A DNA stretch of 64,000 nt, from the NCBI GenBank assembly GCA_937884605.1, contig CALGDM010000005.1:124001-188000 (forward strand), in the 5' to 3' direction. This document shows positions 1-64,000 of the stretch, piece by piece; positions within the stretch are counted from its first letter, which is position 1; every line of letters starts with the position of its first letter. The translations under genes were made by a program, and so were the position numbers. The stretch is from an uncultured Spiribacter sp. (GTDB lineage Bacteria > Pseudomonadota > Gammaproteobacteria > Nitrococcales > Nitrococcaceae). Below the pieces are notes generated by a model. The model ran no database searches. It saw nothing but the letters and a program-made list of their open reading frames with translations, and had not been told where the DNA came from.

Positions 1-2
1 AT

Positions 3-149
3 CAGCCGCTGGTGGTCACCGCCGGCAAGCGCACGCTCACCCTCAAGTCGGCGGACCTTGCCGCCTACGAAGGGGAAAGGGGCCGTCGTGGGCGGCCATT
101 GCCGAGGGGCTTTCAGCGTGTTGATGCGCTGTCGCCGCATTCCAACTGA
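3..149 (+). CDS. parC: DNA topoisomerase IV subunit A, C-terminal end (partial)
   Basis: The reading frame is open from the left edge and stops at 147-149, giving the last 48 residues of a protein. It reads as a beta-pinwheel blade followed by a basic tail (KRTLTLKSADLAAY, then GRRGRPLPRGFQRVD), which resembles the C-terminus of ParC, where LLPRGLQR-type motifs occur. ParC is the cleavage subunit of topoisomerase IV, which decatenates daughter chromosomes. The response regulator gene begins 23 bases downstream on the same strand. Only the tail is visible, so GyrA is not strictly excluded, though the motif favours ParC. Confidence 0.72.
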   Translation, partial: QPLVVTAGKRTLTLKSADLAAYEGERGRRGRPLPRGFQRVDALSPHSN

Positions 150-172
150 CGAGGCTGCCGCGGGCTTTTGGT

Positions 173-868
173 ATGGCAGGAATGATAGATGCGCTGGTGA
201 TTGAGGACGAGGCCGACATCCGGGATGCGGTGGTGGGTTATCTGACGCAGGTCGGCTGGAGCGCCGCCGGCGTGGAATCGGTGGAAGCCGCCGATGCAGC
301 GCTGGCACAGACCGATGCGGCGGTGCTGGTCCTGGATCTGGCCCTGCCGGGCGAGTCCGGTCTTGACTGGCTCAAACGGCGGCCTGATCTGCGCGGCAAG
401 GGCATCATCATGGTGACCGCGGCCGGTCGCGAGTCAGAGCGGATCGCCGGCCGTGACGCCGGGGCCGACGACTATTTCGTCAAGCCGGTGAATCTGGTGG
501 AGCTCAGTGTAAGTGTCCGCAATCTGATCGCGCGGTTGCCCGTGAGCGATCATTGGAAGCTCGACTCGCTCAGCTGGCAGCTGCACGCGCCCGATGGATC
601 GGCGGTCAGGCTCACCGCCTCGGAGCTGGCGCTGATGGAACTGCTGGCGGGCCAACCCGGCGCCGTGGTCGATCGCGATACGATCATCCGACGCCTGGGC
701 GCCGACCCGGAAACCTACGACATCCGTCGTATGGAGGTCATGCTGCGCCGCCTGCGGGTCAAGATTGCCGACCAGCTTGATCTGGAGGCCCCGATCGTGA
801 CGGTTCGGGGAACGGGTTATGCGTTCGCGGCTGAGATTGACTGGACCGGAGAGGGATCCACAGCGTAA
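173..868 (+). CDS. OmpR-family two-component response regulator
   Basis: 231 residues with an N-terminal receiver domain (about 5-118) and a C-terminal winged-helix DNA-binding domain (about 130-225). The acidic pair E11/D12, phospho-acceptor D55, T82 and K104 (YFVKP) are all present. The C-terminus has the OmpR/PhoB wing signature VRGTGYAF. It lies 23 bases after parC and converges on the histidine kinase at 759-2807, its likely partner. The start is uncertain: ATG at 173 or ATG at 182, neither with a well-placed Shine-Dalgarno sequence. The target genes cannot be read from the sequence. Confidence 0.88.
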   Translation: MAGMIDALVIEDEADIRDAVVGYLTQVGWSAAGVESVEAADAALAQTDAAVLVLDLALPGESGLDWLKRRPDLRGKGIIMVTAAGRESERIAGRDAGADDYFVKPVNLVELSVSVRNLIARLPVSDHWKLDSLSWQLHAPDGSAVRLTASELALMELLAGQPGAVVDRDTIIRRLGADPETYDIRRMEVMLRRLRVKIADQLDLEAPIVTVRGTGYAFAAEIDWTGEGSTA

Positions 869-2807
869 AGACACTGCCTCTGCCGGGTGAACTGTCCACC
901 GTCACCGATCCGCCATGGGCGCGCATGACCTCGGCGACAAAGTAGAGGCCCAGTCCCAGCCCCGACCGGCGGGAGCGACCGACGGCCTGGCGGTGTTTTT
1001 CGAAAATGACGGCCTTTTGCGTCTCATCGATGCCTTCGCCCTCATCGCAGACCGCGATACCGACGCAATCGACGGTTCTGAGTGTGCGGACACGGATCGG
1101 CGCCCCGGCGGGCGAGTACTTGGCCGCATTGTCGATGAGATTATGCAGGGCAGTGGTCAGCAGCGCCTCGTCGACGACCACGGGCACCGCATCGATGGAC
1201 TCGGTCACAATCGGATGGCTGACTCGCAGGTCACTGCTGTGCAACACCCGGGCCAGCCAGGCATCGAGGGCGATGGTCTGCCTTTCCATGGCATCGAGTC
1301 GGTCGTGCAGGCGGTCGCTTTTGAGCCACTCATCAAACAGCGCGCGCAGGCGTTCTGCGGCCCGATCGATGGCCTGTAGGCGCTCATCCGAGACGACATG
1401 ATCGCGCTGCTGCTCGAGCCGGGCGAGCTGCGTCTGGTTGGAGATGATCGCCAGCGGGTTGCGGAATTCATGCGCGATCAGCGCCCCGAACTCGATGTAC
1501 CGATTGAGGGTTTCGCGCTCTCGGGTCAGGGCGGATTCCAGCGCTTCGGTGCGGTCCTGGACCTTGTGCTCAAGCTGTCGCTCCGAATCCCGAAGCCCGT
1601 TGACCAGCTCGGCCTTGGCCTCGAGCGCCGTGTTCTGCGCCTGTTCCCGGGCCCGTCGCTCAGCCTGGATCCGGTCGGCAAGGGCGAACGAGAGCAGCAG
1701 CATGTCGAGCAGCGAACCGATCTGCATGAGATTGAGCGTCAACGCATTGGTGGGGACCAGCGCGAAATTGCGGGCCGCCTGAATACTGACCGCCAGCAGC
1801 AGCACCGCCCAGGCGGCCAGCAGAAAACGCGCGCTGCGATATCCGGCCAGCCAGCAGATGACCGTCACCGCCAGCATGGATGGTCCGGCGAGTACAGCCA
1901 ACGCGCTCAGGCTGATCACGCCGATGCGTACCGGCAGCCCCAGCAGGGGAAAGGCCGCCACCACCGCAAATGCCACCATCAGGCCGCGCAGCAGCCAGTC
2001 GGCACGGGGTACGGACTGGCGTGTTCCCAGAAACTGGCGCAGGAATTCGACCGCGAAGACGCCGGCGATGGAGAACAGGGTGTTGGTCCCGATGCTGCGC
2101 GGCCAGTCAATCAGCGCGAGGGAGTAGGCACCAAACCCGTTCATGATCCACATGCCGGAAGCGGCAAACAGCAGGAATCCGCAGTAAAGCAGGTAGTTGC
2201 GATCGCGCAGAGACAGGAACAGAAAGAAATTGAACAGCAGCAGCGCCCCGGCAACGCCATAGTAGGCCGCCATCCACAGATAGTCGGTCTGCGTGGCATA
2301 ACTGAACGTCGCCGGCTCCCACAGCGTTAACGGCGCGGTGAGCGAGCCCACCGAGGCCACGCGCAGATAGTAGGTCTGGGGCGTGTCCGAGGCGAGCTGT
2401 ACCGGGAAGACAGGGTGGCGGTGCGGCCAGGGGCGATTGGCCGCGGGCTGATACTGGCCGGTCTCAATCACTGAACCGTCGGGATAGAACAGCCGCAGGT
2501 CGGTCAGCCCATAGAAGCCCACCTCGATCAGGTAGGGCGCCAGCTCGGGGGTGTTCCCGACAAGGGTGAATCGCAGCCAGTACACCGAGTCCGACAGGCC
2601 GAAGTTGAGACCGCCAACGCCATCGTTGGAGACAAACGCGCCGGCGGCATCCGCGGCGCGGACGGCATCGATGGTTTTCTCGCCGGTGGGATCCTCGAGA
2701 AACTGCACGCTGCGATCCAGCCGGGTCTGGCCGTCATGGGGCGTGATGACTGCCGCGGCTGCCAGCGTCGGCAGCAGCGCAATCAGGACCATGAAAACCC
2801 TTGTCAT
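759..2807 (-). CDS. 7TMR-DISM sensor histidine kinase
   Basis: 682-residue inner-membrane sensor kinase. Order: signal peptide (MTRVFMVLIALLPTLAAAA), a periplasmic 7TMR-DISMED2-like beta domain (about 20-165), seven transmembrane helices (about 175-375), a short coiled coil, a HisKA domain with phospho-accepting His446 (LIAHEFRNP), and a HATPase domain with N box near 556 (NLIDNAAKYS), G1 (DEGEGID) and G2 (GLGLGLYFVAE). The start was chosen because it makes a signal peptide; the frame is open 31 codons further upstream. About 30 residues follow the last conserved motif and run antisense through the regulator's winged helix, a 110-base tail-to-tail overlap. DISM kinases are thought to sense carbohydrate-like or other small ligands; the ligand here is unknown. 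Confidence 0.87.
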   Translation of the reverse strand: MTRVFMVLIALLPTLAAAAVITPHDGQTRLDRSVQFLEDPTGEKTIDAVRAADAAGAFVSNDGVGGLNFGLSDSVYWLRFTLVGNTPELAPYLIEVGFYGLTDLRLFYPDGSVIETGQYQPAANRPWPHRHPVFPVQLASDTPQTYYLRVASVGSLTAPLTLWEPATFSYATQTDYLWMAAYYGVAGALLLFNFFLFLSLRDRNYLLYCGFLLFAASGMWIMNGFGAYSLALIDWPRSIGTNTLFSIAGVFAVEFLRQFLGTRQSVPRADWLLRGLMVAFAVVAAFPLLGLPVRIGVISLSALAVLAGPSMLAVTVICWLAGYRSARFLLAAWAVLLLAVSIQAARNFALVPTNALTLNLMQIGSLLDMLLLSFALADRIQAERRAREQAQNTALEAKAELVNGLRDSERQLEHKVQDRTEALESALTRERETLNRYIEFGALIAHEFRNPLAIISNQTQLARLEQQRDHVVSDERLQAIDRAAERLRALFDEWLKSDRLHDRLDAMERQTIALDAWLARVLHSSDLRVSHPIVTESIDAVPVVVDEALLTTALHNLIDNAAKYSPAGAPIRVRTLRTVDCVGIAVCDEGEGIDETQKAVIFEKHRQAVGRSRRSGLGLGLYFVAEVMRAHGGSVTVDSSPGRGSVFTLWIPLRSSQSQPRTHNPFPEPSRSGPPDQAGRQS

Positions 2808-2850
2808 GGGTGGAGTCTGCCACCACCACTGATGGCAAGCCACCGACCTG

Positions 2851-3855
2851 TCACGCCGAGGCGGGCCGGGTCCAGTCAATGGGCACTTTCCAGGGCTCAC
2901 CGGCTACCTCGCGGACCAGTCGCGGCAGCATGTAGCCCGGTGTCGTCGCGGCCAGTGCCCGCATGAGCGCGGTGGCGGTCTCGGTGTCCACCTCGAAATG
3001 CGCAGCCCCGCGGACGCGATCCAGCAGGTGCAGGTAATAGGGCTGAACGCCGAGTTCAAACAGCCGCTCGCCGAGCGCTTCCAGCGTTGGGACGTCATCG
3101 TTGACGCCGCGCAGCAACACCGCTTGATTGTAGAGTCGCACGCCGCGCGCGGCCAGGCGTTGCAGACCATCGGCGACGCGGTCATCGAGCTCGTTGGGAT
3201 GATTGGCGTGTATGACCATGATGGGTGTCAGTCGAGTGCCGGTCAGCCACTCGAGCAGCGCATCGTCGATGCGGCTCGGCAGTACCACGGGCAGGCGGCT
3301 GTGGACGCGGACACGCCGCAGATGCGGGATCGCTTCAAGGGCCTCGCTGAGCGCGCTCAGACGCCGGTCGTTGAGACTCAGCGGGTCGCCGCCGCTGAGA
3401 ATGGCTTCGCGGATTGACGGGTCGCCGCGCAAGTAGGCGATGGCCTCGGCCCATTGGCCGCTGCTGGCATTGGCATCGGCGTAGGGGAAGTGCCGGCGAA
3501 AGCAGTAGCGGCAGTTGATGGCGCAGGCGCCGGTGGCAACCAGCAGCGCACGGCCGCGGTATTTGTGAATGACGCCGCCGTTGGCAAGGCTCGCATGATC
3601 GCCCACCGGGTCGTCGCCAAAGCCGGCACTGTCGGCAAATTCCGCGTCGACGGGCAGCACCTGACGCAGCAGGGGGTCGTGGCGGTTGCCCGGCTCGATG
3701 CGCTGAAGATAGGCCTCGGGCACCCGCAGTTCGAACAGCCCGTCGGCGCGTGCTGCCGGCGCCAGCAACGACGCATCCAGCCCCAGGCGGGCCAGCAGTG
3801 ACGCCGGATCACGGATGGCGTTCTGCCACTCGCGCTGCCACGCGGCTGTGCTCAT
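2851..3855 (-). CDS. epmB: EF-P beta-lysylation protein EpmB (lysine 2,3-aminomutase family)
   Basis: 334-residue radical SAM enzyme. C111, C115 and C118 form the CX3CX2C cluster motif ([10 protein letters not shown]) for the [4Fe-4S] centre that cleaves S-adenosylmethionine, and downstream motifs such as LSGGDPLSL match the KamA/YjeK family. EpmB converts (S)-alpha-lysine to (R)-beta-lysine, which EpmA attaches to elongation factor P. It is divergent from efp, with epmA just after efp, so the pathway context supports EpmB over a catabolic lysine aminomutase. The start at 3855 ([10 protein letters not shown]) matches family N-termini; the frame is open for 27 more codons upstream. Confidence 0.93.
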
Positions 3856-3935
3856 GTGTAAACCCTCTGTCGTTTCGGTTAGCATGCAGCGCTGTTCGCC
3901 GTGCAGGTCGCGGCAGTCAGCGCAATGGAGAACCA

Positions 3936-4505
3936 ATGGCGACGTACAGCACCAATCAGTTCAAGTCGGGCCTTAAGCTGCTGCTCGATGGTGAACCCTA
4001 CTCGATTGTCGAGAACGAGTTCGTCAAGCCGGGCAAGGGGCAGGCATTTAACCGGGTGAAGGTGCGCAACCTCAAGACCGGCAAGGTGATCGACCGCACA
4101 TTCAAGTCGGGAGAAAGCGTCGAGGCCGCCGACGTGATGGAAACCGAGATGCAGTATCTCTACAACGACGGCGAATTCTACTACTTCATGGCGCCCGAGA
4201 CCTTTGAACAGCATGCCGCCCCCGATGCAGCCGTGGGCGAGAACGGCAAATGGCTCAAGGAACAGGACACGTGCAATGTCACGCTCTACAACGGCGAGCC
4301 CCTGTCCGTTGAGCCGCCGCCCCATGTCACGCTCGCCGTCACCCAGACTGACCCGGGCATGAAGGGCGACACCAGTAGCGGTGGCAGCAAGCCCGCCACG
4401 CTCGAAACCGGTGCCGTGGTTCAAGTGCCCTTGTTCATTCAGGAGGGCGAAGTCCTCAAAGTCGACACCCGCACGGGCGAATACGTCTCGCGCGCCAAGG
4501 ACTGA
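3936..4505 (+). CDS. efp: Elongation factor P
   Basis: 189 residues, the usual EF-P length, with three beta-barrel domains. EF-P binds between the ribosomal P and E sites and relieves stalling at polyproline stretches. K34 in the loop KPGKGQAF is the residue that receives beta-lysine in EpmA/EpmB organisms. The ATG at 3936 has GGAG seven bases upstream. epmB lies divergently upstream and epmA begins seven bases after the stop, so substrate and modifying enzymes sit together within 2.6 kb. Confidence 0.97.
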
Positions 4506-4512
4506 CAGCGCC

Positions 4513-5460
4513 TTGACGGCGGGGGCGGACTGGCGGCCCGGCGCTTCGATTCAGGCGCTGCGCCAGCGGGCCGAATGGCGGGCGCAGCTGCGCCAGTTTT
4601 TTGATCAGCGCGGTGTGATCGAGGTCGACACCCCGCTGCTGGCCGCCACCGGGGTCACCGACCCTGCCATCGAATGCCTGCAGGAATCGGTCAGCGGATA
4701 CTGGCTGCAGTCATCCCCCGAATACGCGATGAAACGCCTGATTGCCGCCGGCCTGGGGGACTGCTACCAGATGACCCCGGCGTTTCGGGCGGGTGAGCAG
4801 GGGCGCTGGCACAACCCCGAGTTCACGCTGCTCGAATGGTATCGCCTGGGCTATAGTGCCGACGATCTCATGAACGAGCTGGGGCAGCTGACTGATGCGC
4901 TGCTCGGTCCGGCGCCGATCCGGTGTCGGACCTATCAGGCGGCCTTCAGGATGGCAGGCCTGCCCGATCCCTTGCTCGCGTCCACCGATGCGTTGATCAG
5001 CGCCGCCCGGACGATGCCGGCTGCCTGTCCGCTGCCCTCGGGGATGGCGCATCGAGCGCTGCTCGACTGGCTGTTCAGCCAGGTGGTCGCCCCGCAGCTG
5101 CCCGCGCGTTGCTTTGTCACGCACTACCCGGCGGATCAGGCGGTTCTGGCACGACTTGATCCCGATGACCCCCGGTTGGCGGAGCGTTTCGAACTGTTCA
5201 TCGACGGGGTGGAGATGGCCAACGGGTTCCGCGAACTGACCGATGCCGCAGCGCTGCGCGAGCGTTTCGAGGCCGATCAGGCGGTGCGCCGCGCCTGCGG
5301 CCAGTCCGTCATGGCCATTGACGAGCGTCTGCTAGCCGCAATGGACGCCGGTCTGCCGGACTGTGCTGGCGTTGCCGTGGGGCTGGATCGACTGTTTGCC
5401 CGCGCGGCCGGCGTCGAGTCAATCGCCGAGGTGATCGCCTTCCCCTGGGCGCGCGCCTGA
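4513..5460 (+). CDS. epmA: EF-P--(R)-beta-lysine ligase EpmA
   Basis: 315 residues, a truncated class II lysyl-tRNA synthetase-like catalytic domain without the anticodon-binding domain, as in EpmA/PoxA/GenX. It activates (R)-beta-lysine and ligates it to EF-P Lys34. Class II motif 2 is seen as FRAGEQGRWHNPEF and motif 3 as GVAVGLDRLFA. The start is TTG at 4513: from there the sequence (TAGADWRPGASI) aligns with the N-terminus of E. coli EpmA, and no in-frame ATG is close. The 3' end overlaps psd on the other strand by 42 bases. No EpmC hydroxylase gene is present in the window. Confidence 0.93.
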   Translation: MTAGADWRPGASIQALRQRAEWRAQLRQFFDQRGVIEVDTPLLAATGVTDPAIECLQESVSGYWLQSSPEYAMKRLIAAGLGDCYQMTPAFRAGEQGRWHNPEFTLLEWYRLGYSADDLMNELGQLTDALLGPAPIRCRTYQAAFRMAGLPDPLLASTDALISAARTMPAACPLPSGMAHRALLDWLFSQVVAPQLPARCFVTHYPADQAVLARLDPDDPRLAERFELFIDGVEMANGFRELTDAAALRERFEADQAVRRACGQSVMAIDERLLAAMDAGLPDCAGVAVGLDRLFARAAGVESIAEVIAFPWARA

Positions 5461-6321
5461 ATCATTCGCCGGCCGCGTCTCCCCCAGGGCCTGACCCATC
5501 TGCAGCGGCTGCTCGAGGCCGATGGTCGGCGACCACTGCAGGTCCTTGTTGGCCAACAGCAGGATAACCGTTGAGCCCAGATTGAATCGCCCCATTTCGG
5601 CACCGGTCTCGAGCGCCAGCGGTTGATGGCGAAAGTCCCAGCTGCGAACGCGCCGCCCGCGTGGTGGCGTCACTTCGCCGCTCCAAACGGTCTCGATACT
5701 GCCAACACCGATGGCGCCCACCAGAACCATGGCCATTGGCCCCGTGGCGGTGTCGAACAGGGTGACCACGCGCTCGTTGCGGGCGAACAGCCGCGAGACG
5801 TGTCGAACCAGCGGCGGCGATACCCCGAACAGCCGCCCGGGAACATGCAGCATGCGCTGCAGCGAGCCGGTCATCGGCATGTGAACGCGGTGATAGTCGC
5901 GGGGCGACAGGTAGAGCGTGGCAAAGTGGCCGTGACGAAACGGCTCGGCGAGCTGTGGATCGCCGCCCAGCAGGTCACTGACGCTGTAATCCTGACGCTT
6001 GGCCTGGATCAACCGCCCGTCACTGACCCGGCCGTAGTGACTGATGACACCGTCCACTGGACTGACAATGCGGTTCTCGCCTTCGGCAATGGGGCGCGTC
6101 CCCGGGGCGAGGGGACGGGTAAAAAAGGCATTGAAGCTCACGTAGGCATTCGACTCGCTGGCCGCCGCCTCGCCGCGGTCAACGCCGTAGAGTCGCGTGA
6201 AAAGCCGGATGAGCAGGTTCTTCCACGGCCGCCAGCGCCAGCGTGCGAGCCCATGGACCAGTCGCGAGAGACGATGCTGGGGCAGCAGCGCGACGAGCAG
6301 GCTGAACAATCGCCCGATCAT
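5419..6321 (-). CDS. psd: Phosphatidylserine decarboxylase
   Basis: 300 residues, length and motifs of the proteobacterial PSD-I family. It makes phosphatidylethanolamine from phosphatidylserine at the inner membrane. The self-cleavage site LGST lies at 248-251; Ser250 becomes the pyruvoyl cofactor of the alpha chain. D90 (SPVDG) and H147 (YHRVH) complete the known D-H-S processing triad. It shares a four-base ATGA overlap with the upstream sco-like gene, so the two are probably co-transcribed. Its 3' end overlaps epmA antisense by 42 bases. Confidence 0.95.
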   Translation of the reverse strand: MIGRLFSLLVALLPQHRLSRLVHGLARWRWRPWKNLLIRLFTRLYGVDRGEAAASESNAYVSFNAFFTRPLAPGTRPIAEGENRIVSPVDGVISHYGRVSDGRLIQAKRQDYSVSDLLGGDPQLAEPFRHGHFATLYLSPRDYHRVHMPMTGSLQRMLHVPGRLFGVSPPLVRHVSRLFARNERVVTLFDTATGPMAMVLVGAIGVGSIETVWSGEVTPPRGRRVRSWDFRHQPLALETGAEMGRFNLGSTVILLLANKDLQWSPTIGLEQPLQMGQALGETRPANDSGARPGEGDHLGD

Positions 6322-6986
6322 GAGCGTTCCTCTGATGGGTAGCGCTGACGAATCTGACGAAACTCGTCGGCCAATACGTCGCGGCCATGGGGCGGCTGCC
6401 AGAGCGCCCGCAACCGACCCTGCGGGTCGATGAGCAGGATGGCAGCGCTGTGGTCGACCGCGTAGTCCCCGCTGCTATCGGGTTCGTGCAGGGTGTAACT
6501 GATGCCCAGCGCCGAGGCAAGCTGATCAATCGAATCGCGTTCACCGGTGACTCCGATGAAGTCGTCGTTGAAGTGCTCGACATAGGTCTTCATGGCCGCC
6601 GGCGTGTCGCGCTGCGGATCGACGCTGACAAACACAACCTCGGGCAGGCGCTCGACATCCGCCTGTTCCAGACGCTCCAGCGCACCCGCGAGGGTCGCCA
6701 GTGTCATGGGGCAGACGTCGGGGCAGTGGGTAAAGCCAAAAAACAGGTACTGCCAGCGCCCTTCGAAATCGGCCTGGGTCCAGTCCCCGCCGTCATGATC
6801 GGTCAGTGACACGGTTGGCAGATCGCGGGCCTCGGGCAGGACCGTGCCCACCGCCTCATCCCGGGGCATGCCCTGCGGCGGGGCATCGGACGGCCACAGG
6901 GCCGTGACGGCGCCGGCAACCAGCGCCGTTGCCAGGGCCACGATCAGGGCCAGTCGGATAGGGGATGCGGTCACCATGGTTGCCAT
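6318..6986 (-). CDS. Sco1/SenC/PrrC family copper chaperone
   Basis: 222 residues: one N-terminal membrane anchor (about 10-31) and a periplasmic thioredoxin-fold domain. The copper ligands of Sco proteins are present: C88 and C92 in CPDVC and H179 in DHSAAIL. Family members deliver copper to the CuA site of cytochrome c oxidase or act as thiol reductases. No oxidase genes lie nearby, so the oxidase partner must be elsewhere. It is the first gene of a two-gene unit with psd. Confidence 0.9.
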   Translation of the reverse strand: MATMVTASPIRLALIVALATALVAGAVTALWPSDAPPQGMPRDEAVGTVLPEARDLPTVSLTDHDGGDWTQADFEGRWQYLFFGFTHCPDVCPMTLATLAGALERLEQADVERLPEVVFVSVDPQRDTPAAMKTYVEHFNDDFIGVTGERDSIDQLASALGISYTLHEPDSSGDYAVDHSAAILLIDPQGRLRALWQPPHGRDVLADEFRQIRQRYPSEERS

Positions 6987-7039
6987 TATGCCATTTTCCG
7001 CCGGCGGTCATGACACGGCGAGCCTGATAAACTGCCCCC

Positions 7040-7978
7040 ATGGAAGTATCTTCAACCGATCCGCTGCGCACCCTCGGCGATTTCGTGCGCTGGGCGGCCA
7101 GCCGCTTTCAGGCGGCGGGCCTGCATTATGGCCACGGCACCGACAACGCCATCGATGAGGCGGCCGCGCTGGTGCTGGGCAGCCTCAACCTGCCGGCGGA
7201 CCTCCCGGCCGTGTATTTTGACAGCGCGCTCACCCATGACGAGCGCGATCAGCTGCTTGCTCGCATCGACGAGCGTGTCCGCCATCGCCGCCCGGTCCCC
7301 TACATTCTTGGCGAGGCCTGGTTCTGCGGGCTTACCTTCGGCGTTGACGAGCGGGTGCTGATCCCGCGTTCGCCGATCGCCGAGCTGATCGAGTCGGGGT
7401 TTGCCCCGTGGTCGGATCCGGCGCGCCTGCAACGGATCGCCGATGTCGGTACCGGCTGCGGCTGCATTGCCATCGCGGCCGCGCTGGCGCTGCCGTCGGT
7501 CCAGGTCGACGCCCTTGACTGCTCGCCGGCGGCGCTGGCGTGGACGGCTCGCAATGCCGCGCGGTATGACGTTGGCGATCGGGTTCGGGTGCAGGACTCG
7601 GATCTGCTGGCGGCCTTGCCGCCCGAGCCCTGTCTCGATCTGATTGTCAGCAACCCGCCCTACGTCGACGCCGCGGCAATGGCCGCGCTGCCGGCCGAGT
7701 ATCGGCACGAGCCGCGCGATGCGCTGGCGGCGGGCGAGGATGGGCTGGACGCGGTCCGCCGATTGCTTCCCCAGGCGGCGGAACGACTGACCGACCACGG
7801 TGTTCTGATCGCCGAGGTGGGGCACGGCGCTGCGGCCTTCGAAGCCGCCTTTCCCCGGTTGCCGGTGACCTGGCTCGAGTTTGAGCGCGGCGGGGTTGGC
7901 GTTTTCGCGGTCGACGCCGCGACCTTGCGCGCGGCCGCCGAGGCCGGCGAAATCCCACGACTGCACGGAGACGACTGA
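7040..7978 (+). CDS. prmB: 50S ribosomal protein L3 N5-glutamine methyltransferase
   Basis: 312 residues with an N-terminal helical domain and a Rossmann methyltransferase domain (SAM motif [11 protein letters not shown] near 135-145; NPPY at 205-208, which binds the target glutamine amide). PrmB methylates ribosomal protein L3, whereas the paralogue PrmC acts on release factors. The PrmB-like RSPIAELI motif and position just upstream of aroC, an arrangement shared with many gammaproteobacteria, favour PrmB. aroC follows after five bases. Confidence 0.91.
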
Positions 7979-7983
7979 TCCCC

Positions 7984-9087
7984 ATGTCCGGAAATACCTT
8001 TGGTCGACTGTTTACGGTCACCACCTTTGGCGAAAGCCACGGTCCTGCCCTGGGCGCGGTCATCGACGGTTGCCCGCCCGGGCTTGGCATCGATGAATCC
8101 GACCTCCAGCGCGATCTGGATCGGCGCAAGCCGGGGACCTCGCGGCATACCTCCCAGCGCCGCGAGGGCGATGCAGTCCGCATCCTCTCGGGGGTGTTCG
8201 AGGGCCGCACCACCGGCGCGCCGATCGGGCTGCTGATCGAGAACATGGATCAGCGCTCGAAGGACTACTCGGCGATCAGCGAGCTGTTCCGCCCCGGGCA
8301 TGCCGATTACACCTACTGGCAGAAATACGGGATCCGCGACTATCGCGGCGGCGGCCGTTCGTCGGCCCGCGAGACCGCCGTGCGGGTTGCCGCCGGTGCC
8401 ATCGCCCGGCGCTACCTCCATGAGCGGCTGGGCATCGAGATCCGCGGCTGGCTCAGCCAGCTCGGCTCGATAGAGCTGGCCCTCGAGGACTGGGAGAGCG
8501 TCGATACCAACCCGTTTTTCTGCGGCGAGCCGGCGCGCCTCCCTGAGCTGGAGGCGTATATGGATGATCTGCGCAAGTCCGGCGACTCGGTGGGTGCATC
8601 AGTGGGGGTACTGGCCCGCAATGTGCCCCCCGGCCTGGGTGAGCCGGTATTCGACCGGCTTGATGCCGATATCGCCCACGCGCTCATGAGCATCAATGCC
8701 GTGCGCGGCGTGGAAATCGGTGACGGTTTTGCGAGCGCCGCGCAGAAAGGCACGGAGCATCGCGACGAGATGACGCCCCAGGGGTTTCTCTCGAATCACG
8801 CCGGCGGCACGCTGGGCGGTATTTCCACCGGCCAGGATGTGGTTGCCCGCATGGCGCTCAAGCCCACCTCGAGCATTCGCATCCCCGGTCAGTCGGTGGA
8901 CGTCCATGGCGAGCCGCAGGAAGTGGTGACCACCGGCCGTCATGATCCCTGTGTGGGGATTCGCGCAACGCCGATTGCCGAGGCCATGCTGGCGCTGGTG
9001 CTGATGGATCACTATCTGCGTCATCGCGGCCAGAATGCCGACGTCGACTCGGGGACACCGGTCATTCCCGCCCACCCGGGCGAGTAA
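7984..9087 (+). CDS. aroC: Chorismate synthase
   Basis: 367 residues, typical length. It catalyses the last shikimate-pathway step, EPSP to chorismate, using reduced FMN. Signature stretches are visible: GESHGPALG near the N-terminus, [12 protein letters not shown] near 120-131, and the C-terminal [10 protein letters not shown] segment. It follows prmB by five bases, so the two are likely translationally linked. Chorismate feeds the tryptophan genes further downstream, but they are a separate unit. Confidence 0.97.
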
Positions 9088-9096
9088 AAAGCCGGC

Positions 9097-10266
9097 GTGG
9101 TCTCTGCGGTTCCGGCCATTCGGCTGTCGGCATTCTATCTGGCGTTTTTTGGCGTTCTGGGTGTGCTCTCCCCGTACTGGGGGCCCTACCTGAAAGCCCA
9201 GGGGTTCGACTCGGCGGCCATCGGTACGCTGATCGCGCTGATGCACGGCACCAAGATCATCGCGCCCAACCTCTGGGGCTGGGTGGCCGACCATACCGGC
9301 CATCGCATCCGGATCATCCGGTTAGCGGCCATCGGCGCGCTGATCTGCTTTTCGGGGGTGTTCGTGGCCGGCGGCAGCTTTGCCGCGATGGCGGTGGTGA
9401 TGATCGCGTTCAGCTTTTTCTGGCATGCCGCGATGCCCCAGTTCGAAGCCAACACAATGAACCATCTGGCCGGTCAGACTCATCGCTACCCGCGAATCCG
9501 GCTCTGGGGGACGGTGGGATTCATGCTCTCGGTACTGGCGGTGGGCGAGGGCATTGACCGGATCGGCGTGGGGATCGTCCCGGTGGTCCTGGTCGGGCTG
9601 TTCGCGGCGCTCAGTCTGGTCAGCCTCAGCGTGCCCCAGGCCGGGCAGGACGGCGACGCGGCCGACAGCCAAGGCTTGCTGGCAGTGCTGCGCCAGCCCC
9701 AGGTGTTCGGGCTGCTGATTGCCTGCTTTCTGCTGCAGGCAAGCCACGGGCCTTTCTACGCGTTCTACAGCATCTATCTGCAATCCCACGGCTACAGCGC
9801 GACCGCCATCGGGCTGCTCTGGTCGATTGGGTTGATCGCCGAAATCGGCGTGTTCCTGCTCATGCCGCGTTGGTTGCCGCGCTTCGGGCCGCGCCAGCTG
9901 CTGACGGTGGCAATGGTGCTGGGCGTGGTGCGCTGGCTGCTGGTGGCGCGGTTTCCCGAAGTCGCCGCCACCCAGGGCTTTGCCCAGCTGCTGCATGCCG
10001 CCACTTACGGGGTTTACCACGCCGCGGCCATCTCGCTGATCCACCGCTACTTTACCGGGGGACTGCAGGGCCGTGGCCAGGCCATTTACAGCAGCATGAC
10101 GTTCGGCGCCGGCGTGGCGCTGGGCAGTTTCGTGGCGGGCAGCCTGTGGGACAGCGCTGGTGGCGCCCAGACCTTCTATCTGGCGGCGGCACTGGCGGCG
10201 GTGGCGGCGGTGGTCGCCTTCAGCGTGGTCCCAGCCCGCGACCGGCTCTATGCGGCGCGCGCTTAA
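9097..10266 (+). CDS. MFS transporter, MFS_1-like (HcaT/YcaD type)
   Basis: 389 residues with about twelve predicted membrane helices, opening with FYLAFFGVLGVLSPYWGPYLKAQGF and the loop WGWVADHTGHRIRII, typical of the HcaT/nucleoside-symporter-like branch of the major facilitator family. The start is GTG at 9097, nine bases after aroC, with no clear Shine-Dalgarno sequence. The substrate is unknown; HcaT is linked to 3-phenylpropionate in E. coli but the assignment rarely transfers. Its stop codon overlaps the predicted -35 element of the leuC promoter. Confidence 0.85.
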   Translation: MVSAVPAIRLSAFYLAFFGVLGVLSPYWGPYLKAQGFDSAAIGTLIALMHGTKIIAPNLWGWVADHTGHRIRIIRLAAIGALICFSGVFVAGGSFAAMAVVMIAFSFFWHAAMPQFEANTMNHLAGQTHRYPRIRLWGTVGFMLSVLAVGEGIDRIGVGIVPVVLVGLFAALSLVSLSVPQAGQDGDAADSQGLLAVLRQPQVFGLLIACFLLQASHGPFYAFYSIYLQSHGYSATAIGLLWSIGLIAEIGVFLLMPRWLPRFGPRQLLTVAMVLGVVRWLLVARFPEVAATQGFAQLLHAATYGVYHAAAISLIHRYFTGGLQGRGQAIYSSMTFGAGVALGSFVAGSLWDSAGGAQTFYLAAALAAVAAVVAFSVVPARDRLYAARA

Positions 10267-10291
10267 CCGCTGCCAGCGGGCGGCGTATACT
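10263..10291 (+). promoter_or_regulatory. Predicted sigma70 promoter of the leuCDB run
   Basis: TTAACC at 10263-10268 (4/6 of the -35 consensus), a 17-base spacer and TATACT at 10286-10291 (5/6 of the -10 consensus). Transcription would start near 10298, leaving about 39 bases of leader before the leuC ATG. The -35 box overlaps the stop codon of the upstream transporter gene. No leader peptide or attenuator is seen. It is a prediction from consensus only. Confidence 0.55.
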
Positions 10292-10336
10292 GTTGACTGA
10301 CGAATACCAATCCGTACGGCCGGACAAGAGGATCTG

Positions 10337-11746
10337 ATGGGCGGTAAAACCCTCTACGACAAACTCTGGGATGCCCATGTCGTCCGCGACAATGGCGACG
10401 GGACGGCACTGCTGTATGTCGATCGCCAGCTCGTGCACGAGGTGACGTCGCCACAGGCCTTTGAGGGCCTGCGACTGGCCGATCGTCCCCTGTGGCGGGT
10501 CGACGCCAATCTGGCAGTGGTGGATCACAACGTCCCCACCACCGGGCGGGCCAATGGCATTGCTGATCCGATCTCGGCACTGCAGGTGGACACGCTCAGC
10601 CGCAATTGCCGCGAGTACGGCATCACCCAGTTCGGTCTGATGGATCGGCGTCAGGGCATTGTGCATATCATCGGCCCCGAGCAGGGCGCCACGCAGCCCG
10701 GCATGACCGTGGTCTGTGGTGACTCGCATACTTCCACTCATGGCGCACTCGGAGCGCTCGCGTTTGGTATCGGCACGTCCGAGGTCGAGCATGCGCTGGC
10801 CACCCAGACGGTGGTGCAGGCGCGCTCCAGGCGCATGTTGATCCGCGTGGATGGCCAGCCCGGTCCGGGCGTGACCGCCAAGGACATCATGCTGGCGATC
10901 ATCGGCAAGATCGGGACTGCCGGCGGCACCGGCTATGCCGTGGAGTATGGCGGCGAGGCCATTCGCTCGCTGCCCATGTCCGGGCGCATGACGATCTGCA
11001 ATATGTCCATCGAGGCCGGCGCGCGCTGCGGGATGGTGGCGGTGGACGACACCACCATCGAGTACGTCCGCGGTCGGCCCTACGCGCCGAGCGATGCGAT
11101 GTGGGACCAGGCGGAGGCCTACTGGCGGACGCTCGTCAGCGACGAGGACGCAGAGTTCGATCGGGTGGTCACGCTGGACGCCGCCGAGATCAAGCCGCAG
11201 GTCTCGTGGGGGACTTCGCCCGAAATGGTGGTCTCGGTGGATGGTGTGGTGCCGGACCCGGCCGACGAGCCCGATGAGACCCGACGCGCCGGCATGCAGC
11301 GGGCCCTGGAGTACATGGGGCTTACCCCTGGGACGCCGATGCGCGACATCCGGCCCGAAAAGATTTTCATCGGCTCGTGCACCAATGCCCGCATCGAGGA
11401 TCTGCGCGCGGCCGCCCGCATTCTGCGTGGCAAGCGCCTGGCGCGGGGCATCCGCGAGGCAATGGTGGTGCCGGGGTCCGGCCTGGTGAAGTGGCAGGCC
11501 GAGCAGGAGGGCCTGGATCAGGTGTTCAAGGAGGCCGGATTCGAGTGGCGGGACGCCGGCTGCTCGATGTGTCTGGGCATGAACCCGGATCGTCTGAGCC
11601 CCGGCGAGCGTTGCGCCTCGACCTCCAACCGCAACTTCGAGGGGCGGCAGGGCGGTGGCGGCCGGACCCATCTGGTCAGTCCCGAAATGGCGGCGGCGGT
11701 GGCCGTGGCCGGTCATTTTGTCGACGTCCGAGAGCTGGAGCAGTAG
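10337..11746 (+). CDS. leuC: 3-isopropylmalate dehydratase large subunit
   Basis: 469 residues, aconitase superfamily. With LeuD it isomerises 2-isopropylmalate to 3-isopropylmalate in leucine synthesis. The cluster-ligating cysteines are visible in [13 protein letters not shown] and [13 protein letters not shown], and [15 protein letters not shown] is the family signature. leuD starts three bases after the stop, then leuB, so the leucine genes are in enzymatic order apart from leuA, which is absent from the window. Confidence 0.97.
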
Positions 11747-11749
11747 AGA

Positions 11750-12403
11750 ATGGAGCCATTGACCCGTGTCGAGGGCGTCGTCGCACCCCTCGATCGATCC
11801 AACGTGGATACCGACGCGATCATCCCCAAGCAGTTCCTGAAGTCGATTCACCGGACCGGATTCGGTCCCAATCTGTTCGATGAATGGCGCTACCGGGACG
11901 AGGGACAGCCGGGGCAGGACTGCAGCGATCGCCCGCTGAATCATGATTTCGTCCTCAATCAGCCGCGCTACCAGGACGCGCGCATTCTGCTGACCCGTAC
12001 CAATTTTGGCTGCGGGTCATCCCGGGAGCATGCCCCCTGGGCGCTTGCGGATTTTGGTTTTCGTGTGCTGATCGCCCCGAGCTTTGCCGATATCTTCTAC
12101 AACAATTGTTCAAAAAACGGCATTCTCCCGCTGACCCTGCCCGAGGAGACTGTCCAGAGCCTGTTCGAGGCGACCTGGGAGCAGCCCGGTTACACCCTGA
12201 CCGTCGATCTGCCGGCCCAGACGGTAACCACGCCGGATGGCACCCGGTATGGCTTCGAAATCGATCCGCACCGCAAGCACATGCTGGTGGAAGGGCTGGA
12301 TGAAATTGGCGTCACGCTGGAGCATGCCGATGAAATCCGCGCCTACGAGCAGCGCCAGCGCGCGGTCACCCCGTGGCTGTTCAGCGATGTCGAGGCCTCA
12401 TGA
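11750..12403 (+). CDS. leuD: 3-isopropylmalate dehydratase small subunit
   Basis: 217 residues, slightly longer than E. coli LeuD (201). It is the swivel domain that completes the active site of LeuC. Family motifs include [14 protein letters not shown] near the N-terminus and [14 protein letters not shown] near 85-98. It follows leuC by three bases and overlaps leuB by four (ATGA), indicating translational coupling. Confidence 0.97.
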
Positions 12404-13479
12404 CGCATCGAATCCTGTTACTGCCGGGCGATCATATCGGCCCCGAGATCATCGCCGAGGCGGATCGTCTGCTGCGGGCGCTGAGCGCGGATTTCGGTCT
12501 GGCGGCCGAGCTTGAATACGCCCATCTCGGCGGCTGCGCAGTGGACGCCGAAGGTGATCCGTTTCCCGCCACCACCCGGCAACGCGCGGAATCGGCGGAT
12601 GCGATCCTGCTGGGGGCCGTGGGCGGGCCGCAGTGGGATGATCTGCCGCGGGATCAGCGCCCTGAGACGGGCCTGCTGAAAATCCGCTCGACACTGGGGC
12701 TTTTCGCCAACCTGCGCCCCGCCATGCTGTTTCCCGAACTGGCGGGGGCGTCATCGCTGCGCCCCGAGGTGGTTGCCGGGCTGGATATCCTGATCGTGCG
12801 CGAGCTGGTCGGTGGCATCTACTTTGGCCAGCCGCGGGGGCTGAGGACCCGCGACGATGGCGTTCGAGAGGGTTTCAATACCCTTGTTTACGGCGCGGAC
12901 GAGATCGAGCGAATCGGTCATGCGGCGTTTCAGGCCGCGGCCCGTCGCGGCGGGCGGCTCTGCTCGGTGGACAAAGCCAATGTGCTGGAGTCGAGCGAAC
13001 TCTGGCGCGAGGTGATGACGGATCTTGCCGCGGACTATCCGCAGGTCGAGCTCAGTCACCTATATGTCGACAATGCCGCCATGCAGCTGGTGCGCGATCC
13101 CAATCAATTTGATGTCATCGTCACCGGCAATCTGTTCGGTGACGTGCTCTCGGACTGTGCCGCCATGCTGACCGGCTCCATCGGCATGCTGCCGTCGGCG
13201 TCGCTGGATGACCGCGGTCGGGGGCTCTACGAGCCGGTGCACGGCTCGGCGCCGGACATCGCGGGTCGCGGGCTGGCCAATCCGCTGGCGACTTTGCTGT
13301 CGGTGGCCATGATGCTGCGCCACAGCCTTGACGAAGGGGCGCTGGCGGACCGCGTCGAACAGGCCGTTGCCAGCGTGCTGGCCGACGGCTACCGCACCGC
13401 CGACCTGGCCACCGGCTCCGCGCAGCCGGTCGACACCCGGACCATGGGTGAGGCTGTCGTCAAGGCGCTTTATCACTAG
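12400..13479 (+). CDS. leuB: 3-isopropylmalate dehydrogenase
   Basis: 359 residues. It oxidatively decarboxylates 3-isopropylmalate with NAD+. Visible motifs are [11 protein letters not shown] at the N-terminus, [10 protein letters not shown] (substrate pocket) and the metal-binding [15 protein letters not shown] segment. The ATG at 12400 was chosen because it overlaps the leuD stop in an ATGA and starts directly at the conserved first strand; the frame is open nine codons further upstream. Confidence 0.97.
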
Positions 13480-13508
13480 CGATCCATTCGAATTTTTCTG
13501 GGGGATTC

Positions 13509-14621
13509 ATGAACAAGGTAGGTTTGATCGGATGGCGCGGCATGGTGGGCTCGGTGCTCATGGACCGCATGCGCCGCGAGAATGACTTTGCCGATATCGA
13601 ACCGGTTTTCTTTTCCACGTCGCAGACCGGGCAGCCGGGCCCGGATGTTGGCAAACCGGTGCCGGCGCTGCGTGACGCGCATTCCATTGAAGCGCTCGCG
13701 GAAATGGACATCATCGTGACCTGCCAGGGTGGAGACTATACCGGCGCGGTCTATGACGATCTGCGCCGGACCGGCTGGAAGGGCTACTGGATCGACGCGG
13801 CTTCGACCCTGCGGATGGCCGAGGACAGCATGATCGTCCTGGATCCGGTCAATGCCGGCGTGATTCGCCAGGGGCTGGGCGAGGGTGTGCGCACCTTCGT
13901 CGGTGGCAACTGCACGGTCAGCCTCATGCTCATGGCCATCGGTGGGCTGCTGGACCACGATCTGGTCGAGTGGATCGCGCCGATGACCTATCAGGCGGCA
14001 TCGGGCTCCGGCGCTCAGCACATGCGCGAGCTGCTGCGCCAGATGGGCCATCTGCATGCGGCCGCGGGTACCCGCCTGGCGGATCCGGCGGGCGCGATTC
14101 TGGATATCGATCGCGATGTCAGCGAGGCGCTTCGCAGTGCCGAGTACCCGGCTGACCAGTTCGGCGTGCCGCTGGCCGGCAGCCTGATCCCCTGGATCGA
14201 CCGGGCCATGGACAGTGGCCAGAGCCGTGAGGAATGGAAAGCCGGGGTCGAGACCAACAAGATCCTCGGCCGGAAGGCGAATCCGCTGCCCATCGATGGC
14301 CTCTGTGTGCGGATCGGTGCGATGCGCTCGCATGCCCAGGCCCTGACCATCAAACTGCGGCGTGACGTACCAATGGCCGATATCGAGACGCTTCTGGCCG
14401 AGGCCAATGACTGGGTCCATGTGGTGCCGAACGAGCCCGCCGCCAGTCAGCAGCAGCTGACCCCGGCCGCGGTCAGCGGCGGTCTGGATATCCCGGTGGG
14501 GCGCCTGCGCAAGCTGGCGATGGGCGACGATTATCTGTCGGCCTTCACCGTTGGTGACCAGTTGCTCTGGGGGGCCGCGGAGCCGCTGCGACGGATGCTG
14601 CGGCTGCTGGTGGAGGACTGA
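13509..14621 (+). CDS. asd: Aspartate-semialdehyde dehydrogenase
   Basis: 370 residues, the long E. coli-type enzyme. It reduces aspartyl phosphate to aspartate semialdehyde, the branch point to lysine, diaminopimelate, threonine and methionine. [10 protein letters not shown] is the NADP-binding loop and C135 in [10 protein letters not shown] is the catalytic cysteine, at the same number as in E. coli. It follows leuB by 29 bases and shares one base with fimV (TGATG). Position between leuB and fimV/truA is conserved in Pseudomonas relatives. Confidence 0.97.
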
Positions 14622-16171
14622 TGCGCCCCGCGGTCGCCCTGGCGGGCCTGTTGCTGGTGGGCATGCCATCCGTGCAGGCCCTCGAACTGGGCGATCTGCA
14701 ACTGACTTCGACGCCGGACGAGCCACTGCGCGGACATATCGCCGTTCGTGAGACCGGGCCGATGGCGCTGGACAGACTGGAGGTGGGGCTAGCCAGCGAC
14801 CGGGATCACGCCCGCGCGGGGATCAATCCTGCCACGCTGCCACCGCGTCTGTCCCTCGAGCCCAGCGAGTCGCGGGCGGACCGAATACGCCTAACCACGG
14901 CGGCACCGACGGATCTCGCTGAGCCCGGCGGGACGCTGGAATTAATGGTTCGGTTGCGCTGGCCAGAGGGGCAGCTCCTGCGCCGTTACCGCATCGATAA
15001 CGATGCCGGGCGGCTGCAGGCGAGCCCGGCGTCGAGCGCCCGGTTTGGCCCGACTCGAGCCGGCGACACGCTGTACAGTCTGGCCCAGCAGCTGCGGCCA
15101 CGGACGGTGACCAACAACCAGATGATGCTCTCGTTGCTGGCACAAAACCCCACCAGCTTCAGCGCCGACAACGTCAATGCCCTCCAGCGCGATACTTACC
15201 TGTCTGTGCCGCGTGGCGAAGCGCTGCGGTTTCCGGACGAGGCAACGGCCACGGAACGGGTCCGCGCCCAGGGTCGAGCCTGGCAGGCCGGTGGCGCAAC
15301 CGGATCGGTTGCCGAGTCGGCTGCGTCTTCATTGGCAGCATCGTCGGCATCACCGGCACCGCGGCTCCAGCTGCTGCCGCCGGATCCGCGGCTTATCGGG
15401 GCCGGCGCCGATGGCGCCAGCGAGCGATTGAACGCGGCGCTCAAGCCGCTGGAGGCGCAGCTCGAGCGGCTCGAATCGTCCAATGCGGCGCTCAGCGAGC
15501 AAAACCGCTCGCTCCAGGCGACGCTCTCGCGGCTGGAGGCCGACCTGTCACGGCTCGAGGCGCAACGGGCGCAATCCCCGTCAGCGCCGACGCCACCGGC
15601 CGAGACACTGACCGCCGCCCAGGTAATGAGGTGGCTTGAGGCACAGGCCCGTACGGCACTCGCCAATCCGGTCATGACGCTGCGCCGACCGGGCGTGCAG
15701 TGGACGCTCGCGGCGACGGCGCTGGTGCTGATGTTGATCCTGCTGCGGCTTGTGCGGCGTCGCCGTGCTCGAGAAAACGCGGCCTCGGCAATGCCCAGAA
15801 GCTGGCGACCGGCGAGCGGGCGGGCCGACCGAGGTGTGGAGCCAACCGAGGGTTCACTGGGCGAGCCGCGGGTGCGCCCGCTGGATGATGCACCGGAGGA
15901 CCCCCTCGCCCAGGCCAGCGAGCGGATCGCCCATGGCCGGCTCGAGGCGGCCCAGTCGGTGCTCGATGAGGCCCTGGGAGAGGCACCGGACAGCATTGAT
16001 CTGCGCCTCAAGCTGCTGGACGTGCTGGCGATGCGGGGCGACCGATCCGGCTTCGAGGCCGAGGCGCATGTCCTCCGCGCCCAGCTCGACGATCCGGCGG
16101 ACGCGCGCTGGCAGCAGGTGGTACGCAAGGGACGGGAGCTGTCACCGGATCATCCGCTGTTCCAGTCATGA
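14621..16171 (+). CDS. fimV: FimV-like pilus assembly/polarity protein
   Basis: 516 residues. Order: signal peptide (cut after about residue 20, PSVQA), FimV N-terminal beta domain, a LysM-like segment (RAGDTLYSLAQQL to TYLSVP, near 145-190), a low-complexity Ala/Ser stretch, a coiled coil (about 270-320), one membrane helix (about 362-380) and a C-terminal FimV/TPR-like cytoplasmic domain (about 425-516). FimV proteins organise polar hubs and type IV pilus assembly. This copy is shorter than Pseudomonas FimV (over 900 residues), mainly in the acidic cytoplasmic part. Position between asd and truA is the classic location. A prepilin-like gene at 63687 hints that pili exist. Confidence 0.85.
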   Translation: MRPAVALAGLLLVGMPSVQALELGDLQLTSTPDEPLRGHIAVRETGPMALDRLEVGLASDRDHARAGINPATLPPRLSLEPSESRADRIRLTTAAPTDLAEPGGTLELMVRLRWPEGQLLRRYRIDNDAGRLQASPASSARFGPTRAGDTLYSLAQQLRPRTVTNNQMMLSLLAQNPTSFSADNVNALQRDTYLSVPRGEALRFPDEATATERVRAQGRAWQAGGATGSVAESAASSLAASSASPAPRLQLLPPDPRLIGAGADGASERLNAALKPLEAQLERLESSNAALSEQNRSLQATLSRLEADLSRLEAQRAQSPSAPTPPAETLTAAQVMRWLEAQARTALANPVMTLRRPGVQWTLAATALVLMLILLRLVRRRRARENAASAMPRSWRPASGRADRGVEPTEGSLGEPRVRPLDDAPEDPLAQASERIAHGRLEAAQSVLDEALGEAPDSIDLRLKLLDVLAMRGDRSGFEAEAHVLRAQLDDPADARWQQVVRKGRELSPDHPLFQS

Positions 16172-16968
16172 CCCGGATCGCGCTCGGCGTCGAGTATGAC
16201 GGCAGTGGCTATAGCGGCTGGCAGCGGCAGCACCATGCGGAGACTGTCCAGGCGCGCCTGGAGCAGGCCCTCAGCGCAGTTGCCTGCCACCCGGTGGTCA
16301 CCATGGCAGCCGGTCGGACGGATACCGGGGTGCATGCCTGTGAGCAGGTCGTGCATTTCGATACCCACGCAGAGCGCCCGGATCGGGCCTGGGTGCGGGG
16401 TGTCAATGCGCATCTGCCGGCGGACATTGGCGTGCGCTGGGTGGTGCAGTCGGTGAACGGGTTTGATGCCCGGCGCTCGGCGGAGTCGCGACGCTATCGC
16501 TACCTGCTGGTCGACCGGCCGACGCAGCCGGTGCTGCTGCGCAACCGGGTCGGCTGGACCTGGCGGTCGCTGGCGCTCGAGCCCATGCAGCAGGCGGCGA
16601 TGGCGCTGCTCGGTGAGCATGATTTCAGCAGTTTCCGCGCCGCTGCCTGTCAGTCCCGGCATCCACACCGCCGGGTCGACGCGCTTGATGTCGAACGCCG
16701 TGATGGCGTGATTGTTTTTGATATCCGCGCGAACGCCTTCCTGCATCATATGGTCCGAAACATCGTCGGGACGTTAATGCGGGTGGGTGCCGGTGATTAT
16801 CCTCCTGAGTGGGTGGAACAGGTTCTGGCGGCCAGGGATCGTCGTCGCGCGGGCGTCACGGCACCGGCCACCGGGCTTTATCTGGTGGCTGTGGACTACC
16901 CGGCACGGTTTGGCCTGCCGGTGCCACCCGACGGGCCGGTTTTTGCCCTTGCAAGGGGCGATGGGTAA
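16168..16968 (+). CDS. truA: tRNA pseudouridine(38-40) synthase
   Basis: 266 residues. It isomerises uridines 38-40 in the anticodon arm of many tRNAs. The catalytic aspartate is D52 in AAGRTDTGVHA. The conserved RANAFLHHMVRNIVG segment is present in the C-terminal half. It overlaps fimV by four bases (ATGA) and precedes trpF by three bases. Length and order (fimV-truA-trpF) are standard for gammaproteobacteria. Confidence 0.96.
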   Translation: MTRIALGVEYDGSGYSGWQRQHHAETVQARLEQALSAVACHPVVTMAAGRTDTGVHACEQVVHFDTHAERPDRAWVRGVNAHLPADIGVRWVVQSVNGFDARRSAESRRYRYLLVDRPTQPVLLRNRVGWTWRSLALEPMQQAAMALLGEHDFSSFRAAACQSRHPHRRVDALDVERRDGVIVFDIRANAFLHHMVRNIVGTLMRVGAGDYPPEWVEQVLAARDRRRAGVTAPATGLYLVAVDYPARFGLPVPPDGPVFALARGDG

Positions 16969-16971
16969 ACT

Positions 16972-17607
16972 GTGACTGTGCGTTGCCGGGTAAAAATTTG
17001 CGGCGTGACGCGGCCCGAGGACGCGGTCATGGCGGCAGAAGCCGGCGCCGACGCCATCGGGCTGGTGTTCTATCCGCCCAGCCGGCGCTGTGTCAGCGAG
17101 GCGCAGGCGGCCCGTATTGTCGCGGCCCTGCCGCCGCTGGTCAGTGCCGTGGGACTGTTTCTGGACGCCGATGCCGAGCAGGTCCGGCGCGTGAAATCGG
17201 CGGTTCCCCTGGACCTGCTGCAGTTTCACGGGCATGAGTCGGCAGCGTTCTGTGAACAGTTCGGCGATCGCTACATCAAGGCAGTCGGGATGGCGGGCGG
17301 CGATCCCTGGGCAGTCGCCCGCGAGCATCCGGACGCGGCCGGGCTGCTGCTCGACGGCCATCCGCCGGGCGCGGCCGGTGGCAGTGGCGAGGCCTTCGAC
17401 TGGCACCAGTCGCTGCCGGCCCGCCCCCGCATCATCGTGGCCGGTGGTCTTCGCGTCGATAATGTCGCCGAGGCCGTCGAAACCATTCGACCCTGGGGCG
17501 TCGACTGCAGCAGCGGCGTCGAGTCTGCCCCGGGGATCAAGGATCGGCGAAGTATCGCCGCCTTTATAGAAGAGGTCTATCGTGTCGAACGTCATTCAGG
17601 CGATTGA
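16972..17607 (+). CDS. trpF: Phosphoribosylanthranilate isomerase
   Basis: 211 residues, a single-domain TIM barrel, as in bacteria where TrpF is not fused to TrpC. It performs the Amadori rearrangement in tryptophan synthesis. The catalytic cysteine lies in [11 protein letters not shown] near the N-terminus, and [10 protein letters not shown] and the SSGVES phosphate-binding loop are visible toward the C-terminus. The start is GTG at 16972. The 3' end overlaps trpB by 26 bases. trpE, trpG, trpD and trpC are not in the window. Confidence 0.95.
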
Positions 17608-18814
17608 AGCCCCCGTCGATTACGGCGAGTTCCCCGATCCGCTCGGGCATTTCGGTCCCTACGGTGGGCGGTTCGTGCCCGAGCTGCTCATGGCGCCGCT
17701 GGAAGAGCTGGCCGCCGCTTATGACCGCTTCCGGACCGATGCCGAATTCCAGGCCGAGCTCTACGCCGATCTGCAGTATTACGTCGGCCGGCCAACGCCG
17801 CTTTATTTCGCCAGGCACTGGACGGAGCGCGTCGGCGGGGCGCAGCTTTATTTAAAGCGCGAGGACCTCGATCACACCGGTGCGCACAAGATCAATAACA
17901 CCATGGGCCAGGCCTTGCTGGCGGTGCGCATGGGCAAGCGCCGGATCGTGGCCGAGACCGGCGCCGGTCAGCACGGGGTGGCAACGGCGGCGGTCTGCGC
18001 CCGGCTGGGGCTGGAGTGCATTGTTTACATGGGCGCCGAGGATGTCCGTCGGCAGTCGGTCAATGTGTACCGCATGCGCCTGATGGGCGCCCGCGTCGTG
18101 CCGGTGGACTCGGGGACGCGCACCCTTAAGGATGCCCTCAACGAGGCATTCCGGGACTGGGCGGCCAATGTCGATGACACGTTCTATATCATTGGCACCG
18201 TCGCCGGGCCGCATCCCTATCCGGAAATGGTCCGTGACTTTCAGGCGGTGATCGGCCGTGAGACCCGTGAACAGTGCCTCGAGCAGCACGGGCGGCTGCC
18301 CGATGCGCTGGTGGCCTGCGTGGGCGGTGGGTCGAATGCCATCGGCATGTTCCATCCGTTCCTGGGGGACACCGGTGTGGCCATCTACGGCGCCGAGGCC
18401 GGTGGCGAAGGCGTGGCCACCGAGCGCCACGCGGCGCCTCTGTCAGCCGGGCGCCCCGGGGTTCTGCATGGCAATCGCACCTATCTGATGGAAAACGCCG
18501 ACGGTCAGATCATGCCGACGCATTCGGTCTCGGCGGGTCTCGACTACCCGGGTGTCGGGCCCGAACATGCCTGGCTCAAGGACACCGGCCGGGTTCAGTA
18601 CGTGGCGGTGGACGACGACGATGCGCTTGCGGCATTCCACAATCTGGCGCAGCTCGAGGGGATTATCCCGGCGCTGGAAACCGCTCACGCAATCGCCTAT
18701 GCCGAAAAGCTGGCCGCGGACATGTCCTCCGATCAGATCATTGTCATTAATTGCTCAGGGCGCGGTGACAAGGACATCAACACCGTGGCCGAGGTAGAGG
18801 GGATGGACCTATGA
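17582..18814 (+). CDS. trpB: Tryptophan synthase beta chain
   Basis: 410 residues, PLP enzyme joining indole and serine. K103 in [13 protein letters not shown] forms the Schiff base; the phosphate-binding [10 protein letters not shown] loop and GRGDKD near the C-terminus are typical. The GTG start at 17582 lies inside trpF, with AGAGG about eight bases upstream; it gives the expected N-terminal extension before [11 protein letters not shown]. It overlaps trpA by four bases. Confidence 0.97.
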
Positions 18815-19635
18815 GCCGGATTGGGCACCGCTTTGATCAGCGCCGCGCCGAGCAGCGCAAGACGCTGGTCACCTATCTGACCGGTGGCGACCCGCACCCG
18901 CAGGCCACGGTGCCGCTCATGCACCGGCTGGTGGATGCCGGCGCCGATGTCATCGAGGTGGGGATGCCGTTTTCCGATCCCATGGCGGACGGCCCGGTCA
19001 TTCAGTCGGCCTGCGACCGTGCGCTTGAGGGCGGAACCGGACTGCGCGGCGTGCTCGAGATGGTGCGCGACTTCCGCCGCACCGACAACGACACGCCGGT
19101 GGTGCTCATGGGCTATCTCAACCCCATCGAGCAGATTGGCTATCAGGCCTTTGCCCGGGATGCCGCTGCCGCCGGCGTGGACGGTGTTCTGACCGTTGAT
19201 CTGCCACCCGAGGAGGGCAGCGAGCTGGTCGAGGCACTGCTATCGCATTCGCTTGACCCGATCTGGCTGGTCGCGCCAACCACCCGCATGGAGCGTGTCA
19301 ATGCGATCTGCGGCCAGGCGAGCGGGTTTGTTTACTATGTCTCGCTCAAGGGGGTCACCGGCGCAGGCACTCTGGACGTGGATGACGTCGGCAGCCATGT
19401 AGACACCATCCGGCAGGCCACCCGGACGCCCGTGGGCGTTGGTTTTGGTGTGCGCAGCGGCCACGATGCCGCCCGCCTCGGGCAGGTTGCGGATGCCGTG
19501 GTGGTGGGTACCGCCATCGTGTCGCGGATCGCGGACAATGTGGGAGACGATGGGGCGATCGGTGACGCGGTCGAGGCCATCACCCGCGAGCTGCGCAGCG
19601 GCCTTGATACGCCGGTGGTGGAGGTGACGGATTGA
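18811..19635 (+). CDS. trpA: Tryptophan synthase alpha chain
   Basis: 274 residues, TIM barrel that cleaves indole-3-glycerol phosphate and channels indole to TrpB. Catalytic E49 ([11 protein letters not shown]) and D60 (MADGPVIQ) match the E. coli enzyme. It overlaps trpB at the start (ATGA) and accD at the end (TTGA), so all three are probably translated from one message. Confidence 0.97.
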
Positions 19636-20516
19636 GCTGGTTTGAAAAGCTCATGCCCTCGCGGATTCGCACCGAGGGCGGGCGCAGTCACAGCATTCCG
19701 GAAGGGCTCTGGACCAAGTGCGAGGCCTGCAATGCGGTGCTTTACCGGCCCGAGCTCGAGCGCAACCTCGAGGTCTGTCCCAAGTGCGATGCCCATATGC
19801 GCATCGGCGCACGGCGCCGGCTGGCGGTGTTCCTGGACGAAGCCGGACAGTCCGAAATCGGCGCCGACCTCCAGCCCGTTGACACCCTGCGGTTCAAGGA
19901 TTCCAAACGCTACAAGGATCGGCTGAGCCAGGCGCAGCGCACCACCGGCGAGCGGGATGCGCTGGTGGCCATGCGGGGCACGTTGATGGATCAGCCGGTG
20001 GTGGCCGTGGCGTTCGAGTTTCGTTTCATGGGAGGGTCAATGGGGGCCGTGGTCGGGGAGCGCTTCGTGCGCGCCGCCGAGCAGGCCCGCGAGACGGGCT
20101 GTCCGCTGGTGTGCTTCAGCGCCAGCGGCGGTGCGCGCATGCAGGAGGCACTGCTCTCGCTCATGCAGATGGCCAAGACCAGCGCTGCCCTGAAGCGGCT
20201 CTCCGATGCCGGTGTCCCGTTTGTCAGCGTCCTCACCGATCCGACCATGGGGGGCGTGTCCGCGAGTCTGGCAACTCTGGGCGATGTCATCGTTGCCGAA
20301 CCGGGCGCGTTGATCGGCTTTGCCGGCCCCCGGGTCATCGAGCAGACCGTTCGCGAGACCCTCCCCGAGGGGTTTCAGCGCAGCGAATTCCTGCTTGAGC
20401 ACGGCGCAGTCGATCGGATCATCGACCGCCGCGAGCAGCGCGTGCGGATTGCCTCACTGCTGGCAATGCTGACCCACGCCCCGGCGCCCCGGCAGGCCGC
20501 CGCCACTCCGGGCTGA
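19632..20516 (+). CDS. accD: Acetyl-CoA carboxylase carboxyltransferase subunit beta
   Basis: 294 residues. AccD forms the carboxyltransferase with AccA and makes malonyl-CoA for fatty acids. The N-terminal zinc ribbon uses C30, C33, C49 and C52 (KCEAC and CPKC); the crotonase-fold domain follows, with the [12 protein letters not shown] oxyanion segment. The start is TTG at 19632, overlapping the trpA stop; it gives the conserved [13 protein letters not shown]-terminus, so I prefer it over any later codon. Confidence 0.97.
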
Positions 20517-20525
20517 TCGACCCCC

Positions 20526-21818
20526 GTGGCTGAGACCGCGCTCGAGCGCTGGCTTGCCTGGCTCGAGGGGGTGCATCCGCGTGAGATCGATCTGGGGCTC
20601 GAGCGAATTGCGGAGGTCGCCCAGCGTCTGGGGCTGCGAGCCGACCCGACCCCGGTCATTACCGTCGCAGGGACCAACGGCAAGGGCAGTACCGTGGCCT
20701 GCCTCGAGTCCATACTGCGCGCCGGGGGGCATCGTCCGGGCGCTTTTACCTCGCCCCACCTGCTGCGCTACAACGAGCGCATCCGCATTGACGGCCAGCC
20801 CGTGGATGACGCCAGCATCATGGCCGCTTTCGAGGCCATCGATCGCGCCCGCGGCTCCATTACCCTCACTTATTTCGAATTCTCGGCACTCGCCGCCGCC
20901 TGGTGTTTTCGAGCCGCCGGTGCCCATCCGTGGGTACTGGAGGTGGGCCTGGGTGGCCGGCTGGATGCGAGCAACTGTCTGGATGCCGATGTGGCGGTGA
21001 TCACCGCCATCGATCTCGATCACATGGAGTGGCTGGGGGATAACCGCGAGGCCATTGCCGGTGAAAAGCTGGGTGTTGCCCGGCCCCATCGGCCGATCAT
21101 CTGCTCCGATCCCCAGCCACCGCAGCGGATTGCCGAGCAGGCGGCAGCGCTGCCTGCCCCCCTGCACCAGCTGGGGCGGGATTATCACTATGCCATCGGC
21201 GATTCGGACTGGTCCTGGCGTGATGATTGTCGGGATTATGCGCACTTGCCCCGTCCCGGGTGGATGGGCGATATAGCACTCGCCAACGCCGCCGGTGCGA
21301 TAGCCGCACTGACCCGCGGCATGCCGGCGCTGGGTATTGATGCCGCGAGCGTGGCCCGAGGGCTTGCCGACGCCCGTCTTGTCGGGCGTCAGTCCCGGGC
21401 GCCGGGTCCGGCCGGCGGATGGCTGCTTGATGTCGGGCACAATCCTTCGGCCATCGACCTGCTTGCCCGGCGTCTGGCCCATCATCGCGAGCATGGCCGG
21501 GTGCGCCTCGCGTTCGGGTTGATGGCCCGCAAGCCCCTGTCCGCCCTGATCGAGCGGCTCGCCCCGGTGGTGGACGAGTGGTACGTCCTGTCCCTCGATG
21601 ATCCCCAGGGCCACTCCGCCGAGGCGATCGAGCAGGTCCTGGTGGATTACGGCGCGGTGGTTATCGGCCGTGGTGACGCGGTCGGCGCGCGGAAGCGGCT
21701 CGAGCAGCGGGCCGAGGGCAGCGATCTGGCGGTGGCCGCGGGGTCGTTCCGGGTGGTTGAGGCGTTCATGCGGGCTGGCGTTATCCCTTGCAACCCGGAC
21801 GCCGGCGGTCGAGACTGA
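20526..21818 (+). CDS. folC: Folylpolyglutamate synthase / dihydrofolate synthase
   Basis: 430 residues. It adds glutamate to dihydropteroate and to folates. The Mur-ligase type P loop GTNGKGS is at 49-55 and the lid and C-terminal ligase domains follow (HMEWLGDNREAIAGEKLGV; DVGHNPSAI). The start is GTG at 20526, nine bases after accD. Gene order accD-folC-dedD-cvpA-purF is conserved across gammaproteobacteria. Confidence 0.96.
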   Translation: MAETALERWLAWLEGVHPREIDLGLERIAEVAQRLGLRADPTPVITVAGTNGKGSTVACLESILRAGGHRPGAFTSPHLLRYNERIRIDGQPVDDASIMAAFEAIDRARGSITLTYFEFSALAAAWCFRAAGAHPWVLEVGLGGRLDASNCLDADVAVITAIDLDHMEWLGDNREAIAGEKLGVARPHRPIICSDPQPPQRIAEQAAALPAPLHQLGRDYHYAIGDSDWSWRDDCRDYAHLPRPGWMGDIALANAAGAIAALTRGMPALGIDAASVARGLADARLVGRQSRAPGPAGGWLLDVGHNPSAIDLLARRLAHHREHGRVRLAFGLMARKPLSALIERLAPVVDEWYVLSLDDPQGHSAEAIEQVLVDYGAVVIGRGDAVGARKRLEQRAEGSDLAVAAGSFRVVEAFMRAGVIPCNPDAGGRD

Positions 21819-21827
21819 GGCGGTGCA

Positions 21828-22328
21828 ATGACGCGGAGCACAGGGGTGGATCAGCGATTCAAACAACGATTGATCGGGGCGATCGTGTTGGTCGCGCTGG
21901 GCGTGATATTTCTGCCGATGCTTTTGAGCGGGCCGGTGGAGCAGACCCGTGTCGACATCCAGCTGGATATGCCCGCCGAGCCCTCGCTCGGTGCGGCGCC
22001 GAGCCTGCCGGAGAATACCGCCGGAGAAGCGCCGGAGCCGGGCCGGGCGCTGGCCGATGAGCCGGCGCTGGGGGCAGAGGAGGCGGCGAGCGTCGGGGCG
22101 GGGTTTTTTGTGCAGGTCGGGGCGTTCGGCAGTCGCGACAATGCCCGGCGCCTGTCCGGCCGACTCGAGGAGGATGGCCTGACGGTTCGCATCGATGAGG
22201 ACAATCGCGAGGATCGTCTGCCCTATCGGGTTCAGGTGGGCCCCTTGGAGACGCAGTCGGCGGCCGAGGCAATGGCCCAGCGCCTGGCGGCCGATCATGA
22301 TCTGCCCGGCTATATCGTCGAGCCCTAG
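21828..22328 (+). CDS. dedD: DedD-like SPOR-domain protein
   Basis: 166 residues: a short cytoplasmic start, one membrane helix (about 16-34), a Pro/Glu/Ala-rich periplasmic linker, and a C-terminal SPOR domain (about 87-165; FFVQVGAFGSRDNA to YRVQVGPL). SPOR domains bind peptidoglycan lacking stem peptides and target proteins to the division site. E. coli DedD has the same layout and the same place between folC and cvpA. Confidence 0.88.
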   Translation: MTRSTGVDQRFKQRLIGAIVLVALGVIFLPMLLSGPVEQTRVDIQLDMPAEPSLGAAPSLPENTAGEAPEPGRALADEPALGAEEAASVGAGFFVQVGAFGSRDNARRLSGRLEEDGLTVRIDEDNREDRLPYRVQVGPLETQSAAEAMAQRLAADHDLPGYIVEP

Positions 22329-22355
22329 GGGATCGACTGTTACAATGAACGTATT

Positions 22356-22946
22356 ATGACACCGTTGAACTGGCTGGATCTCGCGTTTATCGGCGTCATC
22401 GCGCTGTCGGTGGTCATCGGTGTGATTCGCGGGTTTGTCCGCGAGGTCATTTCGGTGCTGGTCTGGGTGGCGGCTTTCTGGGTCGGCGTTCGCTACAGCG
22501 CTCAGGTGGGCGACTACCTGTCGCCCTGGCTGGCTTCCTCGATGCTGCGGCTGGTGGCCGGGTTTGCCGGGCTTTTCATCCTTACCCTGCTGGTGGGTGC
22601 GCTGGTGAGTTTTCTCGCGCGCATGCTGGTCGGACGTACCGGGCTGTCCGGCACCGACCGGTTGCTGGGGGTGGTGTTCGGCACGTTGCGCGGTCTGCTG
22701 CTGATTGGCGTGGTGGTACTGGGAGCCGGCCTCACGGCGGTCCCCAACGAATCCTGGTGGCAGGACTCGGCGATCGCGCAGGGCTATCGACCATGGGTCT
22801 GCCACGCCCAGGTTGGAGGTTGGCTTGAACAGGCCCGCCAGGTGCCGGGGGTGTCGCAGGCACCGGTCAATGGCACGGCGGCGTTTGCCTACTGGGAAGC
22901 CTACTGCCAGATCAATTCACAATCGGACAGCGAGAGCGGGAGCTGA
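22356..22946 (+). CDS. cvpA: CvpA family inner-membrane protein
   Basis: 196 residues with four predicted membrane helices in the first 125 residues ([22 protein letters not shown] is the family opening) and a soluble tail. CvpA was named for colicin V production; its actual function is envelope-related and not settled. It ends four bases before purF, the arrangement seen in E. coli. Confidence 0.9.
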
Positions 22947-22950
22947 ATCT

Positions 22951-24462
22951 ATGTGTGGGGTAATCGGCATGGTGGCCCGGGAACCGGTCAACCAGGCCCT
23001 TTATGATGGCCTGACGGTCCTCCAGCACCGCGGTCAGGATGCCGCCGGCATCATGACCTTCGATCGCGGCCGGCTGCATCTGCGCAAGGACAACGGGCTG
23101 GTGCGCGATGTCTTCAGTACCCAGGACATGATGCAGCTGCAGGGCAATATGGGGATCGGTCACTGCCGCTATCCCACCGCGGGCTGCGCCAGCGCCGCTG
23201 AGGCCCAGCCGTTCTACGTCAACTCGCCCTACGGCATCAGCATTGCCCATAACGGCAACCTGACCAACGCCGAGGCCATCAAGCGGGATCTCTTTCTTGA
23301 AGATCTCCGTCATATCAACACCAGCTCCGATTCCGAAATCCTTCTCAACGTGTTCGCGCACAAGCTCGCCGAGCTGGGCAAGCTGCGGGTGGACGAGTCG
23401 GATATCTTCAATGCGGTGACCGGCATTCACGAGCGCTGCCACGGCGGGTACGCCGCCGTGGCCATGATCAACGGCTATGGCGTGCTCGGCTTCCGTGATC
23501 GCCACGGCATCCGTCCGCTTTGTTTTGGCAGTCGTGAGACGCCCTCGGGCACTGAGTACATGATCGCCTCCGAGAGCGTCGCGTTGAGCGTTCTCGGCTT
23601 CAAGCTCATCCGCGATGTCGCCCCCGGCGAGGCCGTGTTCATCGATCTGGAAGGGCGCCTGCATACCCGCCAGTGCGCCACCGAAACCGCGCTTTCACCC
23701 TGCATTTTCGAATACGTCTACCTGTCCCGGCCCGACTCCATGCTTGACGATGTCTCGGTGTACAAGTCGCGGCTGCGGATGGGACGGACGCTGGCACGCA
23801 AGATCAAGCGCGAGTGGGCGCATCACGATATCGACGTGGTCATCCCCATCCCGGATACCAGCCGCACCAGCGCCCTGGATCTGGCCAACGATCTCAACAT
23901 TCGCTATCGCGAGGGGTTTATCAAGAATCGCTACATCGGCCGGACATTCATCATGCCGGGCCAGGCGGTGCGCAAGAAATCCGTTCGTCAGAAGCTCAAT
24001 CCCATCGAACTGGAATTCCGCGGCAAGAACGTCCTGCTTCTTGATGACTCCATCGTCCGGGGTACCACGTCCGAGCAGATTATCGAGATGGCCCGCGACG
24101 CCGGCGCCAACAAGGTGTTCTTTGCCTCGGCCGCGCCTCCGGTGCGCTATCCCAACGTTTACGGCATCGACATGCCGGCCGCCCGGGAGCTGCTCGCCCA
24201 TGGCCGCTCGGTGGAGGATATCCGCCAGACCATCGGCGCCGACGGGATGATCTACCAGGACCTCGATGATCTGGTGGCCGCGGTGCGTGAGGGCAACAGC
24301 CAGATCGGCAGTTTTGATTGCTCATGTTTTGACGGGCGCTACGTGACCGGCGACATCAGTGTCGACTACCTGCTGCAGCTCGAAGCGCAGCGCGGCGAGG
24401 CGGCCCGTCAGGTGGGCCAGGAAAGCACCGCCGTTAACGAGCTGGGAATGGTGCGCTCTTGA
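22951..24462 (+). CDS. purF: Amidophosphoribosyltransferase
   Basis: 503 residues, first committed step of purine synthesis. After removal of Met1, Cys2 (MCGVIGMV) is the N-terminal nucleophile that releases ammonia from glutamine; the C-terminal part is a phosphoribosyltransferase with the PRPP motif [13 protein letters not shown]. The ATG at 22951 is fixed by the need for Cys2 and by GGAG nine bases upstream. It shares a TTGA overlap with metZ. Confidence 0.98.
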
Positions 24463-25643
24463 CCTGGGGCGACGATACCATCGGCCTGCGCGCGGGCTGG
24501 GAGCGAACGCCCGAGCAGGAGCATTCCGAAGCCATTTTCCCGACCTCGAGCTTTACCTTTCGCAGTGCGGCCGAGGCCGCGGCACGGTTCAGCGGCGAGG
24601 AGTCAGGGAACATCTATTCCCGGTTCACCAACCCCACGGTGCGTGCCTTCGAAAATCGCCTCGCGGCCATGGAAGGCGGTGAACGGGCGATCGCCACGGC
24701 CTCGGGCATGTCGGCGATCCTCAGCCTGTGCATGGGGCTGCTGCGTACCGGTGATCATGTGGTCTGCTCGCTGGGTGTGTTCGGCACCACGACCTCGTTG
24801 TTTGCCAATCAGCTCTCGCGGTTCGGGGTGCACACCGATTTCGTCTCACCCACGGACGTCGACGCCTGGGCAGCCGCGATGCGCCCCGAAACGCAGATGC
24901 TGTTTCTCGAGACGCCGTCGAACCCGCTGACCGAGGTGGCCGATATCCGCGCCCTGGCGGATCTGGCGCATGCCCACGATGCGCGGCTGGTGGTGGATAA
25001 CTGCTTTTGTACCTCGGCCCTGCAGCGGCCGCTGGATTGGGGGGCGGACATCGTTTCGCACTCCGCGACCAAGTACCTCGATGGCCAGGGGCGCTGTGTC
25101 GGGGGCGCGCTGGTCGGTGACGCCGACACCCTGGACCGCTTCATTTTCCCGTTCCTGCGCACGGCCGGTCCCACCATGAGCCCGTTCAACGCCTGGGTGT
25201 TTCTCAAGGGCCTCGAGACGCTCAATTGGCGCATGCGGGCCCACAGCGAGCAGGCCGCGGCTCTGGCGGAGTGGTTGCGCGCCCACCCGGCGGTTGCGCG
25301 GGTGTTCTACAGCGGTCTGGCCGATCATCCACAGCATGCCCTGGCCGCCCGTCAGCAAAAGGCCTTCGGTGGCATCGTATCGTTCGAGGTCTCGGGCGGG
25401 CGATCGGCCGCGTGGAGCGTGATCGACCACACCCGCATGCTCTCGATTACCGCCAATCTTGGCGATACCCGCTCGACCATCACCCATCCGGCCACCACCA
25501 CCCACGGCCGTGTACCGGCTGATCAGCGCGAGGCCATGGGCATTCACGAAGGGCTGGTGCGGGTCTCGGTGGGCCTTGAGGATCTTTGTGATATCCAGGC
25601 CGACCTCGATCGTGGATTGTCGCGAATTTCCGGGAGCGGTTGA
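24459..25643 (+). CDS. metZ: O-succinylhomoserine sulfhydrylase
   Basis: 394 residues, Cys/Met metabolism PLP enzyme. K205 in [13 protein letters not shown] binds the cofactor. MetZ makes homocysteine directly from O-succinylhomoserine and sulfide. The assignment over cystathionine gamma-synthase rests on the position just after purF, where Pseudomonas has metZ, and on MetZ-like sequence. The start is TTG at 24459, which overlaps the purF stop; ASGMSAI and the C-terminal SVGLED segment are intact. Confidence 0.9.
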
Positions 25644-25647
25644 ACCG

Positions 25648-25718
25648 AAGCCGTTCGATCCGTACGGTCTCCGACAACGACGCCAGTGCGGAGCGGTATG
25701 ACAAATCGAACGGCTTTT
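25648..25718 (+). terminator. Long imperfect hairpin with T tract after metZ
   Basis: A perfect 12-base inverted repeat (25648-25659 with 25705-25716, AAGCCGTTCGAT and its complement) encloses a second pairing, CGTAC 25661-25665 with GTATG 25696-25700 (one G-U), and a third, CTCCG 25669-25673 with CGGAG 25689-25693, around a 15-base loop. TTTT ends at 25718. It could be the terminator of the long biosynthetic run, but the stem is longer and more interrupted than a usual intrinsic terminator. Confidence 0.55.
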
Positions 25719-25732
25719 CAAACCATCCCCCT

Positions 25733-25751
25733 CGATGCTTCTGATGCATCG
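25733..25751 (+). other. Short hairpin upstream of proV
   Basis: CGATGC at 25733-25738 pairs with GCATCG at 25746-25751 around a seven-base loop. It lies in the 161-base gap between metZ and proV, after the larger hairpin. It has no T tract. It could be part of a leader or an operator half-site pair, or chance. I see no confident promoter in this gap. Confidence 0.25.
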
Positions 25752-25804
25752 TCCACCGCCCCGGGCGCACCGACCATGACTGTGCCAAACCAAGGGGCTG
25801 CCCG

Positions 25805-27004
25805 ATGACCACCAAGATCTCGGTCGATAACCTCCACAAGATATTCGGGCCTGATCCCGATGAGGGCATGCGCCTTCTCGAAGCGGGCTACGAAAAGGAC
25901 GCGATTTTCGAGAAGACCGGCAACACCGTGGGTGTCCAGCGTGCGTCCTTCGACATCGAAGAGGGTGAAATCTTTGTCATCATGGGGCTATCCGGCTCGG
26001 GTAAGTCGACGATCGTTCGGATGTTCAATCGCCTCATCGACGCCACCGCCGGGCGCGTGCTGATCGACAATCGCGATGTCACGGCGATGCCGCGCAACGA
26101 GTTGATCAACCTGCGCCGTCACGAGATGAGCATGGTCTTTCAGTCATTTGCGCTGATGCCCCACAAGACGGTTCTGCAGAACGCTGCCTTTGGCCTGGAA
26201 GTGGCCGGCACCGACCGCGAGACCCGCGAATCGCGGGCCCTGGATGCACTCGAGCAGGTGGGCCTGAAGCCGAATGCCAGCAGTTTCCCCGAGGAACTCT
26301 CCGGTGGGATGCAGCAGCGCGTCGGCCTTGCCCGAGCGCTGGCGGCCGATCCGTCCATCATGTTGATGGATGAGGCCTTCTCCGCCCTTGACCCGCTGAT
26401 CCGCACCGAGATGCAGGACGAGCTGGTTCAACTGCAGCGTGAGAATCGCCGCACCATTATTTTCATCTCCCATGATCTTGATGAGGCCATGCGCATCGGT
26501 GACCGCATTGCCATCATGCAGGGCGGCCGGGTCGTGCAGGTGGGGACACCTGAAGAAATCGTCACACAGCCGGCCAATGAATACGTACGCTCGTTCTTCT
26601 ACGGAGTGGACGTGACCCGCGTGTTCTCGGCGGCGGACCTGGCTGACCGACGTCAGGTCATGGTGTTCGACCGACCGGGCACCAGCCTGCATGCAGCCCT
26701 GGAGCGTCTGCATGCCAATAATCGCGAGCTTGGCGTGGTCCTCGATACGGATCAGCGCTACCTCGGCACAGTCAGCGCCGACTCGCTCAAAAAGGCCATG
26801 GATACCGGCAGCAAGACGGGGTTTGAGGCGGCGTTTCTTGATGCCGTGACGACCCTGCCGGCGGATACACCCCTTAGTGATGTGGTAACGCGGTCGGCGG
26901 AGACCGGTCATCCGCTACCGGTCACCGACGTTAGCGGTCATTACATAGGCAGCATCAGCCGAACCGCCGTTCTCAAGACACTGGATCGCTCAGGAGCAGA
27001 ATAA
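25805..27004 (+). CDS. proV: Glycine betaine/proline betaine ABC transporter ATP-binding protein
   Basis: 399 residues. Walker A GLSGSGKST at 61-69, signature LSGGMQQRV, Walker B IMLMDEAFSALD and the switch histidine (FISHDLDEAM) are all present; a C-terminal CBS-domain pair follows (about 285-395), which in ProV/OpuA proteins senses ionic strength. The N-terminal extension before Walker A (YEKDAIFEKTGNTVGV) is typical of ProV. AAGGGG lies seven bases before the ATG. It overlaps proW by one base. It energises uptake of compatible solutes under osmotic stress. Confidence 0.95.
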   Translation: MTTKISVDNLHKIFGPDPDEGMRLLEAGYEKDAIFEKTGNTVGVQRASFDIEEGEIFVIMGLSGSGKSTIVRMFNRLIDATAGRVLIDNRDVTAMPRNELINLRRHEMSMVFQSFALMPHKTVLQNAAFGLEVAGTDRETRESRALDALEQVGLKPNASSFPEELSGGMQQRVGLARALAADPSIMLMDEAFSALDPLIRTEMQDELVQLQRENRRTIIFISHDLDEAMRIGDRIAIMQGGRVVQVGTPEEIVTQPANEYVRSFFYGVDVTRVFSAADLADRRQVMVFDRPGTSLHAALERLHANNRELGVVLDTDQRYLGTVSADSLKKAMDTGSKTGFEAAFLDAVTTLPADTPLSDVVTRSAETGHPLPVTDVSGHYIGSISRTAVLKTLDRSGAE

Positions 27005-27852
27005 TGGCCGATTTGCGGGAGATCATCGATATCCCCATTGGTGGATGGGTCGAAGGCGGCGTCGAGTGGGTTCGTTCGACGTTGGCGGGACCGCTTGACG
27101 GATTTGCTGCCGGCGTCGGATTTGTCGCCGATGGGCTCGAGTCAGCGCTGCTGTTTCTGCCCGATTTTGTGCTGGCGCCCCTGCTGGTCGCGTTCGCCTG
27201 GTACCGCGTCGGCTGGCGCTTTGGCGTGTTTGCCGCGCTTGCGCTGCTGCTGGTGGTTGGCATGGGGTTATGGCAGGAGACCATGCAGACCCTGGCCCTG
27301 GTGATCGGTGCGAGTCTGATCGCCCTTCTGGTGGGGCTGCCGCTGGGCATCACCATGGCCCGGCGTGATGCGGTGGCCATGGTCGTGCGGCCGGTGCTCG
27401 ACTTCATGCAGACCATGCCGCCGTTCGTCTACCTGATCCCGGCAGCCATCTTTTTCGGTCTGGGCAAGGTGCCCGGTACGATCGCCACGGTGATTTTTGC
27501 GATGCCGCCGGCGGTTCGCCTCACCAATCTGGGCATCCGGCAGGTCAGCCAGGAGAACGTCGAGGCGGGACTCGCCTTTGGCTGTACCCAGCGCCAGCTG
27601 CTCTACAAGGTGCAGGTGCCGCTGGCGATGCCCTCCATCATGGCGGGCGTGAACCAGACCATCATGCTGGCTCTGTCCATGGTCGTCATCGCCTCGATGA
27701 TCGGCGCCGGCGGGCTCGGCAATACTGTTTTGACAGGCATTCAGCGGCTGGACGTCGGCCTCGGCTTCGAGGGCGGACTGGGTGTTGTCATTCTCGCAAT
27801 CCTGCTTGACCGGATGACGCAGAGCTTTGGCCTGCGCCGTGGCAAGGATTGA
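27004..27852 (+). CDS. proW: Glycine betaine ABC transporter permease
   Basis: 282 residues, inner-membrane permease with about six to seven helices and the MetI-like domain; the EAA loop is seen as NVEAGLAFGCTQRQLLYKVQVPLAMPSI. It starts within the proV stop (TAATG) and is followed by proX after 28 bases. It forms the translocation pore with ProV and receives substrate from ProX. Confidence 0.95.
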   Translation: MADLREIIDIPIGGWVEGGVEWVRSTLAGPLDGFAAGVGFVADGLESALLFLPDFVLAPLLVAFAWYRVGWRFGVFAALALLLVVGMGLWQETMQTLALVIGASLIALLVGLPLGITMARRDAVAMVVRPVLDFMQTMPPFVYLIPAAIFFGLGKVPGTIATVIFAMPPAVRLTNLGIRQVSQENVEAGLAFGCTQRQLLYKVQVPLAMPSIMAGVNQTIMLALSMVVIASMIGAGGLGNTVLTGIQRLDVGLGFEGGLGVVILAILLDRMTQSFGLRRGKD

Positions 27853-27880
27853 TTTTTTGTTGCAAGAAAGGAGTAACCCA

Positions 27881-28750
27881 ATGCTAAGGCAGTCAACGCG
27901 TCTCTTGATCACTGGAGCGCTGGGGATCGCCCTCGCGGGGGGTGCCCAGGCTCAGGATGACACGATTGAAATCGGCTGGACGGCATGGTCTGACGCCGAG
28001 TTTGTTACCAAGCTCGCGTCACGGCTGATCAACGAAAACACCGACCACACGGTCGAGCTGGTGCAGACGGACATCGCGCCGCAGTACCAGGGCATCGAGA
28101 CCGGCGACATCGACGCCATGATGATGGCGTGGCTGCCGGCGACCCACGAGGACTATTACGAGGAAGTGGCCTCGAACGTCGAAAACCTCGGCGTGCTCTA
28201 CAATGGTGCTCGTCTTGGCTGGGTGGTTCCGGACTACATCCCGGAAAGTCAGCTGTCATCGCTGAGCGATCTCTCCAATGAGACGGTTCGCGAAGAGCTG
28301 GATGGGCGCATCACGGGTATTGATCCGGGTGCCGGCCTTACGCAGCTCTCCGAGAGTGCCATTGAGGAGTACGGCCTTGACGGCTATAACCTGCAGACCT
28401 CGAGCGGTGCCGGCATGACGGCGGCGCTGGACCGCGCCACAAACCGCGAGGAGTGGATCGTGGTGACCGGCTGGAGCCCGCACTGGAAGTTCGGTGCCTA
28501 TGACCTGCGCTACCTTGAGGATCCGCAGGGCGTTCTGGGTGGACCGGAGCGCGTTCACGTCCTCGCCCGCGAGGGTTTTGACGCCGACTATCCGCAGATC
28601 TCCCAGGTGCTGACGCGGATGTACCTGTCCCTCGAAAAGCTCCAGGGCTACATGTTCGAGGCGCGTGAGAGCTCCTACGATGAGGCGATCAGCCAGTTCA
28701 TCGACGAGAACCCGGATCAGGTCAACTACTGGCTGACCGGCGAGTTCTGA
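27881..28750 (+). CDS. proX: Glycine betaine-binding periplasmic protein
   Basis: 289 residues, OpuAC-type substrate-binding protein. A signal peptide (cut after about residue 24, GGAQA) is followed by the binding domain, which is rich in Trp residues (IGWTAWSDAEF, GWSPHWKFG) that in this family cage the quaternary ammonium group. A strong Shine-Dalgarno, AAGGAG, ends seven bases before the ATG at 27881, which decides the start. The acidic composition of the mature protein would suit a halophile. Two hairpins follow the stop. Confidence 0.95.
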   Translation: MLRQSTRLLITGALGIALAGGAQAQDDTIEIGWTAWSDAEFVTKLASRLINENTDHTVELVQTDIAPQYQGIETGDIDAMMMAWLPATHEDYYEEVASNVENLGVLYNGARLGWVVPDYIPESQLSSLSDLSNETVREELDGRITGIDPGAGLTQLSESAIEEYGLDGYNLQTSSGAGMTAALDRATNREEWIVVTGWSPHWKFGAYDLRYLEDPQGVLGGPERVHVLAREGFDADYPQISQVLTRMYLSLEKLQGYMFEARESSYDEAISQFIDENPDQVNYWLTGEF

Positions 28751-28772
28751 TCGGCGGTGCCGCTGGCACCCC

Positions 28773-28822
28773 CGGCCGAGCCAATCGGCCGATTCACACC
28801 CCGCCGCGTGCGGGGTGTTCTG
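28773..28822 (+). terminator. Tandem hairpins terminating proVWX
   Basis: The first hairpin is CGGCCGA (28773-28779) paired with TCGGCCG (28785-28791) with a five-base loop. The second is ACACCCCGC (28796-28804) paired with GCGGGGTGT (28810-28818), loop CGCGT, followed by TCTGTTTTA. The second is a convincing intrinsic terminator. It ends only about 15 bases before the start of the next gene, so that gene's promoter must overlap this region or read-through must occur. Confidence 0.8.
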
Positions 28823-28837
28823 TTTTAGACTGCCGGG

Positions 28838-29314
28838 ATGAGATTACGGCGAACCCCGCGTCCCGACATTCACGCTTCGGACCCCGCTGACCGCCGGGCG
28901 GCGATCGAGGCCGCGGCGGTGGGCCATAACGCACTGCGCCGCATCGTGACCCACGACCCGGATCGCGGCGTTCGTTGCGCCGCCATCCGCCGGCTCAGGG
29001 ATCTGATCATTCTCCGCCAGGTCTGTGAAGCAGAGGGCGACGAGGTGGTCCGCGATGCGGCCCGCGTTCGCTACCGCCAGTTACTGGCCGGCGGCGACAC
29101 CCTGGATCTTGACTACCGGCATGCGGCGCTCGGGGCCTGTTCCGATGCCCAGATTATTGCCCACGTTGCCCGCAGTGCCCGCGAGCCGAGCCTGCGCGTA
29201 GCGGCGCTCGGGTTGATCGACGAGCGTGGGCTGCTCGAGGAGATCTGTCGCCACGATCGCGACGCCGATGTCCGCGCCGCTGCCGCGGACCGGCTGGCTA
29301 GCTTTCGAAACTGA
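28838..29314 (+). CDS. HEAT-like repeat protein (DUF349 N-terminal-like)
   Basis: 158 residues made almost entirely of short helical repeats with the pattern D-xx-VRxAAxxR (DRGVRCAAIRRL, DEVVRDAARVRY, EPSLRVAALGLI, DADVRAAAADRL). It has no signal peptide or membrane segment. The repeats resemble the N-terminal region of larger DUF349 proteins, but no DUF349 part follows. The gene starts just after the proX terminator and overlaps lpxH by 17 bases tail to tail. Function unknown; probably a protein-binding scaffold. Confidence 0.65.
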   Translation: MRLRRTPRPDIHASDPADRRAAIEAAAVGHNALRRIVTHDPDRGVRCAAIRRLRDLIILRQVCEAEGDEVVRDAARVRYRQLLAGGDTLDLDYRHAALGACSDAQIIAHVARSAREPSLRVAALGLIDERGLLEEICRHDRDADVRAAAADRLASFRN

Positions 29315-30053
29315 TCGTCTCAAGACGGGCTGTGCCGTTATCGATGCGCAGCACACTGCCCTGTTCAAACCAGTCACCCAGCACAATCCGACGCCCATGC
29401 CCATCGCCGCTGTCGAGGCGGTGGATAGCGGGTCGATGGGTGTGGCCATGGATCAAAGTCCCAACCCCCCAGGCCTGCAGGCGCTCGCGCACCGCTTCGG
29501 CGTTGACGTCCATGATGGCGGCGGACTTGCCGGCCATTGCTTCGCCACTGCGCTGACGCAGGGCCCGCGCCTGCTCGAGCCGCTCGGCAACGGGCTGAGC
29601 CAGAAACGCGGCCTGCCAGTCGGGATTGCGCACCTGCGATCGAAACGCCTGATAGGCCGTGTCATCGGTGCAAAGTGCATCACCGTGCTCGAGGAGTACC
29701 CGCTCGCCATCAATCTCTATCAACGTCGGTTCGGTCAGCATCGTGATCCCGGCCGCCCGGCAGAATGCCGGACCCACCAGAAAGTCGCGGTTGCCGGGCA
29801 TGAAGTAGACCGGGAGTCCCTGAGCACCGAGTGCCGCCAGCGCCGGCGCGACGGGGTCATTGTCGGGTCGCGCATCATCCCCGATCCATGCCTCGAAGAG
29901 ATCGCCCAGAATGAAAAGGGCGGCCGCCGCCGGCACGCGGGTCTCGACGAAATGGCAAAACGCTCGCATGGCCGCCGGGCGGCCGGGATCAAGGTGGAGG
30001 TCGGCGATAAACAGCACCGGCGCGCGGGCGGTATCAAACTGCAGTGGCGTCAT
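29298..30053 (-). CDS. lpxH: UDP-2,3-diacylglucosamine diphosphatase
   Basis: 251 residues, calcineurin-like metallophosphoesterase. It cleaves UDP-2,3-diacylglucosamine to lipid X in lipid A synthesis. The metal motifs are in order: IADLHLD, GDLFEAWIGDD, GNRDF, HGDALC and HGHTHRP. The ATG at 30053 was chosen over one 18 codons upstream because LpxH proteins start just before the first strand. It is divergent from gltX, with 61 bases between the starts. Confidence 0.93.
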   Translation of the reverse strand: MTPLQFDTARAPVLFIADLHLDPGRPAAMRAFCHFVETRVPAAAALFILGDLFEAWIGDDARPDNDPVAPALAALGAQGLPVYFMPGNRDFLVGPAFCRAAGITMLTEPTLIEIDGERVLLEHGDALCTDDTAYQAFRSQVRNPDWQAAFLAQPVAERLEQARALRQRSGEAMAGKSAAIMDVNAEAVRERLQAWGVGTLIHGHTHRPAIHRLDSGDGHGRRIVLGDWFEQGSVLRIDNGTARLETISFES

Positions 30054-30114
30054 GGCGTGACGATGCCCGGGGCGGCAGCTGCATGCAAGGCGCCGTTCCA
30101 TTACCATTGCGGCG

Positions 30115-31545
30115 ATGAATGATCAGGCTGTTCGCACACGCTTCGCACCCAGCCCCTCGGGCCAGCTGCATGTCGGCAATCTGCGCACGGCGCTTTTCAA
30201 CTGGCTGCTGGCGCGACATCACCGCGGCGAATTTGTACTGCGCATCGAGGACAGTGATGCAGCGCGCAGCGATGCCGGGCGCATCGAGCGTCTGCAGAAT
30301 GATCTGGAATGGCTGGGACTGGGCTGGGACGTGGGTCCCGGGATCGGCGCACCGGCGGACTGGCAGCAGTCCCGGCGCGCCGACCTGCATGCCGAGGCAG
30401 CGGAGCGTCTTCGACACAGGGACGCTGCCTACTACTGCTTTTGCTCCACCGAGCGCCTGGCCGCGTTGCGCGATCGTCAGAAACAGGCCGGACATCCGCC
30501 GCGTTATGACGGCTGTTGCGCCGGTCTTGACCCGGTGCACGCCGCGCAGCGCGTCGCGGCGGGGGAGTCGGCGGTGTTGCGGTTGCGGATGCCGGATGAG
30601 GGCACCATCCGTTTCACTGACGCGGTGCGCGGCGAGCAGTCATTCCGTGCCGCGGATCTCGATGACCCCATTATCCAGCGTGCCGACGGCAGTGCCGCGT
30701 TCCTGTTTGCCAATGCCCTGGACGACGCGCTGATGGGGATCACTCATGTGCTGCGCGGCGAGGATCATCTCTCGAACACGCCCCGCCAGATCGTGCTGCT
30801 CGAGCGCCTCGGGCAGTCCGTTCCGGTCTACGGGCACCTGTCGCTGGTGGTGGACGATCAGGGAGCGCCGCTGTCGAAGCGCCGCGGTGCGCCCGGCGTT
30901 CATGATCTGCAGGACGAGGGCGCGCGGCCCGCCGCGATTGTCAACTACCTGGCCCGACTGGGTAACCCGGTGCCGGCCGATGCCCTCGAGAGCCTTGATG
31001 CGCTGGCGGCGGACTTTGACGTGGCCCGTCTCAGCCGGCGCCCGGCCCGGTTTGATCGTCGCCAGCTTGATTACTGGCAGTCGTTGGCGATGGCGGCGGC
31101 CCCGGTCGCCAGCCTGCGCCCGGCGCTGCAGGTCGATTGCGTGCCGGACGACCGGATCACGGCATTCATCCAGCTGGTCCAGCCCAACCTGCGCGCCGCT
31201 GATGAGCTCAACGACTGGGCAATCCGGTTGTTTGCGCCGCAGTCAGTGCTCGACGCGGCGCTCGCTGATCGGCTGCGTCCGCTGGGAGCGGCTTTCTTCG
31301 AGACGCTCATCCGGGTGCTCGAGTCGGCACCCACCGATGACTGGAAGCCCCTGCGGGCCGAGCTCGAGGGTGCCACCGAGCGGCGCGGCGGCGCGCTGAT
31401 GAAACCGCTGCGCCGGGCCCTGACCGGACTCGACCATGGCCCGGCGCTGGGCGATATCATTCATCTCATGCCGGCGGATATCCGCCGGATGCGTTTGCAA
31501 CAGGCGGCCAGCATTGCCGCCTCGGGAGCCGATACGGATGCTTGA
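30115..31545 (+). CDS. gltX: Glutamyl-tRNA synthetase (possibly the GluRS2 type)
   Basis: 476 residues, class I synthetase with a full anticodon-binding domain, so not the short Glu-Q-RS. The HIGH motif appears as LHVGN in [18 protein letters not shown] and KMSKS as LSKRRG. A CFC pair followed by CC in a YDGCC context marks the zinc-region insertion. It overlaps cysS by eight bases. In Pseudomonas the lpxH-ppiB-glnS-cysS order puts glnS here. The HVGN variant and location suggest a second, tRNA-Gln-charging GluRS working with GatCAB, but specificity cannot be read directly. Confidence 0.85.
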
Positions 31546-32932
31546 GATCCATGACAGCCTGAGTGGCCGAAAGGCTGCCTTCGTGCCCATCAATCCGCCG
31601 CATGTCAGTCTTTATGTGTGCGGCATGACGGTGTACGACTACTGTCATCTCGGCCACGCCCGAGCCATGGTGGTCTTCGACATGGTGGCGCGCCATCTGC
31701 GCGCCAGCGGCTATGACGTGCACTATGTCCGCAACATCACCGATATTGACGACAAGATCATCGCCCGGGCGGCCACGCTGGGCGAGTCCATGGCGTCGTT
31801 GACAGCGCGGTTTACCGAGGCCATGCATGCCGATGCGGATGCGCTTGGCTGTCTGCGCCCCGACGAAGAACCCCGGGCAACCGCGCACATCGACGAGATC
31901 ATTGCGATGATCCAGCGCTTGATGGATCGCGGCTACGCCTACGCGGCGGGCGGCGACGTGTATTACGCGGTCGGCGAGTTTGCCGACTACGGTCAGCTCT
32001 CCGGCAAGCGGCTCGAGGATCTGCGTGCCGGCGCGCGGGTCGAGGCGGGCGAGCACAAGCGCGACCCGGCCGACTTTGCGCTATGGAAGGCAGCGCGACC
32101 CGATGAGCCCGGCTGGCCCTCGCCCTGGGGACCGGGTCGACCGGGCTGGCATATTGAGTGCTCGGCCATGTCCACCCATTGCCTGGGGCACCACTTTGAT
32201 ATCCATGGTGGGGGGCTCGATCTGAAGTTTCCCCATCACGAGAACGAGATCGCCCAGTCGGAAGCGGCCACCGGCGAGCATTTCGTCAACTACTGGATGC
32301 ACAACGGCCACGTGCGGATCGACGACGAGAAGATGGCCAAATCGCTGGGCAATTTCACCACGGTGCGCGACGTCCTCGCCCGACACGATGCTGAAACGGT
32401 CCGTCAATTCCTGCTCTCGAGTCACTACCGCAGCCCGCTCAACTACACCGATGACGCGCTGTCGCAGGCCCGAAGCGGGATGGAGCGGCTCTACACGGCA
32501 CTGCGTGACCTGCCCGGCAAGCAGACCAAGGCCGCGGACAGCGAGGCCTTTCGCGGCCGGTTTCAGGCGGCGATGGACGATGACTTCAACACGCCGCTCG
32601 CCCTTGCCGTGCTGTTCGATCTGGCGCGCACGATCAATCGCGCCCGCGAGGCCGGCGAGGCCGACCGGGCGGATGGCCTGGGCACGACGCTGCGCGAGCT
32701 GGGCGGCACGCTGGGGTTGCTGGGCCAGTCGCCGACTGCCTATCTGCAGGCCACAGCGTCGGTGGACGAGGCCGATGCCCAGCGCATCGAGGCGCGCCTC
32801 GCTGACCGGGCGGCGGCCCGGGCGGCCCGGGATTTTGCGCGTGCCGATGCCATCCGTGATGAGCTGCTCGCGGAAGGGGTGGTGCTGGAGGACAAGCCCG
32901 AGGGCACTCGCTGGCGCCGCGAGGGCCACTGA
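31538..32932 (+). CDS. cysS: Cysteinyl-tRNA synthetase
   Basis: 464 residues, close to E. coli CysRS (461). HIGH appears as CHLGHA and KMSKS as KMAKS ([11 protein letters not shown]). Zinc ligands come from [15 protein letters not shown] and the HHENE region. A C-terminal DALR-like helical domain follows. The ATG at 31538 gives the conserved [12 protein letters not shown] start and overlaps gltX by eight bases. It converges on the CorC-like gene with an eight-base gap. Confidence 0.96.
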
Positions 32933-32940
32933 GGCAAGGC

Positions 32941-34230
32941 TCAGTCCTCGACGGCTGGCGGTGTCTCGCGTGGACGCACACGCTGCTCAAGCCGGGCGAC
33001 CTTGACGCGATTTTCCTCGGCCTGGAGAACGGTGACCGGATGGCCGTCGATCAGTAGGCTGATGCCGGGTTCGGGGATGGTCTCGAGCTGCTCCAGGATC
33101 AGCCCGTTCAGGGTCTTTGGGCCTTCCGGCGGCAAATCCCAGCCCAGCAGGCGTTTGAGCTCGCGCACACTGGCGCTGCCGGCGGCAAGATAGCTGCCGT
33201 CGGGCTGGCGGTGAATGTCGCGAATTGCTTCGGCCGGATCGGTGGTGAACTCGCCGACGATCTCCTCGAGGATATCCTCGAGGGTGACAAGACCATGGAA
33301 TTCGCCGTATTCGTCGACGATCAGCCCGATCCGGCGACGCTCCGACTGAAAGTTCAGCATCTGCTGGTGCAACGGCGTGCCCTCGGGAACAAAATAGGGC
33401 TCGCGGACATGCTCGAGCAGGCGCTCGCGGGTCAGCACGCCATCGAGCATCGCCGTCAGCACCCGGCGCACGTGCAGGATGCCGCGAATGGTGTCGACGC
33501 CGCCCTCAAACACCGGCAGCCGCGTGTACTCCGAGCTGGCGATCTGCTCGGTAATGCGGGACCAGTCATCCCCCAGGTCGATGCCCACGACTTCATTGCG
33601 CGGGATCATGATGTCGTCGACGGTGGCCTGATCGAGATCGAGGATGCCCAGCAACATGCGCTGATGGCGACGCGGGATCATCGCACCGGTTTCATTGACC
33701 ACGGTCCGCAGTTCTTCGCGGCTGAGCGCGGTCTGGCCGCCTTCGGTGGGATTGACGCCAAGGCTGCGCAGCAGGGTGTTGGCCAGCATGTTGGTGAGCC
33801 AGACCAGCGGGTAGAGCAGCCGCAGCAGCGGGCCGAGAACGAACGCCGCGGGAAAGGCGACGCGTTCGGGCCGCAGCGCCGCCAGCGTCTTGGGAGCGAC
33901 TTCCGCGAAAATCAGGATGGTCAGTGTCAGCAGACCGGTTGCCGCGGCAATGGCACCCTGACCTCCCAGCCGCAGGGCAATCAGCGTGGCAATCGATGAC
34001 GCCAGGATGTTCACGAAGTTGTTGCCCAGCAGGATGATGCCGATCAGCCGGTCGGGGCGCTCCAGCAGGCGCTCCGCGCGGCGGGCGCCGCGGTTGCCAT
34101 GCCGCGAGAGATGCCGCAGCCGGTAGCGATTCAGGGTCATAAGGGCCGTCTCCGAGCTGGAGAAGCCGCCGGAGAGAACGATCAGCGCGCCCAGAATGAC
34201 GAAGAGAACGGGAAGGGGAACAACGTCCAA
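32941..34230 (-). CDS. CNNM/CorC-HlyC family membrane protein (YfjD-like)
   Basis: 429 residues: a DUF21 (CNNM) membrane domain (about 1-190, three to four helices), two CBS domains (about 205-335) and a C-terminal CorC_HlyC domain (about 345-420). It matches E. coli YfjD in layout and in gene neighbourhood (yfjD-ypjD next to ffh). Family members have been linked to Mg2+/Co2+ efflux and haemolysin phenotypes; the transported ion here is inference. ypjD lies six bases upstream, so the two are probably one unit. Confidence 0.88.
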   Translation of the reverse strand: MDVVPLPVLFVILGALIVLSGGFSSSETALMTLNRYRLRHLSRHGNRGARRAERLLERPDRLIGIILLGNNFVNILASSIATLIALRLGGQGAIAAATGLLTLTILIFAEVAPKTLAALRPERVAFPAAFVLGPLLRLLYPLVWLTNMLANTLLRSLGVNPTEGGQTALSREELRTVVNETGAMIPRRHQRMLLGILDLDQATVDDIMIPRNEVVGIDLGDDWSRITEQIASSEYTRLPVFEGGVDTIRGILHVRRVLTAMLDGVLTRERLLEHVREPYFVPEGTPLHQQMLNFQSERRRIGLIVDEYGEFHGLVTLEDILEEIVGEFTTDPAEAIRDIHRQPDGSYLAAGSASVRELKRLLGWDLPPEGPKTLNGLILEQLETIPEPGISLLIDGHPVTVLQAEENRVKVARLEQRVRPRETPPAVED

Positions 34231-34236
34231 GCTTGT

Positions 34237-35049
34237 TCAGGCCCCCCGGCCAATGATCAGCTCGACCACGATCTTGCTGCCGAAATACGCCACCGCCAGC
34301 AAGGCGAACCCGGACAGCGTCCAGCGAATGGCGGTACGACCACGCCAGCCCGCCACCGTGCGGCCGATCAGCAGCCCGGCAAACACCAGCCAGCCGATCA
34401 TCGAGAGCACGGTCTTGTGCACCAGATCCTGGGCGAAGAGGTTATCGACGAACAGCCAGCCGCTGACCAGTGCCACGGACAGCAGGACAAAGCCGATGGC
34501 CACAAGGTGGAAGAGCAGGGATTCCATGCCCTGCAGGGGCGGTAGAAACCCGAGCACCGGGCCGGCGCGGCGCCGGCGCAGAGCGCTCTCCTGCCAGGCC
34601 AGCAAAAGCGCCTGGGCACTGGCGAGCCCCAGAACGGCATAGGCGGCCACCGACGAAATGATGTGCACGTCCACGGGTGCGCCGACCGGCACCATGGTGG
34701 CCGTGGGGACACCCAGCGTCTGGGCGAGGAGCAATGTCACCAGGGCGAACGGATAGACGACCAGACCCAGACTGTGCAGCGGCTGGCGGACGGCCGCCGC
34801 GATCAGCGTCACCGCCATCAGCCACCCGAGCAGCGAGCCGGCATTGAACAACGACAGATCGACACCCGCCGGCGTCCATAGCGCCCGCCAGAGGCTGATG
34901 CCATGCAACACCACGGCAATGGCGGCCAGTGCCAGCGCCAGCGGCTCGGCACGCTGCACGGCAAGGCGCCCGCGCAGGGCGGCCAGGAGTGCCGCGACGG
35001 CGAGCGCATACAGCGCTGCCGCCATCCAGGGAGTGAGGGTAAGGATCAT
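34237..35049 (-). CDS. ypjD: Cytochrome c assembly-like membrane protein (YpjD)
   Basis: 270 residues with about eight predicted membrane helices and the CcsA/CcmC-like family fold. The HKTVLS segment near residue 200 and position divergent from ffh match E. coli YpjD. Related proteins export or handle haem, but YpjD itself has no settled role. It is the promoter-proximal gene of the pair with the CorC-like gene. The 143 bases between its start and ffh hold the divergent promoters. Confidence 0.85.
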   Translation of the reverse strand: MILTLTPWMAAALYALAVAALLAALRGRLAVQRAEPLALALAAIAVVLHGISLWRALWTPAGVDLSLFNAGSLLGWLMAVTLIAAAVRQPLHSLGLVVYPFALVTLLLAQTLGVPTATMVPVGAPVDVHIISSVAAYAVLGLASAQALLLAWQESALRRRRAGPVLGFLPPLQGMESLLFHLVAIGFVLLSVALVSGWLFVDNLFAQDLVHKTVLSMIGWLVFAGLLIGRTVAGWRGRTAIRWTLSGFALLAVAYFGSKIVVELIIGRGA

Positions 35050-35142
35050 CTGCGGGTTGTTTACTGCCGTTGCGACTGAGTTTGATCATCGCACACAAAA
35101 TGGCCTTCTTCGACCATCAGTGCTCGAGGAACCCCGATGCGC

Positions 35143-35151
35143 TGATACAAT
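35143..35151 (+). promoter_or_regulatory. Candidate extended -10 promoter for ffh
   Basis: TG at 35143-35144, one base, then TACAAT at 35146-35151 (5/6 of the -10 consensus). There is no good -35 hexamer at 16-18 bases, which is tolerated for extended -10 promoters. Transcription would start near 35158, about 35 bases before the ffh ATG at 35193. Nothing else distinct is seen in the 35050-35192 intergenic region. Confidence 0.4.
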
Positions 35152-35192
35152 CGACGGCATGATGACCGGCGACTGCGGAGTGCCTGACAGCC

Positions 35193-36596
35193 ATGTTCGA
35201 TAATCTGAGTGATCGTCTCGAGGCGATCGGAAAGCGCCTGAAAGGCAAGGGGCGGCTGACCGAGGACAACATCCAGGAAACGCTGCGCGAAGTGCGCATG
35301 GCACTGCTCGAGGCGGATGTTGCCCTGCCGGTGGTCAAGGACTTCGTGGCCAGCGTTCGCGAGCGGGCCCTCGGGACCGAGGTGACCAAGAGCCTGTCGC
35401 CCGGCCAGGCGTTCGTGAAGATCGTCCACGACCAGCTTGTCCAGGTGATGGGCGCGCAGAACGACGCCCTCGACCTGACCACGCGCCCGCCGGCGGTGGT
35501 GATGCTGGCCGGCCTCCAGGGTTCTGGCAAGACGACCAGCATTGCCAAGCTCGGGCGGTTGCTGCGCGAGCGCGAAAAGAAAAAGGTCCTGGCGGTGTCG
35601 GTTGACGTCTATCGGCCGGCGGCCATTGACCAGCTGCAGCGCCTGAGCGACGAGGTGGGGATCGATTTCCACCCCACCGATGCGTCGGCCGATCCGGTGG
35701 CAACGGTCGAGGCGGCCCGCGAGCAGGCCCGTACCGGATACTACGATGTCCTGCTGGTGGACACGGCGGGGCGTTTGCATGTGGACGGCGAGATGATGGA
35801 CGAGGCGCGTCGGGTGCATCAGGCGGTGGCACCCATCGAGACCCTGTTCGTTGTCGACAGCATGACGGGTCAGGATGCCGCCAACACCGCCCGGGCGTTT
35901 GACGAGGCGCTTCCGCTGACCGGCGTGATCCTGACCAAGGCCGATGGTGATGCCCGGGGTGGCGCGGCGCTGTCGATTCGCGAGATCACCGGCAAACCCA
36001 TCAAGTTTCTCGGCATCGGCGAGAAGACGGATGCCCTTGAGCCCTTTCATCCCGACCGCATGGCTTCGCGCATCCTGGGAATGGGGGACGTGCTCTCGCT
36101 GGTCGAAGAGGTCGAGCGCAAGGTCGACCATCAGAAAGCCGAGCGGATGGCCGGCAAGCTCAAGAAGGGCAAGGGTTTTGACCTCGAGGACATGCGCGAG
36201 CAGCTCACGCAGGTGACCCAGATGGGCGGCATGGGCGGCCTGATGGAAAAGCTCCCGGGTATGGGGCAGCTCACCGAGCAGGCCAGCCAGCAGATGAACG
36301 ACGGTCAGGTCCGACGCCAGATTGCCATCATCAACTCAATGACGCCCGGCGAGCGTCAGCGCCCGGATGTCATCAATGGATCGCGCAAACGGCGGATTGC
36401 CCGCGGCTGTGGCATGGAGGTGCAGGACATCAATCGTCTGCTCAAGCAGCACAAGCAGATGCAGAAGATGATGAAGCAGTTCAAGAACGGCGGCATGAAG
36501 AAAATGATGCGCCAGATGGGTGGCGGCAATGGCATGCCCCCGGGCGGCGGCATGCCCCCGGGCGGCGGTCTGCCCCCGGGACTTGGCGGGCGCTGA
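35193..36596 (+). CDS. ffh: Signal recognition particle protein Ffh
   Basis: 467 residues. Order: N domain, GTPase G domain with GLQGSGKT at 107-114, DTAGRL and TKADGD motifs, and a methionine-rich M domain that binds 4.5S RNA and signal sequences. The tail ends in a repeated GMPPGG motif encoded by an 18-base direct repeat. Ffh with FtsY targets nascent inner-membrane proteins. rpsP follows after 54 bases. Confidence 0.97.
   Translation: MFDNLSDRLEAIGKRLKGKGRLTEDNIQETLREVRMALLEADVALPVVKDFVASVRERALGTEVTKSLSPGQAFVKIVHDQLVQVMGAQNDALDLTTRPPAVVMLAGLQGSGKTTSIAKLGRLLREREKKKVLAVSVDVYRPAAIDQLQRLSDEVGIDFHPTDASADPVATVEAAREQARTGYYDVLLVDTAGRLHVDGEMMDEARRVHQAVAPIETLFVVDSMTGQDAANTARAFDEALPLTGVILTKADGDARGGAALSIREITGKPIKFLGIGEKTDALEPFHPDRMASRILGMGDVLSLVEEVERKVDHQKAERMAGKLKKGKGFDLEDMREQLTQVTQMGGMGGLMEKLPGMGQLTEQASQQMNDGQVRRQIAIINSMTPGERQRPDVINGSRKRRIARGCGMEVQDINRLLKQHKQMQKMMKQFKNGGMKKMMRQMGGGNGMPPGGGMPPGGGLPPGLGGR
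36531..36580 (+). repeat. 18-base direct repeat in the ffh 3' end
   Basis: Two perfect 18-base copies (36531-36548 and 36549-36566; ggcatgcccccgggcggc) and a partial third copy (36567-36580) encode the Gly/Pro/Met-rich Ffh tail. It is a small in-frame tandem repeat that could vary in copy number between strains. Confidence 0.85.
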
Positions 36597-36611
36597 ACAC
36601 GCAGGTAAACT
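36583..36611 (+). promoter_or_regulatory. Candidate sigma70 promoter for rpsP-rimM-trmD-rplS
   Basis: TTGGCG (36583-36588, 4/6), a 17-base spacer and TAAACT (36606-36611, 4/6). Transcription would start near 36618, about 33 bases before the rpsP ATG. The -35 box lies inside the last codons of ffh. Read-through from ffh is also likely, as no terminator separates them. Confidence 0.4.
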
Positions 36612-36650
36612 GCGCGGTTTAGTAGTCACCAGAGTTGACTGGATAACGAT

Positions 36651-36920
36651 ATGGTCACGATTCGTCTAGCGCGTGCAGGCGCCAAAAAGCGTCCTTTCTA
36701 TCACGTCGTCGTCACCGACAGCCGTAACGGCCGTGATGGCAAGTTCATCGAGCGGTTGGGCTTTCTCAACCCGGTTGCCCGGGGTCAGGAAGTGCCGTTT
36801 CGGCTTGATCTCGAGCGCGCCGAGCACTGGTTGTCCCAGGGCGCCCAGCCGAGTGAGCGGGCGCGGCAGCTGATCCGTCAGTCGCGCCGTGGAGCGGCTG
36901 AGGGTGTCGAAAGCGCCTGA
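36651..36920 (+). CDS. rpsP: 30S ribosomal protein S16
   Basis: 89 residues. [21 protein letters not shown] is the family opening, and FNP-type packing is seen as GFLNP. S16 is an assembly protein of the small subunit body. It overlaps rimM by 17 bases when rimM starts at GTG 36904. It is the first gene of the conserved rpsP-rimM-trmD-rplS operon. Confidence 0.98.
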
Positions 36921-37434
36921 ACCGGCGACGCCCGGCGATACCCATGTCGTCATGGGCGAGATCGCGGGGGTGCGAGGGATTCGCGGCGAGCTGAAGGTCC
37001 ATTCCTGGACGCGGCCACGGGAAAACCTGCTGGACTATCCGGTCTGGACGCTGGAGCAGGGCGGTAACGCCCGAGACTGGCAGGTGCTTGGCGGCGGCTG
37101 GCAGGGGCGCCATCTGGTGGTGCGGCTGCAGGGCGTCGACGATCGGGATGCCGCTGAGGCGCTGGTCGGTGGCCGGATTCTGGTGGCCAAGTCGCAGATG
37201 CCGCCAACGGCACCGGACGAGTTCTACTGGTATGAGCTCGAAGGATTGGCGGTGGAAAACCGCGACGGAACAAACCTTGGTCAGGTCGCAGGCCTGATCG
37301 AGACCGGCGCCAACGATGTGATGCGAGTCGTTGGCGAGCGGGAGCGGCTGATCCCCTACACGCCGGGGGTCCATATTGATCGCATCGACCTGGAAAACGG
37401 CCGGATGGTTGTCGACTGGGATCCGGAGTTCTGA
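36904..37434 (+). CDS. rimM: 16S rRNA processing protein RimM
   Basis: About 176 residues: N-terminal RimM barrel ([19 protein letters not shown]) and C-terminal PRC barrel ([10 protein letters not shown] to MVVDWDPEF). RimM helps mature the 30S head and binds S19. Starts are ambiguous: GTG at 36889, GTG at 36904 or ATG at 36952. I prefer 36904 because GGAG sits nine bases upstream. It precedes trmD by six bases. Confidence 0.93.
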
Positions 37435-37440
37435 GCGGAT

Positions 37441-38178
37441 ATGCGGTTTGACGTGATCACGCTGTTCCCGGAGATGGTTGAGGGCCTGTTGTGCCATGGG
37501 GTCATGGGGCGGGCAGTTGATCGCGGGCTGATTGAACTGGTCACCTGGAATCCCCGCGACTACAGCGAGGATCGTCATGCCACGGTTGACGATCGTCCCT
37601 ATGGCGGCGGCCCGGGTATGGTCATGAAAGTCGAGCCGCTGCGGACAACCATCCGCGCGGCGCGGGCGGCCGGTCCAGCGGCGCCAGTGATCTACCTTTC
37701 GCCGGACGGGGAGCGGCTTGACGGGCCGCGGGTGCGGCGACTGGCGCAGGATGAGCGGATGATCCTGTTGTGCGGCCGCTACGAGGGCATCGACGAGCGG
37801 CTCATCGACGAGGAGGTCGATCAGTCGCTGTCGATCGGCGACTACGTGCTCAGCGGTGGCGAGTTGCCGGCCATGGTGGTGATGGATGCGGTGGCCCGCT
37901 TGATTCCGGGGGTGCTCGGGCATGCCGAGTCGGCGTCGCAGGATGCGTTCGCCGATGGGCTGCTGGATTGCCCGCACTACACGCGCCCGGAGTGGATCGA
38001 TGATCGGCCGGTGCCGGCGGTGCTGCTCAGCGGTGATCATCAGGCGGTGGCGCGCTGGCGACTCAAACAGGCGTTGGGGCGAACGCTGGAAAAACGCCCG
38101 GACCTGCTCGATCAGCGGGGGGTCAGTGACAGTGAACAGGCGCTGCTCGACGAATATCGGGCGGGGCATAACGGTTAA
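37441..38178 (+). CDS. trmD: tRNA (guanine-N1-)-methyltransferase
   Basis: 245 residues, SPOUT-class trefoil-knot enzyme that methylates G37 of tRNAs next to the anticodon and so prevents frameshifting. [12 protein letters not shown] opens the protein and the knot region [12 protein letters not shown] to [11 protein letters not shown] binds S-adenosylmethionine. The RPEW motif of the C-terminal domain is also present. It lies between rimM and rplS as usual. Confidence 0.98.
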
Positions 38179-38196
38179 ATACAAGGGGATGCAGGC

Positions 38197-38574
38197 ATGA
38201 CCAACATCATCGAAGAACTGGAGCGGGAACAGGTCGAGAAAACCGGCCGCTCGCTCGAAGACATCAACTCCGGCGATACGGTGCTCGTCAACGTCTGGGT
38301 CCGCGAGGGCAACCGCGAGCGCACCCAGCCCTTCGAGGGGGTGGTGATTGCCAAGCGCAACCGTGGCGTCAATTCCTCGTTCACCCTGCGCAAGGTCTCG
38401 CATGGCGAGGGCGTCGAGCGCGTCTTCCAGCTGCACAGCCCGCTGATTGAGAGTCTGCAGGTCAAGCGTCGCGGCGACGTCCGCCGGGCCAAGCTCTACT
38501 TCCTGCGCGAGCGGCGTGGCAAGGCGGCGCGGATCAAGGAGAAGGTGCGGGCGAAAAGCCGCAAGGCTTCCTGA
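38197..38574 (+). CDS. rplS: 50S ribosomal protein L19
   Basis: 125 residues. Typical L19 features are the [23 protein letters not shown] strand region and the basic C-terminus ([15 protein letters not shown]). It sits at the subunit interface. It is the last gene of the operon and is followed after about 20 bases by an intrinsic terminator. Confidence 0.98.
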
Positions 38575-38593
38575 CCGTCTCGTCGCCCGATCG

Positions 38594-38616
38594 CCCGCGC
38601 TGCTAGTGCGGGTTTT
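38594..38616 (+). terminator. Intrinsic terminator of the rpsP operon
   Basis: CCCGCGCT (38594-38601) pairs with AGTGCGGG (38605-38612), including one G-U pair, around the three-base loop GCT, followed by TTTT (38613-38616). The right arm and T tract lie inside the 3' end of serB on the other strand, and the serB stop is in the loop and stem. The minus strand has no T tract on its side, so it should act only on + transcripts. Confidence 0.8.
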
Positions 38617-39835
38617 CGGCGTCGTTCATGCCCATCAGGTAAAGCACCCCGTCGAGGCCGATCGTCGAGATCGCCTGACGGGCGCTTTTCTGAACCAGCG
38701 GTTTGGCGTGAAACGCGATCCCCAGGCCGGCTGACCGCAGCATAGGCAGGTCGTTGGCCCCGTCGCCCACGGCAATCACCTGGGCTAGATCGATGCCCAT
38801 CTCGCCGGCCAGACGCTCGAGCAGCTCCGCCTTGCGTTCGCCATCGACAATCGGCCCAGCCACTTGCCCCGTCAGGCGCCCTTCCACGATTTCCAGTCGG
38901 TTGGCATACACCGTATCCAGTTCCAGACGGCGCTGCAGGTGGTGGCCGAAAAAGTCGAATCCGCCGGAAATGACGGCCGTGCGGTAGCCGAGCATCTGCA
39001 GTGTCTTCATGAGTCGCTCGGCGCCCTCGGTCAGGGTCAGCCGCTCGGCGACTCGCTCGAGAACCCCTTCATCCAGGCCTTCCAGGCAGGCGACCCGCTG
39101 GGCGAGGCTGTCGCGAAAATCGATGTCACCGCGCATCGCGGCCTCGGTGATGGCCGCCACCTTGTCGCCGACGCCGGCTTCGTGCGCGAGTTCGTCGATA
39201 ACCTCTTCATGGATAAGCGTCGAGTCCATGTCAAAGACCACCAGCCGCCGATTACGGCGGTAGAAGTTGTCCTCCTGAAAAGAGATATCGATGTCCATTT
39301 CCCTTGAGATGGACAAGAACGCCGCTTTCATCGCATCGGCATCACTGGGCTCGCCGCGCAGACTCAGCTCCAGGCAGGCGCGGCTCTCTTCGCGCTCGTC
39401 ATGCAGTGGGCTGCGTGCCGACAGCCGCACGATGTCCTCGATATTAAGGTCATGCTGCGTGGTGACGCGGGCAATGCGGGCGATCTGCGCGGCGGTAACG
39501 CGCCGACCCAGCAATGTCAGGACATAGGCCGACTGGCGCTCGCCGCGCACCCACTGCTGATACTCGCTGGCCGGTACCGGCTGAAAGCGCACGCGTAGCT
39601 CGAGCTGATGGGCCTCGTAGAGCAGATCCTTGAGCACCGCTGCCGAGTCCGAGGCGCCCGAGAGCTTGATCAGGATGGCAAGGGCGAGATTTTCGTGCAC
39701 CATCGCCTGGCTGATGTCCAGTACCCGGACCGGATAGGCGGCGAGTATGCCCATCAATGCGGCGGTCACGCCGGGGCGGTCACTCCCGGAGATGTTGATC
39801 AGGATGATTTCGCTGTCGGATTCGATGTCGTTCAT
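38603..39835 (-). CDS. serB: Phosphoserine phosphatase with tandem ACT domains
   Basis: 410 residues, longer than E. coli SerB (322): two ACT-type regulatory domains (about 8-85 and 97-180) precede the HAD catalytic domain, as in actinobacterial SerB2. HAD motifs are [10 protein letters not shown] near 200, SGGFDFF, and [11 protein letters not shown]. It makes serine from phosphoserine; the ACT pair suggests feedback by an amino acid. It is divergent from msrB, with 62 bases between the starts. Confidence 0.94.
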
Positions 39836-39897
39836 GGATTCGCTCAGTGACGGCCCGGCGCGATATTGTAGGGGAAATTGCCAAGGAGCCCACGCCC

Positions 39898-40305
39898 ATG
39901 ACTGATTCGCGCGATCCCCGCAACACTGACTGGCAGCAGCAGTTGACGCCGGCGCAGTATCGGGTTGCCCGCGAGGGCGGCACCGAGCCGCCGTTCAGCG
40001 GCGAGTACAACAATCTCAAGGCCGACGGCCTGTTTCGGTGCGTATGCTGCGGGCGGCCGCTGTTCGACAGCGCGCAGAAGTTCGACTCCGGCACCGGCTG
40101 GCCGAGTTTCTGGGCACCTGTCGCTGACCACGCCGTCGCCACCGAGGCGGACAGCAGTCTTGGAATGCGGCGGACCGAGGTGCATTGCCCGGACTGCCAG
40201 GGCCATCTGGGCCACGTGTTTCCGGACGGGCCAAAGCCTACCGGGCTGCGCTATTGCATCAACTCGCTGTCGCTTCAGTTCGAGGCCCGCGAGGACGGCG
40301 GCTGA
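39898..40305 (+). CDS. msrB: Peptide-methionine (R)-S-oxide reductase
   Basis: 135 residues. C120 in RYCINSLSL is the catalytic cysteine; C48, C51, C97 and C100 (CVCC, CPDC) bind zinc. It repairs the R isomer of methionine sulfoxide in proteins. AAGGAG lies nine bases before the ATG at 39898, which decides the start over one 17 codons upstream. It has no signal peptide, so it acts in the cytoplasm. Confidence 0.95.
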
Positions 40306-40308
40306 GGC

Positions 40309-40338
40309 TTGCCGGCCGGCCGCGCGCCTCGGTATAGT
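40309..40338 (+). promoter_or_regulatory. Candidate sigma70 promoter of the acetolactate synthase gene
   Basis: TTGCCG (40309-40314, 4/6), an 18-base spacer and TATAGT (40333-40338, 5/6). The start would be near 40345, giving about 27 bases of leader. No leader peptide with runs of branched-chain codons fits in this space, so ilv-type attenuation is unlikely here. Confidence 0.5.
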
Positions 40339-40371
40339 CATTCGATAAGTCACTGATTTCAGGATGTCATC

Positions 40372-42261
40372 ATGAACGAACCTGCTCCCTCCATCGACGC
40401 CGACCCGAACGGTCAATCCCCCCGCGAGCAGTCCGGCCATCCCCGTGCCGGCGAGGTCATGAGCGGGGCGGAGATGGTCGTCGAGGTCATGGCTCAGGAG
40501 GGGGTCGATACCATCTTCGGGTACAGCGGTGGCGCGATTCTGCCGACCTACGACGCGATCTTTCGCTACAACGAGCGGGAGCGGACCGAGCCCAGTCACG
40601 ATCCCATGCAGCTGGTGGTCCCCGCCAATGAGCAGGGCGCGGGCTTCATGGCCGCCGGTTATGCGCGCAGCACCGGCGATGTCGGTGTCTTTCTGGTGAC
40701 TTCGGGGCCGGGTGCCACCAACACCGTCACGCCGATCCGCGACTGCATGGCCGATTCGGTGCCGGTGGTGCTGATCACCGGGCAGGTCGCCCGCGCCGCC
40801 ATGGGGACTGACGCCTTCCAGGAGGCGCCGATCGTCAACATCATGGGCAACTGCGCCAAGCATGTGTTTCTGGTCACGCGTCCCGAGCGCCTCGAAGACA
40901 CCATTCGCACCGCGTTTGAAGTGGCGCGCTCCGGACGCCCCGGACCCGTGGTGGTCGATCTGCCAAAAGACGTCCAGAACTGGGTGGGCGAGTACAAGGG
41001 CAGTGGCCTGCTGGGCATCCGCGGCTATCGCCAGCGCATGGAATCGCTGCGCCAGACACCGCTCGCCGAGGCCAAGGCCCGGCAGTTTTTCGACATGCTC
41101 GAGCAGTCCCGCCGGCCACTGCTGTATGTCGGCGGCGGCGCCATCCACGGTGAGGGCAGCGAGGCCCTGACCGCCTTTGCCCACGAGTACGGGATCCCCA
41201 GTGTGAGTACCGTCATGGGCCTGGGCGCCATCGATTCCACCGATGATCTGCATCTGCACATGCTGGGAATGCACGGCACGGCCTACGCCAATTACGCCGT
41301 CGAGGATTGCGATTTCATCATCGCCGTGGGTTCGCGGTTTGACGATCGAGTGGCCGCCAAGGCAGAGCTGTTTGCCCCCAATGCCGAGAACATTGCGCAT
41401 ATCGATATCGACGCCGCCGAAATCGGCAAGGTCAAGCAGGTGACCTGGTCGCATATCGGCGAGGCTGGCAGCACCCTTCGGCAGCTTCTCGAATACGGTC
41501 GTGGCAGTGGTTTCGGGTGTGACTACGCCAGCTGGGGGCAGCACTGTCAGGGGCTTCGCGAGCGCCATCCGATGGATTTCAAGCCCGACGGCGAGTTCAT
41601 TCAGCCCCAGGCGGTCATGCGCTCGCTCAATCGCCTCACCGGCGGCAATGCGATTGTGAGTACCGGCGTGGGACAGCATCAGATGTGGGCGGCCCAGTAT
41701 CTGGATTTTCGCCGGCCGCGCCTGTGGATGACCTCCGGGTCCATGGGCACCATGGGCTTCGGTCTGCCGGCCGCCATTGGCGCTCAGTTTGCCAACCCGG
41801 ATGAGCTGGTCATCGACATTGACGGCGATGGCAGCCTGCGCATGAACCTCGGCGAGATGGAAACGGTGACCACCTACGGCCTGCCGGTAAAGATCCTGCT
41901 GCTCAACAATGCCGGCGACGGCATGGTGCGGCAGTGGCAGAAGCTCTACTTTGGCGATCGTTTCTCGGGCAGCGACAAGTCCCTGCATCGCAAGAACTTC
42001 ATCAAGGCGGCCGAGGCCGACGGCTTCGAATTTGCCCGCAACGTGTCGGATCCGGCGGAAATGGACGAGACGCTTGCGGCGTTCATCCAGTTTGATGGCC
42101 CCGCCTTTCTCGAGGTCAACGTCGACCCCGATGCCTCGGTGTATCCGATGGTCGGCCCCGGCATGGGCTACAAACAGATGGTGACCGGAGACTACATCCC
42201 GGCGCGCGAGATACCCGAGATCGGCCGGCATGGCCGGGTCGGTCCCAGCGAGTCATTCTGA
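40372..42261 (+). CDS. ilvB: Acetolactate synthase large (catalytic) subunit
   Basis: 629 residues, thiamine diphosphate enzyme, with about 30 extra N-terminal residues. Catalytic E87 lies in VPANEQGAGFMAAGYAR, and the TPP/Mg motif runs from GDGSLRMN to LLLNNAGDGMVRQWQ. It condenses pyruvate to acetolactate for valine and leucine, or pyruvate with ketobutyrate for isoleucine. The usual partner genes ilvN and ilvC do not follow; htpG does. It could be a biosynthetic enzyme with a distant small subunit or a subunit-independent form. Symbol given by similarity of the large subunit only. Confidence 0.83.
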   Translation: MNEPAPSIDADPNGQSPREQSGHPRAGEVMSGAEMVVEVMAQEGVDTIFGYSGGAILPTYDAIFRYNERERTEPSHDPMQLVVPANEQGAGFMAAGYARSTGDVGVFLVTSGPGATNTVTPIRDCMADSVPVVLITGQVARAAMGTDAFQEAPIVNIMGNCAKHVFLVTRPERLEDTIRTAFEVARSGRPGPVVVDLPKDVQNWVGEYKGSGLLGIRGYRQRMESLRQTPLAEAKARQFFDMLEQSRRPLLYVGGGAIHGEGSEALTAFAHEYGIPSVSTVMGLGAIDSTDDLHLHMLGMHGTAYANYAVEDCDFIIAVGSRFDDRVAAKAELFAPNAENIAHIDIDAAEIGKVKQVTWSHIGEAGSTLRQLLEYGRGSGFGCDYASWGQHCQGLRERHPMDFKPDGEFIQPQAVMRSLNRLTGGNAIVSTGVGQHQMWAAQYLDFRRPRLWMTSGSMGTMGFGLPAAIGAQFANPDELVIDIDGDGSLRMNLGEMETVTTYGLPVKILLLNNAGDGMVRQWQKLYFGDRFSGSDKSLHRKNFIKAAEADGFEFARNVSDPAEMDETLAAFIQFDGPAFLEVNVDPDASVYPMVGPGMGYKQMVTGDYIPAREIPEIGRHGRVGPSESF

Positions 42262-42266
42262 CGGCA

Positions 42267-42294
42267 TTGAAAACATGAAGGTCCAACCCCATAA
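42267..42294 (+). promoter_or_regulatory. Predicted sigma32 heat-shock promoter of htpG
   Basis: TTGAAA (42267-42272), a 14-base spacer and CCCCATAA (42287-42294) match the E. coli sigma32 consensus (CTTGAAA, 11-16 bases, CCCCATNT) closely. Transcription would start near 42301, about 27 bases before the htpG ATG at 42328. htpG is a known heat-shock gene, which supports the call. Confidence 0.8.
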
Positions 42295-42327
42295 CGCGGC
42301 GAGGTTTGGGACGAAACGGAAACAGGA

Positions 42328-44196
42328 ATGAGCAACAACGACGCACAAGCCGCGGAAACCCACGAATTTCAGGCCGAGGTCCGGCAGCTGCTGGACCTCA
42401 TGATCCACTCCCTCTACAGCAATCGCGAGATCTTCCTGCGCGAGCTTGTCTCCAACGCCGCCGATGCGGCGGACCGGCTGCGCTTCGAGGCGATTCAGGA
42501 TGAGTCCCTCCTTGAGGACGATCCCCAGCCACGGGTGAGCATTCAGGTGGATGCCGATGCGCGGACGCTGACCATCAGTGACAACGGCGTGGGCATGAAT
42601 CGCGAGGATGTCATCGACAACCTTGGCACCATCGCGCGCTCAGGCACGCGGCGCTTCCTGGACGCCATGACCGGTGACCAGAAACAGGACGCCCAGCTCA
42701 TCGGCCAGTTCGGTGTCGGCTTCTACTCGGCGTTCATCGTGGCCGACGAGGTCACCGTGCATACCCGCCGGGCCGGCGAGGCGGCCGATCAGGGCGTACT
42801 GTGGCGCTCTGACGGCAAGGGGGCTTTCACCCTCGAGGCGGCCCCGCGGGCGCGGCGCGGGACGGCGGTCACCCTGCATCTGGCCGAGGGTCAGGACGAG
42901 TTCCTTGAACGCCAGCGGCTGCGCCAGATCGTGCGTCGCTACTCGGATCACATCGCCCTGCCCATCGAGCTCGAGGACGAGCAGGGCGAGATGGAGACCG
43001 TCAATCAGGCCTCGGCGCTGTGGATGCGGCCCAAGTCGGAGATCAGCGATGAGGAGTATCGGCAGTTCTATCAGCAGCTGACCTACGATCCGGAGCCGCC
43101 ACTGGAGTGGCTGCACAACAAGGTCGAAGGCAATCAGTCCTACACCTCACTGCTCTACATTCCCGCCCAGCGCCCGTTTGATCTGTTTGAGGCGGACACC
43201 CAGCAGGGACTGCGTCTGTATGTCCGGCGCGTGTTCATCATGGAGGATCGCGAAAACCGCCTTTTGCCCCGCTATCTGCGGTTTGTGCGCGGCCTGGTGG
43301 ACTCGGATGATCTCCCGCTCAACGTTTCCCGCGAGCTGCTTCAGCACAACCGGCTGATCGACCGGATTCGCAGCGCCTCGGTCAAGCGCGTCCTCGACAG
43401 CCTCGAGCGCATGGCCCGAGACGATGCCGATCGCTATGCCCGGTTCTGGGCGTCCTTTGGCACCGTGCTCAAGGAAGGGCCGGTGGAAGACCCGGGCAAT
43501 GCCGAGAAGGTCGCTGGACTGCTGCGCTTTGATTCGACGCACGGCGATGGGGGGCAGACGGTCTCGCTGGCGGATTATCTTGGCCGTCGCCACGAGGGTC
43601 AGAGCGCTGTCTATTACCTGACTGGCGAGAGTCTGGCGGCGGTGCGCAACAGCCCCCACCTGGAGATCTTCCGTCAGCGCGACATCGAAGTGCTGTTGTT
43701 GGCCGAGCCCATCGACGAGTGGCTGGTCGCGCATCTGAGTGAATACGATGGTGTCCCGCTGCAGAGCGTTGCCAAGGGTGATCTCGACCTGGACGGGATG
43801 GGTGATAACCCCGAGGAAAAACCCGAAAAGCCCGAGACCAGCGAGCCCGTTGAGGCACTGATCGGGCGGATCCACGACGCGCTGGGTGATCAGGTCTCGG
43901 CGGTGCGTGCCAGCAGCCGGCTGACGGATTCGCCGGCCTGCATCGTGGTGGGCGACGACGAGTTCGGTCTGAACATGCAGCGTATGCTCAAGGCGGCCGG
44001 TCATGAACTGCCGCAGCAAAAGCCGGTGCTCGAAATCAATCCGCAGCACTCGATTATCGAGCGCCTGGCGGCGAGCGATGACGCACCGATCGATGAGTGG
44101 GCCACGCTGCTGCTCGAACAGTCGGTGCTCATGGACGGCGGTCGGCTTGATGATCCAGCCGGTTTTGTCCGACGCATGAACCGGCTGCTCGACTGA
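42328..44196 (+). CDS. htpG: Hsp90-family chaperone HtpG
   Basis: 622 residues, E. coli-like length. The GHKL ATPase domain shows NAADAADRLRFEA, DNGVGMNREDVIDNLG and GQFGVGFYSAF; the middle domain carries the conserved NVSRELLQHN segment with the catalytic arginine; a dimerisation domain ends the protein. It shares one base with minC (TGATG), so the Min genes probably ride on the same heat-shock transcript. AGGA abuts the ATG and a GGAA lies further upstream, so initiation is of ordinary strength. Confidence 0.97.
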   Translation: MSNNDAQAAETHEFQAEVRQLLDLMIHSLYSNREIFLRELVSNAADAADRLRFEAIQDESLLEDDPQPRVSIQVDADARTLTISDNGVGMNREDVIDNLGTIARSGTRRFLDAMTGDQKQDAQLIGQFGVGFYSAFIVADEVTVHTRRAGEAADQGVLWRSDGKGAFTLEAAPRARRGTAVTLHLAEGQDEFLERQRLRQIVRRYSDHIALPIELEDEQGEMETVNQASALWMRPKSEISDEEYRQFYQQLTYDPEPPLEWLHNKVEGNQSYTSLLYIPAQRPFDLFEADTQQGLRLYVRRVFIMEDRENRLLPRYLRFVRGLVDSDDLPLNVSRELLQHNRLIDRIRSASVKRVLDSLERMARDDADRYARFWASFGTVLKEGPVEDPGNAEKVAGLLRFDSTHGDGGQTVSLADYLGRRHEGQSAVYYLTGESLAAVRNSPHLEIFRQRDIEVLLLAEPIDEWLVAHLSEYDGVPLQSVAKGDLDLDGMGDNPEEKPEKPETSEPVEALIGRIHDALGDQVSAVRASSRLTDSPACIVVGDDEFGLNMQRMLKAAGHELPQQKPVLEINPQHSIIERLAASDDAPIDEWATLLLEQSVLMDGGRLDDPAGFVRRMNRLLD

Positions 44197-44897
44197 TGGC
44201 GGTCAACGCGTCGGCCGGCGCGGCCTTCGAACTCAAGGGCCGAATGGCGCCGTTCACGGTCCTCCAGGTTGGGACCGCCGAGATCGATGCCGTTCTGGGT
44301 CAGCTTGACGCCCGGCTGGCCCAGGCGCCGGATTTTTTCGCCGGCATGCCCCTGGTGGTCGCACCGGCCGAGGGGGTGAGCCTTGATGGCGCCACCCTCG
44401 AGGCATTGGTCGGTGGGCTGCGCGAGCGCGCGCTGCTGCCGGTGGCCGCCTCGGGGCTGCCGGCCGAGACGGCTGCGGTGGCAGGGCTTGGGCTGATCCG
44501 CAATCTCGAGGCTAGCCGCTCGGGATCCGGCGAATCCGGGCGCCGCGATACGCCGGCCAGGGCTGCGCCCGGCGCGGCCCGTGTCGTGACTCAGCCGGTG
44601 CGCTCCGGGCAGCAGGTGTATGCGCGCGGCGGCGATCTGGTGGTGACCGCGCCGGTGAGTGCCGGTGCCGAGTTGATGGCCGACGGCCATATCCATGTCT
44701 ATGACACCCTGCGTGGTCGGGCACTGGCCGGTGTGCAGGGTGACGAGAATGCGCGTATCTTCTGCCAATCGCTCAAGGCCGAGCTGATCGCCATCGCCGG
44801 GCAGTATCGGCTGAGCGATCAGATTGATGCCGGGCTGCGTGACGCACCGGCAATGGCCTGGCTGCGTGACGGCGAGCTGGAACTCAACGCGCTCTGA
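44196..44897 (+). CDS. minC: Septum site-determining protein MinC
   Basis: 233 residues: N-terminal FtsZ-inhibiting domain (about 8-100), a Ser/Arg/Pro-rich linker, and a C-terminal beta-helix (RSGQQVYARGGDLVVTAPVSAGAELMADGHIHVYDTLRGRALAG) that binds MinD and FtsZ. It blocks division at the poles. It overlaps htpG by one base and precedes minD by 16. Confidence 0.94.
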   Translation: MAVNASAGAAFELKGRMAPFTVLQVGTAEIDAVLGQLDARLAQAPDFFAGMPLVVAPAEGVSLDGATLEALVGGLRERALLPVAASGLPAETAAVAGLGLIRNLEASRSGSGESGRRDTPARAAPGAARVVTQPVRSGQQVYARGGDLVVTAPVSAGAELMADGHIHVYDTLRGRALAGVQGDENARIFCQSLKAELIAIAGQYRLSDQIDAGLRDAPAMAWLRDGELELNAL

Positions 44898-44913
44898 CAA
44901 TCAGGAGGTGAAT

Positions 44914-45720
44914 GTGGCGCGAATCGTGGTTGTGACATCCGGCAAGGGGGGCGTTGGCAAAACGACCACCAGTGCTGCATTTGGGGCGGGTCTGGCTCGC
45001 GCGGGCTATCGCACCGTCGTGGTCGACTTTGATGTCGGGCTGCGCAATCTCGACCTCATCATGGGTTGCGAGCGGCGTGTGGTCTATGACTTTGTCAACG
45101 TCATCAATGGCGAAGCCAATCTCAATCAGGCGCTGATTCGGGACAAACGTGTCGACGGCCTCGAAATCCTCCCGGCCTCGCAGACCCGCGACAAGGACGC
45201 GCTCACCTTCGAAGGCGTCCAGTCGGTCCTCGAAACACTGGCGAGCACCCATGACTACGTGATCTGCGACTCGCCGGCAGGGATCGAGCGCGGTGCGCAC
45301 CTGGCGATGTACTTTGCCGATGACGCGCTGGTGGTGACCAATCCCGAGGTCTCCTCGGTTCGGGACTCCGATCGGGTGCTGGGACTGCTCTCCAGCAAGA
45401 CCCGGCGTGCCGAGCAGGGCGACGAGCCGGTCAAGGAGCACCTGGTGGTGACCCGTTACGCGGCGGCCCGGGTGGGTAAGGGCGAGATGCTGAGCATCGA
45501 GGACATCTGCGAGATCCTCTCGATTGACCTGCTTGGCGTGGTGCCCGAGTCCACCGCGGTGCTCAACGCCTCGAACGCCGGCGTACCGGTGATTATGGAG
45601 GACAAGACCGACGCCGGTCAGGCCTACGATGATATTGTTTCGCGCTATCTGGGCGAGGCGCGTGATCATCGGTTTCTGACCGAGAAAAAGGGACTGTTCG
45701 GCCGGCTGTTCAAGGGCTAG
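44914..45720 (+). CDS. minD: Septum site-determining protein MinD
   Basis: 268 residues, deviant Walker A ATPase (SGKGGVGKTT near the N-terminus; DFDVGLRNLD; CDSPAGIE). The C-terminal amphipathic tail KKGLFGRLFKG is the membrane-targeting sequence. The start is GTG at 44914, with a perfect AGGAGG five bases upstream, which decides it over the in-frame GTG at 44908. It recruits MinC and oscillates under MinE control. Confidence 0.97.
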   Translation: MARIVVVTSGKGGVGKTTTSAAFGAGLARAGYRTVVVDFDVGLRNLDLIMGCERRVVYDFVNVINGEANLNQALIRDKRVDGLEILPASQTRDKDALTFEGVQSVLETLASTHDYVICDSPAGIERGAHLAMYFADDALVVTNPEVSSVRDSDRVLGLLSSKTRRAEQGDEPVKEHLVVTRYAAARVGKGEMLSIEDICEILSIDLLGVVPESTAVLNASNAGVPVIMEDKTDAGQAYDDIVSRYLGEARDHRFLTEKKGLFGRLFKG

Positions 45721-45724
45721 CGCA

Positions 45725-45979
45725 ATGGCTTTTCTGGATTATTTCCGTTCGGAGAAAAAACGCAGCGCGTCACTGGCGAAGGAGCGACTGCAGGTAATCG
45801 TCGCACGCGAGCGCGGTAACCGCGGTGGCCCGGATTATCTGCCGGCGCTGCAGCAGGAAATCCTGCAGGTCATCCGGCGCTATATCGAGGTCGACGATGA
45901 TGCGGTGCGCATTGAGGTTGACCGCGAGGGCGACTGCGAGGTGCTCGAGCTGAACGTCACACTGCCCGACAGCGATTAG
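45725..45979 (+). CDS. minE: Cell division topological specificity factor MinE
   Basis: 84 residues, usual length (88 in E. coli). The N-terminal part holds the anti-MinCD helix (AKERLQVIVARERG) and the C-terminal part the dimerisation domain. It starts four bases after minD. Its stop codon overlaps the 3' end of mltD on the opposite strand by four bases. Confidence 0.96.
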   Translation: MAFLDYFRSEKKRSASLAKERLQVIVARERGNRGGPDYLPALQQEILQVIRRYIEVDDDAVRIEVDREGDCEVLELNVTLPDSD

Positions 45980-47610
45980 TCGCTCTGGGCGGTTACGTCG
46001 ACACGCATCCTCAGTGACTGCCCCGGCTGCAGGTAGGTATTGGCGGATAGATCGTTCCAGCGCTGCAGATCGCCGATGCTGACGTTGAACTGCCGGGCAA
46101 TCCGATACAGCGAGTCCCCCTCGCGGACCGAGTAGGTGACCGACTGCAGCCGGTCCGTGGATGCAATCCCGGGGCGTACGCTTCGGCCCGGTTGCGAGTC
46201 GTCGCTCCCTTGCTGCGTCCAGACCACCAACTGCTCGCCAACACCCAGGGTGTCGCCGGGGGCCATGCCGTTCCAGCGTGCCAGCGAACGGACACCAATC
46301 CCGAAACGCTGGGCGATGGACCAGAAGCTGTCTCCGGAGCGCACGGTGTAGAGCCGACGCTCACCGTCATCGCGCTGACGGTTGCGGGTCCGCTCCTGCC
46401 GGGCGTCGGCGGTCATTGCGTACTCGCCGCTGGGTCGGCTGGCGATGGGGACGAGTAGGTGATCGCCGGCACGGATTGTGTTGCTGTCGAGGTCATTGGC
46501 GGAGCGCAGCGAGTCGACCGTGATGTGGTACTGCTCGGCGATCCCGCCGAGGGTTTCACCGCGGGCGATCGGGTGGCGTTGCCAGCGCATCCAGGCGCTG
46601 TCGGCCTGTTCGGCGAGCCCGGCGCGAAAAGCCTGGGCGCGATCCCGGGGCAGCAGCAGCCGATGGGGCCCGGTGGGGGGCGTAGCCCAGCGGTTATAGC
46701 CGGGGTTCAGGCGATAGAGCGTCTCCATGTCAATGCCGGCCAGATCAGCGGCCAGGGCCAGATCAATCTGGCGATCGAGCTCGATCTGTTCTACCGCCGG
46801 TCGGTTGGCAATGGGCTCGAGCTCGATGCCGTGTCTTTCGGGATTGGCCACCAGCTCGCTGATGGCGAGCAGCCGGGGCACGTAGTTCATGGTTTCCTGG
46901 GGCAGGTCCAGAGACCAGTAATCCGTCGGCCGGCCGGCCTGGCGATTGCGCCTGATCGCTCGCTGAACGGTGCCCTCGCCCGCGTTGTAGGCGGCAATGG
47001 CCAGCAGCCAGTCGCCATCGAACATTTCGCCCAGATAGCTCAGGTAGTTCACGGCCGCATCGGTGGCCGCCAGCACGTCGCGCCGCCCGTCGTACCACCA
47101 GTTCTGTTCGAGTCCGTAATGCCGCCCCGTGGCCGGGACGAACTGCCATATCCCGGCGGCCCGGCCGTGCGAATAGGCAAACGGCCGGAAAGCACTTTCG
47201 ACGATCGGCAGCAGCGCCAGCTCCAGCGGGATGTCGCGGGCCTCGAGGGTTTCGACGATGGGGTAGAGATAAGGCTGCGCGCGCCGCGACACCCGCAGCC
47301 AGTAATCGCCGTACGACACGTAGTCATTAAACTGACGCTCCACCCGTGGATTGTCATGGCCGGGTATGGCGTAGCCGCGCCGGATCCGTTCCCAGAGGTT
47401 GTCAGGGGCGGCGGAATCGTCTGCTGCCTGGGAGCGGTCGCGGGTCTCGGTGGCCCGGCGGCTGGCCGTTGCCGGCGGTGTTGATGCCGATGCCCGTGTG
47501 TCGGAAGCCGAGGGGGCGCCGCCCCCTGTGGGGTTGCCTTGGGGCGGAACACTGGCGCAACCGGCCAGAACGAGGGCCGCGGCGAGCGGCAGCACCAGGG
47601 AGCGATTCAC
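45976..47610 (-). CDS. mltD: Membrane-bound lytic murein transglycosylase D
   Basis: 544 residues. Lipobox LAGC puts the lipidated cysteine at 18. After a Ser/Thr/Ala-rich linker comes the SLT domain with catalytic E138 (LLPIVESAFRP) and IAAYNAGEGTV. Three LysM domains follow, near residues 350-400, 424-470 and 490-540. MltD cleaves peptidoglycan glycan strands with 1,6-anhydro products at the outer membrane. It sits 11 bases downstream of gloB on the same strand, an order (gloB-mltD) shared with E. coli. Confidence 0.94.
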   Translation of the reverse strand: MNRSLVLPLAAALVLAGCASVPPQGNPTGGGAPSASDTRASASTPPATASRRATETRDRSQAADDSAAPDNLWERIRRGYAIPGHDNPRVERQFNDYVSYGDYWLRVSRRAQPYLYPIVETLEARDIPLELALLPIVESAFRPFAYSHGRAAGIWQFVPATGRHYGLEQNWWYDGRRDVLAATDAAVNYLSYLGEMFDGDWLLAIAAYNAGEGTVQRAIRRNRQAGRPTDYWSLDLPQETMNYVPRLLAISELVANPERHGIELEPIANRPAVEQIELDRQIDLALAADLAGIDMETLYRLNPGYNRWATPPTGPHRLLLPRDRAQAFRAGLAEQADSAWMRWQRHPIARGETLGGIAEQYHITVDSLRSANDLDSNTIRAGDHLLVPIASRPSGEYAMTADARQERTRNRQRDDGERRLYTVRSGDSFWSIAQRFGIGVRSLARWNGMAPGDTLGVGEQLVVWTQQGSDDSQPGRSVRPGIASTDRLQSVTYSVREGDSLYRIARQFNVSIGDLQRWNDLSANTYLQPGQSLRMRVDVTAQSD

Positions 47611-47621
47611 GGAATTATTCC

Positions 47622-48389
47622 TCAGAAATGGTCTTTCCAGTCGCGGAGGATGGCAAAGACGTCCGCCGGGCCTTCCGGGGTCCGTCCTGCATGCTCGCCG
47701 GCCTGCCTGCGCACGGCATCACTGTCCCAGCGCAGGAACGGATTGGTTTCACGTTCCTCACCGATGGTCGACGGCAGGGTGATGGCTCCGCGCTGGCGTT
47801 GCTCGCGTACGCTCTCGACCCGTGCCTGCAGGGCGGTGTTTTCGGGCTCCACGGCCTGGGCAAATGCCAGATTGGCCTGAGTGTACTCGTGGCCGCAGTA
47901 GACCCGAGTGGTCGGCGGCAGTGCCCGCAGTTCGGCAAGATAACCCTGCATGGGGGCCGGCGTCCCCTCGAACATGCGTCCGCACCCACCAGCAAAAAGG
48001 GCATCCCCGGCAAACAGGTTGCCGTCGCCCAGATAGGCAATGTGATCGAGGGTATGACCGGGGACGGCCATCACCTCGAACTCCACGCCCAGCCCGCCCG
48101 GCGTAATCCGGTCGCCGTGTTCCAGCGGCTCGGTCAGGTGCGGGATATCGCTATTCGCCGGTCCGTAAACGGGAATCGCGTCATTGTGGAGGCCCGCGAT
48201 GCCGGCAACATGGTCGCCATGGTGGTGGGTGACGAGAATGGCGCTCAGCGTCAGGCCCAGGCTTTCCAGGGCGCGGGCTACCGGTTCTGCCTCGCCCGGA
48301 TCGACCACCACCGCAGCCGTTGACTGCGAGTGATGGATGAGCCACGTATAATTGTCGCTGAGGACCGGGATTGGTGTAATTTCAAGCAT
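47622..48389 (-). CDS. gloB: Hydroxyacylglutathione hydrolase (glyoxalase II)
   Basis: 255 residues, metallo-beta-lactamase fold. THHHGDH at 54-60 supplies metal ligands, with further histidines in VPGHTLDH and GHEYT. It hydrolyses S-lactoylglutathione to lactate in methylglyoxal detoxification. The C-terminal glutathione-binding part (NPFLRWD) is intact. It is divergent from the methyltransferase gene with 70 bases between the starts. Confidence 0.95.
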   Translation of the reverse strand: MLEITPIPVLSDNYTWLIHHSQSTAAVVVDPGEAEPVARALESLGLTLSAILVTHHHGDHVAGIAGLHNDAIPVYGPANSDIPHLTEPLEHGDRITPGGLGVEFEVMAVPGHTLDHIAYLGDGNLFAGDALFAGGCGRMFEGTPAPMQGYLAELRALPPTTRVYCGHEYTQANLAFAQAVEPENTALQARVESVREQRQRGAITLPSTIGEERETNPFLRWDSDAVRRQAGEHAGRTPEGPADVFAILRDWKDHF

Positions 48390-48459
48390 CGCCGCATGCT
48401 ACCCCGACCGATCGGTCGCCTCAATTGCCCATCCAGACATCAACGGGGAGGAGTCATCA

Positions 48460-49218
48460 ATGCGTGCGCTGCATGAGTGGTTTGCCACCCCAACCGGGCA
48501 CGACCTGGCCGAGCGTGAATCCCGCCTGCTGACCCGACGCCTGGCCGGACTCTACGCCCGCCGGGTCCTGCAGGTCGGCGCCTATGGCCAGGGTCACAGT
48601 CCGGCTGTGTTCGGCAACGTCCGCCAGTGGGTGGTGGATGACTGGTCCGGCGGGCCAATTGACCTCGAGGCCGACAGTCGGGTCCTGCCCCTGACGTCCA
48701 GCAGCGTCGATGTGGTGGTGCTGATCCACCAGCTCGAATTTACCGCCGCGCCCCATCAGGTGATCCGCGAGGCGGCCCGAGTGCTCGCGCCCGAGGGGCA
48801 TCTGCTGGTTATGGGCTTCAATCCTCATAGCCTCTGGGGGCTGCGTCGTATCCTCACAACGGGATCCGGGACACCGCCCTGGTCGGGCCGGTATCTGTCG
48901 CCGCGTCGTGTCGCCGACTGGATGCAGCTGCTGGGGATGGTGCCAAGACAGCCTGAGGGGCTGGCGGCGCTGCCGCCGCCGCTGCGGCGCTGGTGGCAGC
49001 AGCGTGGCACTCAGGTGCACCGCGGGCGCGAGTCCCTGGGGCCGGGGCTGAGCTGGATCGGCGGAGTCAATCTGGTCATTGGCCAGAAGCGCGTGAACGG
49101 CGTGGCCAATCCGCCGCAGCAACGGCGGCGGCGATTCGAAATCATCCCCGGCGGGCTGACTCAAGCCGGCGCCGGGGCCACCCGCAGTCAAAGGGAGAGC
49201 TGGCATGACGCCGGTTGA
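48460..49218 (+). CDS. SAM-dependent methyltransferase (YafS-like)
   Basis: 252 residues, class I methyltransferase fold: [11 protein letters not shown] is a weak SAM-binding loop, then [40 protein letters not shown], typical of Methyltransf_11 proteins. The location between gloB and rnhA-dnaQ is that of E. coli yafS, of unknown substrate. A purine-rich GGGGAGGAG about six bases before the ATG at 48460 fixes the start. It overlaps rnhA by 14 bases. Confidence 0.8.
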
Positions 49219-49651
49219 GATTTATACGGACGGCGCCTGCCGGGGCAATCCCGGGCCCGGGGGCTGGGGCGTTCTGATGCGCTATGAAGGGGTCGAGAAA
49301 ACCCTGCATGGCGGTGAGGCACAGACCACCAACAACCGGATGGAGCTGATGGCCGCCATTCAGGCGCTGGAGGCGCTGAGTCGGCCCTGCTCGGTGGATC
49401 TGACCACCGATTCGCAGTATGTGCGCAAGGGCATCACCGAGTGGATGGCGGCATGGAAGCGGCGTGGCTGGAAGACGGCGAGCCGCCAGCCGGTCAAGAA
49501 CCGCGACCTCTGGGAGCGTCTTGATACGCTTTCCCAGCGTCATGAGATACGCTGGCATTGGGTGCGTGGCCATACTGGCCACGATGGCAATGAGCGTGTG
49601 GACGATCTTGCCAACCGCGGGATCGACGAGCTGGAAGGGGCAGGCAGCTGA
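49205..49651 (+). CDS. rnhA: Ribonuclease HI
   Basis: 148 residues, usual length. The acidic catalytic residues are visible in [29 protein letters not shown] and ERVDDLAN. It degrades the RNA strand of RNA-DNA hybrids. It shares one base with dnaQ (TGATG), the classic adjacent pair, though here both genes read in the same direction rather than divergently as in E. coli. Confidence 0.97.
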
Positions 49652-50379
49652 TGCGACAGATTATCCTCGATACCGAGACCACCGGGCTCGAGCCCGAGAA
49701 TGGGCATCGGATCATCGAGATCGGTGGTTACGAAATCGAACAGCGACGGCCCACCGGTCGGCGCTTTCACGAGTACATCAACCCGGATCGAAGCGTCGAT
49801 CCCGAAGCAGTCGAAGTCCACGGCATCACCGATCAGTACCTGATCGACAAGCCGCGGTTTGCCGACATCGCCGCCCGCTTCATCGACTTTGTGACCGACG
49901 CCGAGCTGGTCATTCACAACGCGCCCTTCGACGTCGGATTCCTCGACAGCGAGTTCTCCCGTCTGGGCCCTCACTGGGGGCAGTTGGCGGATTACTGTCG
50001 GATCACCGACAGCCTGGCCCTGGCGCGGCGCCGCCATCCCGGGCAGCGCAACAGCCTTGATGCGCTGTGCCGGCGTTATGCCATTGATAACAGTGGCCGC
50101 AGCCTGCACGGCGCACTGCTCGACGCCGAAATCCTCGCCGAGGTCTATCTGGCCATGACCGGTGGTCAGGTGACCCTGCATCTGGGGGCCCGCGACAATG
50201 AAGGACCGGCGCAGTCGGTAGCGGGCGATCAGGCGGTGAGTGCCGATCGCCCCCGGCTGCCGGTCATCGAACCCACCGCTGACGAAGCGGCGGCCCATGC
50301 CGCATGGCTCGATCAGCTCGATCGCGACAGCAACGGATCGTGTGTCTGGCGGTCGCTGACCGGGGAGGCCCGCGCGTGA
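49651..50379 (+). CDS. dnaQ: DNA polymerase III epsilon subunit (proofreading exonuclease)
   Basis: 242 residues, nearly the same length as E. coli DnaQ (243). DEDDh exonuclease motifs: ILDTETTGLEPENGHRIIEIG, HNAPFDVGFLD and the late HGALLDAEILAEVYL. The C-terminal tail that binds the alpha subunit is present. It overlaps the HAD gene by four bases (GTGA). Confidence 0.96.
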   Translation: MRQIILDTETTGLEPENGHRIIEIGGYEIEQRRPTGRRFHEYINPDRSVDPEAVEVHGITDQYLIDKPRFADIAARFIDFVTDAELVIHNAPFDVGFLDSEFSRLGPHWGQLADYCRITDSLALARRRHPGQRNSLDALCRRYAIDNSGRSLHGALLDAEILAEVYLAMTGGQVTLHLGARDNEGPAQSVAGDQAVSADRPRLPVIEPTADEAAAHAAWLDQLDRDSNGSCVWRSLTGEARA

Positions 50380-51113
50380 CACAGCGCTCACTCAAGGCGC
50401 CGATTGGCGCAGTCACCTTCGATCTCGACTTTACCCTCTGGGACCTGAGCGGCGTGCTCCGGCATGCCGAGGCGGTCTGCCAGGGCCTGCTCGAGCAGCA
50501 CTACCCGGCGGTGGCGGCCCGCTTTGATCCCCAGGGCCTGAAGACACTGCGTGATGGTATCGCCGCTGAGCGCCCGGACATTGCCCACGACGTCACCGCC
50601 CTGCGCCGAGCGGGGCTGCGGCGTGCCGGCGAGCTGGCCGGCTATCAGGACGGCGCATTGGATACGCTGGTGGAAGAAGCCTTCGAGGTGTTCCTCGAGG
50701 CCCGCCACGCGGTTCGGCTTTATCCCGACACGCTGCCGCTGCTGCGTGCGCTGCACGGTCGCATCCCCATCGGCGCGATCACCAATGGCAACGCCGAGAT
50801 TGCTCGTGTCGGGCTGCAGGGATATTTCGATTTTGCGCTGTCCGCCGTTGACCTGGGCGCCGCGAAGCCTTCGCACCTGGTGTTCGAGACGGCCGCGGCC
50901 CGCGCCGGGGTTGCGCCCGAGCGCATCATCCACATTGGTGACGACGTGCACAGCGATGTCTATGGGGCCGCGACCAGTGGTCTGCAGGCTGTCTGGCTCA
51001 ATCGCGACGACGCCGGTTGGCCTGATGATGTTCCGAACGTCCCCCATGCCCGTGTCGACAGCCTGGCGGGTCTCGAAGGCATGCTGCTGGGATTGATCCG
51101 GGAGTCGGCGTGA
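50376..51113 (+). CDS. HAD-family hydrolase
   Basis: 245 residues. Motif I is FDLDFTLWD (DxDxT kept), motif II lies in ITNGNAE, motif III in GAAKPSHLVF and motif IV in HIGDDVHSDV, so it should be active. A four-helix cap sits between motifs I and II. It resembles the YigB/haloacid-dehalogenase-like phosphatases, some of which dephosphorylate FMN-type substrates; the substrate here is unknown. The start is GTG at 50376 inside the dnaQ stop. Confidence 0.82.
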   Translation: MTQRSLKAPIGAVTFDLDFTLWDLSGVLRHAEAVCQGLLEQHYPAVAARFDPQGLKTLRDGIAAERPDIAHDVTALRRAGLRRAGELAGYQDGALDTLVEEAFEVFLEARHAVRLYPDTLPLLRALHGRIPIGAITNGNAEIARVGLQGYFDFALSAVDLGAAKPSHLVFETAAARAGVAPERIIHIGDDVHSDVYGAATSGLQAVWLNRDDAGWPDDVPNVPHARVDSLAGLEGMLLGLIRESA

Positions 51114-51895
51114 TGGCTGACTCCATGCAGGGCTTCGGCTTGATCGTGATTGGCGACGAACTGCTCTCCGGCAAGCGGCAGGACAAGCATTTCCCGCATC
51201 TCGTGGGCCTGCTCGCCGATCGTGGGCTCGAGCTGCGCTGGGTGCGCATGATCAGCGACGAGCCGGATCTGGTCACCCGCACTCTCCAGGAAACCTTCGC
51301 CAGTGATGACGTGGTGTTCAGCTGTGGCGGCATCGGTGCAACGCCGGATGATCGCACGCGCCAGTGCGCGGCGGCTGCGCTGGGACGGCCGCTCGCGTTT
51401 CACCCCGAGGGCGTGGCCATGCTGGAGGCGCGATTCGGCCGGCCGGTCGAGCCCTCGCGCCGGCTGCATCTGGTGGAGTTTCCCGAGGGGGCATCGGTGA
51501 TCCCCAACCCGGTCAATCAGGTGCCGGGGTTCAGCGTTTCGGGCCATCACTTCATGCCCGGCTTCCCGAGCATGGCCTGGCCCATGATGGAGTGGGTTCT
51601 CGACCAGCACTATGCCGACTGGCAGGACCCGAATCGCCTGAGCGAGGCATCAATCATCGTCCATGACGCGCGGGAAAGCGATGTGATCCCGCTGCTCGAG
51701 CGTTTCGAGGGCGAGTACCCCGAGCTGCGTCTGTCCTGCCTGCCAACACTGCGCGAGGACGGCTACTCGCTGGAGCTTGGGCTGCGTGGCGCACCTTCTG
51801 CGGTGGAGGCTGCCATGGGAGCACTTCGCGAGGCCGTCGTGGCAATGGGGTTCAGCGTCAGGAGTGCACCGGCGAGGGGCGCCGATGGCGACTGA
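51113..51895 (+). CDS. Molybdopterin-binding (CinA N-terminal-like) protein
   Basis: 260 residues. The N-terminal MoaB/MogA-like domain has LIVIGDELLSGKRQDKH and FSCGGIGATPDDRTRQ, as in the N-terminal half of CinA, which in some bacteria is a pyrophosphatase on ADP-ribose or NAD-type substrates. The C-terminal nicotinamide deamidase domain of CinA is missing; about 90 residues of ferredoxin-like sequence follow instead. The ATG at 51113 overlaps the HAD stop; a GTG one codon earlier is possible. It overlaps the next gene by 11 bases. Confidence 0.8.
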   Translation: MADSMQGFGLIVIGDELLSGKRQDKHFPHLVGLLADRGLELRWVRMISDEPDLVTRTLQETFASDDVVFSCGGIGATPDDRTRQCAAAALGRPLAFHPEGVAMLEARFGRPVEPSRRLHLVEFPEGASVIPNPVNQVPGFSVSGHHFMPGFPSMAWPMMEWVLDQHYADWQDPNRLSEASIIVHDARESDVIPLLERFEGEYPELRLSCLPTLREDGYSLELGLRGAPSAVEAAMGALREAVVAMGFSVRSAPARGADGD

Positions 51896-53027
51896 GACCT
51901 TGCCCGGGCGCGGCGGTCAGCATTTGCGCCAGACCCTGGCGGTGGTGGCCCTCATGGTCATGGCGCCGCTGCTCGGTCGGCTGCTCGCGGGTGGCGACCC
52001 CGCGATCTATCTACGCTTTCCGCCCAGGCCGCTGGAACCGGCGCCGGGGAGTTTTTCGCTGCCGGTCTTCGCGCTCTACGCAGTGCTTATCGCGGCGACG
52101 CTGCTGCCTTTTCTGATCCGGATTATTGTCGCCAACCGCCGCCAGCGTGGCGCTGCGCCGGCGCCACGGCCCGCATCGGCCGGCTGGCCGCGCTGGGGGA
52201 CGATGGCCCTGGTCGCCCTGCTGATCGTCTGGGTGATTGCCTGGGTGCCGATCCCGGGGCTTGAGACGTTGCGACGCTACAGTTTTACGCCCCTCTGGCT
52301 TGCCTATATCGGCGTAATCAGTGCCTGGATCCGGCAGCGCGGCGGACGGGTATTGCTGTGCGAACAACCGCGGCGGTTTCTCGCGCTGTTCCCGGCGAGT
52401 GCCTTTTTCTGGTACCTGTTCGAGTATCTCAACCAGTTCACCGGCAACTGGATCTATACCGGCACCGGGGTGGCCGAGCATGATGCGCTCAACTGGTTTG
52501 TGCGCTCGGCGCTGCCGTTCAGCACTGTGCTGCCCGCGGTGCTCGTCACCCGTGATCTGTTTGCCACCTGGCCGGCATTATCCCGCGGGCTGGATGACTT
52601 CATTCGTATACGCCCCTCGCGGCCGGTGGCAACCGCCTGGGCGGTGCTGGTGGCGGGTGGGCTCGGACTGGTGGCAATTGCGGTCTGGCCCGATACGTTC
52701 TTCTCGCTGGTCTGGGTGGGGCCGCCGATGCTGATCGTCGCCATTCAGGCGATCGTCGGCGAGCGCCATCTGTTTACCGGCGTTGCCACCGGGCAGTGGC
52801 GCGATGCCTGGCTGGCGGTGCTGGCGGCGCTTTTCTGCGGCCTGTGCTGGGAGCTCTGGAACGTGTTCAGTCTGGCGCGGTGGACTTACCATATCCCCAA
52901 CGCTCAGGTGCTGCACATCTTCGAAATGCCATTGCTCGGGTATGCGGGCTATCTCCCCTTCGGACTGACCTGCGTGGTGGCGGCGCAGCTGCTGACCGGC
53001 ACCGATCCCCGGGCGCGATACGACTGA
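51885..53027 (+). CDS. Polytopic membrane protein of unknown function
   Basis: 380 residues with roughly nine predicted membrane helices and no family I can name with confidence. Two segments look related: WYLFEYLNQFTGNWIYTG near 176-195 and CWELWNVFSLARWTYHIP near 320-340, each a W-x-L-(F/W)-(E/N) start and a W-x-Y end, the second followed by HIFEMPLLGYAGYLPFGL. This suggests an internal duplication. The start at 51885 lies inside the previous gene. No signal peptide or cofactor motif is seen. It could be an enzyme of lipid or isoprenoid type, but that is a guess. Confidence 0.65.
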   Translation: MATETLPGRGGQHLRQTLAVVALMVMAPLLGRLLAGGDPAIYLRFPPRPLEPAPGSFSLPVFALYAVLIAATLLPFLIRIIVANRRQRGAAPAPRPASAGWPRWGTMALVALLIVWVIAWVPIPGLETLRRYSFTPLWLAYIGVISAWIRQRGGRVLLCEQPRRFLALFPASAFFWYLFEYLNQFTGNWIYTGTGVAEHDALNWFVRSALPFSTVLPAVLVTRDLFATWPALSRGLDDFIRIRPSRPVATAWAVLVAGGLGLVAIAVWPDTFFSLVWVGPPMLIVAIQAIVGERHLFTGVATGQWRDAWLAVLAALFCGLCWELWNVFSLARWTYHIPNAQVLHIFEMPLLGYAGYLPFGLTCVVAAQLLTGTDPRARYD

Positions 53028-53048
53028 CAATCGCCAAGGATGTCCGTA

Positions 53049-53240
53049 ATGAGTGACGATCGCCGACGCGGCAACCGAACGCTGGCATTGCTGGCTGTGA
53101 CCATTGTTCTGGCCTATGCCGTACCGTACGGACTGCTGCGCGACCAGCCCGTGTGGCAGGGGGCATTTCTGTTCTGGCTGGTCTTTGGCGTGGTGGCGAT
53201 TGGCCTGATCGCCTGGCTGGTCTCGGACTGGCGGCCATGA
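53049..53240 (+). CDS. Small two-helix membrane protein paired with symporter
   Basis: 63 residues with two membrane helices (LALLAVTIVLAYAVPYGLL and GAFLFWLVFGVVAIGLIAWLV) and a charged N-terminus. AAGGA ends eight bases before the ATG at 53049, which favours it over the ATG at 53040. It overlaps the following sodium:solute symporter by four bases. Small partners of this kind precede SSS transporters elsewhere (YhdT before PanF, DUF4212 proteins); which family this one belongs to I cannot tell. Confidence 0.7.
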   Translation: MSDDRRRGNRTLALLAVTIVLAYAVPYGLLRDQPVWQGAFLFWLVFGVVAIGLIAWLVSDWRP

Positions 53241-54703
53241 CCCTGGGGCTGATTGGCGCGCTGGCGGTCTACGCCCTGATCGGGATTGGTGTGGCCTTCG
53301 CCGCGCGGCGCGGGCTGGGCGCGGGGGCCACCGAGTATTATCTGGCAGGGCGCCGCGCGGGCGGGCTCATCTCGGCGCTCAGCTACGGCGCCACCACCTA
53401 CAGCGCCTTCATGATGGTCGGGCTGGCCGGGTTGACCTATGCCGGCGGCGTCGGTGCGCTGGGTTTCGAGCTGGTGTATCTGGCCGGTCTCGGACTGGTG
53501 GCGATATTCGGCCCGCGGTTCTGGTTGGCCAGTCGGGCGTTCGGCTTCATTACGCCGGCCGAAATGCTCAGTCATCGCTACGCCAGCCGCTGGGTGGGGG
53601 GCGTGATGGCGGTGACCGCCTGTGTCTTTCTGATCCCCTACAGCGCGGTGCAGCTGATGGGCATCGGTTATCTGGTCTCGGGCCTGACTGACATGGCGAT
53701 CGGTTTCGAGCAGGGCATCCTGATCGGAGCCGCGCTGGCCCTGATCTGGACGCTGGCTGCGGGGATGCGCTCGGTGCTCTGGACTGATGCGCTGCAGGTG
53801 GTCGTCATGCTCGTGACCAGCCTGATTGCGGCGGGATTCGTTATCGCTGCGCTGGGTGGCCCTGCGGCATTCCTCGAGTCGACCCAGGCCGATCACGGCG
53901 AATGGCTGAGCGTGCCGGGCCCTGGCCTGTTCAGCCTGACGACGTTTTTCGCCCTGACGGTGCCGTGGTTTTTCTTTTCCATCAGCAACCCGCAGGTCAG
54001 TCAGCGGCTGTTCACCACCGAGTCCATTGGCGCGATGCGCAGGATGCTGCTGGGGTTTCTGCTTCTTGGCTTTGTCTACACGCTGATCTCGGTGGTCTGG
54101 GGGTTTTCCGCTCTGCAGCTGGTGCCCGATCTGGATCAGCCCGACCTGGCCACGCCGCGCCTGCTGGCTACCGATGCCATTCCCGCGCCGGTGGCGATCG
54201 TGCTGGTGGTGGGGATTGTGGCGGCCGCCGTTTCCACCGTGGATTCGATCCTGCTGAGCCTGTCCTCGCTGGCTGCCCGGGATCTGTATCGACCCCTCGC
54301 CCCGCGCGGTAGCCACGAGATGATCGCGGGTCAGGCGGTCATATTGGTCGTCACCGTGCTCGCCGTGCTCTTTGCCCGCCTGCAGCTTGACCTGATCACT
54401 GTCCTCTCGGTGGCGGCATCATCGGGGCTGCTGGTGACAGTGCCGAGCATCGTCGGTTGCTTTTTCTGGCGGCGCGGCACGGCGGCCGGAGCCATTGTCA
54501 GCATGGTCGTAGCCGGCGTGACCGTCACCGTTCTGCAGTTGACCGGGTTCGATCCGCTGGGCATTCCGGCATCGATCTGCGGCGGTGCACTCGCCGTGGC
54601 GCTGTTCGTGGGCGTCAGTCTGGCGACCCGACCCGATTCGGCGCGCGCCGATGCCTTTCTGGCCCCGGTCGAGCAGGGGCTGGCGCAGCACCGGATCCGG
54701 TGA
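53237..54703 (+). CDS. Sodium:solute symporter (SSS) family transporter
   Basis: 488 residues with about thirteen membrane helices. SSS features include EYYLAGRRAGGLISALSYGATTYSAFMMVG near the N-terminus, a conserved SNPQVSQRLFTTES loop near residue 250-265, and AAAVSTVDSILLSLSSLAARDLY with the Na+-site serines. Substrate unknown; pantothenate, proline or short carboxylates are all possible in this family. The start at ATG 53237 is coupled to the small membrane protein. It abuts the chalcone-isomerase-like gene on the other strand with no gap. Confidence 0.88.
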   Translation: MTLGLIGALAVYALIGIGVAFAARRGLGAGATEYYLAGRRAGGLISALSYGATTYSAFMMVGLAGLTYAGGVGALGFELVYLAGLGLVAIFGPRFWLASRAFGFITPAEMLSHRYASRWVGGVMAVTACVFLIPYSAVQLMGIGYLVSGLTDMAIGFEQGILIGAALALIWTLAAGMRSVLWTDALQVVVMLVTSLIAAGFVIAALGGPAAFLESTQADHGEWLSVPGPGLFSLTTFFALTVPWFFFSISNPQVSQRLFTTESIGAMRRMLLGFLLLGFVYTLISVVWGFSALQLVPDLDQPDLATPRLLATDAIPAPVAIVLVVGIVAAAVSTVDSILLSLSSLAARDLYRPLAPRGSHEMIAGQAVILVVTVLAVLFARLQLDLITVLSVAASSGLLVTVPSIVGCFFWRRGTAAGAIVSMVVAGVTVTVLQLTGFDPLGIPASICGGALAVALFVGVSLATRPDSARADAFLAPVEQGLAQHRIR

Positions 54704-55294
54704 TCAATCGGACTCGGCGGATGCCGCGCCCGCCAGAAGGTCCCGGCGCAGTCCGCGCGACAGAGGATCGTTGGCATCCAGCCAGATCCCGAAATAGGCG
54801 CTGGCAAAATCGCCGCCTGCCACCTGGCCCACCGGCTTGCCATTGAATGCCAGACGGGTGCCCTCATTGGGGATGTATTCCATGCGGTAACGATCCCCGT
54901 CGGTGACTGCCTGGAACAGCGCGTGGAAGCGGTCGATCTTTGGCTGAAGACGCTCTTGCCGGGCGGGGGTTAGCTGCTCGTCGAGCTTGGTGTTGGCCGC
55001 CCGGATGATGTCCTCGGCGCTGATGTCGTGGAAGTACTCGATTTCCAGACGCCGCGGCGTGTCCGTGGCCAGCGCCTGATCGGCATCCGCGCTCGGAGGC
55101 AGATACAGACCGGCGGCGTAGACGGTGAACACAATGCGATATTTGGCGACGCCCGTCCCGGTCAGGTTCAGATCCTCGCCGGCCTGCTCGATGCGCTCGT
55201 CGAAGCGCGCGCCGTTCTGCTCCACTGTTGCGTCTGCCATGGCCGGGGCCACCAGCATCACGGCGATCAATGCAGCTGTCAGGGATTTAACCAT
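54704..55294 (-). CDS. Chalcone isomerase-like secreted protein
   Basis: 196 residues: signal peptide (MVKSLTAALIAVMLVAPAMA) and a chalcone isomerase-like domain, with GTGVAKYRIVFTVYAAGLYLP as the first conserved stretch and FASAYFGIWLDANDPLS at the end. Bacterial members are periplasmic and not known to make flavonoids. It overlaps the DUF3833 gene by eight bases, so they form one unit; both families recur together in gammaproteobacterial stress clusters. The start at 55294 is chosen for the signal peptide. Confidence 0.82.
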   Translation of the reverse strand: MVKSLTAALIAVMLVAPAMADATVEQNGARFDERIEQAGEDLNLTGTGVAKYRIVFTVYAAGLYLPPSADADQALATDTPRRLEIEYFHDISAEDIIRAANTKLDEQLTPARQERLQPKIDRFHALFQAVTDGDRYRMEYIPNEGTRLAFNGKPVGQVAGGDFASAYFGIWLDANDPLSRGLRRDLLAGAASAESD

Positions 55295-55850
55295 TGTCTG
55301 CCTCCCCGGCGTCGTCGCGACGAAAGAACAACGTAACGGTGCCGACCCGAAAGCCAAACTTGGTGACCTCGGCGGTGTTCACGAGGGTGTTGTCGTCGTG
55401 CAGGTACATCCAGTCATCGAACTGCACGTTCCAGGTCCGATCACCCACTTCAAGGGCAAGGGTGTACTGCCAGTTGAAGGCATTGCCATAGCGCTTGCCT
55501 TCGGCCACGCCGACTACATCGCCGGCGGTGCCCTCATAGGTGTGCTCGTCGATGCGCTCGATCTCCCAGACCCGCCGGTCGGTCTCGCCATCCGCATAGG
55601 TGAAACGTTCATCCAGAGTGATCCGGTCGCCCTCGATGGTCCCGGTGATGTCCACGGTAAAGCGGCGCTTCACCTCGCCACTCCGCGACTGGAACATCCC
55701 CCAGGCGGTGACCTCGCCATCAAAGTATTCCTCGAGGCGCAACTCGGGTGTAGTGCCCGCATAGTCCTCGGGCGCTACGCCCGCACAGCCGGCGAGCACA
55801 AGGGTGGCCGCTGTGACAAGGCTCAGGGCCAGCAGGCGAAGACGCTTCAT
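55287..55850 (-). CDS. DUF3833 family lipoprotein
   Basis: 187 residues. Lipobox LVLAGC places the lipidated cysteine at 22; the rest is a beta-rich domain with LEEYFDGEVTAWGMFQSRSGEVKRRF and WMYLHDDNTLVNTAEVTKFGFRVGTVTLFF, the two conserved DUF3833 stretches. Lipocalin-like in appearance. It is the first gene of the pair with the chalcone isomerase-like protein. Its function is unknown; related clusters often include cyclopropane fatty acid synthase, which is not present here. Confidence 0.85.
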   Translation of the reverse strand: MKRLRLLALSLVTAATLVLAGCAGVAPEDYAGTTPELRLEEYFDGEVTAWGMFQSRSGEVKRRFTVDITGTIEGDRITLDERFTYADGETDRRVWEIERIDEHTYEGTAGDVVGVAEGKRYGNAFNWQYTLALEVGDRTWNVQFDDWMYLHDDNTLVNTAEVTKFGFRVGTVTLFFRRDDAGEADNG

Positions 55851-55938
55851 GAAAACCTCCGGGACAGGCGTTGCTTGATTGGGTTATGACTGATCAGACC
55901 TTATTATGCACGCAGAATTCTCAATCGTGAGATGGACC

Positions 55939-56643
55939 ATGTCAGACGATCAAAGCCTCCGGGAACTGGCCGCCAGCGCGGACGTTGTCGTGTTTCATTC
56001 CACCGTGACCGACCTGGGCGGGCTGGATGAGCTGCTCGAGGACTCGGGGCGCGATTGGCGCGCGGTGGAAATGGGGATGGGCTCGGCGGAAAACCGTGAT
56101 CAATTCGCACGCCTGAAAGCCCTGACCGGCTCGACGACGCTGCCCCAGGTTTTTATCGGTGGCCACTTTGTCGGTGGTCTGCGCGCCGCCACCGCCCGTC
56201 TGCAGGCGGAGGGCCGGCACCGCATGGCGGCGGACTGGATGGGCTATCTGGGCCTGATCCCGTTTGCCGCCACGGCCGCGGGTCCGTGGCTGGGCATGGC
56301 CTGGGCCAGTGACTGGCTGCTCGCCTATGGCGCGGTGATCCTGTCGTTTATCGGCGCGATCCACTGGGGGCTTGCCATGGGCCGGCGCAATCCGTCGCCG
56401 GCCGCCTTTTATGCCTCGGTGGTTCCCGCGCTGATTGCCTGGGTGGTCGTGATGCTGCCACTCATCATTGCGTTGCCGTTGATGGCGGCGGCCTTCATCG
56501 CCTGGCGTTATGGCGAGTACCGTTTCGTCGAAACGACGCTGCCGCGCTGGTTCCGGCGTCTGCGCACAGTGCTGAGCGTCGGCGCGGCCGTCGCGCTGGT
56601 GGCCGGATGGCTCGCGCTGCTGCCGTTCACAGGTACGGCGTAA
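55939..56643 (+). CDS. Cysteine-less glutaredoxin-fold / DUF3429 membrane fusion
   Basis: 234 residues. The first 90 resemble a monothiol glutaredoxin: a strand VVVFHSTVTD where the CxxC or CGFS site should be, and TLPQVFIGGHFVGG near 67-80 with the cis-proline P69 and glutathione-binding GG. No cysteine occurs anywhere in the protein, so it cannot do dithiol or Fe-S chemistry. The second part has about four membrane helices and matches DUF3429 (YLGLIPFAATAAGPW; YGAVILSFIGAIHWGLAMG). The start at 55939 precedes the domain directly. Its end overlaps cls by 17 bases. Confidence 0.75.
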   Translation: MSDDQSLRELAASADVVVFHSTVTDLGGLDELLEDSGRDWRAVEMGMGSAENRDQFARLKALTGSTTLPQVFIGGHFVGGLRAATARLQAEGRHRMAADWMGYLGLIPFAATAAGPWLGMAWASDWLLAYGAVILSFIGAIHWGLAMGRRNPSPAAFYASVVPALIAWVVVMLPLIIALPLMAAAFIAWRYGEYRFVETTLPRWFRRLRTVLSVGAAVALVAGWLALLPFTGTA

Positions 56644-58036
56644 ACAGCCACGCCATGGCGTCGCGGATGCGCGGCAGTATCGGGCGCTCGTCCAGCTCTT
56701 TGAGCGTCACGCGATGCGCCTCGCGCCGCGCCGCTTCGACATGGCTGGCCATGCGCTCACCAAAGTGCGTGTCATAGACCTCGAGCATAATCTCAAAATT
56801 GAGTCGCAGGCTGCGGGCATCGAGGTTGGCGGATCCAACCTGAGTGTAATGTCGATCCACCACGATCAGCTTGGTGTGATCGAATGGGCCAAACTGGTAG
56901 TAGACACCGACGTTCCACTTGACCAGTTCCCAGAGCATATTCCGGCTGGCCCAGTGCATGAAGGGCAGGTTGTTGTGGCCGGGCAGGATGATGTCGACCC
57001 GGGTCCCGCGCACGGCAGCGGCCTGCAGCGCCGCCACCAGCTCCCGGGGCGGCAGGAAGTAGGGCACCATAATGGCGATATGCTCGCGGGCTGCCGCCAC
57101 CGCCCCTACCAGAACCATGGTCAGCCGATGCAGGTCTTCGTTGGGCCCATCGACCAGCGTGCGACCAAGGGCCGTGCCAACCGGGGCTGATGCGGTCGAC
57201 GGCAGGGGGTTCGGGCGCTCGCCCGTGATGAACTCCCAATCGTCGAGAAACACGTCTTCGAGCTGCGCGGTGACCGGACCCTGCACGCGGAAGTGGATAT
57301 CGCGAATGCCCGCGCGGTGATCCGGCCGCTCGCTCAGGTGGCGATCACCGATATTCATGCCGCCGATAAACACCGTATCGCCGTCCGCGATGAGCAGCTT
57401 GCGGTGGTTGCGCAGGTTGATGACCGGGCTCGGCGGGAGCAACCGCGGGGGCAGGAAGCGCTCGACACGCACCCCATCGCGGCGCAGCCGATGGCGAATG
57501 GCCGGGCGGTTGTAGAATTCGCCGGCGCCGTCCAGGAGAACCCGCACGTCGACGCCGCGGGCGGTAGCGGCGGCCAGTGCATCGGCAAAACGCTGGCCGG
57601 TCTGATTGCTCTCGAAGATATAAGTCGACAGATACACCCGATCCGTAGCCTGCTCAATGGCCTCGAGCATTGCGGGATAGGCCGCTTCACCGCCGACAAA
57701 GCTCTCGATGAGGTTATTGTGGGTCATAGGCAGCCCGGTCACGGCGCGCGAGATCTGGGCCTGGGTGCGAAACGCGGTGGGGATGGACTCGGGCACGGTG
57801 GCGTTGGCGGCGTCCAGCCCCGCGACTTGCTCGCCACGAAGGCGTCGGGCGCGCATGCGGATGCGGTTGATCCCCAGCAGGTAGTAGAAGATCGGGCCCA
57901 CCACCGGAAACAGCAGGCAAAAGGCAATCCAGCCAAACGCCGCGGCCGGCTCGCGCTTGAACAGCAGCGCATGGACGGCGCTGGCGGTCGACACGAGACC
58001 AACGGCGACCACGAGAATCCATTGTACCGGCTGCAT
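56627..58036 (-). CDS. cls: Cardiolipin synthase
   Basis: 469 residues: two N-terminal membrane helices, then two phospholipase D-type HKD motifs, HRKLLIADGDTVFIGG and HTKLIVVDRHYTQVGSANLDARS. It condenses two phosphatidylglycerols, or PG with phosphatidylethanolamine depending on type, to cardiolipin. Length is that of ClsA proteins. With psd at 5419 it is the second phospholipid gene of the window. Its 3' end overlaps the DUF3429 fusion gene. Confidence 0.93.
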   Translation of the reverse strand: MQPVQWILVVAVGLVSTASAVHALLFKREPAAAFGWIAFCLLFPVVGPIFYYLLGINRIRMRARRLRGEQVAGLDAANATVPESIPTAFRTQAQISRAVTGLPMTHNNLIESFVGGEAAYPAMLEAIEQATDRVYLSTYIFESNQTGQRFADALAAATARGVDVRVLLDGAGEFYNRPAIRHRLRRDGVRVERFLPPRLLPPSPVINLRNHRKLLIADGDTVFIGGMNIGDRHLSERPDHRAGIRDIHFRVQGPVTAQLEDVFLDDWEFITGERPNPLPSTASAPVGTALGRTLVDGPNEDLHRLTMVLVGAVAAAREHIAIMVPYFLPPRELVAALQAAAVRGTRVDIILPGHNNLPFMHWASRNMLWELVKWNVGVYYQFGPFDHTKLIVVDRHYTQVGSANLDARSLRLNFEIMLEVYDTHFGERMASHVEAARREAHRVTLKELDERPILPRIRDAMAWLFTPYL

Positions 58037-58099
58037 TGTCTGCGCCCCTCTCCAAGACTACTATCCCAGTGAAGTGTTCAACCCCATAGCGAGGGTGTC

Positions 58100-59542
58100 A
58101 TGTTAACCCTTCGACGTGTCATGCAAATGTTCCTGCTGCTGGCGGGGGCGGGTCCTGTGGCCGCCGAGGCGCCAGGCAGTCTGCCCGTGCCGGCCGCGCT
58201 GGAGCCGGCCGTTGCCTTCTGGGAGCGGATCTACACCGAGGTGGGGGTGGATGAGGGGGTGATCCACGACACTGACGGACAGATGCGGATTATCGCCCGC
58301 ATCGACGTGCCGCGGCCGCCGCAGTGGGCGGCCCGTCGTAACGCCATCGCGGACGCACTCGCCCATCACCGCGCGGCACTCGAGGCAGAAGGCTCACCGG
58401 CGCTGGCCGAGCGCCTGCGCTTTCAAGGCGGGCTGCGTCAGCGGTTTCGTGAGGGCCTCGAGCGCTCGGGGCGCTGGCGGCCCCATATTCGCGCCGCGCT
58501 GGCCGAACGCGGTGTGCCCGCGGCGCTGGCGGCACTCCCTCACGTCGAGTCGTCCTTTAATCCCCGGGCTCGTTCGCATGCGGGCGCAGCCGGGTTATGG
58601 CAGTTCACCGCCGGTACGGGGCGCCGGTTTCTGCGCATCGATCCGCTGATCGACGAGCGGCTCGATCCCTGGCGGAGCACCACGGCGGCCGCCGCGCTGC
58701 TGGCTCACAACTACGCCGAGATCGGTCATTGGCCACTGGCCATCACCGCCTACAACCATGGTCTTAATGGCATGCGTCGCGCGGTGCGCGAGGTCGGTTC
58801 CACGCAGTACATGGAGATTCGCGAGACCTACGAGGGCGCGCGTTTCGGGTTTTCATCGAAAAACTTCTATCCGGCTTTGATCGCCGCCGTCCGGGTGGAT
58901 CGCGAGGCCCGCGAGCACTTCCCGGGCCTTGAGCGCGATGCAGCGGTGGAGGTCATGCGCGTGGAACTGCCGCACTATACGCCGGTTGATACGCTGCTGG
59001 CGGGCCTGGCCGTTGACCGCGCCACGCTGCAGCGACTCAATCCGGCGCTCGGGCCGTCGGTCTGGGACGGGCGCAAGTTCATTCCGCGCGGCTATGGCCT
59101 GGTGCTGCCAGGGGCCGATCCACTCGACTGGGCAAGCGCGCTGGCGCGGCTGCCGGGTGATCGGCTGTATCAAAGCCAGCGCCCGAGCCAGGCACACCTT
59201 GTGCAAGCTGGACAGACGCTGTCGGGCATCGCCGCGCGCTACGGCGTTGACGTTGCGACGCTGATGGCCGCCAACGGAATTGGCGATCCGCGTCATCTGC
59301 GGGCCGGTCAGCGCCTGGATCTGCCGCTGGCGGGGGGCAACCCCCAGCCCGTGGGCCGACGGCACTATGAAGTCCGGCCGGGCGATACCCTGGGCGCCAT
59401 TGCGATGCGCCACGACGTTGGCACCGATCAACTGATGCGGCTGAATGAACTCGACCATCCCGACCGGATCCAAGCCGGCCAGCAGCTGATTGTCAGCCGC
59501 ACCGCATCAGTCGCCGTGGTCGACATGGCCGACGAGCCCTGA
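58100..59542 (+). CDS. LysM-containing lytic transglycosylase, MltD-like
   Basis: 480 residues: signal peptide (cut near 22, GPVAA) without lipobox, SLT domain with catalytic E150 (ALPHVESSFNP) and ITAYNHGLNGMRRA, and two C-terminal LysM domains (about 365-410 and 422-468). It resembles MltD but is periplasmic rather than lipidated, and its N-terminal 130 residues are unlike the lipoprotein copy at 45976. It probably acts on peptidoglycan in a non-redundant way. It is divergent from cls. Confidence 0.88.
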   Translation: MLTLRRVMQMFLLLAGAGPVAAEAPGSLPVPAALEPAVAFWERIYTEVGVDEGVIHDTDGQMRIIARIDVPRPPQWAARRNAIADALAHHRAALEAEGSPALAERLRFQGGLRQRFREGLERSGRWRPHIRAALAERGVPAALAALPHVESSFNPRARSHAGAAGLWQFTAGTGRRFLRIDPLIDERLDPWRSTTAAAALLAHNYAEIGHWPLAITAYNHGLNGMRRAVREVGSTQYMEIRETYEGARFGFSSKNFYPALIAAVRVDREAREHFPGLERDAAVEVMRVELPHYTPVDTLLAGLAVDRATLQRLNPALGPSVWDGRKFIPRGYGLVLPGADPLDWASALARLPGDRLYQSQRPSQAHLVQAGQTLSGIAARYGVDVATLMAANGIGDPRHLRAGQRLDLPLAGGNPQPVGRRHYEVRPGDTLGAIAMRHDVGTDQLMRLNELDHPDRIQAGQQLIVSRTASVAVVDMADEP

Positions 59543-59582
59543 TAAGAGGGAGCCTTCGGATGAATGCAACCAGGTCCTCGAG

Positions 59583-60080
59583 ATGATTGAAGCCATCAAG
59601 CAGTTCTACGAACAGCGGATCAACCCGGGTGCGGCAACCGCCGACGATCCGGAGCCGCATCGGCTGCAGCTCGCCACGGCGGCACTCCTCATCGAAATGG
59701 CGCAGGCTGACAACCAGCGCGACAGTGTTGAATTCCAGGCCATCCACGATGGCATCATCGAGGTATTCGAGCTCTCGCCCGAGGAAACCTCGGAAGTCAT
59801 CGGTCTGGCCGATCAGGAGGTCCATGAGGCGGTGGACCAGTTCGAGTTCACCCAGCTGATCAACCAGCACTTCGACTATGCCCGTAAGTGCCGTGTGGTG
59901 GAACTGCTGTGGCGCGTCTGCCTGGCCGATGCCGAAATGGACCGCTACGAGGAGCATCTGGTGCGCAAGATCGCCGAGCTGCTCTATATCGAGCACAGTG
60001 ATTTTATTGCCGCGAAGTTGAAGGTGCAGCGGGACTACACGGCCACCCGCCATCTCGGCGATTACGACGACTACGAGTAA
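59583..60080 (+). CDS. TerB-family protein
   Basis: 165 residues, all helical and acidic. TerB (tellurite-resistance) motifs are visible in LLIEMAQADNQRDSVEF, EVFELSPEE and LLWRVCLADAEMDRYEEHLVRKIAELLYIEHSDF, the paired acidic loops that may bind metal. The name reflects the family, not a proven role in tellurite resistance. I chose ATG 59583; the Shine-Dalgarno is weak. It shares one base with the next gene (TAATG). Confidence 0.8.
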   Translation: MIEAIKQFYEQRINPGAATADDPEPHRLQLATAALLIEMAQADNQRDSVEFQAIHDGIIEVFELSPEETSEVIGLADQEVHEAVDQFEFTQLINQHFDYARKCRVVELLWRVCLADAEMDRYEEHLVRKIAELLYIEHSDFIAAKLKVQRDYTATRHLGDYDDYE

Positions 60081-60562
60081 TGGCGACATTCCGGGCCCGA
60101 CAGGTTGCGCGCATCCGCGATGCGATCGCCGCGGGTCGCCAGGCGGTTCGACAATCCGGTACGCCCGATCGGCTGACCTTTGCCCGGGCGTTTGTCGACG
60201 CCGGTGGACCGCAGGTCCCGGGTGACCGTTCGGGCGACGCCAGCACGGCGCTGGCCGAGCGGCTGATCCCGGCGGTGGCGGCGGGGCACACCGGTGCCGC
60301 CGATGATCCTGATCTCGATCGCGAACTCCTGCGGGTGCGGAACGAGACCGATTGGGCCCTGGCCCTGGACGACGAGCGAGTCATCGGGTTTTTGCTCGAC
60401 CTGCCCGAAGCGGCCCTCGAAACACCGACCGTCGAAGCCCTGGCGCATCAGAGCCAGGGGCTGGGGCCGGGGGTGTTTCGCAAGGCCGATATCCTTGTCC
60501 TGCAGCCGGAGTGCGACGGCGCCCGGTTCATCCCCGTGACTGACCACGATATCGAGTGCTGA
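60080..60562 (+). CDS. Hypothetical protein
   Basis: 160 residues that I do not recognise. It is soluble, with a basic N-terminal helix (FRARQVARIRDAIAAGRQAVRQ), an Ala/Gly-rich middle and a C-terminal part with strands (DWALALDDERVIGFLLDLPEAAL; ADILVLQPECDGARFIPVTDHDIEC). No signal peptide or membrane segment. It is translationally coupled to the TerB-like gene (TAATG) and is followed by the 167-base nrdJ control region. Codon use is like its neighbours, so it is likely a real gene. Confidence 0.6.
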   Translation: MATFRARQVARIRDAIAAGRQAVRQSGTPDRLTFARAFVDAGGPQVPGDRSGDASTALAERLIPAVAAGHTGAADDPDLDRELLRVRNETDWALALDDERVIGFLLDLPEAALETPTVEALAHQSQGLGPGVFRKADILVLQPECDGARFIPVTDHDIEC

Positions 60563-60578
60563 CGCCCGCGGGCGCGGG

Positions 60579-60606
60579 TTGACTTGTGCCTGTGTTGGGT
60601 TAAGCT
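60579..60606 (+). promoter_or_regulatory. Weak candidate promoter for nrdJ
   Basis: TTGACT (60579-60584, 5/6 of the -35 consensus) with a 16-base spacer to TAAGCT (60601-60606, about 3/6). Initiation would fall at the first NrdR box, which would suit repression. The -10 is poor, so the real promoter could be elsewhere in this gap. Confidence 0.3.
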
Positions 60607-60616
60607 GGGGACAATT

Positions 60617-60663
60617 ACACAACATGTAGTGGCAACTGTTTTCAGCCCCGATACATGTTGTGG
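60617..60663 (+). promoter_or_regulatory. Tandem NrdR-type boxes upstream of nrdJ
   Basis: Box 1 (60617-60632, ACACAACATGTAGTGG) matches about 12/16 and box 2 (60648-60663, CCGATACATGTTGTGG) about 9/16 of the consensus ACACTATATATAGTGT. The boxes start 31 bases apart, three helical turns, the spacing typical of NrdR sites. They also contain a perfect inverted repeat, ACAACATGTA at 60619-60628 and TACATGTTGT at 60652-60661. NrdR is the ATP/dATP-sensing repressor of ribonucleotide reductase genes. I saw no cobalamin riboswitch. Confidence 0.65.
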
Positions 60664-60729
60664 ATAACCGCCGGCAAGCCGCCTTTGTCGCGGTTCCCGA
60701 GATGAATCGACCAGCGCAAGGAGATCCTC

Positions 60730-62886
60730 ATGACGACCGCAACAAAATTGCGTGCGCTCCCCAAGGCCGTAACCGACATCCCCATTCAACCCGCCTCGGT
60801 GGATATCTGGGACAAAAAGTACCGGCTCAAGTCCAAGGAAGACGTGGTCGTCGACGAGACCGTTGACGACACCTACAAGCGGGTCGCCCGGGCGCTGGCC
60901 GATGTCGAGCCCGAGAAGGACCGTGAGCACTGGTATGAGCAGTTCCTCTGGGCGCTGCGCCGCGGGGCCATCCCTGCCGGCCGCATCACGTCCAACGCCG
61001 GTGCCTGGGATCACAAGCCGGCCACCTCGACGATCAACTGCACCGTCTCCTCCACGGTCGGCGACTCGATGGACGACATCCTCGACAAGGTCCATGAGGC
61101 GGGGCTGACGTTGAAGGCGGGCTGCGGCATCGGCTATGAGTTCTCGACCCTGCGCCCCAAGGGCGCCTATGTCTCCGGGGCCGGGGCCTACACTTCGGGG
61201 CCGCTGTCGTTCATGGATATCTACGACAAGATGTGCTTTACGGTGTCATCCGCCGGCGGCCGTCGTGGCGCCCAGATGGCGACCTTTGACGTTGGTCATC
61301 CCGACGTCATGGACTTTATCCGCGCCAAGCGCGAGGACGGGCGACTGCGTCAGTTCAACCTTTCGCTGCTGATCACCGATGGTTTCATGCAGGCTGTTCG
61401 CGAGGGCAGCGACTGGCCACTGGCATTTCCGATCAAGCCCGAAGAAGCCGAGAGCGAGGGTGTCGACGTCAACGACCCCGATCAGGTTCTGTGGCGCGAG
61501 TGGCCCAACCGCAAAAGTGGCTACCTGACCCGCGAAGACGGCCTGGTGGCCTGCCGGATCTATCGCTGGGTCAAGGCGCAGCGGATCTGGGACATGATCA
61601 TGACCTCGACCTACGATTATGCCGAGCCGGGGTTCGTGCTCATCGATCGGGTCAACGAGATGAACAACAACTGGTTCTGCGAGGAAATCCGCGCGACCAA
61701 TCCCTGTGGCGAGCAGCCGCTGCCGCCCTATGGCGCCTGCCTGCTGGGCTCGGTCAATCTGACCAAGTTTGTCCGCGAGCCTTTCACCGAGCGCGCTCAT
61801 TTCGACTGGGACGAGTATCGGCGCGTGGTGGCGCTGTTCACCCGCATGCTCGATAACGTGGTCGAGATCAATGGCCTGCCGCTGGATCGGCAGCGCGAGG
61901 AGATCGAGCGCAAGCGCCGCCACGGCATGGGATTTCTGGGGCTGGGCTCCACGGTGACCATGCTGTGCATGAAGTACGGCGAGGCGGAATCCCTGGCCTT
62001 CACCGAGGATGTCTCCCGCGAGATGGCGCTGGAGGGCTGGCGCGAGGCGCTGCGCCTTGCCGAGGAAAAGGGCCCGGCACCCATTATGGAAGAGGACTTC
62101 ACGCTGACCGAGCGCATGATGGCCTGGCGCCCGGAACTGCGTGATGCTGGCTACAAGGCGGGTGACACCATCAAGGGCCGGGTGCTCTGGGGGCGCTACA
62201 GCCGCTACATGCAGCGGGTCGCCGGCGAAGAACCGGAGCTTGTTGACGCGTTGGTGGAAAAAGGCGCGCGCTTTACCCATCACACCTCGATTGCGCCCAC
62301 CGGCACGATCAGCCTTTCGCTGGCGAATAACGCCTCCAACGGCATCGAGCCGAGCTTTGCCCATCACTACTTCCGTAACGTGATCCGGGAGGGCAAGAAG
62401 TCGAAAGAGAAGGTGGATGTGTTCAGTTTTGAGCTGCTCGCCTATCGCACGCTCATCAACGAAAACGCACTGCCGAGCATGGATGCGGAAACCCGCAATC
62501 TGCCCGATTATTTCATCGCCGCCGACGATGTGACGCCCAAACAGCACGTCGACATTCAGTCCGCTGCGCAGAAGTGGGTGGATTCGAGTATCTCGAAGAC
62601 CGCCAACGTGCCCACCGAGTATCCCTACGAGGACTTCAAGGGCATCTATCAGTACGCCTACGAGAACGGGCTCAAGGGCTGCACCACGTTCCGCTTCAAC
62701 CCCGAGGCGTTCCAGGGCGTGCTGGTCAAGGAGTCGGATCTCGAGAACACGATCTACCGGTTCAAGCTCGAGGATGGCCGCACCGTCGAGGTAAGAGGCG
62801 GCGACGAGGTCGAGTATGACGGCGAGGTGCACACCGCCGCGAACCTCTACGACGCCCTCAAGGAAGGGTATTACGGGAAATTCTGA
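60730..62886 (+). CDS. nrdJ: Class II ribonucleotide reductase catalytic part (NrdJa)
   Basis: 718 residues. Adenosylcobalamin-dependent reductases have the core barrel seen here: C104 (STINCTVSS), substrate-binding SAGGRRGAQM, and the finger loop N324-C326-E328 in NPCGEQPLPPYGAC where C326 would carry the thiyl radical. The second half includes TGTISL and the SNGIEPSF phosphate loop. The TSCPD and Cys-rich tail are missing but are encoded by the next gene, as in the split NrdJa/NrdJb of Pseudomonas aeruginosa. AAGGAG lies six bases before the ATG. It makes deoxynucleotides with or without oxygen, but needs B12. Confidence 0.93.
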   Translation: MTTATKLRALPKAVTDIPIQPASVDIWDKKYRLKSKEDVVVDETVDDTYKRVARALADVEPEKDREHWYEQFLWALRRGAIPAGRITSNAGAWDHKPATSTINCTVSSTVGDSMDDILDKVHEAGLTLKAGCGIGYEFSTLRPKGAYVSGAGAYTSGPLSFMDIYDKMCFTVSSAGGRRGAQMATFDVGHPDVMDFIRAKREDGRLRQFNLSLLITDGFMQAVREGSDWPLAFPIKPEEAESEGVDVNDPDQVLWREWPNRKSGYLTREDGLVACRIYRWVKAQRIWDMIMTSTYDYAEPGFVLIDRVNEMNNNWFCEEIRATNPCGEQPLPPYGACLLGSVNLTKFVREPFTERAHFDWDEYRRVVALFTRMLDNVVEINGLPLDRQREEIERKRRHGMGFLGLGSTVTMLCMKYGEAESLAFTEDVSREMALEGWREALRLAEEKGPAPIMEEDFTLTERMMAWRPELRDAGYKAGDTIKGRVLWGRYSRYMQRVAGEEPELVDALVEKGARFTHHTSIAPTGTISLSLANNASNGIEPSFAHHYFRNVIREGKKSKEKVDVFSFELLAYRTLINENALPSMDAETRNLPDYFIAADDVTPKQHVDIQSAAQKWVDSSISKTANVPTEYPYEDFKGIYQYAYENGLKGCTTFRFNPEAFQGVLVKESDLENTIYRFKLEDGRTVEVRGGDEVEYDGEVHTAANLYDALKEGYYGKF

Positions 62887-62897
62887 GGACAGACGCC

Positions 62898-63611
62898 ATG
62901 GCAGTAAAAATCGATACCAAGATCGTCGACTACGAAGTCGGTCAGGCCGACGCCGAAGAGGCGGCGGCCAATGACGCCGGCGCACCGTCCGCGGCGGCCA
63001 TCGAGCATATGCACGAGGAGCTGCAGCGCCCGGAGCGCCTCGAGGGGCAGACTTACAAGATCAAGACGCCGCTCTCCGAGCATGCGCTGTACGTCACGGT
63101 CAACGACCTGATCCTCAACGAGGGGACCGAGCACGAGTTGCGTCGGCCGTTCGAGGTGTTCATCAACTCCAAGAACATGGATCACTTTCAGTGGATCGTG
63201 GCCCTGACCCGGATTATTTCGGCGGTGTTCCGCAAGGGCGGAGACTGCACTTTCCTGGTCGAGGAGCTGCGCAGCGTGTTTGATCCGCGCGGTGGTTACT
63301 TCAAGAAGGGGGGCCGGTTCATGCCGTCGCTGGTCGCCGAGATCGGCGAGGTGCTCGAGCAGCATCTGCGCTCCATCGGCATGATCGAGTCCGAGGGTCT
63401 GGATGAGCACCAGCGTCGCTACATCGAGCAGAAAAAGGCCGAGGCGATGGCACGGGGTGACCAGGCGGAAACCGCCGAGTCCGAAGACGAAGCCGCCGAT
63501 GACGGCTACCCGGCCGGTGCCGAGCTGTGCGGCAAGTGTCACGTCAAGGCAATGGTGGTCATGGACGGGTGCCTGACCTGCCTGAACTGCGGCGACAGCA
63601 AGTGCGGCTGA
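62898..63611 (+). CDS. Class II ribonucleotide reductase C-terminal part (NrdJb)
   Basis: 237 residues. The middle (LYVTVNDLILNEGTEHELRRPFEVFINSKNMDHFQWIVALTRIISAVFRKGGD) is the TSCPD domain and the end has two cysteine pairs, CGKCH and CLTCLNCGDSKCG, corresponding to the redox tail that re-reduces the active-site disulfide in fused NrdJ proteins. It starts 11 bases after nrdJa, so both parts are made together. In P. aeruginosa the NrdJb part is needed for activity. Confidence 0.88.
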   Translation: MAVKIDTKIVDYEVGQADAEEAAANDAGAPSAAAIEHMHEELQRPERLEGQTYKIKTPLSEHALYVTVNDLILNEGTEHELRRPFEVFINSKNMDHFQWIVALTRIISAVFRKGGDCTFLVEELRSVFDPRGGYFKKGGRFMPSLVAEIGEVLEQHLRSIGMIESEGLDEHQRRYIEQKKAEAMARGDQAETAESEDEAADDGYPAGAELCGKCHVKAMVVMDGCLTCLNCGDSKCG

Positions 63612-63686
63612 TCGCCACAGGCTGACGGAGCGGGGCGACCGACCAGCGGTGGCCCCGGTCGAATCCCTGCCTGCTAGTCTGGAGCC

Positions 63687-64000
63687 ATGCGCTCCTGCTA
63701 CCAATTCACGCCCTCGCACCGACAGACCGGCAGTACGCTGGTCGAGGTGCTGGCGGCTTCCAGCCTGCTGGCCATGGGGCTGCTGGGTCTTATGCTCGGC
63801 CAGTCGCGGGCTTCCCTTGATCTGCGCCAGATGCATGAACAGGTTCAGGCGCATTTTCTGGCCATTGATCTGGCCGAGCAGAGTCGGGCCTACGGCCCTG
63901 GACCGCTACCCTCCAGTCGTCTCACTGCCTGGCGCGAGCGGGTTGCCGGGCAGTTGCCCCGGGGCGAGGCCCGGGTGGAACGGCCAGGTCCCACGCCGAC
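63687..64000 (+). CDS. Type IV prepilin-like protein, PilV-type (partial)
   Basis: The gene runs off the right edge; 104 codons are visible. A basic leader (MRSCYQFTPSHRQTG) is followed by the prepilin peptidase site G|STLVEVLAA, with glutamate at +5, and the hydrophobic N-terminal helix ASSLLAMGLLGLMLGQSRASL. The following QMHEQVQAHFLAIDLAEQSRA segment resembles PilV/FimT-type minor pilins. GGAG lies just two bases before the ATG, closer than usual. It suggests a minor-pilin cluster beyond the window. Confidence 0.78.
   Translation, partial: MRSCYQFTPSHRQTGSTLVEVLAASSLLAMGLLGLMLGQSRASLDLRQMHEQVQAHFLAIDLAEQSRAYGPGPLPSSRLTAWRERVAGQLPRGEARVERPGPTP

What the first reader, a model, noticed from the sequence alone, without database searches (positions are those of the whole stretch)
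55939..56643. Glutaredoxin fold lacking all cysteines fused to a DUF3429 membrane domain
The N-terminal part keeps the cis-proline and GG motifs of a monothiol glutaredoxin (TLPQVFIGGHFVGG), but the redox-site cysteine is gone and the whole 234-residue protein has no cysteine. The glutathione-binding groove may have been kept as a sensor or scaffold that controls the four-helix DUF3429 domain. I know of no described function for this combination.
Basis: partly seen in the sequence, partly recalled or inferred. Interest (0 to 1): 0.6.

Follow-up and report, generated by a model that had tools for sequence, protein, structure and literature searches.

The report
Cysteine-less glutaredoxin fused to membrane protein
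A salt-loving bacterium makes an inner-membrane protein of unknown function (DUF3429) with a glutaredoxin-shaped front part whose catalytic cysteine was replaced long ago in the whole lineage, and its gene keeps company with genes for light and membrane-oxidation damage, which gives a first lead to what this widespread membrane family does.

Summary
Confirmed: 55939-56643 (+) encodes 234 aa with no cysteine: a Grx-fold domain (about residues 1-93) followed by DUF3429 (97-224). It is not local decay. In all 53 distinct fused proteins compared (Spiribacter, Arhodomonas, Thioalkalivibrio, Natronospira, Arenicellales and others) the catalytic Cys is Thr or Ser, inside a conserved S-x-x-[TS]-[DE] motif; no Cys-bearing fusion was found. 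dN/dS of the domain is 0.03-0.31. The model (pLDDT 91) matches glutaredoxins best. Two congeners lost the domain but keep DUF3429 in the same locus, so it is accessory. Context: across Gammaproteobacteria DUF3429 co-occurs with DUF1365/UfaO (odds ratio 10.8). Many fused genes lie beside FAD oxidase-DUF1365-CFA-MFS-chalcone isomerase-like/DUF3833 genes, FolE, LitR-type MerR or photolyase, and in seven resolved loci overlap an upstream glutathione peroxidase gene by 1-4 bases. In Spiribacter it diverges from DUF3833-chalcone-isomerase-like genes. Best reading: a catalytically dead Grx-fold docking or regulatory domain on a DUF3429 membrane protein acting in light/singlet-oxygen membrane defence. 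The function is inferred, not shown. New variant of known kinds.

The parts
55939..56643 (+). Gene: 234-aa pseudo-glutaredoxin-DUF3429 fusion protein
   Evidence: ORF; zero Cys; conserved in 23 of 54 genomes of the order as a full-length fusion
55939..56217 (+). Grx-fold domain, residues 1-93
   Evidence: AF2 pLDDT 91, Foldseek/VIA best hits Grx, profile E 4e-9 against PDB
55999..56013 (+). Former active site S21-T-V-T24-D25: Thr at the catalytic Cys position, Ser at the activator Lys position
   Evidence: Alignments with true Grx and relatives; S-x-x-[TS]-[DE] in all 53 fused proteins
56137..56145 (+). T-L-P69: cis-proline motif of the Grx fold, kept
   Evidence: L68 and P69 invariant
56173..56178 (+). 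G79-G80 motif, kept; the acidic residue that follows in Grx is missing here (L81-R82-A83)
   Evidence: G79 and G80 invariant; comparison with Grx
56227..56610 (+). DUF3429 membrane domain, residues 97-224
   Evidence: PF11911 97.4 bits; model of the domain alone pLDDT 94.5; hydropathy
55879..55907 (+). Promoter-like sequence TTGGGT-N17-TATTAT, similar in several congeners
   Evidence: Upstream alignment; not tested for function
55287..55850 (-). DUF3833 lipoprotein gene, divergent from the fusion gene
   Evidence: PF12915 230 bits; conserved neighbour
54704..55294 (-). Chalcone isomerase-like gene (Chalcone_3)
   Evidence: PF16036 118.6 bits; conserved neighbour
56627..58036 (-). Cardiolipin synthase-type PLD gene, convergent and overlapping the 3' end by 17 bases
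   Evidence: PLDc_2; conserved in Spiribacter and Arhodomonas

Best explanation
The protein is an inner-membrane DUF3429 protein carrying a pseudo-glutaredoxin: a Grx-fold domain that lost thiol chemistry before the known members diverged and was kept as a non-catalytic domain with a new conserved surface (S-x-x-[TS]-[DE], a G-M-G/A turn, an invariant Arg and Phe on helix 2). Most likely it docks a partner or ligand next to the membrane and so places or tunes the DUF3429 domain, which works in defence of the membrane against light/singlet-oxygen damage together with the furan-fatty-acid type genes and, in some lineages, an exported glutathione peroxidase encoded in the same operon. Shown here: fold, ancient Cys loss, purifying selection, gene linkage and co-occurrence. 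Inferred: membrane position, docking or regulation, and the stress role. Not known: the ligand or partner and what DUF3429 does chemically.
For: Fold. Cys position always Thr/Ser in 53 of 53 distinct fused proteins, and in the 10 fusions of a class sample in which 61 genomes hold DUF3429 over the cut-off. Selection: dN/dS of the domain 0.03-0.31, similar to or lower than in the membrane part for most pairs. Linkage: 20 of 31 fused loci carry DUF3833/chalcone-isomerase-like or FAD oxidase/DUF1365/CFA/MFS genes within about 6 kb, against 1 of about 48 stand-alone DUF3429 loci from the same scan. Overlapping stop-start with an upstream glutathione peroxidase gene in all 7 resolved loci (-4 or -1 bases), the peroxidase with a signal-peptide-like start. 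LitR-like MerR with B12-binding domain next door in L040; RudS and photolyase in L055. Co-occurrence of DUF3429 with DUF1365: 46/61 against 68/308 genomes, OR 10.8, p 3e-15, kept when stratified by an unrelated control family; 36/36 against 6/18 within the order. The window's own genome has photolyase-SDR-SnoaL-MFS-CFA-DUF1365-FAD oxidase together on another contig. DUF1365 = UfaO and a CFA-like UfaM make furan fatty acids under the singlet-oxygen regulator ChrR (PMC7380195); UfaM, FolE and PhrB are LitR-dependent and light-induced in Pseudomonas (PMC9758184). Deleting the fungal mitochondrial DUF3429 protein Bcmimp1 raises ROS (PMC4767927). Precedent: SH3BGRL, a Trx-fold protein without the enzymatic site that acts non-enzymatically (PMC12827327).
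Against: No expression or phenotype data for this gene. The linkage counts come from related genomes and are not independent; most stand-alone DUF3429 genes (alpha/beta) and several fused ones (L035, L038, L039, L041, L048, L053, L056) are not next to these genes. Glutathione peroxidase is not next to the gene in Spiribacter, and the strongest co-occurrence is with DUF3429 as such, not with the Grx-like domain. Topology (4 or 5 membrane passes, side of the Grx domain) is unresolved.
Confidence: 0.5

Rival explanations
1. The domain still binds glutathione (or a persulfide) non-covalently in the Grx groove and reports its level to DUF3429.
For: Cis-Pro (TLP) and GG backbone elements are invariant; some lineages keep an acidic residue after GG; the neighbouring gene in some loci is a glutathione peroxidase.
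Against: Activator Lys is Ser in every member, the acidic residue is absent in the Spiribacter proteins, Phe56 stands about at the helix-2 ligand position; residue roles from PMC5382279.
Confidence: 0.13
2. The conserved Thr/Ser-Asp site is a new catalytic site, for example activating a thiol or peroxide as Ser-type glutathione transferases do, so the domain is an enzyme and not a dead one.
For: S21, T/S24 and D/E25 are conserved together with R53, more than a pure scaffold would need; GST folds descend from this fold and use Ser or Tyr (own knowledge); operon with glutathione peroxidase.
Against: Missing glutathione ligands; no GST_N match in Pfam; loss of the domain in two congeners without loss of the gene.
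Confidence: 0.1
3. The domain is only a structural handle that helps insertion, stability or oligomerisation of the DUF3429 protein and has no ligand.
For: Its last helix runs on into the membrane part in the model; the domain was lost in G007 and G010 while DUF3429 stayed in the same locus; most DUF3429 proteins never have it.
Against: Conservation is concentrated at the former active site (S21, T24, D25) and helix 2, which a mere handle would not require.
Confidence: 0.22
4. Local decay of a normal glutaredoxin-DUF3429 fusion in one lineage.
For: Single-sequence Pfam score just under the cut-off.
Against: dN/dS 0.03-0.31; the same replacement in 53 proteins from several families; no Cys-bearing fusion found.
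Confidence: 0.02

Closest known systems
Class I glutaredoxins (PF00462; e.g. poplar GrxC1 2e7p, human GLRX2 2fls)
   Same: Fold, order of elements, cis-Pro motif and GG motif
   Different: No catalytic Cys, no activator Lys, acidic scaffold residue absent in this protein; new S-x-x-[TS]-[DE] motif; fused to a membrane domain
DUF3429 family (PF11911; stand-alone bacterial proteins, fungal Bcmimp1; human TMEM69 from own knowledge)
   Same: Membrane domain with the G-x-x-P-F and YGAVILSFxGxxHWG motifs
   Different: Nearly all relatives lack any N-terminal domain; of 398 genomes sampled across the phylum only the window's own has the fusion
SH3BGR/SH3BGRL proteins
   Same: Trx/Grx-fold proteins without the enzymatic site that work by binding (PMC12827327)
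   Different: Eukaryotic, soluble, no membrane domain; no Pfam SH3BGR match here; the likeness is in principle, not in descent
ChrR/LitR light and singlet-oxygen gene islands with furan-fatty-acid genes (UfaM, UfaO, UfaD; PhrB; FolE)
   Same: Neighbouring and co-occurring genes
   Different: Neither DUF3429 nor the fusion is named as a member in the passages read (PMC7380195, PMC9758184); regulation of this gene is untested

Membership tests
Glutaredoxin (PF00462) | Grx/thioredoxin fold | tested here: met
   AF2 model and Foldseek/VIA hits
Glutaredoxin (PF00462) | Catalytic N-terminal Cys of CxxC/CxxS | tested here: not met
   Thr24 here, Thr/Ser in all 53 fused proteins
Glutaredoxin (PF00462) | Activator Lys three residues before the Cys | tested here: not met
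   Invariant Ser21; role of the Lys from PMC5382279
Glutaredoxin (PF00462) | cis-Pro T-x-P and GG motifs | tested here: met
   L68-P69 and G79-G80 invariant
Glutaredoxin (PF00462) | Score over the Pfam cut-off | tested here: inconclusive
   20.4 bits against 22.9 for the protein; 23.1 in the genome search
Glutaredoxin (PF00462) | Glutathione-dependent oxidoreductase activity or Fe-S binding | not testable with these tools
   Needs purified protein
DUF3429 (PF11911) | Score over the Pfam cut-off and family motifs | tested here: met
   97.4 against 39.1 bits; invariant columns of A4
SH3BGR family | Match to the family profile | tested here: inconclusive
   Not among Pfam matches up to E 1; only functional analogy
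Glutathione transferase (GST_N) | Match to GST_N plus all-helical soluble C-domain | tested here: not met
   No GST_N match; the C-part is DUF3429, hydrophobic
ChrR/LitR light-response regulon | Expression controlled by the light or singlet-oxygen regulator | not testable with these tools
   Only linkage and co-occurrence

The most novel reading that the evidence does not exclude
The remodelled Grx site (S-x-x-[TS]-[DE] with Arg on helix 2 and the cis-Pro) is a new ligand-binding or catalytic centre that recognises an oxidised-lipid or redox signal at the membrane and works with the DUF3429 domain and an exported glutathione peroxidase as a membrane-repair unit of the light/singlet-oxygen response; DUF3429, including its mitochondrial members, would then be a membrane oxidative-damage family.
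Probability: 0.15. Interest if true: 0.75.

Novelty: new variant of a known kind. Interest (0 to 1): 0.48.

Why it matters
DUF3429 is a widespread membrane family, from proteobacteria to mitochondria, without a known function. The linkage found here (furan-fatty-acid genes, photolyase, LitR-type regulator, overlapping glutathione peroxidase gene) gives a specific and testable hypothesis: membrane defence against light and singlet oxygen. The fused domain is a clean bacterial case of a glutaredoxin turned non-thiol in a whole lineage, with a conserved replacement site, which can be used to ask what the fold does after redox chemistry is gone.

Tried and rejected
Local decay: rejected by dN/dS and by conservation of the Thr/Ser-Asp site. 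Start at 55906: rejected, it lies in the -10-like box. A Cys-bearing ancestral fusion: none in the class, order or phylum samples or in the named-genome scan; the scan kept only the best 80 of 556 matches, so a rare one could be missed. Single origin of the fusion: the membrane-domain tree needs at least 10 changes but strong branches force only 2, so one origin with losses is neither shown nor excluded. Fold relatives of DUF3429 in the PDB: only generic four-helix bundles, no hit at E under 0.001, and no sequence hit; uninformative. Viral copies: one stand-alone DUF3429 hit only. TMEM69 literature: nothing functional found. The light-response paper most likely to list the gene (PMC7515241) is not held. 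A separate alignment of Grx rows caught the peroxiredoxin part of Prx-Grx fusions by wrong coordinates and was not used.

Full report
WHAT IS THERE. The ORF at 55939-56643 (+) encodes 234 aa without cysteine. Residues 97-224 are DUF3429 (97.4 bits against a cut-off of 39.1), and residues 54-78 give a Pfam Glutaredoxin match just under its cut-off. A profile made from the N-domains of 12 relatives finds glutaredoxins throughout the PDB at E down to 4e-9. The AF2 model of the whole protein (pLDDT 91.2; 32 sequences) has strands and helices in Grx order followed by a helical membrane part; the best PDB matches are glutaredoxins (Foldseek 2e7p E 1.2e-5; VIA-align 5zvl Z 11.0, rmsd 2.6, 92 residues). 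The window lies in a Spiribacter-like genome (named relatives).

THE CYSTEINE LOSS IS OLD AND SELECTED. Within the order 23 of 54 genomes hold the full fusion. In a class sample of 369 genomes 61 have DUF3429 over the cut-off and 10 of these have the Grx-like domain. In a phylum sample of 398 only the window's own genome has it. Named bearers include Spiribacter, Arhodomonas, Natronospira, Thioalkalivibrio and an Arenicellales MAG. All 53 distinct fused proteins have Thr or Ser at the catalytic Cys position, within S-x-x-[TS]-[DE]. Invariant or nearly so in the domain are V17, S21, D25, L33, M47, G48, R53, F56, G64, L68, P69, G79 and G80. dN/dS between near relatives is 0.03-0.31 for the domain and 0.06-0.50 for the membrane part. 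Against true Grx from related genomes the changes are Lys to Ser21, Cys to Thr24, Pro to Asp25 with one residue deleted, and no acidic residue after GG in this protein. The Lys and the acidic residue form the activator and scaffold sites for glutathione in Grx (PMC5382279). The same genome keeps a normal CGFS glutaredoxin, so Grx function has not been handed to this protein.

THE DOMAIN IS ACCESSORY. Congeners G007 and G010 have DUF3429 without the domain in the same locus, beside DUF3833, and they nest inside the fused Spiribacter group on the DUF3429 tree (starred branch). The number of fusion events is unresolved (at least 10 changes by parsimony, 2 forced by strong branches).

SURROUNDINGS. 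In Spiribacter and Arhodomonas the order is symporter (Spiribacter) - chalcone isomerase-like - DUF3833 - (divergent) fusion - cardiolipin synthase type PLD - MltD. In Thioalkalivibrio and others the fusion diverges from FAD amine oxidase - DUF1365 - CFA-type methyltransferase - MFS - chalcone isomerase-like or DUF3833, and is often followed by FolE. In ten loci a glutathione peroxidase gene with a signal-peptide-like start (where its 5' end is held) lies upstream; in the seven where the junction was resolved the two genes overlap by 1 or 4 bases. L040 has a MerR-B12 (LitR/CarH type) gene downstream; L055 has RudS and photolyase nearby; Pseudomonas monteilii has FolE next to a stand-alone DUF3429, with a MerR gene, an SDR and the FAD oxidase a few kb further on. 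The window's genome carries photolyase - SDR - SnoaL - MFS - CFA - DUF1365 - FAD oxidase on another contig. Across the class DUF3429 and DUF1365 co-occur (46/61 against 68/308, OR 10.8, p 3e-15) and lie within 12 kb of each other in 8 genomes, four of them with stand-alone DUF3429. Isocitrate lyase, taken as a lifestyle control, is associated only weakly (OR 2.7) and stratifying by it leaves ORs of 6.4 and 19.8. In the order all 36 genomes with DUF3429 have DUF1365, against 6 of 18 without it. These p values ignore shared ancestry.

WHAT IT LIKELY DOES. DUF1365 (UfaO) and a CFA-like methylase (UfaM) make furan fatty acids under the singlet-oxygen regulator ChrR (PMC7380195). In Pseudomonas UfaM, FolE and photolyase genes are LitR-dependent and light-induced (PMC9758184), and RudS genes often lie in light-responsive operons (PMC11417400). 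A fungal DUF3429 protein sits in mitochondria and its deletion raises ROS (PMC4767927). The most economical reading is that DUF3429 serves membrane defence against light-driven oxidation, and that the Grx-like domain is a non-thiol docking or regulatory attachment. SH3BGRL shows that a Trx-fold protein without its enzymatic site can work purely by binding (PMC12827327). The fold, the conservation, the linkage and the co-occurrence are shown; membrane side, partner and chemistry are inferred or open. By the positive-inside rule the arginine-rich linker (82-95) and the loops at 149-150 and 190-209 favour a cytoplasmic Grx domain with five passes, but four passes cannot be excluded.

VERDICT. A real and conserved feature, not decay; a new variant that joins two known families. 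The glutathione-sensor idea is weakened by the missing ligand residues, and the surroundings point to a more specific role.

Noticed in passing
L180 (+ strand, stand-alone ORF of about 131 aa) and L181 (- strand, about 121 aa): Stand-alone Grx-like proteins of a second group (family f111, same class) that also lack the catalytic Cys (VVVVGMGMNP in its place); they score higher against the pseudo-Grx profile (44 and 41 bits) than true Grx do (31-37 bits).
   Followed up: partly
G007 (L016) and G010 (L015), same locus as the window gene: The Grx-like domain is missing while DUF3429 and the DUF3833 neighbour stay.
   Followed up: yes
L234 (own genome, contig C19, 18000-34000): Intact light/singlet-oxygen type island: photolyase, SDR, SnoaL-like, MFS, CFA, DUF1365, FAD amine oxidase.
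   Followed up: partly
55879-55907 and upstream regions of L002-L010: Conserved TTGGG-N17/18-TAT(C/T)AT promoter-like element with a conserved TTGACCC just before the -10-like box.
   Followed up: no
46222-47259 (-): Second MltD-like gene in the window besides 58100-59542.
   Followed up: no
L217, L218, L221, L222: True Grx matches in order mates are the C-terminal part of peroxiredoxin-like fusions (Prx-Grx type).
   Followed up: no
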